Under the pieces are notes generated by a model. That model did not search any database. It was not told the origin of the DNA and worked only from the letters and a program-made list of their open reading frames with translations. Below, piece after piece: positions 1-64,000 of a DNA stretch of 64,000 bases (position 1 is the stretch's first letter; each line of letters opens with the position of its first letter). The position numbers and the translations under genes were made by a program. Source of the DNA: Polychytrium aggregatum (Eukaryota; Chytridiomycota; Chytridiomycetes; Polychytriales); NCBI RefSeq assembly GCF_025602895.1, contig NW_026516235.1, forward strand, positions 62,001-126,000, read 5' to 3'.

Positions 1-74
1 CCGCGTGTCCGCACAGCAATTCTCGATCTGCGACTGCGATCCAAGTCGGCCCCACATCCTGTCAGCTCAAAGCG

Positions 75-4025
<3,951 letters not shown>

Positions 4026-4481
4026 ATACTCGGTCGCCACCACCACCAGCTATAGAGACGTCTGCGAGCCTGATCTTTTGGCATGCATTGGCCCTTCTCC
4101 GCCGCTTGTCCGCTCCTGTGTACTATGAATGCGAATATCTATGCAGCACTTTGCCCACGTTGCATAGGGTGCGAGACGAGCGGCCCAAATTGATGGCTGG
4201 AGCAACGGCTCCCGAATGATCGCCTTTCTCAAATCGAAACGGCGCACCATAGACTGCGCGCTGAGTGGGTCGAGTGAATTGTGTGAAGCTCGAAGTGTGA
4301 AGTGAATTGTGTGAAGTGTGAAGCTTGAAGTGAATTGTGTGACTTTATTCGTCGCTAGAAGCTCAATGATATCCGCTTGCTGGTACTCCGTCTCGGATCC
4401 ACAGCGGCAGAGATCTATCGCGGGATGCAACTGTCTGCAGCCGTCTCGACACCACAATCCCCGTGCAGCCCGAGGCAGTCA
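4026..4481. other. Intergenic region with a GTGTGAAGT-type direct repeat
   Basis: Downstream of the kinase stop. Positions 4273-4342 contain overlapping direct repeats of gtgaattgtgtgaag and gtgtgaag(c)t units. No convincing ORF was seen, but the missing 5' exon or exons of the next gene could lie here. Confidence 0.5.
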
Positions 4482-5587
4482 ACTCGGAGCGTGAGAACCG
4501 CCAGATCCACACGTGACTTCCACATTTGTCGATATTGATAGTGCAAAGCCGGCTGCTGGACATGGCGATCGGCTTTTGGGAGTCGCCAGGGCCAAACAGG
4601 ACGGCTCGGTGGAATAGCACGGCCACGCACACAGAGACAGAGTCGTCGATCCCGCTGCGCCGACCGAGTTGCATCTCGGACGACTGGACATTCACCTATT
4701 GCGCCTTGACACCCTCAATGATCCAATGCTGTTGAGATCTTCGACCAGGTTGGCCATCGATGGAGCGAACACCGGAGCTATGTCCGTGTTCTCTTCGATT
4801 GCAAATCCACTCGAGGTCACCACCATTGCCATTGCTATAGCCAGAGCGACTCGAGCGCTTTGGTGTTGCTGATCCACTCATCAGCAGCCCCTTTGATCTT
4901 CCCCAGCCGGACCCGAACCCAGGTGGCCGATGGCTCCGAAGGCAAGAAACCCACAGCCACGGCCGAGGCGATCGACTCGAGGTGAGCCAGCGTCGCATGT
5001 GCCGCTCGAGTTGGTGTGTCCGTTGTATCGTATCTGCTGATGCAGCGCTCGACCGCTCAATTCTGCAGTGACAAGACCGACACGACTGCCAAGCGACCGA
5101 ACCGAGTAAGTTCCCCACTGGTAACGCCGGTCGCATCATCGGATGAAAATCCAGCCTATGGATCGGGGCCGAGGAATGGCCGAAATACTGGTGCCTGGTC
5201 CTTTGAACATCCGTGTTGCAAGCAGCTCGGTCCCACTGGCAGCGTAATCCGGCTCAACCAAGTCATTGGGCTAACAGCCATCCTTACGATCGTCATTGCA
5301 TCTGCAATCCGCTCAGAGCAAAGCCACCTTCCGAGCTGTAGCAAGGTGCGTTGCAGAGACACACGGGTGAACCAACGATCCGATCGTGTCCCGCCGCCGC
5401 TGTCGATTTGCTCAATTCGACGGATCAACAAGGCGGTGGTGAATGGCTGTGGTGAATGGCTGTGGTGACGCTCAGCCATCGATCCAGCAGGATCGCAGAG
5501 TCTAACGAGATTGTGCTCAACGGGCGAATTGATACGGATATGCAACTGAATCGACGTGCGGATCACTGCCGGATCAACGCCAAATGA
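4482..5587 (+). CDS. Hypothetical multi-exon protein, 5' end unresolved
   Basis: No family recognised. A phase-consistent chain can be built: an exon ending at 4608 (GCAAAGCCGGCTGCTGGACA region, in frame ...ARAKQDGS), then 4737-4981, 5069-5105, 5317-5345 and 5491-5587 with TGA at 5585-5587. The 4737 exon reads IFDQVGHRWSEHRSYVRVLF and is rich in His/Ser/Thr. The last two exons read SKATFRAVA and a charged tail ending in NRRADHCRINAK. The splice junctions are phase 0, 2, 0 and 2, all with GT-AG ends (GTGAGC, GTAAGT, GTGCGT donors). No start codon was found; the reading frame opens near 4482, so at least one upstream exon is missing. The stop overlaps the ATG proposed for the next gene. Alternative: the short exons are chance matches. 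Confidence is therefore modest. Confidence 0.4.
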
Positions 5588-7395
5588 ATATCAAAACTGT
5601 CGTCGCTCCTCATAGCAAAGTGGTGAGTCACACATCCAAGCAGCCAGCGGGGCATGGCGACCGTCCGTGCCGCAGACAGGATGTATATTTCCGGTCACTG
5701 ATATGGCTGTTTCTTGACACAGGACTCGAATCGCAAAGCTGCATCTGTAGCGCCATCGGCATCTAAAACAGCAACTAAGCCCGCACCAGCAACATCCACC
5801 AAGCTACCGTCGAGGCCTCCGCGGCGAGATGAAGCCTCGGCCATCAAGCCGGATCTGAGCGGTGCAAAGGTCGCCAAGCGAACCGGAACCAAATCGTCTC
5901 TCTCGACCAGCGACAAACGCAAAGTCATTTCCACTCTACTGCCACCAAAACCACGTCTATCATCGTCACCAGCATCATCTGCAGCGATGCCTTCTACAAG
6001 CCCGCCCGCGATCGCTTCGGCATCATCGTCAGCGTCGGCACCGACGACACGAATGCCTTCTGCAGCAGCACGAACAGCACGACCAGTACGAACAGCGCAA
6101 ATAGCACCAAAGACCCCGGCGGCTGCGTCGAAATCGGCGCTCAAGCCTCCCGCAACGACGATAAAGCCGCCGCTGAAACGCAGTAGCGACACTGTAATGC
6201 CGTCGCGACCCGATCTGTCGAGCCGGCCAAAACCGGAGGCGTCCAAGGCCCCGGTGCGGCGAGCGACATTCATGGCGTCAACAACACGCAGTTCCGGATT
6301 ATCAGCGGCAGGCACACTGTCCTCCAAAAACGAGAACTCGACAGGTTTGCAGCGACTCGGGTCGACGCGCACACCGTCAAGGGCACTCACAGCTCCCCCA
6401 GCCAGAGGCAGGCCCAGCACCGCTGCTCAGTTGCCCGTGAGCGGCGCCGGGGCATTCACCAATGAACAATTCAACAACGAGTCGCTCGGTGACATCCTCG
6501 ACAGCGAGCGGGCTATGGATCTGGACGAGAAGGTGCTGCGACGAGCAAGTGTCTTTGACGTTGGACCAAAACGAACGTCGATCATGCCCGTCAAGAATAC
6601 CCGCCGAGCGACAGCGCACACGGCTGCTACGGTACTTGCCATTGCACAAGCGCAGATGTCGGTGCGATGTTGTTTGGCGAGCGGCAGCAGATATGATTTG
6701 CCACCGCCTTTCGTTTGCCCACTACCAACTGACTAGTTTCTCTGCTCCGACCACCCAAACCAGGAGCCTGCTCGGAGAGTCTCCATCTACAGTGCCCCTG
6801 TTCGCTATCTTAGCAAAAAGGTATCCAGCCAGCACCTTCCAGCGCTCCATAGCTGCAAAGTAGCAAATGGCGGTTGTGTCGGGTGGAGCTCGAACGTTTC
6901 TGACAATGACACGGCGATTCACATCATGCTCTTGCGTCGCTGCCACAGGATCCCGCTTGCGAGGAGCCCAAGCTGGAGAAGATCATTGCGAGCTATTTCG
7001 CCAACCGGGATACCAGTGAGCCCTCTCAGGCAGCATCTGGCCCTGCCAGGCCACAGCGGGGATACGGAGCCAATGCTCCTGCAACGCCCTCGCTCAACAA
7101 GATGCCCCTTCGCAAAGCCCCTCCGATAAAGCCAACCGCTGCCGCCCCGCCGTCCTTTGGTCCAGGACAGCGACTGGGTCCCAAAACGCCTTCTCAGCCA
7201 CTGCGCCGAGCCGACATCGGAGCCCTGAACAACGTGCAACCGAGTGCCCCGCCGGCTGGCATGTTTCGGTCGGATAGCGATCTGACAATGTCCGACAGCC
7301 AGCAGCTCGAGAGTGAAATTGAGGCTCTGAACGAGATGGAGCGCATGCTGCTGGAGAGGCTCGGGGCCGAGGAGTTCAAGGCTGGTGGGACATAG
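5584..7395 (+). CDS. Basic Ala/Ser/Pro-rich protein of unknown function
   Basis: Four exons: 5584-5622, 5723-6661, 6764-6820, 6949-7395 (493 aa, all phase 0). The first half is low-complexity and basic (many SKTATKPAPATS-like segments), typical of disordered, possibly microtubule- or nucleic-acid-binding proteins. The middle has two more ordered patches, DILDSERAMDLDEKVLRRAS and RRVSIYSAPVRYLSKK. The C terminus is a predicted helix, QQLESEIEALNEMERMLLER, that could be a short coiled coil. No catalytic motif is visible. The short first exon (13 codons) was chosen because its donor GTGAGT and phase fit, but its ATG overlaps the stop of the upstream hypothetical gene, so the true 5' end may differ. 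I do not recognise the family. Confidence 0.65.
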
Positions 7396-7907
7396 CCCCG
7401 CCCCATATCGCTCGTTTCTTTGGCAATAGACTCTCGTCCGCTTGAACCCGCACGTCGCTTCAGAGAGGCAGGCAGTGCAACGTGCCCGGCTCGTATGTGC
7501 TGCGTCAAGTGCTGCACTCACATCGCCTTCGCACAGTGGCAGCCGAAAATCCGCGGATCATCCCAGCTCTCTGCACACTAAGGAGCCAGCATCGGTGTGC
7601 TGCGAGGATGCGGCTTGCACGAGACTATACGACTGTTGATGCATGAGTACTATTGGTGCGTGAGTTCCATGGACACGAGCAAAGGGGCCAGCAGGTTCGG
7701 CTCTGGCAGCATTGCAGTCGGCAGGCGTGGCAACAGATTGCCAGGCCCATGGGCGAGGCAGCAGTGCGGAACCAGAGTGTGCTTGGCTCGCGAGGAGACA
7801 TCCACCCGCGGTTCATGTTGATGGGGGCAGTATTCTGGGTTTCGGGACGTGGGTCGGCGCAGCGAATCGGATCCAGGGTGCGCCTGTGGTGCAACAGCTT
7901 TTGGGCA
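7396..7907. other. Convergent intergenic region
   Basis: Lies between two 3' ends (plus gene ending 7395, minus gene ending 7908). No exon-like signal, repeat array or RNA gene was seen. Confidence 0.5.
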
Positions 7908-9937
7908 TCACGACGAGCTCAACCGCTTGCGGGCATAGTTGGTCTTGCCGGTCTTCTGGGCTGCGTCATCATCTTTGCTCTTTCCGTTAGATTCGTCCGA
8001 GTCGTCTGCGAGGATCTGGTTGCAGCGCCGCTGCAGATCGAGGGTCCACCGGGCGTTGCCCATATGGACACTCCAGAACTGGCTTGGGATGCATCCACAC
8101 ACAATCAGCTGCGAGATGCGCAGCGCCAGTGTCTCGATCCGGTCCTCGGTGGTCGGGTCGCCGGCAAGACCGCTGCTGGCAACGAGCAGCTCGTACTTTG
8201 GCTTGTCGAGTATGTTGCAGAGAGTGCTCATGAACGACTCGGGCTCGATGGCGTTCTTGAGGAAAAGATCGACGAGCAGATTCGATGTGCGCTATATCGA
8301 TCATGGAAATGGACGCAGCGATTAGCCCATCAGAGCAAGTGGAGTTGGGCGGCGGAGGTGATGCGCCGGCCACTTACGTCGCTCGTGTTGACAAAGGTGG
8401 TGAAGATGGCTTCGAGCACATCGATGGGGCTGGCATTCGATGTCCGCATCACTCGTTGGATGCCCTGGACGAGGCTAGCCGAGTCGACAGCTTCGCTCTG
8501 CCGTTTCTGCGACTCAAGGAAGGCAGAGACCGCGCGCGGGGCACCGCCGGGAATCAGCTGAAAGATGACCGAGGCGCCGTCGCCATTGTCGTTAGGGTAC
8601 AGCTGCTGATGCAGGTTGATGAGCTGACGAAGGAAGCCGTTGTTGGGTCGGGTCTGGTGGTTGCATGGCGATGGGGGGAAAGGGCATGATGGGGGACATG
8701 TTTGTTGCTGGGTTAGGATAGCTGGTCGAGGCGACTGGATGTGTTTGTGGTCTGGGCCAACGGTCGGGCGTCGTTCGGTGCGGCAGTGGCAGCGACAGTG
8801 ACAGAGCAGAGGGACAGAGGGATGGATGAGGGTACCTGTCGCCGTCTGCTCTTCGTGAGCTCATAGGCGGTGTTGAGCGACATGCCCTTGCATTTCATGA
8901 GATATCCAATCGTCAAAGAAGTCGAGCGCGAGATACCGGCTGTGGAGGCGAGCAGCAGCAAGAGCACGCAAAACGGGCGACCAAGTCGGTCGGATGAGAA
9001 GGCATTGAGAGTTACAACCAGTCGCAGGAGGGCGAGAGAGCGGGGTGCTGCAGCGCCTCACTCCAGACCAATGCTGCGAAACGTACCTTGACAGTGGATC
9101 AGCACAATGGCATTTTCGTTGCTCTCGTAGGCCTCAGATACAAACTGGCAGCAAACCTCCCAAGAGGCCTTGAGCGACTGCGTCGGCGTGTCGCTGATCT
9201 GCAGCTTCAGATACTTTGGGTTGGGCGGAAGCGAGACGAGGCGAATGCCCTGGGTCGATCTGGGGTTGGCTGCAGCGGGGTTCGGCTGGGAGCCATTGGC
9301 ATTACCGCTGACGTTGTCGCTACCATTGCCGCTGTCGGTGCCTCTGCTGCCTTCGTTACCGCTTCCATCAGCTGGGGTTTTCTCGTCAGCTTTTGCTTCG
9401 CTGGCGGAATCGCCACTGATCAGAATCCCGGCTCTCTCGGCCTCGGCGTCCCAGTCCTGCACATTCTCGAAAAAGTTTCGGCAGAGGCCTGAGGCATTGA
9501 CGATGTGGGTGATGCCGAGGCGCAGCAGGACATGGATCGATGCCGCATGGTCTGCAGAGCCAACATAGAGCTTTTTTTCCAAGATCTCGGCTGGATCGTC
9601 AATGTCGTGGCCTTGCTTTCGGACCGAGTTGATCTTGAAGAGCGAGACAGCATCCGAAATGGAGGAGGTTGCTCCGGTTCGAGTTTGGGTCTGGCAGACA
9701 CAGACCAAGCCCGACACCAGGCGATTTGGCAGTGCACAGCGGCCACGGCAATATGGGTCAGCTCAGTGGCAGCGGGGGCATCCAGCCGAACGAGGATGTT
9801 GGGCTAATGCGATGCGCCAGTGGGATGGGATTCTCGCAGGGGGGTTGCAACAGCACAAACGGAGCTCCGAGCAGTCGAGGACGGCATGGGCCTCGGGACA
9901 CTGGAGGGCGCCCGCGGGGCAGCAGACATACCGCCAT
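7908..9937 (-). CDS. Dual-specificity protein phosphatase with C-terminal extension
   Basis: Five exons on the minus strand: 9932-9937, 9087-9690, 8836-8939, 8378-8653, 7908-8291 (457 aa). The first exon is only ATG GCG. Residues about 40-250 are a DSP domain: KKLYVGSADHAASIHVLLRL followed by ITHIVNAS, then KYLKLQISDTP, and the catalytic HCQAGISRS (Cys202, Arg208; HCX5R) assembled exactly across the exon 2/3 junction. RPNNGFLRQL closes the fold. A Gly/Ser/Asn-rich insertion sits between the early strands. Unlike typical DSPs of 150-250 aa, about 200 further residues follow, predicted helical (NLLVDLFLKNAIEPESF...,CNILDKPKYELL) and ending in a Lys/Ser tail. The phosphatase activity follows from the family. 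The substrate and the role of the extension are unknown. Confidence 0.9.
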
Positions 9938-10445
9938 TGCTGCCGGTGTTGGGAGGAGTTACGGCGCTGTTGAAGGAGGAGGGGTCGCTGATGCCTTGGG
10001 TGCGGATGGATGATGATGGCAGGGCGAGCACACAGCAATCCTGGCGGCCGCCTCCACCCGAGAGCGCCGCCCGCAGGCCGCCAAGGCTGGCTGGGGCTGC
10101 AGCCAGGGCCAGGAGCACCGCCCCAGAAGAGTCACAACCGACGAGGGCCGCTCCCCTGGGTCGATCGGACTGCCGGGCTCGGCTGTGTCCCCGTGAGCCG
10201 GACTGACATGGTGCCGTGCTCCAGAAGCGAATCGCACAGCAGACCCACAGTCCCATGGCATACAGGATTGTGCCGGCGCGGACGATGGCCTGAGCAGATT
10301 GTATTGTGCAAACCGGACCAGAGAGCACGACTGACAGCACGACCGACAGCACGACCGACAGCACGACCAGAGAGCACGACCGACAGCACTACTGGCTCTG
10401 GGACACAAACGCTTTGATCTCTGGTGGAGATTAATAGGATGCATA
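9938..10445. other. Intergenic region with a 12-bp repeat
   Basis: Upstream of the phosphatase start and downstream of the Nbp35 stop. Positions 10324-10391 hold tandem copies of a ~12-bp unit (cgaccgacagca with variants). No gene signal was seen. Confidence 0.5.
10324..10391. repeat. 12-bp tandem repeat
   Basis: About five imperfect copies of cgaccgacagca, with some units changed to cgaccagagagca. It lies in the spacer between the Nbp35 3' end and the phosphatase promoter. Confidence 0.85.
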
Positions 10446-12136
10446 TCATATGAGCTTTGCAAGCCACTGGTCTGTCATGCAAGACCACCCAACTCGCAGC
10501 AGATGCACAGAGAAACCACACAGCTCCCTTCTCGCATACGTACTTTCGATGATATCCATATACGACTTGTATGCTGGTGATTCAGGATACTGGTCGAGGA
10601 ACGACTCGCCAAAGTCGCACGATTTGGCTGTACGGTAGTTTGCGTCGCAGAGACAGCGGGAGATGCACAGCCCATGACCACACAAGTACTGGTTAGTTGG
10701 GCGACGACAAGCACAACAGCTGGACGAGCATGGCAAAAGGCGCCGTAGCTTTAAGGCAGCGAGATAGCACGCAACACGAGGCATACCGATTCGCGGATCG
10801 ATCGGAATCGACCCAAGGAAGTTGATTCCCGTATCGGCAGCCATCTTCCGGGCCCCGCCAGTCGTCGGGGCAAAGATGGGTGTGTCTTTGTGGCATTTGG
10901 GGCAGACAAAGCCGCTCATGTTTTCAACCACGCCAATGATGGGAATGCCGACCTTCTTGCAAAAGCTGATCTCCTTGCGCACGTCCTGCAGCGAGACCTC
11001 CTGCGGGGTGGTGACGATGACGGCGCCGTCGATGCCGCTTTCTTTCAGATAATTGACGATGGAGAGATGCTCGTCTGAGGTGCCTGGCGGAGTGTCGACA
11101 ACGAGGTAGTCCAGTGCGCCCCAGTCGACGTCCTTGAGGAACTGCTTGATGAGGCCTATCGAACGACAGTCGCTGTGAGTGCCGGATAGCTCCAACTGAG
11201 CGAGCCGTGCCTGCTGCTGCTGCAAAACTCGATGCAACTCAAGCCCAAGACGGGATGCAAACCTACCATTCTTCTTGGGGCCCCTCCAGATGACAGCATC
11301 GTCCTGGTTCTGCAGCATGAATCCAATCGACATCACCGCCAGGTTGTCGTTGACATACACAGGCGACCATCCAGAGTTGCTCTGGTGGATCTGCTCGCCC
11401 TCCAGACCCGTCATCTTGGGCATCGAAGGCCCGCAGATATCGACGTCCATGGCTCCGACCTGGATATGTTCGTCAAGGGACAGCGCAAAGGCCAAGTTTG
11501 TTGTGAAGGTGCTCTTGCCGACGCCTCCCTTTCCGGAGAGCACTAGGATTTTGTGCTTGACGGTCGCCATGCGCTCGTTGATGAGCGGAATCGCTGCAGA
11601 TTCGATGCAGATTCGATGCCCAGAGGCCCCGATTGGAACAGCGTCAGTGCTGACTGAACGTCTCCATGGCCTCTTCTCCAAAGTGGCAACATCGGCGGGT
11701 CCTACCTGGATCTGGGCCCTTTGGTGTTGTTGCGCAGATCTGTTGGTTGGGGCATCCGGCACAGGCATCGGCTGCAGATCACAACGAACCGAGGATGTTA
11801 GCCATGGAACGAGTGGACCTTTTCGGCTGGATGCACCATCGGTGGACATACCTTTTCCAGCCTGGTCGCTCTCGGTTCCTTGATGGTCAAGAAGCAGATT
11901 AGCAGGCGCACAGGATTCGGTCAGCGTCGATCGATGCTGGGTCCCACCAACCCGAAGCACATGCTTTCGTATGAATCGGACCGGTCTCGGATCTGGACGG
12001 CACAAACTGGCCCGCTTGGGCTGCCAGAGGCGATGCGGTGTCTCTCGCTGAGCAGCGCCGTCGGTCTGCGTTGGCACTGTTGCTCACCGGGGCAGTGCTG
12101 GGGAGCGTTATCTGGGACGCTGTTCTCTGACGACAT
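10446..12136 (-). CDS. NBP35: Cytosolic Fe-S cluster assembly factor Nbp35 (NUBP1)
   Basis: Seven exons on the minus strand: 12088-12136, 11852-11878, 11706-11771, 11267-11593, 10787-11155, 10544-10627, 10446-10471 (315 aa). Splicing restores the N-terminal [4Fe-4S] motif C-x13-C-x2-C-x5-C ([12 protein letters not shown] then [13 protein letters not shown]), which separates Nbp35 from Cfd1 and mitochondrial Ind1. The P-loop is GKGGVGKST within [20 protein letters not shown]. Further signature segments are [27 protein letters not shown] and the bridging-cluster CPKC (FVCPKCHKD). Nbp35 with Cfd1 scaffolds cytosolic and nuclear Fe-S clusters. The last exon is only eight codons plus stop (NQWLAKLI). 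Reading through its strong donor GTACGT would instead give a slightly longer tail, so the extreme C terminus is less certain. Confidence 0.96.
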
Positions 12137-12670
12137 GGTGGTGGGGGGAGGGACGGTGCTTGCTGTCGGGTTCGGCTGATGGCGGCACTATTCTTCTAGA
12201 AATCGGCAGTCGCCAGATGCGGGCTTTCGGCCAAGACAGAGGCGGATGGGCAGATTGGGTGAGAGGTTTTGGGCCTTCAGGACCAGAAACCATGTCTGAT
12301 AAAACCGAGGCTGACAAATCGCCCACTTGCAATCTCGATATCTGGCCGCCGTGCTGGATGCCGCAACTCACTGCGCTCGATCCGAGCCGCCGCATTGGTT
12401 GCTGCTCATCGCTGACAAGCTTTCTCTCCCGTCCCGCTCGCCCCATCCCCCCCTCCAGCAGATTCCAGGAGATCCCAGCGGTCTCGGTCCCGACCGGCCT
12501 CGGAGGTGATTGCTGGGTCGAACAATGAGGGGATGATCACGTGATCCGTCTGGCTCTGGCTCTGTCCAAGCTCCGCCTCAGAATCCTGCTCGCTGACCCG
12601 CCAAAGCCGAGATCTCGCCCCGGCCACAGCCGCATTCACCGAGACTTGATCCGACCGACCGAAGCGCAAA
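12137..12670. promoter_or_regulatory. Divergent promoter region NBP35 / ECM2
   Basis: 534 bp between two divergent start codons, so it must hold both promoters. It has pyrimidine-rich stretches (for example 12419-12460) but no TATA box, repeat or operator that I can define. Confidence 0.5.
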
Positions 12671-14856
12671 ATGTCAAAGCAAGGGTGGGTGCTGATGGCT
12701 GCAGCCCGGCCAATGCACCGATATCGCAGTCCGTCCGCGAGTGCGAGACAACGGCAGATGCTCACGCTACGGGTCTTTTCTTTTGCAGCTGGGAAGAGTC
12801 CGAGTTTCCGATTCTGGTATGAAGCCTGCCCCTCCGGAATATATCCGGGACAGGCCTGCTCATCGCTTTCGCCACAGAGACATAGCTTCAGCTCAAGGAC
12901 ACAGAGCGCTGCAGAGCGACTGTGTGTGTGCATTCTAACCTGCGTGCCTCCCTTCGTCTCTCTGCAGTGCCACACATGTCTTGGCGATAATCCGTACGTT
13001 CGAATGTCCAAGCAGCAGCATGGAAAAGAGTGCAAGATCTGCTCCCGGCCTTTCACCGTCTTTCGGTGGTGTCCGGGAGCCGGCATGCGCTACAAGAAGA
13101 CGGAGATCTGCCAGACATGTGCCAAGATTAAAAACGTATGTCAAACCTGTGTTCTGGACCTCGAGTTTGGTTTGTTGGCCAGTTCCTTTCCTTTATTCTT
13201 TGAAATGCAGTCGCAGCACCGTCAGCATCGTGCGTGGTGGAAGGGCAGCGCACCGACGTACCCTCGCAGCAGAGCCGGCTGCAATCACTCGCACTCGCCT
13301 TGGCCGAGCCACACCATCGGGGCAGCATCGCTGTGTGCCTGGAGCATCTCAAAAGAGCGGCTCTGCCAAGCGCTTGTCCGCTAACGCCCGCTGCGTCGGG
13401 ACGGTTTAGGCTTGCCAACGCAGGTTCGAGACTCCATCATGGATGTCGAAGACAATATCCCGCGCTCGGACGTCAACCGCGAGTTTTTCGTCCAGTCTGT
13501 GGAGGACAAGGTACGGACTAGACGGGATATTGAAACTTGGAGACTGTCGGCACATGGGCGGTGCTGCAAGGAATGAGTGGCGAGGAGCGTGCGCCGACTC
13601 ATGACCGAGTGTCGATTCGGACGTGGCCCCGGGCGATGCTCGGCAATTCTCGGCAATTCTCGGCGATGTTGGTCAGAGCAAGCCTTCTCCTTCGAGTATC
13701 ACGGCATCCTTCGCTGACTGTCCGCGCCTTTCCAGCTCGGCAACAGCTCCCTGGTGGACTATGGCAAGGCCAATTCGGCGGCCAGAGAAACCCTCAAGAA
13801 GATGGCCCGGACCGATCCTTACTACAAGCGCAATCGCGCACACATCTGCTCGTTCTTTGTGAAGGGCAAGTGCACAAGAGGCGACGAGTGTCCTTATCGG
13901 TGGGTACTGTCGCCACTACCTTTCCTCACGCCCCACTACCCTCTCCCCGAAAGCGCCGGGTGCTTGGCCGTCGCAACATCTGTTCGTACCTGACCATATC
14001 GGTGAATTGGGCTCGGTCCACCATCAGCCACGAGATGCCTGTCGAGAATGAGCTCTCCCACCAAAACATCAAGGATCGATACTATGGACAGAATGATCCT
14101 GTTGCAAAGAAAATATGTATGTGGCCGCGCAAGTTGATCCGTCAGAGCGCAACATCTGAATGACCGAGTCAGCCGTGCGGGAAACCGAGATACTCGGATG
14201 AAGGCGGCATCGTCACTGGCTGCGTGGCCCTCTCCCATCGCTCTCGCGAGTTTTAACGCATTGATTCATTCCCATCGCTCGGCGACCACATGGATATCAA
14301 CCACCAGTAAATCGCACCGACAAAGGCGCCAAGCTGCGGCCTCCAGAAGATCCCACCATCACCAATCTGTACTTGACAGGGATTACAGAGGACATCACCG
14401 ACACTGATTTGCGGTAGGTGTTATCACGCGCCTGAGAAACAAAACCATGCTTTTGGAATTGTCGCTCCCATGGCACAAAATATCGCTGACATTGTGCATG
14501 CGTGCAGAAACCACTTTTATGCCTTTGGCGAGATCAAGTCGGTCGTCGTGGTCAAGAAATCAAAGTGCGCCTTTGTCAACTACGCTACTCGCGCATCGGC
14601 GGAACTGGCCATCGACCGATCCTACAACAATCTCTCGATCAAGGGACACACTATTCGAGTGCAGTGGGGGCGTCCCAAGGCGCATGCGCCCCAGTCAGAG
14701 GCTCGGGGTGAGGCAGCGCAGCCCCAAATGACCGTCGATCAGCTCCTGGACATGGGAGGACCGCCCCCGCCTCCTGGCCAGGGATCTGGAAGCTACAAGT
14801 ACCCATCGGCCGATCCCTCGTTGCTGGGAACGTCGACTCGAACCTTCCGTGCCTGA
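12671..14856 (+). CDS. ECM2: Pre-mRNA splicing factor Ecm2/Slt11 (RBM22 family)
   Basis: Eight exons: 12671-12684, 12789-12816, 12968-13169, 13410-13510, 13736-13899, 14028-14116, 14308-14413, 14508-14856 (350 aa). N-terminal Cys-rich zinc modules: [42 protein letters not shown]. Next comes a CCCH finger ([21 protein letters not shown]), a linker beginning DPVAKKI, and an RRM with [20 protein letters not shown] and [10 protein letters not shown]. The tail is Gly/Pro-rich. This order matches RBM22/Ecm2, which binds U6 snRNA and the intron in the activated spliceosome. The first exon of 14 nt encodes MSKQG; its phase and the downstream [10 protein letters not shown] match the family. The start is therefore well supported. 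Confidence 0.96.
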
Positions 14857-15525
14857 GAGGAACCCGCATGATCGACGCGGCAGCAGCGACTCTGTCAAAG
14901 TGGGGGGAGTGAGAGGTTTTATTGGGGCATTCTGCTTTCGGGTGCTGCATGTCGCTCTTTCTGGATGTGAATACACACTCGTCCATCGCTCATAACGACT
15001 AAGCGGCGCATCCAAGGATAAGCACTGTGGTTGACTTTGGGGATATCTCGTGGAAGCAATCGGGGCGATACTTTGGGCAGTTTTACCGACGCCAGGGATT
15101 CGCAAGGCGCGAACTACAGCGAGCAGCTATTCAAGACCCACATGGAGGCCGAGCGACTGGGAAATTATGAAACAACCCCGGGACGGACTGCGTGCGCGGT
15201 CTACGAATAAACATGTATCTGGGGCTGGCGATGCATGGTGCCCATCAGTCGGGGGCCCTCGGTGTCTCGTTGTCCCTGCTGCCCGGGCCATGCAGTCGCT
15301 GCCCATTCCCATGGAAGCGGAGCTGTTCCCCAGCCCACCCCCTGCCCGACGCTGATCCCCTTTTATTGGCCCGCCCAAACCCTGCTGGGCGGGCCATCGC
15401 AGCATTTCCGCCAGATCTCGCTGTCTCTGTCCAAGCACTCCAGCAGCGATCCAGTCTCCTTCGCTTCGCCGTGCTCTTGACTGCACCCGATACACCACCA
15501 TCGATCCTCGGCAGCAGGACCAGCA
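14857..15525. other. Intergenic region with an orphan open frame at 15022-15210
   Basis: Downstream of ECM2 and upstream of the glycosyltransferase. A plus-strand frame from about 15022 to the TAA at 15208-15210 reads ...DARDSQGANYSEQLFKTH and further to AVYE-stop. It looks somewhat coding but has no ATG and no supported upstream exon. It could be the last exon of an unrecognised small gene, or chance. Confidence 0.35.
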
Positions 15526-17466
15526 ATGTCGGTTTTCCGCAAATTCCGATCTTTGAAGCGATATGCGCCCTTGGCTGTCCTGGTTGTGCTTGGGCTTCTC
15601 CTCTGCTGGCCAACCGAGCCAACCGAGTCGCCCAGCGATATCGTTCTGGTTATCCCGGCCCCAACAGCAAACAACACTCAGTTCACCAACCAGCTCTATG
15701 AGCTGATCGACGCCACCCACAACAAAATCAAGACCACCGGCCCGTATCCATACGATATCTATGCCGAGCATGGCCAGATGCCTGAGCGGCCCTGTCTCCG
15801 TCCCAATCCGACTCTTCCTCGCGAGGACGAGGACGGAGGACCTCTTGACCAGGACGCAGCCAAGAAGCCCTGCGTGATCGACCGATCCAAGTACCACATC
15901 CGAGTCGATGGACCCATCGGCCAGCCCGTGTCCTTTGGCATCGTGGCATCCAACATTGCCATTGAACTGAACCGGCTTGGCTATGTAAGCATGTCGGCGC
16001 AGATCCGATATGATCCGATATGATCCGATATGATCCGATATGAGCTGATATGATCTGATATGAGCTGATATGAGTTGATATGAGCTGATATGAGCTGATA
16101 TGATGCACAAGCTGCCGGTCTTCTTGGGATACGCGGATATACTCTGGTGCTAGTGTTTCTTGTCGTCACTTGGAAGGAGGGCCGGAGCCCAGCAGGTTGT
16201 TAGGCACGAAGGAACCCGGACTGACCTTTGTCGATCGCCTCCCCTCACCACTTCTCCAGAAAATGTCCATGAATATTTGGGACTCTGGAAAGGCCATCCT
16301 CACCCCCGAGCTGATCCGGGTCAAGAGGAAGCAGGCTTGGCTCTGGCCCCCAACGACAAACGCACTCGACATCCGCATCAGCCACGTCAATAGCTTCCAG
16401 GTGCATCCCTCGACGCACTATTTCGGGCTGACGGCCTCCGAGATCCCGATGGGGCCCAACACCAAACTGGGCCCGCATCTGATCAAGTACATCGAGGCAG
16501 CGATTCAGGCCAAGGACCGGGTTCAGAAGCTCTTTGTGCCCTCGCATTTCGTCCGGGAACTGATGGCGCCCTCGGTCAACGATGCGCTGCAGTGGGTGAA
16601 TCTCTTCCCGCACGGCTTCGACGAGCGCGTGTTCACATTTCAACCTCGGCTCGACAGAATCGATTCCAGCAAGTTCCAGTTCGTCTGGGTTTCTGTCTGG
16701 GGTGGACGCAAGAACACCCGGACGGCACTCGAGGCTTTTGTTCGAGCGTTTCCGGACGGGCTGGCCACATTGCCGTCTGGCGAGCAGATCCAGGTAGAGC
16801 TCAAGCTCGTCTGTGGCAGCCCCGTCACCATCCATCCATGGGAGCGCGAGTACTGGAATAGCAAGCCCGGCATCGTCATTGTCGAGCCGTCTGCGACACG
16901 ATCGCCTGCCGACATTGCCCACTATTACCATGAGGCCGACTGCTTCGTGTTCCCGACACTTGCAGAGGGGTTCGGCCTGACGGTACTGGAGGCAATGGCG
17001 ACCGGACTGCCGGTAATTGTGCCGGACTATTCCGGCATCAGGGACTTTTGCGACCGCCAGACGTGCGTCATGATCCCGCCAACCCGGATGATCAACCTGA
17101 CCCTTGAAAATGACTCAGGTGAGCCCCGTGTCCACGCAACGAACGGTGGCATAGCGAGTGGGCAGGAGGTAGCGTTGAGGCTTGTTGGAGAGAGGGATAG
17201 ATCCAGCGCTGATGCGGCAAAGCTTGCAGTGCATCTGATTTGACCATGCGGCTGACAAGGAACGTATCTTGCCAGGCTGTGGCGCCGATATCGACCCGCG
17301 GGTGCTGGAGCCCGTTCTGCAGATGGTGGTGCTCAATCGCCGAGCATCCGTAGTGATGGGAAGTCTGGCCGCCAACAAAGCACATCGAGACTGGACCTGG
17401 AAGAGAGTGGTGGAAGACTTTGACCAACGCCATATCTGTCCCTTATTTGCGGGCACAGCATCCTAG
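15526..17466 (+). CDS. Type II membrane glycosyltransferase (GT4-like)
   Basis: Three exons: 15526-15984, 16260-17118, 17276-17466 (502 aa). A short basic cytoplasmic tail (MSVFRKFRSLKRY) precedes a signal anchor, APLAVLVVLGLLLCW, so the catalytic part is probably in the Golgi or ER lumen. The C-terminal half has GT-B/GT4 features: FVWVSVWGGRKNTRTALEAF (typical second-domain start), ELKLVCGSP, and the nucleotide-sugar binding region CFVFPTLAEGFGLTVLEAMA followed by TGLPVIVPDYSG. The E-x7-E type motif is in EGFGLTVLE. The N-terminal domain lacks motifs I could assign to a named enzyme. The donor and acceptor sugars are unknown. Intron 1 carries a 10-bp repeat array. Confidence 0.88.
16001..16104. 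repeat. 10-bp tandem repeat inside intron 1 of glycosyltransferase gene
   Basis: About ten copies of gatatgatcc and its variants gatatgagct, gatatgatct and gatatgagtt, in exact 10-bp register, within intron 15985-16259. The ten-base period is close to one DNA helical turn. Confidence 0.95.
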
Positions 17467-17898
17467 ATGCGGCGGAGGGACAGTTGAGGCGCAACCTGAC
17501 GAAGGGCATCAGTGCCTGTGTTTCTGTTCAAGAACTCGAGCCTCGTCGGGATCGAGAAGACCACAGGCTGTGCTTTCCGCACCATAGCCGATATGCAAGC
17601 GCAAGGACACACTTCCGGTGCCTCTGCCTTATCGAACCGCTCGTGGGAATCGGTTTCCAGCGTCGTCCGCTCCCCAGTTTCGTGATAAACATACAAATAC
17701 ACAGCATGCAAACGTGTGCGCTGCCAATGGAGTGCGATACTGCGTGATCGCTGTTTGATGATTAACGCTAGCTGCCCGTCCTCTGGCGAGGGAGCGACTG
17801 GTTCGAATAATTGACGAAGCCCTCGACGGGTCATCTCGATCCATATCTCGTAACGTGAGTGCTGGGGTCTTGCCAATGCATGGCTACCGACGCAAACC
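17467..17898. other. Convergent intergenic region
   Basis: Lies between the glycosyltransferase stop and the tentative minus-strand gene. No exon or repeat signal was seen. Confidence 0.4.
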
Positions 17899-18291
17899 CT
17901 ATCCATCGGCTGGCCAGAGATCGGCCACGATTCGGAACTCGCCGTTGGGCAGAACAATGTACTTGGGATGGCTGTGCTTGGAGAAAGTCAAAGAGAGGCT
18001 GTGCGACGAGGGAGTCCGCCCCACGGGTTGGATTGCATGGGTGGGCTGGAGGCGTGCGGCGTGTGAATCTCACGGGGCTGGCTCAAGGAGACGAATCCGA
18101 GGCAGCATCGGCAGCATCGGCAGCATCGACAGCATCGACATCGACATCGACATCAGGCGCAGCTGCGTGGGCTGGTGCTTGTCGACGTGGCCGAAAGCGA
18201 GCCCGCCGGCGAGGCCCGTGGAAGGTTTTGCCCACGGTCGCCCAGGCAGCGAATTCCTTGGCGCTGTCCAAGAATAGGACCGGCGCGACAT
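17899..18291 (-). CDS. Tentative small two-exon protein
   Basis: Two exons on the minus strand: 18074-18291 and 17899-17998 (105 aa). The C-terminal exon reads SKHSHPKYIVLPNGEFRIV then ADLWPADG-stop, which looks strongly protein-like and sits between a good donor (GTGAGA) and a CAG acceptor with matching phase (2). The N-terminal part is poor: it crosses a tandem repeat and encodes MSMSMSMLSMLPMLPMLP, so the real 5' end may be elsewhere or in another frame. Convergent with the glycosyltransferase gene. I do not recognise the family; a small mitochondrial or ribosomal protein is possible but only a guess. Confidence 0.35.
18100..18155. repeat. AGCATCGGC/ATCGAC short tandem repeats
   Basis: Copies of agcatcggc, agcatcgac and then atcgacatcgac, in a 9-bp then 6-bp register. 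On the minus strand this region encodes the Met/Ser/Leu/Pro repeats of the tentative small gene. Confidence 0.85.
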
Positions 18292-18763
18292 CCAGCCCAG
18301 CCCAGCCCAGCCCGACCGACGAGGACATCAAGGACGGCCACGTAAGCTGCATTTGCATCAGCGAGTGACCGCATCTTGGGCAGGGAGCATCGTGCTCAGA
18401 GGCCACCCTCGCAGGCGAAATCCTTGGCACAACGGCCTTGGCCATGGCCCGGAAGACTCGGCTCTCGGTGGGTCCGGCGCGGCGTGATGCGACGCGCTGC
18501 GCACTCAGTCCAACGGCTGTGGATGTCACGAGCGCGTCTGCGGCACTGTGGCTGACCGGCCTGCTTGCCTTGTTTCTGGGCGATAAAACGAAGGCCGACC
18601 TTGCCCCTTCGTCGCTCGGCCCACCAACCAGTCCATCAACCAGTCCATCAACCGGTCCATCAACCAGTCCACCAACCGGTTCATCATCGACGCAGCCCAT
18701 CGACGCAGCAGTCGGGCGCTCCACCAACCCAGCACCGATTCAGTTGCATTTGCCCCGCTCGCC
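18292..18763. promoter_or_regulatory. Upstream region of ABC transporter with 12-bp repeat
   Basis: 472 bp between the tentative minus-strand start and the transporter start. Positions 18625-18682 contain tandem copies of a 12-bp unit, ccaaccagtccat / caaccggtccat. No gene was seen. Confidence 0.45.
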
Positions 18764-26214
<7,451 letters not shown>

Positions 26215-26611
26215 TGGCGGCGCAAATGTCGCTGTCCGGGCGTGCTGGGATAGCTCGGCGACAGAAACCAGTGCTGCATTCTCCGTTCCACATCGCCGTC
26301 GCCAGCAGCATCATCCTGTGCATGCTGGTAATATGAAGATCGATTCCACAGCTGCGTCGATCACCTTTGAACAAGGCTACACTCGCTCTGAGTGTGCCGA
26401 TACTCACAATCAGCCTTTCTTGAGGTCAATATCTGTTGTGTTTTCTCGATTCTAAATACATGACAACATACATCGCCGCACATGAGTGCTGCCGATGTGT
26501 GATATAATTCCAATTGCTCGTGTCCCATTGAGCAAGAGACGACATACTCCAGTGTATCGAGTATGTCCGATTACCACCGTCAATGATCGGTCTGTATTGC
26601 TTTAGCGAACG
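26215..26611. other. Convergent intergenic region
   Basis: Between the ABC transporter stop and the Ntr1 stop. AT-richer than its surroundings (for example 26450-26560), consistent with 3' untranslated and termination sequence. No gene was seen. Confidence 0.5.
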
Positions 26612-29600
26612 TCAGCGCTGCCTGCTGGCCATATCAATGGCGTTATCAATACTGGTTGGTATCCAACGGCTGTGGCTGGTCAAATCACCACCCTCGTGCA
26701 CGAACACAACACCGTCATCAATGAACAAAATGAGCCGCCGTGGGGCTGACTCTGGTCCAAGCGAAAAGAGAGCCTTGCCGCTTTCGTGCTTGCGGTGGAG
26801 GGGCAGGAAAACCAAGTCGTTTTCGGCTGCACGCTTCTCGGCGTACTCTTTGAAGGAGATGTCCGGTGCGCTGCGTTGCCGCCGGGCAGCGGCTGTGTCG
26901 ACTGGCGGAATAGGCTGGGGCTCTTCGCCGAGGACCCGCTGCAAGTGCGCATCGACCGCCTTCCACGACAGGCTGCCATCGAGTTGGTCACTGATCAGCT
27001 CCAGAGCGAGCTTGAATGAATCCTCGATGCCCGAGTGTCGCAGCAGCGTCGACGGGAACGATCCTTTCCAGGCAAAATACCACTGCTGTACTTGCTCGAG
27101 ATCGCAGGTGCTATGGCCGAGCCAACGATACAGTGCCTCAAGCCATTTGGGAAAGAACTCGGTCTCAAATGCGCGGGCCATCAGAGCATCCGGAATGGTG
27201 CCATGCCATGCAACAACCCACGCAAACGGCTCCATGTTCTGGTGCTCAGACGGCGTCACCAACAGCTCGTTGCGGAGTGTGTGAATCAGTTTGGGCAGCA
27301 CCGCCCGGACCAGCATACTGTCGATCTCGGCATCCGGAAGAACACCCCTCCAGGGCTTGATGTTGGCAATCCCTTGAGGATCGGACGGATGCCAGCCGTT
27401 GGAGTTAATTCCAAAGCTCTTTTCCAGTCTCCGGCGAATCGGCGTGAGAAGCGGCTGAAGCTGATCTCCGAGCAGGGGCAGCCACGGATGGATCCACCAA
27501 TGCATCGATGGTTTCGTGGGGCTCCAGTCATCAATGGCCGACGAGAGCTTGGGCATCAAGAGTTGGTCGACAATGTTGTCCATGAGCCAGCGGGGGATCG
27601 TAGTTGCACTCGCACCATTGTCGGACTCGGAGGCCGATTGATCGTAATGCCCAGTGCACCACGCGCTTAGGAGCTGGACCAAAGGCTCGGGCTCGTACAC
27701 ATCCCACGAGTTGCTGTGGGAGAATAGGCATGGAGAAGAACTGGGTTAGCGGCAGGCTTGGTCGACTGCATCATGAACCCGATCCGGGCATTAACCGACA
27801 AGCAGCAGGCGGGGCCAAGCTCTGTCATAGCGCACTCATCACAGCACCGATGCCGTCATCGTTCAGGTGAGCTGTTGCCAGTACTGCTTACTTGATTGCC
27901 GAGCGGATCTTTGGCAGCCAGATGTGGTAAAGGAGGCTCTCGTATGGCGTCATTTTGGCGTTGCCGCTGTCTGCGCTATCTTGAATGAACCTGGTTGCTG
28001 CCCCAAAGTGATCGATCTCATCGGCCTCCAGATGCCTCGACTTTGGTTGTGACTGTGGCGGTGTTGACGACGAAGTCGTGTGGAGCAGTTGCTTCCACTG
28101 CTTGAAATGATGTACGAAGGTCGAGGGCGATTCGAGCGGACTCCACATCCTGGTCATGGCTTGTATGATCGGCGAGATCGACGCAACGACCAATTCGTCG
28201 AGATTGTAGGCTTTGTACTCCTCGTAGTATTGGCTTGATAATGTCTCGAATATCGGGCTGAAAAGCTTGAGCGGGTCTGCGTCAGAGCCCTCGCGCACGA
28301 GGACAAGCGCCTGCCGCGAAAGAGCCTGGCAGTCCTGCGCTAGTTTCGAGACTTCCTCCAGCCTCTTGATCTTGCTGCCTTCGGCAGCAACTACAGATTT
28401 GAGCCGGGCTTCCTTGGTTTGCAGCTGATCACGGGCGTCTTTCACAAGCTTCAGTTGCTTGCTGAGCTGCATGAGCTGGTCTTGGGACAGGTCCACTAGT
28501 AGCCGCATGTTGTACCGCAGCTCGGGTATCCGCTCGGTGGCCGCAACCGAAGGCACACTCGTCGATTTGATCTGAGATGCGTCCACGATCACACGAGCTT
28601 CGGGCCCACGCATATCGATGATCTTGGTAACGGCGGGGGCGGCGGCCGGTCGGCTGGGAGCGTTGTCGCCTGGACTGCCGTCTTGCTCTAGGAGGATCTC
28701 GTGGGCGGTTTTGTACTGCGCTTTGGCCCGACGGGAGCCTCGCTTCCACCCATCATGCGACCGCGATACTGCGTCTTTATCGTCTCTTGTGGCTTTGGCT
28801 GAGTCGTCGTCCTGGGCCTCGTCCGACTGCTGTTTCGAGCGTTTCTCAGCCTTCATTGTCTCTGTCTGGAAGTCCACTCGGCCCAGACCAGCGCCCTTGG
28901 GCAGAACCTTGACGTCGATGGGCTTAGCGATGCCCTCGCTGTTCATGCCCAGTCCCTGGCCGACTTTGTAGCCTTGCTTCGAGAGCAGCTTGAATCCAAT
29001 GCCGTATGCAGATTCCAGCTTCTTGATGTCTTGGCGCGATGCTTGCGGAGCGGAGCTTGGAGCCGGCTGTTTAGACTGAGTGGGCGCTTTGGGGGGCTTG
29101 CGAGTCGATCCGAACTCGATGTTTTGCATGTTGCGCATTGCATCGGACATCGAATCTAGATTGGACGCTGCTGGGGCAGAGGCCGAGCTGCGGCCAAAGC
29201 CCAGACCGCTGGAGTGGAACGACATGGATGGTCGGCTCTCCTCCTCCTCCTCGCTCTCCTCGTCCTTGTTCCAGACCATGGGCCGCCGGCGACCGGTATC
29301 GCTGTCGCCGTCATCCTCATCATCAGAGTCGCCATGGCCATCGTCATGGCCATCATCGTGCTCGCTGTTGCTGGGGCTGATACTCTCGTTGCCATGCGGC
29401 GGTCGACGAGCCCGCCGGCGGATCCGGGAACCTCCAACGTCATTATCCGAGCCGGAATCAGACCCGCTGTCTGTCGACCGAGTGTCGGGCTGATCGAGTT
29501 CCATGTCATCTTTGCCACGGCGAGCGTCCGAAGGGGGGGCAGACCGCCCAATGGAGGGACCGGGGGGCTGCGTTGTTGACTTTGAGGCTACAAACTGCAC

Positions 29601-29944
29601 GGGCTCGTTCTTGCGTCCTCTCCGCGGCTTCCAGCTGCGATCTTCGTCGCTTTCATAGCCAAAAACACCGTATATCATTTCATCCTTGGACGCATGACGT
29701 CTTGCTCGCGATGCAGGATCTAGAGACAGCGACACAGCAACAAACGGGCCAAGAAATATGTCAGAAGAATCAGCGGAGAGATCGAAATCAGCGTGTCGAG
29801 TAGAGCGGACTGCCTGCCTCGGAAAAGCTGCTCCTCATCGATGTGATCTTGATCAAGGCCATCAGCACCGTCGTCGTCAAAGTCTTGCTCCGATGCCGAC
29901 GAGTCGAACTCGTCGTCTCCAAAGGTCTTTTTTCGCTTGCCCAT
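26612..29944 (-). CDS. NTR1: G-patch spliceosome disassembly factor Ntr1/Spp382 (TFIP11 family)
   Basis: Three exons on the minus strand: 29818-29944, 27892-29719, 26612-27713 (1018 aa). An acidic N terminus begins MGKRKKTFGDDEFDSS. The TIP-N-like segment has KDEMIYGVFGYESDED. The G-patch is GIGFKLLSKQGYKVGQGLGM followed by KPIDVKVLPKGAGLG. A coiled-coil region follows, then the conserved C-terminal GCF-like domain (WLPKIRSAIN joined across the intron to SWDVYEPEPLVQLL; DDWSPTKPSMHWWIHPWLPL; PWRGVLPDAEIDSML). The family activates the DEAH helicase Prp43 for intron-lariat release. Intron 1 (29720-29817) only fits with a GC donor (GAG|GCAGGC); no GT donor gives the right phase. Intron 2 is canonical. 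Confidence 0.94.
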
Positions 29945-30441
29945 GATGAGCCGAATGCGGTGCTTGTTCACTGACGGATGTCCTGCTGTTGTGTGCAGCG
30001 TTGATCTGCCGGCGCAGGCGATAGAGTGTGCAGATCGATTGCGATGGGCTGGACATGGACGAGGGGTGTGGCTGAGATTTCGGTCATGTGGATGTCACAT
30101 GCCATGCGCCACAGCCAGTCCAGCACCGACAACCCGAAAGCGGAGTGGCTCATCGCGGCAGAGCTGCACGCTGAAGGGCCTCCAAAACGATCGCGTCCGC
30201 AGAGTGTCATCATCTTGCGTGGCACGAACTGACGCCGACGGCACAAGCAACGCGAGAGCGGAGTGTGGCGGGTCGGTTTCAACTGATACTGGTGCCATAT
30301 GTATTCATGTCAAATAAATGATCGACTGGGGTTCGAGGACAACGAGGTAGGAACGTCAAGTGAACTAATCAGTGGATTCAGGCGGATGCACAAGGACCCA
30401 TCGACGCACCAGGCCGGCCGCTGCTTGGTGCTTGCAGTGGC
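29945..30441. promoter_or_regulatory. Upstream region of Ntr1 / 3' flank of lipid-transfer gene
   Basis: 497 bp between two minus-strand genes. It should hold the Ntr1 promoter and the terminator of the upstream gene. No repeat or recognisable motif was seen. Confidence 0.4.
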
Positions 30442-33400
30442 TCAATCGCTTCGTGTGATCCGACACGAAGACACGATCTCGGCACTCAGCCCGAGGGTCC
30501 GCCCAGCCACGATGGAGCTGGAATTATCATAGACGAGGTAGTAGACACCATATTTGCCCGTGATGGGCACGCTGCCGGAGATGGTCGTGCGCTGTGAATT
30601 GGCCTTCATGAATGGCGAGATGATCTCGCGAGCAAATCCTGGAGGGGTGGCCGGCCCAGCTTGTTCTCTGGCGGGGTACTCGACAGAGGGTGGTCCAGCC
30701 GAAATGGCTGAGCTCGTGGCCGATCCAGCAGAGATGGCAGAGACGATCGTCTGTTCCTCAAGCGGTCGATTGCTTGTGGGATCGGAGCTTTGCGGATGCC
30801 GCAGCTCCGGCTCGAGATCCTCCAGCGAGTGCGTGGCGCTGACAGGCGACGATTCGTGGGAACTGCGCGAGATGGGCCGGGGCGAAGGGTGCCGCGCAGG
30901 CGATGTCAAGACTGTCAAGCCCGCAGGATCGCTTGGAGGTGACTGGGCGGTCGTACCATGGCTGGAGCCAGAGCTTGTTGTTGGATGATCCGTCGCACCG
31001 ACAGCACCGGCAGGGGCAGTTCCAGCGGCGTTGTGGTTGACAACAGCGGCGAGTCGGAGGGCGAGTGATTGCTTGCGAGCTTCCTGTGCCTGCTCGCTGT
31101 TTGCGGCGTTCGGAGGAGGTGCCGTCACGGTTGACCTCCGGCTCATCATGGATGTGATGGTTCGTCGCGTGCTCTTCGGGGAAGGTTGTGCAGCAGTGGC
31201 AGTGGCAGCAGCGGCGGCGGCGGCGGCAGCAGCAGGGGTGGTGGAAGCAGCGATTGTCGAAGCAGCGGTCGAAGCAACAGCCGAAGCAGCGGTCGAAGCA
31301 ATAGATGATGTCTCTATCGAGCGGTGGACTGGCTCGGAGCGCTCGGCGTCAACATGGCCGGCAGGCTCGAGTTCAGTGCCGGCGCTGGCACCGGCATCCG
31401 ATACACCGCCGCGGGACCAGGGCTTGTTGGCAGCGGCGGCAACAACACCGCCAACCATTCCGGCGGCGGCGGCGGCAGCGGCACGGAGCGAGCCCACGCT
31501 TGTTTTGTGGGCCACGCCTTTGGACTTGCCACCGCTGTCGGTCTGAGGAATGGCGGCAGACGCTCCCGATGCCGACAGGACCGCTGACAGATCCACGTTT
31601 TCAATGGGCAGGCTCTGCTGAGGAATAAAGACGATGCCGAACATGATGTCGTAGCCTCCGGTCGAAAAGTCCCACCGGAGAAGGGTCTGCTGCTCGGTCG
31701 TGGTGTCGTGATCGGCACCAAAGGCATCCGACAGGATCGTCTCGGTAGCCATGATCTTCATCTTGAGCTCGAGGTTCTCATCGTAGAGCAGAGGGATGCG
31801 ACAGACGGACTTTCGGCTTATCAGGTACTCGCTGTAAAGGCTGAAGGAGAACTTGACCTCCGACTTGGGCCGCTTGTAGAGCTTCAGGGGCGAGAGCGAG
31901 ACGGGGCGAACGATGTACTTGTATCCGAGCGACTTTTGGCCCTTCTTTTGTGCCTGTAAGTTCTCCCAGACAAGATAGAATGTACCCGAGGAAAGCGAAC
32001 TGATGCAGATGTTACCGCTCGTCGGCCGCGAGTATGCATTCACGGGGCACGCGGGGAGGATGGTGAGGGCCGCTTCCAGGTCATCACCGGCAGCACTTGG
32101 GAGGAAGCTCGAGTTCCAAACAGGACGAAGGCTGTCGGGCTCGCCAGCCTCAGCGCTCGGGACAAAGTAGATGCCAAAGGTGATTGGCTGCTCGGTGTCG
32201 ACCATAAACTGCCAAGCCAATTCAAGCGCCGTGCATTGGTCGTATCGGTTGTGGTCAAAGACGACGGGGATTTTGAAGACCTCCTTGGGCTGAAGCAGCT
32301 TCTCGATGGGAGAGTTTCGCTCGTACGAGGTCATTAGAATATCGTCTGTGCTCGATGACGGGCTAAAAATGGCCTCGATGTGGTGCCCATTGCCGTGGGA
32401 GTTGTAGCGCGACATGGACCTGTGGTGTAAGGCCACGTCCGGTAACAGCTCGCCGTCGGTCTCATCTTGGGTATCGTCGCAGTCCTGGTATATGGTGCCG
32501 ACAAGCGGATCGTCATAGTCGTCCGGAGGCTCCTCGTCCACCCTGTCCAAATACGGATCGCTTGAGGCTGAAAAGAACATCTCGTTGCCGTGGTCTTCAT
32601 TGTGGTCCCCGGCGTCGTCGTCGTGGAGGGCGAGCGGGCTTTCGCGACCATCAATCCCGGGCAGCCGAGGAATGTCCGACGACATGTATCCATCGCTTTC
32701 ATCCATGCCGCTCTCGGCGCCACTGGCGCGCGAATCGCGCTTGCCGCTGTTGAGCCAGGTGCGACGGGTCTTCAAAATCGTGGTGGCAGTGGCGCTTGCA
32801 GCATCGATGAGTGCTTTGATCTTGGTGTCCTTGGCCTTTGCCGATGCGCTCAGGGCAATGCCGTCTGTACTTGCGTCCGTGTCGTGTGTCTCTGGCGCAG
32901 CCGCGACCGAGCCGGTGCGAGTCGACGCTGCTGCGTTCGGATCTTTACCGCTCGTGGTGGTGCCGAAGAACTTGCGCCGACGCAGCTCGGTGCCACTGTT
33001 GCTGCTGCCGGTGCCCCACACCGCCGAGGCAGCAAAGCTCAGCAGGCTGCTTCCCACGCCCGTCACCAGCGACGAGGTCGACGGCTGGATAGTGCCATCC
33101 GGATCGGCATCTCGGCTCTGGCTCTTGACACGGGCTTCGAGCTCCTCGATAAACTTCTTCAGTTTGCGACTTGAGTTGTAGGTAGCCTCGAGGCGATTCA
33201 ACTCGTTGCTGAACTGGCTGACGACTGTAACTTGGCATACGTTGGGGCCTTGTGGCTCAATGTAGTAGCCATAGATGTGTACATTGTGCAGATTTGAGGG
33301 GTCGAAGGACTCGGGTGGCTGCAATGAGCCGGACGGAAGGCTGCCGCTCTCACCCATGGGGACGCTGCTGTTGCCGGGAAGCGATCGGCTTACATCGGGC

Positions 33401-36400
33401 CCATCCCGAAGACTGCCCAACGACGATGCTCGCAGCGAGGACGATGCAGGAGTGGCCACGGGTATTGGCTGCGACGATGTCAAAGAGACACGGGCATCTT
33501 CAAGGGAGGATGTCTGATGCGGCTGGCTGACGGGAAACGCATCTGGCGAGAGGTTGGCATCATGGGACTCGAGGTTGGCCAGGTCGCCTTCGGTCGGTAG
33601 GATCGATCGATACACAACCACATAGGAGTCTTGTTCGTGGTTACTGGATGAGGCCGCGTCTGCGGGAGCTGGCTCGTGCGCCATTCCGGGATGGGAGACC
33701 GACCCGGCCTTTGAGGAGAGGCGCTGCCGGATCTCCAATGCCACAAAGCCTTTCTTGACCTTGCCGATATTGTAGGTGGTGTAGCGGATGATGTTGATTG
33801 GACCTTGGGCAGAGGCAGGAGGATACAAGAGCGAGCGTAAGTATTGATACGGAGAGAGTTACGATCCGAGCCATGGCGGGCAACATTTGCGGCAAATGGG
33901 AATGATGGGTCTGCATCCACCGATCTAGACTCACTGATGTGTCGCAGGATCGTTGTTTTATCGTAGCTTTCATCGACGTGGCGCATATGCTCGGGATTGC
34001 TCAGTATCTAACAGTCAGCGAGGACGGGCTCAGGGTCAAACAACTTGTCCGGCGGTGACAAAGTGTGGTGGCAAAAGTCCCATAGAATGTGGCGTGCATG
34101 CTGGGCCATAATCCGGAAGCAACCAGAGTCGTCTGGGTGGCGAGGACACTTGCAACGAGGACACTTGCAACGAGGACACTTGCGACGAGGACACTTGCGA
34201 CGGAGATAATTGCGACGAGGATAATCGCAACAGGCAAGACACACGCCGGCCATCGATGGACTCACCGAAAACACACTGGCGGCATCGCACGCAATCCGGA
34301 GAAAGACGCGAGTGACCTCGCCGACTTGGCCGTTGACGGCGACACGCTTGCGCTGGATATGAACGCCGCCCCGATTCTTGATGGTCTTCCAAACAATGGG
34401 GCCGATGGCGCTGGTCGCGGCAGGGGTGGTTGAGAGATTCGAGGCGTCGACGAAGGCTGCCTTACCATCACCTCGGTCATCCTCGCGGGCGAGCTGGATG
34501 AATGGGGGCACAAGCGATTCGTTGTATTCCAACACTTCTTGGGCATCCGCTGGGCTGGGTGAGTCGAGGGCGAAGGCTATGCTGTGCAGGACATCGGGAA
34601 CAACCCATGGGGTCCACGGCTTGGGATTGCTGCGAAGAAAAGCCGAGCGGTTCTCCCACAGGGTGCCGTTGTTTGGAGTGCGACGGCTGGGGCTGCCCGC
34701 ACGCTTGAACGAGCGCTCGGACTTGAGCTTGGTCGTCTGGCCTTTTTCTCGAGCAATCTCTTCTTCCAACGAGGGCGCCATCAGCGGCATAAAAAAGATA
34801 CGCCAAGAGGGAAGCACCCAGAGCTCCAGGAACATCTTGCGGACAATCTTGCCCAGAACCCTGTTGACCATGTCGCGCAGCATCTCGCTCTCGCCAAGGG
34901 TGATGGGAGAGTCGACCGTGAAAGCTGCCCCGGGGTCTTCGGCAAAGGTAATGGCGAGCATGTCCGACCATTTTTCCGAAGGACATCGCAGTCGAAGCTT
35001 GAGAATGACCAGTCGAACCCGAAGCGATAGAAATGTGGCGTTGGGAAGGATCGAGATGGTGTGCAGTTAGCTCGGAGCTGTCGACACTGTGGATTCCAGC
35101 AAGAATGCACGTAGCATTCGCAGCAAGTGCAAAATCGAGCATTGACGAGGAGCAGAGCGGTCCTGGAGCAGCTGAGAAGAATCCCAATCGAATCCGGGCG
35201 GATGGGCCGGTGCTCCTTTGATAGCAGCAGCTGGTGTGGTTGTGAGATAGTTACCTTTCCTTCCAAGCTACTGAGTGTAACGCGGACAGGGATAGTGATG
35301 CCTCCGACCAGTGTCGCCTGGATGCCAATGGACGCACCGCCAGTGTATTTCATGTCCAGCTCGATGGTCTTTGGACGAAAGTGCGTTGGTTATAGCCCGC
35401 ATCCATGAACAAATGAGACGAGCATAATTAGCGCGCGAATATAGGCTGCTGGTGAGGAATCAGTACTCCTGCGAGTCAGCTGGCGTCTGGTAGGAGACCC
35501 CCACTAAACGGCGATGCCGACATGCCAAAAGATCGCCCAAGACACCACCCGACGACGTCGACTCACAACAGCATGATCTTCGCTGACGCCCTTGATGAGT
35601 CGAACTCCAGAGACATCGGGGGCATGGTCTCCGAGAGAAAGCTCACATATGTTGATGTACGACTGAGGAGAGTGGATGCATGGAAGCGGTTGGTGCCGGT
35701 GTTGATGACGGATTGATCAATGTTGAGCCGGATACCAGGATATGTCCAGACACAGACGACATAGGTTAGGAATGGGACCATGTCGGCGTCCAAGTACCGG
35801 ACGAGAATGACACATGGCGGAGGATATAAATGATGCAAAGGTGGAGAAGAGCAGCGTCGATCCATGCAAAATGTACAGAGAGAATGCAACTAATCCGGTC
35901 GTGTGATGAATTTGGTGATGGAGGTCGACAGAGCAGACCGACAAGCAGCCATACACATCCGCATGCAGGCAGACGGCGTGGAGTATCGAGTGGCACGAGC
36001 AGTCAGCGAGAGCACAACTACGGCTGCTTACGACATAGGTGTTGCCCTTGAGCTTCATGTTCATCTTTTTCATCATTTTTTCCTTCATATTGGTCTTGAA
36101 GGCCTCCTCGTTGCGCAGCGCCAGAAAGAAGCGGTGGGCGAGGACATTGGCCCAATGACAGGTCTCTGTTGCAGACGCATACTCGGGCTCGGGAGGCGGC
36201 AGATCCTTGGCCGCGGCGGGAGCGGCAGAGGGCCGGGGAGGAATTAAGACATCGTCGTCGGCCGGAGTCAAGGCCTTGGCGAGGAACTCGAGAATGCCGG
36301 TCGGATAGTTGTCGGTCGGGATGTCCTTGTGGATTTCGACGCCGCTAATGATGGCGGGAACATACTGGGAGATTCGGGTGCGGGGGTCGAGCAGGAACTT

Positions 36401-36529
36401 GACGAGCTTGTAGATGATCAGAGCCTCGACCAAGACGACAATGACGATCCCAAAGAAGATGCCACGGGCATAGTAGGAAAGCGCCGTTACGGAATCGAGG
36501 GCATATCCGATATCGGCAGAGGACACCAT
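30442..36529 (-). CDS. Membrane-anchored SMP-START-GOLD-GOLD lipid-transfer protein
   Basis: Six exons on the minus strand: 36032-36529, 35567-35662, 35255-35368, 34266-34997, 33935-34007, 30442-33803 (1624 aa, all phases consistent). An N-terminal membrane segment, FFGIVIVVLVEALIIYKLV, spans about residues 25-43. An SMP-like domain covers about 118-290: ETCHWANVLAHRFFLALRNE, ICELSLGDHAPDVSGVRL, ELDMKYTGGASIGI, LRLRCPSEKWSDMLAITFAE. A START domain runs from about 425 to 745: IKNRGGVHIQRKRVAV, then VF joined by splicing to ILSNPEHMRHVDES, later VHIYGYYIEPQG. Two GOLD-like beta domains follow: ELAWQFMVDTEQPITFGIYF at about 1030, and LLRWDFSTGGYDIMFGIVF at about 1225 completed by GKYGVYYLVYDNSSS near 1585, with a ~330-residue low-complexity insert. 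SMP proteins work at ER contact sites and START binds lipids or sterols; combined function is inferred. Confidence 0.85.
34141..34231. repeat. 15-bp minisatellite in an intron of the SMP-START gene
   Basis: Six copies of a 15-bp unit, cgaggacacttgcaa, with ordered changes (tgcaa to tgcga, then gataat), within intron 34008-34265 that interrupts the START-coding region. Confidence 0.95.
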
Positions 36530-36630
36530 GAGCCTAGAAGACGAGATGGAAGGATATGGGGATATGGGGTTGTATGTGAGGATATGCGGATGTGAGCAGC
36601 GCAGACCAGCACAATGAGGCCGGAGACGGA

Positions 36631-36692
36631 GAGCGATGCAGCGAGAGCGATGCAGCGAGAGCGATGCAGCGAGAGCGATGCAGCGAGAACGA
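36631..36692. repeat. 15-bp tandem repeat (gagagcgatgcagc)
   Basis: Four near-perfect copies of gagcgatgcagcgag upstream of the lipid-transfer gene start. Confidence 0.9.
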
Positions 36693-37040
36693 TGAGGGCA
36701 AAGTCCACAAGCGTCCTCATCTGCATCAAAGACTCGTCGCAGACCAGGGGGCTCTCCGTTTGGCCGAGCGTCCGGGAGACGGTGCTGGGCCGGCGATCAT
36801 ATGACGGCAGACATGGCTGGCCGAGCGACAATACGCAGAAAGACGCACCAAGGGGTTCTGGATGTTGGGCGTCCAGGGGCGGTTGCGACGGGGGCAGAGC
36901 GGACTCGGAGACAATCGAGATGGCGGCGGGCTGGGCAAGAGCGCTGGAGGGTGGAGAGAGAGAACGAGGGAGCAGTTCTGGGGAGCCAATCGTGCGACGC
37001 CAGCGCCCCAAAAGCCAAAGCCGAACAAGTAACGGCCCTA

Positions 37041-37108
37041 GCGATGCCTTGGCGATGCTTTGGTGATGCCTTGGCGATGCTTTGGTGATGCCTTGGCGAT
37101 GCTTTGGC
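37041..37108. repeat. 21-bp tandem repeat
   Basis: Three copies of gatgccttggcgatgctttggt, itself made of two related half units (gatgccttggc / gatgctttggt). Confidence 0.9.
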
Positions 37109-37432
37109 AGCCGGACATGCACATTCCAGCGACCACCCCGCCCCACACACCAGTCCTCGATAGCAACGGCGCCACCATCGCCCACATCGCAGAGTCGCTG
37201 ATTGCCCCGGATAGGCGCTCCGCAGCGGTACAGCGCGGTGAACAAAAACGGAACGCATCGTCTCATTCGGACAAACACGGCGTAGTCGGATCATATCACA
37301 CCCGGCCGACAACGGCCAAGTGGGTCAAATCATTTCCCTGTGTGAGAGAGGTGACAGCGCAAAGAGCAATATCGCAGGAGGACCTCGGCGAGGGATATCA
37401 TGGAGTTCGGGGGCCATCAAAGTCGTCTGATT

Positions 37433-37548
37433 CACACAACCCACACAACCCACGCAACCCACACAACCCACACAACCCACACAACCCACACAACCCACAC
37501 AACCCACACAACCCACACAACCCACGCAACCCACACAACCCACGCAAG
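37433..37548. repeat. 9-bp tandem repeat (CACACAACC)
   Basis: About thirteen copies of cacacaacc in strict 9-bp register, with a few cacgcaacc variants. Strongly strand-asymmetric: only A, C and rare G on the plus strand. One plus frame would encode HNP repeats and one minus frame GCV repeats, but neither belongs to a supported gene. Confidence 0.95.
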
Positions 37549-38515
37549 TCATCCATGTCTGAAAGAATAAGTTCGCTGTCATGTCCAGCGAAGGCGTCGG
37601 TCGTGAAGCAGCAACCGCAGAAGCACTGCCCCGCAGCAAGCCAACAGCGACTGTGGCTGCGCCGAGACGCGCGGCGATTGGCTGGCCGCCCCACCCTCGC
37701 CACATGACCGACCCAGCCCTTGCCCCAGCCCTTGCCCTCGCTGCAGAATGAATTTCATCAGCGCCTTGCGCAGCCCCTTTTTTTTGCCCCGCTTGCGTTC
37801 GTGTGCGGGTCCCGCCATCGCATTCCCGTCAAAGGCCAAAGCGGATCGCCTGCCTTTCGCCAGCGAGTATCAGCTCGATCCCCCCCGAGCAACCGGACCA
37901 AGCAACCCATCGTCGAGCGTGCTGAGAACCAGCAGCCTGGAGGTACTCGGATCCTCACCATCACGCCTTCCCCCCGCCGCGCTGCTGTTCCATGGATCCT
38001 GCTGCGTTGGCTCGATCTGCCTCCATCATCCGCGCCTGCACATCCCTCCCGTCCTGCACTTGCACTATCGCCAACCGAGCATCGTCTTGGTGTTGATCTG
38101 CCTTCGTCCCGTCGTCGCGGCGTCACCGTACTGGATCTCTCTGCTCTATTGCTGATCATCTTCCTCTGATACACACCCGCTTTTACTGGATTCGCTGTTC
38201 TGCGACTCAACCCGATCCTGCCAACTCTGCGTCCAACTCGCACATTGTGCTGGCCCGGATCGACATCGGCCTCGATTCGATCTACCGCATCGCGACACGG
38301 CTTGCTTTCGGCTACTGATGTGCTTCACGACGTCACCCCGAACGATCACTGGCATGGCAATCCACTCGGTACTCACCACTCTTGGTATCGATGCCGACTT
38401 CGCCCACTGTGCCTGTCTCGGCTGGGCCTGTCTCTCGGTGGCGACCTGCTGCAACCGTACGCCCCCCCCGTTGTGGGACTATCTTGCTCTTTACCCAATC
38501 CTGGGATCCAGCACC

Positions 38516-40912
38516 ATGTCCACTTTGCACATTCTGTTTGAAACTGCCTCGGGGTATACCCTGTTTGAGCGGCTGGAGGCCGAGGAGATCGGCCAGGAGC
38601 TTGAGGAGGTCCAGCAGGCCACCGTCGACTTTGCCAAGTTTGGCAAGATCATCAAGCTCAAGTCCTTTGCGCCCTTCAAGTCGGCTGCCCATGCCCTGGA
38701 AAACATGATGGACGTTTCGGAAGGTACACACGACCGATTCTGCTGTTCTTGCTCGATCCACCAAAGCCGGGCCTCGGCTGCCCGTGATGTTTCGCGAGCC
38801 GTACTGTTTGCACACCAACGCCTTGTCTCGGTCTGTCTGGCTCGGCTTCCTCATACCTTGGGTACGCCTGAGCGTCTCGCACCTCGGCTGAACTGACGCT
38901 GCCGACATTGAACCGATCCTTTGGCAGCCGTTGTCAACCCTCATCTGAAGGCCTTCCTGGAGATGAACCTGCCCAAGGCCGGCAAAAAGGCCAAGGTGCA
39001 GCTCGGCGTCTTCGACAAGAGCTTGGCTGGTGCCATCAAGACCGAGCTCGGAGTCGACTGTGTCAGCAACGACGTTGTCCTGGAATTGATCCGTGGCATC
39101 CGACTGCACGCTGAAAAGTTCCTCAAGCAACTCAAGGAAGGCGATCTGGGCCGAGCCCAGCTCGGTCTTGGCCATTCGTACTCGCGTGCCAAGGTCAAGT
39201 TCAACGTCAACCGTTCCGATAACATGGTTATCCAGGCGATCAGTCTGCTGGACCAGCTTGACAAGGACGTCAACACCTTCTCGATGCGCATCAGGTAAAT
39301 TTAGTGCTTGACTGCCGCCTGTTGTCTGGGAGCGGGAGCAGCTGGGAAGCTGTCGATGGCAGCCCCCCCCCTCTGTATCATTGAGATTCTCATCGTGGCT
39401 GCCATCACAATCATGCAGGGAATGGTATGGATGGCACTTCCCCGAGCTTGTCCGTATCGTCAACGACAACTACATCTACGCCAAGCTGGCCAAGTTTATC
39501 CGAAACAAGAGCGACCTCTCCGAGGCTCAGCTGGAGCAGCTCGAGGAAATCTCTGGCGATCCCAGCAAAGCCAAGCAGATTCTGGATGCTGCTCGTGCCT
39601 CCATGGGTGAGTTTCGGATTTACCGGGCGTGAACAGCCTCGATTCATTGAAGGCATCGACGACTCTGGATACATGCGTCGTCGTTGCGACCGTCGCCGTG
39701 CCACCGTGTCGTCTGCCCAAATGTCGAGCTCCACACCGCCCACACCACGCGTGCTGACACTTCCATCTGATCATCATACTACTACCACCCATCGGCAACT
39801 GCGAATGGCTGCGGTCAATAATGTCAATAATGTCAATAATGTCAATCGCGCCGCCATGATGCGATCTTTCCGACGGCGGTGCTCACTTCAACCTGTTCGA
39901 CGACACGACGATATTTGCTGCCAGGCACGGACATTGCCGAGATCGACATGCTGAACATCGAGAACTTTGCCGACCGAGTCATTGCCCTCACGGACTATCG
40001 CAAGCAGCTCCACGGATACCTTGTCAGCAAGATGCATGTGATTGCTCCCAACCTGTCCTCTCTGATCGGAGAAATGGTCGGCGCCCGTCTGATTTCTCAC
40101 GCCGGCAGCTTGACCAACCTGGCCAAGTACCCTGCGTCGACCGTGCAGATCCTCGGTGCCGAGAAGGCCCTCTTCCGCGCCCTCAAGACCCGTGGCAAGA
40201 CGCCAAAGTACGGTCTGATCTACCACTCGTCCTTCATTGGCCGCGCCGGCCAGAAGAACAAGGGCCGCATCTCGCGCTTCCTCGCCAACAAGTGCACCAT
40301 CGCCTCCCGCATCGACTGTTTCCTGGACAAGCAGACCTCCAAGTTCGGTGAGCTGCTGAAGGAGCAGGTCGAGGAGCGACTCAAGTTTTACGAAGAGGGC
40401 GTGACTCCCCGAAAGAACGCCGAGGTCATGGCCAAGGCGCTGGCGAACGCCCGGTCCGAGGGTGATATGGATCTCGACGACGACGATGAAGCAGGTTCGT
40501 GGTGGGCCATGTGACAATCCTGCTGGTCCCTTCTCCCCTCCCCGCTTGCGTGAACGTACCCCTTGAAGCCTGCGATAGCATCCGATAATAATATTGCGAC
40601 AACCATTCGTGTTTGGCTGAAACAGAGGAGCCCAAGGCCTCCAAGAAATCTTCCAAGAAGGATGTGGACACTGAAATGGAGGATGCCACTCCCAAGAAAA
40701 AGTCCAAGAAGGACAAGAAGAAGGCCGCCGATGAGGACGAGGCCGAGGAGAAGGACAAGAAGAAGAAGAAGAAGAGCAAGGACGCTGCCGAAGAAGACAC
40801 TGAAGCTGCGGACAAGTCGGAGAAGAAGAAGAAGAAGAAGAAGGATGCTGAGGACGACACCGAGGCGCCGTCAGACAAGAAGGAGAAGAAGAAGAAGAAG
40901 AACAAGGAGTAG
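38516..40912 (+). CDS. NOP56: Box C/D snoRNP core protein Nop56
   Basis: Five exons: 38516-38723, 38928-39294, 39419-39606, 39925-40494, 40626-40912 (539 aa). The N-terminal domain starts [20 protein letters not shown] and continues with [10 protein letters not shown]. The coiled-coil region holds [20 protein letters not shown] and [11 protein letters not shown], rebuilt by splicing. The Nop domain carries the highly conserved [40 protein letters not shown] and [20 protein letters not shown]. The C-terminal exon is a Lys/Glu-rich (KKKSKKD-type) tail typical of nucleolar Nop56/58. ISHAGSLT and the N terminus favour Nop56 over Nop58. It guides 2'-O-methylation of rRNA with Nop1, Nop58 and Snu13. 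Confidence 0.97.
39815..39846. repeat. 9-bp repeat in Nop56 intron
   Basis: Four copies of gtcaataat within the 39607-39924 intron of the Nop56 gene. Confidence 0.85.
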
Positions 40913-41426
40913 AGTCATGCCCAGGACTGATGTGCTGTTCTGTTGTATCGACTGTCGCCCTCCTTTCAATGACCTTGGCTCGCCATCTTTCGCATTTTGA
41001 TATATTGTCCGGTCCGAGAAGCTGCGCGGAGATCGATGAAGAGGAGAGGAAGAGCAGGAGCAAGCCAGGAGATGCCCTCGCAGCAACAATATGTACACGG
41101 CGACTTCCCCTTTGTCGCACCATCCGCATCCAAACTCGCACTCTTTCTCGACCCATGCCTCCCCGCCACCGCCTTCTCCATCTTGCATCGTATGTTTCTC
41201 AGTTGCAGCCTTCCAAAGAAATATTAAATCCAAAAACAAAATCAAAAGGGAAACTGCGCCATTTCCAACTAGTGGGCGGTCTGCGCCTGTGATTCTGTCT
41301 AGCGAACAGAATTCGCAGTATTTCAATGTATTTGCAAAGGCACTGGGAGCGGATGCTCGGATTGCGTCATGGTGGGTGAGAGGAGGGGGTGCGGGGAGAA
41401 TCGAGCAGCAGAAGGAGCAGAGTCGC
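40913..41426. other. Convergent intergenic region
   Basis: Between the Nop56 and Smc3 stop codons. An A-rich stretch at 41220-41250 is compatible with a polyadenylation region. No gene was seen. Confidence 0.45.
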
Positions 41427-47851
<6,425 letters not shown>

Positions 47852-50800
47852 CTAAAGCTGATAGCGCGACTGAAGCTTGGAGGCGACAACGGGAGGAATA
47901 GACTGAAGGAACTTGGTCCACTGCTCGTCGCCCATGTTGGTCTTGAATTGGTGGAGCAGCTGTGCAGAGAGAGGGGGCCACGAGAGGGGATCGGGTTAGT
48001 GATGCAGAGAACAAACAAAAGTCAACCCAAGCCAATCATCCACCACTTTTCCCATCATCCTTCTGCGTATCCACTCTTCGATCGACTCTGTCCATCACCC
48101 AGCACATCCAGTCCAAGAAACCCCTCCGGAACGACCAGATGAAATGGCAAAAATGGGGGGGGGGAGGATACACATGCCACACTTACGCGGCCAAAGTAAT
48201 CGTTCAACTCGGGAGAAACACGCTGCCACAACGAGATGGCCTCGCAAAAGTCGAAGAAGCGCTGCAGAAACAAGGAGGCTGGTCAGTGCGTGCATGATTT
48301 GGTCACTCCGTCGTTTGTTCAAAGCACTGGCGCCGAAAAGACACCGCCGATAGCCTGGCATCGTGCACTCTTACTTCGTGGACACCAGCGGGGTTGGTCT
48401 CGACCATCTTGCACAGGCCCATGAAGGCGCTCTCCTTCTCGAGGTTGTCTCGGATGTCTTTCAGAGCCTCGCACCTGCGTGGGAACAATGTGTCAGATTC
48501 AGGTAGTTGAGAACAGGGATCACAAGATCAACACCATCGAGCAGAGCATTGCGGGACTACGCCCCCTCTCCCCACAACCTCCAGGCTTGCGATGCTTACC
48601 ATCGGTGGATGAAGACGGCAAGATGAGGTGCAACCATGGCGGGGCAGACCAGGCCGAGTCTGCCAACGGTGATGGCCGCGTTCTCGAGGAGGGTCTTCGG
48701 GGTCGTGTGGCCGTTCAAGAGCGGGATAAGACGGCCCAAGAGCTCGTTGACCCAGGGTTGCATTTCAGCCTCTGCGACGCAGATCGGTCAGAGAGATGCA
48801 GTCAGATCAAAGCCGCTAAGACGTTGCTGGACTAATGGTTGAGTTCGCCCACGAGCTGGCAGCCCCAACTAGATACTCACGGTACTGCAGGGCAATTTCG
48901 CCTGCGGCCCAGGCGGCGTTGTTGCAGACCGACACGCGAGTGGGATCGCTGACAGGATCGATCTGCTGGATCAGCTCGGGCAGGAACTGGTTCAGGTGCG
49001 GCTTGATATGGCCAAAGGCCGAAATGGCCAGGTCGCCAAGGAGGGCATAGGCACTCTGGCGCACTTCGGGGACGGGATCCTGGCCGTACGTTAAATGGTG
49101 CAGATGTGAGTGGTGACGACGGGTGCTACTGCTCGACGGGGTGCTATTGCTCGACAATGGGCAGCCACGAACTGGACTCGCCGTGATGCAAGCCGACGGG
49201 GATACCTTGATGCAGTGCAGGAGAATGGTGATCACGAGCTGGCTGTTCTGCGCAACAAGAGGCTCGACCATGACGTTGAGGCCTTGAGCGACGCCGCTCA
49301 GGAGATCGAGCGACACAATGATAAAGTCCTTGTTGACCTCAATCTGCGAGGGGTCGTGAGCAGCCAACTAGAGCGACAACCATGCGTTAGCACATGCACA
49401 GGGCAGCCGTCCGGAGGGCACGGCAATCACATACCTGCAAACGGTGCAAGTTGGTGCTGATGATGTTGAGGCATCTCTGCCACACAGGAGGAGAGAACGG
49501 CCCAAATGAGCCACCGAGGGCAACGGCGACTGACGAGAGACACTGCAGCGAGCCAAAACAAGGGACGGAGAGTGGTTAGTACTTTGTCACGTTTGCCCGA
49601 AGCGAGCGCACGACATCCGGCTGGAGTTGCGACCGTACCTCCAGCAGAGGGAAAATATCCCGATCGTCGTCGTTGATGGTATCCCATTTAGCAATCAGGG
49701 GCTGCATAATCACGCCGGCGTAGCGCTCGTTGCTGAGGGCAGCACCGACAGAGTCGGCAAGAGTGCCCACAGCATCGTACAAGATCAAGAGGTTCTTTTT
49801 CTGTTTCGACAAACATTCAGAGAGTTAGCATCACGGGACGGAACGAGCCAGTGCTGTTCAAGAGAGCTCGGATGGTGCACCTGGTACAACTGGAAAGCGT
49901 GGGTCAGGGTCTGCAGAATGATGTCGAGGTGAGGGATGAGGTAATCGCCGGCTTCCTCCTCAAGAGTGGCAAAGGCACTGTGGGTGGACATTGGTTCGTT
50001 AGTTTTGCTTGCTCGGTCGCTCGCTAGGCACAGGCGAGCCAAGCGTCGAATCAGCTGCAGCTCAACACAAACCTGCACCCACTCTCCTGGACACGCTTGT
50101 TCTTGTCGAGAACCATGTGGAGAAGCTGCAGAACAGCGAAACGAAGGAGTCAGGACAAGCAAAGGGTCCCCCTCTCGATGCAGGCGAGCCAAGTTTCTTC
50201 GCCTGCTACGATTGATGTCATTCGCATCAGCCGTGGTGCTGGTGGCGATCTGAGTCGGACGCAACGTACTCCCTGGAGCATGGGCACGAAATAGGCGGAG
50301 TGGTGGGCCTTGGGATCGACGCCTTCGGGAATTTCAACGACCCACTTTGAGTAACGGCCCAGGGTCCAGCATGTAATCGCACGGACAAGAGGCTATCGAT
50401 CGCAACGAACGGGCAACAGCCAGGCAGTCAGTAAAGCGGCGCCGAAATACGATTTAAAGAAAACTCAGCGCTGGTAGCGTCTGGACAGCGGCAACAAGCC
50501 AAGCTTCATTGTTGGAGCAGCGAATGGTTGTGCCGCAACATCAAGATCTGCTTCGCACAACAGCAAGCTCATGCGCATCAGAGTCGCGACATACCTTGGG
50601 GTGCAGCAGCTGCTGGAGCAGGAAGGGAATCAACGCAGGGAGGTGGGCAACCATGCCGTCTTGGCAGCCTATTGTGGATGGGAATGCAGCGACGGTCAGT
50701 TCACCATCTCGAGGAACTTTATGGTGCAGCGCGAGCCGCTTGGCTCTAATTGGCCGCTGTTCGGGAGTGGTGAAGTATACACGCGGGAAATAGGCGTGCT

Positions 50801-52709
50801 TCCAGCAGCACTGAGCGCAAGCGCCACGTACCTTCGGCAACAGCACCCAAAGCAAGGATGCCGGACTCGGTGTGGGTCCAGTCTTGGCTGAAGAGCTCGT
50901 TTTTCAGATGGGGCAGCAGGTGCTCCAAGAGCGAGTCTTCGAACACGGTAGCAAACACATCGAGGGCGGCGGCGCTGCACTTTCTCAAGTTCCACTCGGC
51001 ATAGACCTCGTCATCATCGTCGTCATCGTCAAACTCATCATCATCGTCGTCGTCGCCATCATCGTCGTCGCCATCGTTGTCAGCCTTGGACTCGGCCCCA
51101 GCGACATGCTCTTGGCGGCGAATATGGGATCGGTAGTTGATGGGCTTGATGTCCTTGTCCTCATCAGCCTTGTCGGCATCGTCTTCGTCCTGGTTCGTCA
51201 AGATGATCAGGTCCTCTTCGCTGTAGACCATGCCCTTGAGCAGAACAGGGACGATTCTGGGTCGAAGGCGGTCGAGTGTCAGTGTTTGAGGGGCATCTGA
51301 AGAGGCGCCTGAATCACATCCAAGAATAGACAACTGGCATGGGTGTGGCGATAGACCGCAAGACCGTGCCGCTCGATAGCTTACCGAGGGAGGAAAGGAC
51401 GGAGGTATTCAAGCAGGCTCTCCTGCTCAGCAAAGGCCAGCCAGAACTCGCAGCTCTCGAGGGCAACCTGCTCATCGGCGTCTTGGGTGCAAAAGAGCAT
51501 AAAGCTGACAATGTTCTCAATCTGGGGAAGGAGAGCAACGGGCTTGACCTCCAAAATCATGACAAAGGCCTGGCAAATGAAGCGGCGGACATCCGGGTCG
51601 GTGTCGTTGGCGTGGCGGTAGAGGGCATTGATAAAGTCCTCCAGGACGGCCAGGAAGGGATCGCTGGAGAGCAGGATGAACTGGTTGACGCAGGCAATGG
51701 CGTGGCGCCGGACTCGGGCATCGGGGTTATCGATATGCTGGACAAACTTGGGCATCATGACCGAGAGGGCATGGCCCTCGTTGCTGAGAGCGTGGCAAGA
51801 GTCCTCGCAGATCTTTTCCAGGCAGCCGAAAGTGCCCTTGAGAGACACAAGGCCATGCAATAATGTAGCGAGAAACACAGCGTTAGCAGCATGTCCTGCA
51901 GCCCAGCTTTCCTGCTGAGCCAACCAAGACGGGGTCGTGCAGCATCCCGAGCCAGTCACGAACTTACTTCCACAGTCTTGACGTTTGGGTCGTCCAGGAG
52001 ACTGAGCAGCTTGGGCAGGAGCTCCGGCCACTTGGTGGGGTCGCGGGTAAACAAGTTCGAGATGATGATGCCGGCAATGTTTCGGATGACACCCTCGCTG
52101 TCGGACAAGGCAACCAACGCACAGTTTTTGCAGTAGTCCATGATGGGAGCGGGGACGGTGTCGAAGGACTTCATGAGGGCATTCTTGAGATTGATGCCGG
52201 CGCTGAGGCGCGTCGAAGCCTCGGCCTCGGGAACGAATGCAAACAGGTAGGCCAGGTAGTTATTGAAATCCGGAATGGTGTTGTGAAAGTGTGTCAATTG
52301 CTACAGGAGGCGGGCGAATGGAGGAACGAGTGGGGGAACGAATGGAGGAACGGTGAGATAAGGGAGCCGTGTCAACCTGGGTTGGCCTGTTCGCGGGGGG
52401 GGGGTTCAGGCCCATGCATGATTGGCACCAGGGGTTGTAGAAAGCTGACCCGGAGCCCACGGCGGTGGGATTCGGTGTTGGACCACCCAAGGGGGGTCGG
52501 TGGAGCATCGCGGCTGGCATGCGGCGCAGACCCAGGAAGCCAGGAAACAGAGAGCATGTGTGCGAGGCAAGAGGCGGTATGGGTGCTCGATAGCGAACAG
52601 GGCAACGAACCTGGTCAATGTGCTTGATAACCTGGGTGCTGGGCGCATTGGCCTTCTTCAGCAACTCGGCCAGCTCATGGAGGCCGGTTTGCTGGGGCTG
52701 CCACGACAT
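47852..52709 (-). CDS. KAP104: Transportin / karyopherin beta-2 (Kap104, TNPO1 family)
   Basis: Sixteen exons on the minus strand (52611-52709, 51968-52300, 51385-51836, 50832-51256, 50595-50668, 50270-50392, 50073-50125, 49881-49977, 49639-49800, 49435-49542, 49206-49367, 48881-49079, 48600-48771, 48375-48474, 48187-48261, 47852-47959; 913 aa). HEAT-repeat protein: starts MSWQPQQTGLHELAELLKKA, then IPDFNNYLAY, LEKICEDSCHAL, AIACVNQFILL. The acidic H8-type loop (DDDDGDDDDDDEFDDDDDDD) is followed by EWNLRKCSAAALDVFATVF. Further conserved blocks are KKNLLILYDAVGTLADSVG, SLDLLSGVAQGL and EVRQSAYALLGDLAISAFGH. It imports PY-NLS cargo such as hnRNP proteins, and the loop couples RanGTP binding to cargo release. 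Coding length is exactly divisible by three. Confidence 0.96.
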
Positions 52710-53761
52710 TGCGAGGGAGGGGGGAGGCGAGGCGAGTCGGATGGGCAAGAGTCGCTTGGATCGATCTGGGACCGGCGCAGGAAGAGACGAACGGTGCTCA
52801 CGGGAGACGGGCGTCGAGTCAGATGCTGGGAGCACGCAGACGGAAGGGTCCGGTAGTCGAGGGCAACCGAAGCGGGCGCTGACGGGGAGGAAAGATGGCC
52901 GGGGCGCCTGCTCAGATCAGCTCGCAGAATGGGTGCGAGTCGGGCTGGTCAAAGGCTCAAAAATTTTCGGCCTGGACGGTGGCTTCTCGCCGGGGCGAGG
53001 CGGTCTCGCTGCGTGTGTGTGTGGCGCGGGCACAGCGCTGCGTGCGCACAGTGAGTGCCGGGGTCGTGTGTGTGTGGCGGGCGAGATGCTCTCGCCGCGG
53101 CCTCGCTGGGTGGCCTCGCTGGGCGACGCCGCACCACGCCGGTTCGAGCCGGCGGGCAGCAAGACCAAAACAGGCTGGATGAATGGTGTGGCAAATGAGG
53201 GCCGTGCTACTGCACAGAACACCCTGTCCCTTGCAGACCTGCATCCACGGGTCATGGAGATGCAATCGCTTGGTGGAGACCTGCAGCCGTTGCTCCAGGC
53301 CACCAGGACAAGCAGCCGGAGGCGCCTGGACTGTTCAGAGTGCTTGGCCGGCCGCAGCCTCCAGGGACGGGATGCAGAGTCCCTGTCCAGCACCAGGCGC
53401 GCATTCCCATCCAAGAATGCGTTGCAGCAATCCGATGTCTCGTTTCATTTTGTGAACGCTGTGGCTTGACTCAAGCGGCTACTGCACAACCAGCCATGTC
53501 GGCCCGAACCCACATTTGCTCGTCCAGCCGCATTGATCCGACCGCATTGATTCGGCCACGCATTGATCCTGCCACGCATTGATCCGCAGATTGCATCTGC
53601 TGCAGCCAGGATCCCATCGCCGCTCCCAACACGCGCCAGGTTCAGTGCCGGATTCGTTTTGCCGATTCTGTGGACGCATAAGCATAGCTCTTCTCAGTCA
53701 AGACGCAGAGCTGCATAGAGTCCTCACCAGCTCGGGGGAATGCACGGCCGAACCCCATGAA
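52710..53761. promoter_or_regulatory. Transportin promoter side and 3' flank of acidic-protein gene
   Basis: About 1 kb upstream of the transportin start and downstream of the acidic-protein stop. It contains an open plus-strand frame (52618-53469) that is GC-rich, overlaps transportin exon 1 and has no protein-like motif, so it was not called. Positions 53523-53586 carry a gcattgatcc repeat. Confidence 0.45.
53523..53586. repeat. GCATTGATCC-type direct repeats
   Basis: Four copies of cgcattgatcc (one as cgcattgattc) spaced by 5-6 bp of c-rich sequence. Confidence 0.85.
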
Positions 53762-55911
53762 TCACGCCGACGCATATTTACCTGCTACTGCTGGGTCTTC
53801 GGACTGGAGTTTACGCTTGACATCATCGCTGGCTTGCGTATGTGTATCGACGCCGCGGTCCTCGTCTTCGTGAGGTAAGAGGTACGGATCGTAGCCTTCC
53901 TCTCCATGGCCACCTGCTCGTGGAGCAGGGGGAGCGTTTGGGAAGCAATAGGGAAGAATACTCAGAACAGTGTGTCTAGCAGTGCTGGGTCGAGCAATCT
54001 CTTGACGCCTTACCATCGCCTGCGGCTTCAAAATATCCCGTGGTATTGTCAGAGATATAGTCGTGCGGTTCGGCTTCTTCATTGTCGTAGAATGATGATT
54101 CTGGGTCGTGGGGCTCCAGCGGCTCCGTTGTTTCGAACGCATCCGCCTCGTGGCCGTGCTCGTCCTCGCCGTACTCCTCGACACCATCGCCACCAAGCTC
54201 GTCATCGGCTACAGGAAACGGGATGTTTGTTCAGTAATCCCGTCGAGACGTCGATGATTCCTTGCCATCGGTGCCCACCATCAGCGCAATAACCAGGAGT
54301 GCGGCGGCAGGAAGGGATCAGAAGCTCACCGTGGACCAAGGACTGGTAGTATTGAAGCTGGGTTTCGAGACAGCCGTCCAGCTATTCCATCGGAGAATCA
54401 GTGTATCAGCGAGACGCCTTTCAAGAACGTCGCTATTGCAGTTGGAGCCTGGTTTGGGCTCAGCTCGATAACTTCCGGCAAGGAGCCAGCCCCACTTACT
54501 TCGGTCAGCCGCAGGATCAACGGTGCCTCGCTGCCGTCGTGTGTTGCAGTCCGATACGCCCATAGGTAGTCATAGAGCTTGTTCAGACAGAGGCTCTGGC
54601 CGTAGGCCGAGCCCTGTGTCCGAATAATGGCCGAGGATGACGGTCAGTAGGCTGCAGCAACCTTGCAGCAACAGAGCAATCGAGGGCCTTTGGCAGCATG
54701 GCTCCATCAAACAACGAACTGACCTCTGGGATCGATAACTTGAGCTGGGGCAGATCTGCAACAACGTCCCGAGAGAGCTCAAACTCTTGCTTGAGGTCTG
54801 AAATAAAGTTGGTTAGCGGCTTCTCAAAAGCGTCTCCCCACTCCTCTCCTGTGCAATATACGTCCGCCTCGGCGATCGGGCCGCTTTCGGCACCGTCGTC
54901 ATCGGCAAGGCCGGTGTTGTCGAATAGGCAGTATCGTCGTCCACGAAGCTCCATAATGACAGCCAAATTGGCATATCCGACTTCGTATGGCTCCTCGATG
55001 TTCTCGATATCCTCGGCTCCGTCAGCCCTGTGGCTGGCGGCGGCCGTCGCTTCGTCTGCATCGTTCGCATTGTGACTTGCCTCCTCGGCACTGTCGCCCG
55101 CGCCATCCCCTGTTCCCACCTGGCTCGCCCCTGCAGCATCGTCGCCCTCTCCACCGATCCTGTGCTCTCTGTCGTGGATTGCCACAGCTTGGTCATCTTC
55201 CATATGATCATGGTCTGCATCGTATGTCTCGTAGTCGCCGGATTCCCCAGCAACGGCATGGAGATCGGGTGCCGTGGGCTCGACATGGGACGTGCGATCC
55301 CCCGTGAGATACTCGGGTGCATCTTGGACCACATGTTGATGGGCATACGTGGCGGCGTCATCGTTGGGTTCACGCTCGTTGTCGTAGTCTTCGGTTTCGA
55401 CCAATTCCCCGACCGCGTGGGATTCAAGATAATCTGTATTGTCGCCAGAGGCTTCTTCAGCTTGGGGAGCAGCGAGCTCGGAATATTCTACAGCGACGTC
55501 CGCACCGGTTTCTTCCAGGGCCGCTTCTTCATCGGTCTCGTGATGAGGTTTTCTGTCGTCGGGATCGACATCTTCGCTGACATGGACAGCGTCTTCGCCT
55601 TCGAGACCATGCCCATGATCGGCGTTCGGATCTGTGTCGTGGTCGTATTGATCTGGCAGATCGGCATATTCGTCGTATCGCTCGTCGGCTTCAAGCCCTT
55701 CGGCATCAAAGGCAAGCTCATCTTGGCTGCGCTGGGCAGCCAGGTCCGCTGGTTCAGAGAGGCCTGCGGCATCAACAGGGTCGGCGGCGTCGAGGTTATC
55801 AACTTCAGCGTCATCGACGGCATCCCCAAAGGCGTATTCTTGGTCGTCGGTTTCTGGCGGGCTGTGATTTGGGTGCTGAGCATCGAAGGATGCACCGGCT
55901 TGTTGGGACAT
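53762..55911 (-). CDS. Acidic protein of unknown function
   Basis: Five exons on the minus strand: 54724-55911, 54500-54613, 54330-54381, 54014-54208, 53762-53913 (566 aa). The first ~310 residues are Asp/Glu/Ala-rich and disordered. A compact region follows: LAVIMELRGRRYCLFDN, EKPLTNFISDLKQEFELS, LPQLKLSIPE, then GQSLCLNKLYDYLWAYRTAT and LILRLTELDGCLETQLQYYQ. A second acidic tail ends near KRKLQSEDPAV. The central pattern (a beta-strand start, an acidic-Leu motif, a helical block before an LxLxLxxL strand) resembles conserved acidic proteins found widely in fungi without assigned function; that similarity is from memory and unverified. Splice phases are consistent. The final seven residues could change if the GTAAAT after position 53768 is a donor. 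Confidence 0.72.
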
Positions 55912-56369
55912 GATGGCCAGCTTGGGGTATCGGTGGCTACCTTTCTCGATAGAGATCCCTCCTGATTAGCAGGTTTTGGACAAGAAATGTAGAATGCAAG
56001 GAGGCGCAGGCGTAGAATGATATGGCGTGTGTCTGGCGGATCCGAACGGCGGCGGGCGCAGCCTGAGGATGCAGTCGCTTCGGAGCGTTGGTGTTGGCGA
56101 TGGGGCTGCGTTGATGCTGGTGATGGGATTGCGTTTTGACGAAGAGGAACCAGGATGCGCCACAGTGTGGCCGGCACCGCGATGGCCAGGCGCAGCGCCA
56201 TTGCCAGCCACGGGATTGGCTGGAGCCGGATCTGCTTTGCCCATTTGGCCCGATTTGGACATGGGCCGCAGCAACCGACTGACCAGCAACCGGGCCACTG
56301 CACCCATTTCTCTCGCGACGACCGCACCAGCCGATCCGTCCATCACCGCACCCGACCAACGGCATCGAT
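55912..56369. promoter_or_regulatory. Divergent promoter region, acidic-protein gene / UNG1
   Basis: 458 bp between divergent start codons; it must contain both promoters. No repeats or clear motif were seen. Confidence 0.45.
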
Positions 56370-57923
56370 ATGAGCAAGAAGGCAACAACAATCACCTCTT
56401 TCTTCAAGCCAACGCAGCGCAGCGCGCCGGCAGACGAGGCCGTGGAGCCAAAGTCCAAGAAGCAGAAGGTCGGCAGGGAGCCGGAGAACCAGGAGCCGGC
56501 TGCCGCTGCCGACGTCTCCGACAGCAAGCTTTCGTCGGTCGTGGCCGGCGATGCCGAGGCCCCGGCTGTCGAACCACAAGACGACAGCAGCAACCCAGCC
56601 GCCGGTGAGACCGACGGCGACCCTGCCGCCGTGGTCGACCAGGACGAGGCCCAGGAACTGACCGAAGAGCAGCTCAAGGCCATCGAGAAGAACCGCGCGA
56701 TCGCGCAGGCCAAGCTGCAGCTGAACGCACTGCTGAAGCTCGAGAAAGCCACGATGGCACCAGACTGGCTGCAGGCGTTCAAGAACGAGATTGAAAAGGA
56801 CTACTTCCTTGATGTAGGTGCCCGCACACGAGCAGCCAATCTGTTCGTTCGAGCTGGCAGCGGGGCTGAAGTCTGCTCGGCGGCGCATAACATTCGAGTC
56901 CAGGGCTGACATGTTTCTGCATCGTCAGATCAAACGTTTCTTGGCCGCCGAGAGCAAGGCCAACAAGACTGTGTTTCCGGTGCCCGAAGAAATCTACAGC
57001 TTCACGCACTGTCCCCTGAGCCAGGTCAAGGTCGTCATTATCGGCCAAGGTACGCGGGCGAGGGCTGGTGCCTGGCCGAGTTAGCGCTGGGGGAGGGAGC
57101 CCGTTGCCAAGAGGAGCCTTTTCTAGCCAGCGCCGATGTAGCTCATCTTCAAAATCCCCTTGTCAGATCCATACCACGGCCCTGGACAGGCACACGGCTT
57201 GTGTTTCTCTGTCAAGCCTGGAGTGAAGCCGCCGCCATCGCTTGTCAACATCTACAAGGAGCTGAACTCGGATCTTGGCCCAGACAACTTCCCCATCCGC
57301 AAGAAAATGGGCTATCTGGAAGAGTGGAGCAAGCAAGGTGAGCACGCTCGCACCAAGTCGTTCTCTCCGGGAGGGGGTATATGCGTGCTTTGTTGGGCAT
57401 CCGCATCGATGGCTTGTCTCTGGACAGGTTCGCAATCGGAGCCCGCTCTGATTCTTCCTCGTGTTGGAACAGGTGTTCTCCTCCTCAATGCATCGCTCAC
57501 CGTCCGCAGGGGCGAGGCAAACTCGCATGCCAACTGCGGCTGGATGAAGTTTACCGATGCCATCATCGCATACCTCAACACTCGCAAGCGCAACCTCGTC
57601 TTCATCCTCTGGGGCGCCTTTGCGCAGAAGAAAGGGTCCTCTATCGATGGCGTAAGCTGGCGAGGGATGGCTGACAGCCATGCGCGGATGCATGGTGGCA
57701 GCCGACAGTGTATCCTCCGTAAGCAGCGCCGTGCACTAATGCGGCTTTCCTATGTTTTGTGCGAACGCATCAGAAAAAACACCTGGTTCTCAAGGGCGCC
57801 CACCCGTCGCCTCTCTCGGTGACGAAATTCCTTGGCTGCAAGCACTTTTCCAAAACGAACGAGTACCTCCGCAAAAATGACATCACCGAAATCGACTGGA
57901 ACGCCATTCCCATGGATCCCTGA
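56370..57923 (+). CDS. UNG1: Uracil-DNA glycosylase (UNG family)
   Basis: Five exons: 56370-56813, 56929-57049, 57167-57337, 57473-57651, 57774-57923 (354 aa). The catalytic motif GQDPYH (Asp is the general base) is created by splicing between 57049 and 57167 and continues [12 protein letters not shown]. Other UNG blocks: [52 protein letters not shown], and the uracil-DNA loop GAHPSPLS with its His. The first ~120 residues are disordered and Lys/Glu/Ala-rich. They start [16 protein letters not shown], close to a PCNA-interacting (PIP-like) motif, and include the basic stretch KSKKQK, a likely nuclear signal. It removes uracil from DNA in base excision repair. Confidence 0.97.
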
Positions 57924-58377
57924 GTAGAGTGCAAACGGGCAGGATTGTGTGCCAGTGGTGTCCGCCGCCTCTGTAGGCATTCTTATCGATCTGGCACTTG
58001 GCAAGACAGATCTCGTAAATACCAACAACACCGTGTTGCAATCGTCTTGACCATTTGTTGGCCACAGTTGCAGATGAACAGCACAGCACAGAGGTTGCCA
58101 GGCAGAGTGCACTCTTGGTCGCAAGACGCAAGTCATCACCCTCGGCTCGGACCCTGCTCGTTTGATGGCTGCGGGGCGTCGAGAGCGCGATCCCTGTTCT
58201 CTCCCAAAGCCCGAACTCGGAACTCGAGCTCGAGCGTCTGCATCGATCACCATCGTGGGGTTGCGTCCTGCGAGCGGGCGAATACAATCAACCCGAGTCG
58301 ATCCATAGCAGCAGGCACCGCTGCATCCGTGCAGTCCGCTTGTTCTGCAGCAATCATTCGCTGAGCGACCGAGCGCC
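57924..58377. other. Intergenic region UNG1-TAF13
   Basis: 454 bp between two plus-strand genes: the UNG1 terminator and the TAF13 promoter. Nothing distinctive was seen. Confidence 0.45.
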
Positions 58378-59030
58378 ATGTCGTCGTCAAACCCGCCAGC
58401 TGCCACACAGCCATCGGCCAAGAAGCGAGTCTTCACCAAAGACGGTGGGTATCGTCTCTCCGTTATCCGTCTCGTGCGACTGAGCATCCGGGGTCAGGCC
58501 TTGCTGATGAATTTGAATGGCAATGCGTTTGTCCTGGATGTCACATTACGGCGGCCGGTTGGTCGATCTCCGGATGCTTCAAACCCGACACCTTGCGACC
58601 GCCGATCTTGCCGCAAATACAGTCAAGCAGATGCTCTATGGCTTTGGAGACGTCATCAACCCCGCACCAGACACCGTTGATCTGATGGACGAAATGCTGC
58701 AGGAGTTCATCGTCGATCTGGTGGGTGTCGCTGTCAGAGCAGGCGTTCAGAGGCGGTTGGGCAATGCTCCTGCCGGCAACCAGGCAGCCTAGCGTTCACT
58801 CGCACTCCAGCCACTTACCCCAGCGCTGACTGTCGTTGGTCCAGTGCCTCGAGGCCATGAAGTCGTCCAACAACAAGGTCCTTCTGAACGACTTTCTGTT
58901 TGCCCTTCGCCACGATCCCAAGAAATATGCCCGTGCCCATGAGCTGCTGGAAATGGCCAAGAAGATTGCGCGAGACAAGCGGATCATGGACATTGAGGAT
59001 TTGGTGGCAAATGAGAAGGCGCTCGAATAA
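58378..59030 (+). CDS. TAF13: TFIID subunit TAF13
   Basis: Three exons: 58378-58444, 58623-58720, 58845-59030 (116 aa, close to the family's usual ~125). After a short Ser/Pro/Ala N terminus comes KKRVFTKD joined by splicing to VKQMLYGFGDVINPAPDTVD, the histone-fold start characteristic of TAF13. LMDEMLQEFIVDL and NNKVLLNDFLFALRHDPKKY continue the fold, and RAHELLEMAKKI forms the C-terminal helix. TAF13 pairs with TAF11 in TFIID and contacts TBP. Phases 1 and 0 match at the two introns. Confidence 0.95.
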
Positions 59031-59419
59031 GTCATCGAAGGAGAAGAAGCAATTCCTCCGCCTTCCCTGGTCCGTCCGGTGGCCCAGACCAGGAATGGGT
59101 GGCCGATGGGAGTGCTATTCAAGCAGAGCGTGTGTTGTCATCAGCAGACGTTTTCTTCGTTGACGATGAATGTACCACTGGCATTCGCGGCAATAACATG
59201 CATCGATTTATGCGATGGGGGCTTTTCAATCGTAACATTTGCAGCCCTGTCCTGGGCTATGGAGGCCGCAGCCCGTCGGGGAGATGGCCACGGCCCACCG
59301 AACATGGACGGCGGAAACTTTCGCTTGCGAGAGCAGGGTCAAAAGCCCGCTCTCCCCCAGGGCCAGCCTCGGACGGTTGCTGCCCGGCGATCATCCGTCT
59401 CATCGGTGCCGACTTACTG
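59031..59419. other. Intergenic region TAF13 - HhH gene
   Basis: 389 bp. An open frame continues upstream of the chosen ATG at 59420 as far as 59099, but its sequence is not protein-like, so it was treated as 5' flank. Confidence 0.45.
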
Positions 59420-60573
59420 ATGGCGGTCCGGTTCCTCCAGACAGATAACCTTGCCACATGGCATACGGCATTGGACAGCGAAATCAGAGCCGTCCAGGCT
59501 GCCTCATCTCGAGCCAAGAAGAGCGGCCCGAGCCTTGATGATCTACATGGCCAAGTGCATGGCAGCCTGGCCAAACGCATCCGCACAGAGCCATCGCCCA
59601 GTTTCTCTGTGGACGACCTCGGACTCGTTATGAAATGGAAGCTGTCGGTAGGATTCATTGGCGGCCACCTGAATATGGAAGCCGGCAGGCTGTTGCCTCT
59701 GCGGGAATATTGACTCGGCCTGGCGTTGACCCACGCTCTACCTGCTGCATTTCGATCCATCTCCTCCTCACGATATCTGTGGTGTGATGCCTGCTTCGCG
59801 ATGCAAAGATGGGCAAGTTCCGACCAAGACTCTTCTCTCTGGTGACCTCGAACACTGATCAACTTGTGCAAAAGGCCACCCACGACGGGCTTGCTGCTGT
59901 GACTCCGGTCAGCACACTTGACTCGGTGGTCAGGGCAATCCAAGCCCTGTCGGTCCTGAGCGGCGTTGGGGTTGCAACAGCCTCAGGTAACAGCATGCAG
60001 CATCACCACTTGCAGCATCACCACTTGCAGCATCACCACTTGCAGCATGAGCGCCCTGCCTCGGCCTCCAGACTCGAGTCCGATGAGTTACCTGGTGATA
60101 TCCGCACCTCGCTGAGCCTTCGCGTCACTTGTCCTCTGCCAGCGATCCTATCGATCTACGATCCATCGGTTCCATTCATGTCCGACGAAGCTCTCGCCGA
60201 AGTTGGACCTGCGGGCAAATTGGCATACACGTTGCCGGCATACAAGCGATTGTACGAGACGCTGAAGAGCAAGGCTGCGGAGCTCAACAAGCTCGAGGGG
60301 AAATCCCTGTGGACGCCGGGGGCATGCGAACGAGCCATCCGTTTCGGAACGATTGCGCTTCGGCTTGGGGCTTTGGACAAGGATGCCTTTGAGTCTGCTG
60401 CCACAAACGATGTCAAGCCGTCTGAGGACGATCGTGGGAAACCGGAACAGCCAGTCGAAGGCAATGACGCTGCCAAAGCAAGCTCCCGTGGCAAGCGCAA
60501 GCGACAGAATGCGGACGATCTGACGGACAATGCATTGCTCCGTCGCTCTGCACGCACAAAGCGAAAGTCGTGA
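59420..60573 (+). CDS. Uncharacterised conserved protein with helix-hairpin-helix-like segment
   Basis: Three exons: 59420-59647, 59809-59986, 60143-60573 (278 aa). Starts MAVRFLQTDNLATWHTALD. Core: DLGLVMKWKLS joined to MGKFRPRLFSLVTSN, then a helical block ending ALSVLSGVGVATASAILSIY followed by DPSVPFMSDEA. LSGVGVATA fits an HhH motif (hxxhxGhGxxxA), common in DNA glycosylases and other DNA-binding folds, and the neighbourhood resembles HhH-GPD proteins without a visible catalytic Lys/Asp pair that I can assign. The C-terminal half is basic (SSRGKRKRQN, RRSARTKRKS), a likely nuclear or DNA-binding tail. The same arrangement (WKL..GKFRP, GVGxATASxIL, PFMSDEA) is known to me from unannotated fungal and animal proteins. 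Intron 2 is stop-free and in frame, so an unspliced 330-residue product is also possible. Confidence 0.78.
59999..60050. repeat. 15-bp tandem repeat (CATCACCACTTGCAG) within an in-frame intron
   Basis: Three perfect copies of catcaccacttgcag plus a partial one, inside the 156-bp intron 59987-60142. If retained, it would encode (HHHLQ)3. Confidence 0.95.
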
Positions 60574-61051
60574 GGATTCCGAGGGCCACCGCATTCTGCT
60601 GCCGGGACTTCCAGCATGTGGAAAGTATTCGGCGTGAAAGCAGTCCGCATCCGCGCGGCTGCTTTCGAGAGCTTCAGGGACTCCGGATCGTCCGTGTGGC
60701 TGCTGTTGTGCTGCAATGTTCCCAAATAAAATGGGTCGATTTGATTTGCCCACTGCTTCTAGGATTGCGAGTACATTCGCTGGTCCGTTCCATCTCAGCG
60801 GCCGAGTATCTGCGTTGTTTGGGGCCATGCCCAACAGCGCCCGCTCTTCTCTCATCGTCGGCGATACTCTGTCGAATGCTCTCGAACCACGGTCGTCTTG
60901 AACAGATCGGATGTAAGACCACAACAGTCCCATCATCGGCGGTAGCTTCGAAAATGTTGCAACTGGCCGTCTTGCGGATATATATGTATTCAGGCAGTCC
61001 GGCTTCCTCAAATCGAGATGCCCCGCTCGATCGAAGGACGCTGTCGCCGAG
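60574..61051. other. Convergent intergenic region
   Basis: Between the HhH-like gene and the glutaredoxin-like gene, 3' end to 3' end. No exon-like signal was seen on either strand, although a long minus-strand open frame crosses it. Confidence 0.45.
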
Positions 61052-61780
61052 TTACTGCAGTCGACCGCTCTCGACTCGGTCCTGGAGCATATCTGCGCCG
61101 CCAACAAACTCGATTGCGGCGCCGGGACATCCGAGCCAGACAAATGGCGAGGTAGTATGGTCCTTGGCGCCTGGAAGCTCCTGGTTTGGATGCCAACGAT
61201 ATGAGCCGACAAGGCAGAGACCGAGGCAGTCCAAGTGTTGGCGACGACCCGGATTGCATGCTGTGTTGTGCTGCAAGTTGTGCGGTGCTGCTGCAAGTTG
61301 TGTGGTGCTATCGACTCACCTTCTGGAGCCTCAGCTTGCGTTCATCCCATTCTCCAACTGGGACTCCTTTGACGCTGACTTTGTAAAGCTCGGGGTTGCT
61401 GAGGGCAAGGCTCTGCGCCATCTTGGCGGCCTTTTGGAAATACCGGCATGTCGAGAAGCCCTCCTGTCATCAGGCAACAGGTCAAAGGTCTGAGGTCGCA
61501 GTGCCATTGGCAGACGTGCAAGAAAGCCCGCTCCGCAGGGATCTGCACCACTCACCACATGGATACACCACTTGGCGCTGGAGGTCAGCGGGGGCTTGGG
61601 CTCGGGCTTGGGCTCTGCCACAAGAATCACCTGGGATGGCTTTGGGCTGGAGACGGCTGGGGACTGGGAGGGACTTGTGCTATGGGAGAACGACACAGAC
61701 CAGACCAGCAGAGCGACAATGGCGGCCACCGGCAGCAGCCGAAGGAGACCCGACCGGATCCTGGGCAATCTCCAGAGCAT
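61052..61780 (-). CDS. Membrane-anchored glutaredoxin-fold protein (MDH1B N-domain-like)
   Basis: Three exons on the minus strand: 61556-61780, 61320-61463, 61052-61180 (165 aa, all phase 0). Starts MLWRLPRIRSGLL, then a hydrophobic anchor LPVAAIVALLVWSVSF, so a type II membrane or secretory protein. After a Pro/Lys linker the thioredoxin-fold part begins KWCIHV, joined to EGFSTCRYFQKAAKMAQSLA (single Cys in TCRYF, a monothiol-like site). It continues with PELYKVSVKGVPVGEWDE, and ends with TTSPFVWLGCPGAAIEFVGG followed by ADMLQDRVESG. The SPFVW...FVGGADML pattern recalls glutaredoxins and the N-terminal domain of malate dehydrogenase 1B. A luminal oxidoreductase or Fe-S role is inferred. The catalytic partner Cys of dithiol enzymes is absent. 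Confidence 0.75.
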
Positions 61781-62996
61781 GGCGAAGGGCGCGTGGGTAG
61801 ATGCAATACGACACGATGCGATGCGATGCGATGCGATGCGATGCGATGCGATGCAATGCGATCCGATGCGATGTTTGGAATGGCACAGCCACAAGCCACG
61901 GCGCAAGAGGCAAGGGGAAAGGCGCAAGACGGCAGGCGCAAGGACCGTGTGACACAGGGCCAGAAATTTTTTTGCATTCCACAAGGATCGGACTCATGGA
62001 CGACAGGAGCGCCAAAGGACAGGCATCACCGCCATCGCCGGCATTTGCCATCGCCATCGTCGCTGCATTTGCCAATACCGTCGGCAGTTGGGTGGGTGAG
62101 GGGCCTGCAGCACCAGCGACCGGCCGCACGCAGTACCGCCGTGCTGGGGTGTCTTGGGTGCCAGGCGGCACCGAGCAAGTGGGTCTGTCCACGACGATGA
62201 CCCAATGCAATCCCGTCGGGCTGCATCGGTGCATCGGCGCATCGGCCACGCATCCGCACCACTGGAGCAACGGGTGCCTTGCGCCCAGAGCATCGAGTCG
62301 GTGTCGCCAGCACCACCATCGGCTGCAGCAGTGGTTGCCTCGTCCAGTTCGCTGGGAACGTCGCACACACGGACTGCATTTTTGGGTGGGCCACGGGTCT
62401 TGGTCCTCGCTCCCTCTCCCTCACTCACTTTTTTCTCCCCTGCATCGAACCCGCCAACCCCCCAGACCATCCGGCTTGGTCCTGCATCCACACCCGCCTG
62501 CTCCCGCTCTGCTCTGAAGTTCGTACCCCGCATATAGAATCCGACGAGGCCCCTTCGTAAAGGTCAGCACCCCTCCGGCGCCCGAGATCCCGGTCGCCTG
62601 GCCGACCGGCTGCAGCATTGCCGGTGCAATCACTTCCCGGGCGGCAATCGAGCGCCGAGCCTGTCTATCGGCGTCGGCAACCAAGCATCTGGATTTCCCC
62701 GACGGTCCTGAGCCATCGAGCAGCCCATCTCTCAGACCCGACCGCAACTCCCTCCCCCCGATCTGGCGAGATTGGCTTGCGGCAGTGGGGCAGAGCATCG
62801 ATCCTTTCGCTTCATCGGCCGATTCTCTCGCCGGCCTGCATCTGCACACGTCTCTATCCCACCGAGCCCGCCAGTGCTGTCCTCACTGTCTCGTGTCCGT
62901 CTGCGCTGTGCTAATCCCCTGCACCCCTCTTCTCTGCAGCCAGGCTTCCCTACGAGTGATCTCTCCCACCGCTAGCTATTGATTTCGTTTCCGACC
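61781..62996. promoter_or_regulatory. Divergent intergenic region with GATGC array
   Basis: About 1.2 kb between the start of the glutaredoxin-like gene (-) and exportin-T (+). It includes a GATGC pentamer array (61814-61873) close to the minus-strand start and a pyrimidine-rich tract at 62400-62520 and 62740-62990 towards exportin-T. Open frames here are not protein-like. Confidence 0.5.
61814..61873. repeat. GATGC pentanucleotide array
   Basis: About eleven copies of gatgc (cgatg) in 5-bp register, with two substituted units, starting about 35 bp upstream of the glutaredoxin-like gene's ATG; probably in its 5' UTR or core promoter. Confidence 0.95.
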
Positions 62997-64000
62997 ATGG
63001 AGGATTTGGAAAGAGCCATCCTTGTCGCTTTGGATCCCTTTGCCGACCCAAATGTCAAGCTCCAAGCGAATCAATACTATGCGCAGGTCAAGGCGTCTCC
63101 CGATGCCTGCAATCTGGCTCTTGGTCTCTTTATGAAGTCTCCTGCCAGGTAGGCAACCACTCGGCAATTATCGGTTTGCACGTCTGCTTGGATCGGGGCC
63201 GGGGGTCGGTTTGTCAGTGCCATTGCCCTGGTACATTAACCGCACTCGGCCCGCTGGAATCGAGTCGCCAATTGCACATGCGGGTACCTGCCTCCCCCGG
63301 CTCCGACGTCGTTTACTCGCTGAGCGCTTATTCCTGCTGCCTGCGATACGGGAAAGACTGGACTCTTGCACGCTCGTCGAGCACCGAATGAGACGTTACA
63401 GCCGTGATTCGCCGATGCGATCACCCCTCCCCTCTCAATCGATTGATTTTTAACTCTATCGGAAACCCCACACGGCATCCCGCTGCGACGGTGACGCTGG
63501 CACCTTCCTTGCTTTCTCTTGCAATGCTCAGTGCCCCAGAGATTCGATTCATGGCATTACAGATGCTGGAAGAGGTGCTGCAGGCTAGCTATGAGGCACT
63601 TGAGCCCAACTTTCGGGTGCTGGTGCGCCAGCGCTTGTGGAAGTATCTCTCGGAGGAGATGCCGGAAACCGAAGTGATCTACATCAAGACGAAGCTGGTC
63701 GTTGTCCTTGTGATCCTGTTCAAAAACCAGTACTTGCAGGAGTGGCCTACCTTCTTTGACGAGCTGCTGTCTCTGCTGGAAACCACCAAGGGGACGCCAA
63801 AGTTCCCAACCATGGTCGACCTCTTTCTCCGGTTCTCGGTCACCATCGATACCGAGGTGGTTTCGCTCCTCATCGTCCGTTCTTCCAAAGAGACGGCACT
63901 GAATACGCTCATCAAGGACAAGATGAGAGAGCGGGATGTGGCCCGTCTTGCTGCCGTCTGGTTCGACATCCTCGCCTCGCACCACCAGTCCAATCCCGAG
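62997..64000 (+). CDS. LOS1: Exportin-T (tRNA exportin, Los1/XPOT), 5' part only
   Basis: Partial: exons 62997-63148 and 63533 to the right edge; the gene continues beyond the window. The N terminus MEDLERAILVALDPFADPNV then VKLQANQYYAQVKASPDACN matches exportin-T (YF/YY..QxKxSPDA). The second exon begins APEIRFMALQMLEEVLQASY, with WKYLSEEMPETEVIYIKTKL, LFKNQYLQEWPTFFDELLSL and, near the edge, NTLIKDKMRERDVARLAAVW, which aligns with the XPOT segment NTLIKDxMRE. These are importin-beta N-terminal and Xpo1-like HEAT repeats. The protein exports mature tRNA with RanGTP. The intron of 384 bp is long for this window. Confidence 0.93.

Follow-up and report, generated by a model that had tools for sequence, protein, structure and literature searches.

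A predicted fungal protein joining an SMP domain, a START-like domain and two GOLD-like domains behind a membrane anchor

The locus considered here raises the question of whether a single chain can carry an SMP domain, a START domain and two GOLD domains, in that order, behind one membrane anchor. A sequence-only reading of the window, by which we mean the whole 64,000-nucleotide stretch of DNA that was analysed, had claimed that it does. The answer we favour, with a probability of roughly 0.6, is that the locus encodes one chain consisting of an anchor, a PDZD8-type SMP domain, a START-like domain, a linker and a pair of GOLD domains, which would be anchored in the ER, extend into the cytosol and dock to a partner organelle. 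The claimed order of domains is borne out, with the SMP domain and the last GOLD domain clear, and the START and the first GOLD domain recovered by weaker, controlled tests. The coordinates of all features are collected in Table 1.

Table 1. Positions in the window of the exons, domains and motifs of the SMP-START-GOLD gene, with the base composition of each exon.
Feature	Coordinates	Strand	Residues and content	GC at codon positions 1/2/3
Exon 1	36032..36529	-	res 1-166; start codon and membrane segment, then linker and beginning of SMP	0.55/0.39/0.75
Exon 2	35567..35662	-	res 167-198; SMP block YINICELSLGDHAPDVSGVRLI; within MMM1 match res 120-219	0.66/0.38/0.50
Exon 3	35255..35368	-	res 199-236; SMP block IELDMKYTGG...SLEGK	0.53/0.47/0.66
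Exon 4	34266..34997	-	res 237-480; end of SMP, linker and beginning of START, single open frame	0.60/0.48/0.70
Exon 5	33935..34007	-	res 481-505 in part; ILSNPEHMRHVDESYDKTTILRHIS	0.52/0.29/0.62
Exon 6	30442..33803	-	res 505-1624 plus stop codon; remainder of START, acidic linker, GOLD 1 and GOLD 2	0.58/0.53/0.69
N-terminal membrane segment	36392..36469	-	about res 21-46; Kyte-Doolittle peak 2.58	
SMP domain	34770..36172	-	about res 120-312, encoded by exons 1-4; PF10296	
START-like domain	33127..34403	-	about res 435-730, encoded by exons 4-6; below Pfam cut-off	
Low-complexity inserts in START	33289..33705	-	res 538-562 and 575-676; strand DSYVVVYRSILP between them, res 563-574	
Phospho-FFAT-like motif MFFSASS	32560..32580	-	res 913-919, after acidic stretch; weak	
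GOLD-like domain 1	31888..32313	-	res 1002-1143; resembles GOLD 2 once the insert of the latter is trimmed	
GOLD domain 2, first part	31582..31851	-	res 1156-1245; PF13897; ACBD3 GOLD in PDB	
Low-complexity insert in GOLD 2	30634..31581	-	316 residues, res 1246-1561, about 64% A/S/T/P/G	
GOLD domain 2, last part	30472..30633	-	res 1562-1615; PF13897 profile 88-133	

The SMP-START-GOLD gene is real. Its six minus-strand exons, which span 30442-36529, splice in frame into 1624 codons and a stop, exactly as had been read from the letters: the exons join without a frameshift, and all five introns (369, 198, 257, 258 and 131 bases) have GT..AG ends. Codon position 3 has the highest GC content in five of the six exons, the exception being exon 2 with its 96 bases, and GC in the introns lies at 0.48-0.58 at every codon position. 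Because position 3 is not raised in exon 2, the support for this exon comes from its position inside the Pfam SMP match. Stops occur in at least two frames in four of the five introns and in one frame in intron 5, and no other in-frame ATG lies between the one at 36529 and the in-frame stop that precedes it. A scan for bacterial-type promoters and terminators, designed for bacteria and not for fungi, stayed at chance level.

When the genome was searched with the full-length DNA, six places were returned, comprising the gene itself, a second copy of ~100% identity (C395) and four short matches of 41-46 bases, all of them to the repetitive insert of the second GOLD domain. In the coding part the two copies differ by three substitutions in 4875 bases and by no indels; one substitution is silent and the other two are amino-acid changes that both fall in the GOLD 2 insert. 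Their introns differ by three substitutions and one 15-base indel. The second copy is probably the other haplotype. An apparent insertion at window position 38100 relative to this copy was rejected, as it is merely the end of the compared stretch. At the protein level, exon 4 had no further match in its own genome beyond the gene and its copy (E up to 1).

As an assignment by profile, the SMP domain is firm. The Pfam family MMM1 (PF10296) matched residues 120-219 at 30.7 bits (E 2.5e-7, cut-off 21.9) in a scan of residues 1-330, and reached 26.4 bits, above the same cut-off, in a scan of the whole chain, the match spanning only positions 16-115 of the 244 in the profile. The C-terminal half of the domain gave no Pfam SMP hit in two scans without the N-terminal part. 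In pairwise alignment this half (residues 199-312) scored 45 against the fungus's own Mmm1, a value reached by none of 1000 shuffles (maximum 44), and 102 against an unverified human PDZD8 sequence (shuffle maximum 55). For residues 120-312 the local score was 53 against the N-part of the own Mmm1 (0 of 1000 shuffles), 45 against its C-part (2 of 1000), 31 against the N-part of an Mdm12-like protein (69 of 1000) and 115 against the same PDZD8 sequence (0 of 1000, maximum 52), so that PDZD8 is the best pairwise match to the SMP domain among those tried. The domain therefore looks PDZD8-type, which is a lead, as the compared PDZD8 letters are unverified; that PDZD8 segment itself had no relevant match in the PDB and no SMP hit in Pfam. 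Searched against the PDB, the SMP domain matched Mmm1 (5yk6) at E 0.11, the right family but not significant by itself, and the 740-residue SMP-START part returned no PDB hit at E up to 10. NCBIfam gave no match for the SMP domain and none for START. The sequence blocks from which an SMP-like domain had originally been proposed are present, with the correction that one of them reads EKWSDMLAITFAED and not 'EWxxDM'.

Since the matching Pfam model is named MMM1, it might be supposed that the protein is this fungus's Mmm1, the ERMES subunit, with extra domains added. We regard this as very improbable, as a better Mmm1 is encoded at a separate locus (C132/C375), where the exons score 70.1, 52.9 and 47.6 bits and a hydrophobic N-terminal stretch can be recognised by eye, and the window protein is less similar to that Mmm1 than to the unverified PDZD8 sequence. 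Mmm1 likewise has an N-terminal membrane segment followed by an SMP domain, and is found by the same Pfam model, but in this genome it is a gene of its own and, according to the main text of PMC6069729, Mmm1 is without long C-terminal extensions bearing accessory domains. A weaker SMP locus in the genome, at 22.4 bits, we take to be Mdm12 from its sequence.

The N-terminal membrane segment that had been proposed is present. In a 19-residue Kyte-Doolittle window it is the sole strong hydrophobic segment of the 1624 residues (within residues 14-49, peak 2.58), the best peak elsewhere, of 1.61, being an alanine run. Some 74 residues separate the anchor from the SMP domain, which is near the 45-75 residues that a passage of PMC4463742 gives as the distance between anchor and TULIP in membrane-anchored TULIP proteins, and the spacing thus fits such proteins.

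We take residues 435-730 to be a divergent START-like domain, interrupted by ~127 inserted residues. Whether profile searches find a START at all, the point on which this domain had been staked, has a divided answer: Pfam recognised none when the native chain, or its residues 406-740 with the inserts left in, was scanned, and the insert-trimmed variants match below cut-off. Four such variants were made, with trim points set by the analyst and two of the four almost identical in sequence. Polyketide_cyc2 (PF10604) was matched by all four (E 0.0041-0.092, below cut-off) and START (PF01852) by three (E 0.016-0.16; 11.7-15.0 bits, cut-off 22); in the longest variant the Pfam matches were short pieces. 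Both families belong to the same helix-grip superfamily. None of the seven controls, one reversed and six shuffled, matched any Pfam family. A START profile for hhalign was made from three sequences (a START of the own genome, CERT and STARD10). Two trimmed versions scored 24.84 and 23.44 with it, and the untrimmed segment scored 21.63, in that case over 21 columns only. As controls, the first version shuffled 200 times reached at most 18.65, and 25 segments from elsewhere in the protein at most 15.21; the hhalign probability, for a single-sequence query and a three-sequence profile, was 10.7%. Aligned directly to STARD10, the segment scored 66 (0 of 1000 shuffles, maximum 51), with blocks on both sides of the inserts aligning and the alignment crossing the exon 4-5 and exon 5-6 joins. 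START domains usually carry the residues 'WD', which STARD10 has, and the window protein reads 'VD' at this position. A START hallmark had been said to be assembled exactly across a splice junction; it is indeed built there, but it reads VFS|ILSNPEHMRHVD, a serine having been left out of the 'VF|' first given. The PDB hits of the trimmed domain (a virus capsid and PB1, E >1) are unrelated and were discarded as chance, as were, across the Pfam scans of all parts, weak hits to gpW, VIT, DUF2715, Cofac_haem_bdg and Phage_Mu_Gp37.

Profile similarity shows the second GOLD domain to be present. GOLD_2 (PF13897) was found at 29.5 bits in native residues 981-1624, above its cut-off of 28.4, and at 32.8 bits when most of the insert was removed; in the whole-chain scan it fell under the cut-off at 25.5 bits. 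After trimming, the domain matched the GOLD domain of ACBD3 in the PDB (E 0.0055-0.007) and weakly that of SEC14L3 (0.17), while GOLD_PATL1_C, at E 0.049-0.084, is consistent with a GOLD fold and far below its own cut-off. In comparison with the GOLD_2 domains of ACBD3 and SEC14L, the domain is here doubled and fused to SMP-START. For the first GOLD domain a Pfam scan with E values up to 10 gave nothing, and the six PDB entries it hit, which are cytokine receptor chains and one antibody, were discarded (best E 0.11). Aligned to the trimmed second domain it scored 69 over most of its length (0 of 1000 shuffles, maximum 54), and hhalign gave 22.57, a slight margin over the maximum of 22.19 among 100 shuffles. 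The START fold and the first GOLD domain are thus candidate assignments supported by controlled weak similarity. Genome-wide, GOLD_2 had three matches at E up to 1, all in the window gene or its second copy and each below cut-off exon by exon.

It is formally possible that two transcripts, one for the SMP half and one for a START-GOLD half, have been wrongly joined, as the halves are connected solely through the exon 4-5-6 joins and intron 4, 258 bases long, is open in frame up to its last codon. If intron 4 were retained, an SMP protein of ~565 residues would end at a stop at the 3' end of the intron. However, the end of the SMP domain (SEKWSDMLAITFAEDPG... RIFFMPLM) and the beginning of START (IVWKTIKN... 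ACDAASVFS) both lie in the open exon 4, which makes two genes unlikely; the STARD10 alignment continues over both joins; and the GC content of intron 4 (0.58/0.55/0.56) lacks a coding-type pattern. Downstream, the end of START and both GOLD domains share the one open exon 6, with no splice between them. We consider wrongly joined transcripts, and equally the intron-retention reading, quite improbable. A retained-intron-4 isoform is possible but not indicated, since 390 of 5000 shuffles are equally open. The 15-base difference between the two copies lies in intron 4 and is a multiple of 3, and is therefore neutral on this point.

Returning to the single chain, we infer its ER location, its partner organelle, its lipids and the activity of both carriers from the analogy with PDZD8 and from the role of GOLD as a docking module. 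PDZD8 begins with an N-terminal membrane segment followed by an SMP domain, a layout that the window protein shares. In PDZD8 a PDZ and a C1 domain follow, whereas START and GOLD take their place here, and no Pfam match to PDZ, C1 or C2 was found after the SMP domain at E up to 10. According to the proposed mechanism, the N-terminal anchor would sit in the ER membrane with the rest of the chain in the cytosol. The SMP domain, a TULIP fold, would move glycerophospholipids or phosphoinositides, and the START domain would carry one lipid of another class. A long flexible acidic linker (residues 741-1001) would tether the tandem GOLD domains, which would replace PDZD8's own C-terminal domains and dock to the partner organelle, perhaps Golgi or endosome, through one of its proteins or its membrane. 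For PDZD-8 of C. elegans, passages of PMC8523718 describe an SMP domain that carries phosphoinositides and a location at ER-late endosome contacts. The chain may reasonably be seen as the 'self-contained contact-site bridge' of the sequence-only reading. A more specific version is tentative, and we would rather doubt than assert it: a lineage of zoosporic fungi would have evolved a one-chain contact-site machine whose PDZD8-type SMP tube, anchored in the ER, works jointly with the START carrier, for instance by moving two lipid classes, one each way, while the GOLD domains choose the partner. Such a protein would be the first in eukaryotes known to combine SMP with START.

The same architecture would also serve a tether that is not a double carrier, with the START-like domain as a structural or protein-binding module that has given up its lipid transport and the SMP domain alone moving lipid. 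The low START score, the replacement of 'WD' by 'VD' and the two inserts speak for such a tether, against which stands the fact that the blocks flanking the inserts still align with STARD10. We judge it unlikely, though it deserves some weight, and its odds overlap with those of the two-carrier protein because the two do not differ in architecture.

A reversed topology is a further alternative, and a rather unlikely one. STARD3 combines a membrane anchor, a phospho-FFAT motif and a START domain, and in a corresponding arrangement the anchor would lie in an organelle other than the ER while an acidic FFAT-like motif bound VAP on the ER. The sequence MFFSASS, which follows an acidic stretch, resembles a phospho-FFAT motif with its serine at position 4 (a passage of PMC7610837), and MSP domains, the type found in VAP, have eight matches in the genome. 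The motif is weak evidence, however, as 63 of 2000 shuffled proteins carry one by the same rule, and it was sought after the fact. In addition, the known membrane-anchored SMP proteins reside in the ER.

Among known systems, STARD3, CERT and STARD10 have the START domain that residues 435-730 resemble, and none of them is known to have an SMP or a GOLD domain. Members of the SMP family are known to combine a single kind of lipid-transfer domain with targeting domains. If the two-carrier reading is right, this family has also recruited a second, unrelated lipid carrier, and a single gene would suffice to test whether two carriers that share a contact site engage in counter-transport. The pairing of both folds has a precedent in clostridial OrfX2, for which PMC6791001 mentions an interface between its TULIP and a StART-like domain; OrfX2 is bacterial, however, and its StART-like domain is permuted. 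The Lam proteins are membrane-anchored, and Ysp2 and Lam4 have two StART-like domains (PMC4463742). Lam/Ysp2 thus share an anchor and a StART-like domain with the window protein, and the passages of PMC4463742 that concern them name no TULIP.

The sequence-only reading knew of no described protein with this order. Among the titles and abstracts listed by full-text searches of PMC open-access papers, none describes an SMP-START-GOLD protein. The claim of novelty is softened by the phylogeny of Wideman et al. (2018), whose main text reports an SMP paralog, left without a name, as 'specific to flagellated fungi' (PMC6069729). Both that paralog and the window protein occur in flagellated fungi and are SMP proteins other than Mmm1, Mdm12, Mdm34, Nvj2 and PDZD8; the main text of PMC6069729 mentions neither START nor GOLD in connection with the paralog, and the window protein has domains resembling both. 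The window protein probably belongs to this family, which was noticed in 2018 and, going by that main text, not characterised. If so, the present chain supplies a domain architecture for the probable match of a paralog left without a name in 2018, in a genome that retains Mmm1.

The host was described as an early-diverging fungus, which is upheld: its genome encodes chitin synthase (26 exon matches) and IFT46 (14 matches), and it is therefore a flagellated fungus. Exon 4 gave no pattern match in a viral contig collection and 56 pattern matches but no relatives in bacterial and archaeal genome contigs; the first GOLD domain gave 42 pattern matches in viral contigs, none of them a relative. Fungi are not expected in any of these collections. 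As to its surroundings, the gene is followed downstream by a TFIP11-like gene, with Pfam GCFC, G-patch and TIP_N domains in the ORFs 26612-27745 and 27888-29834 and an apparent ATG at 29944. Upstream, the opposite strand carries a Nop-domain gene (ORF 39840-40511), with an apparent ATG at 38516. In our reading, these two ATGs belong to the TFIP11-like and the Nop ORFs, respectively.

A comparison of two near-identical contigs, C257 and C395 (the latter carrying a second copy of the SMP-START-GOLD gene, probably the other haplotype), revealed four short tandem repeats that differ in copy number, which is the pattern expected of haplotypes. The variable 15-base repeat sits inside intron 4 of the gene (34008-34265), through which the frame of exon 4 runs open until a stop is formed at the 3' end of the intron, and an isoform retaining this intron is conceivable. 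The apparent start of the Nop-domain gene lies about 2 kb upstream of the SMP-START-GOLD start codon.

Neighbouring genes and short tandem repeats (window positions)
Feature	Position	Strand	Remark
TFIP11-like splicing factor (TIP_N, G-patch, GCFC)	26612-29944	-	Directly downstream of SMP-START-GOLD gene
Gene with Nop domain (216.5 bits)	38516-40514	+	Strand opposite to SMP-START-GOLD gene
Repeat, 15-base unit	34141-34221
Repeat, 14-base unit	36629-36694
Repeat, 11/22-base unit	37041-37108
Repeat, 9-base unit	37433-37547

A distinct START protein (76.7 bits), whose nearest solved structures are those of CERT, is encoded at two loci, L001 (G000:C14) and L002 (G000:C375). Judged by eye, a hydrophobic segment closes its open frame, and the same fungus therefore also has a simpler, possibly tail-anchored START protein.

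Two distinct IFT46-like loci are each present in two copies (G000:C27/C113 and G000:C113/C405); stops within some of these matches may be introns.
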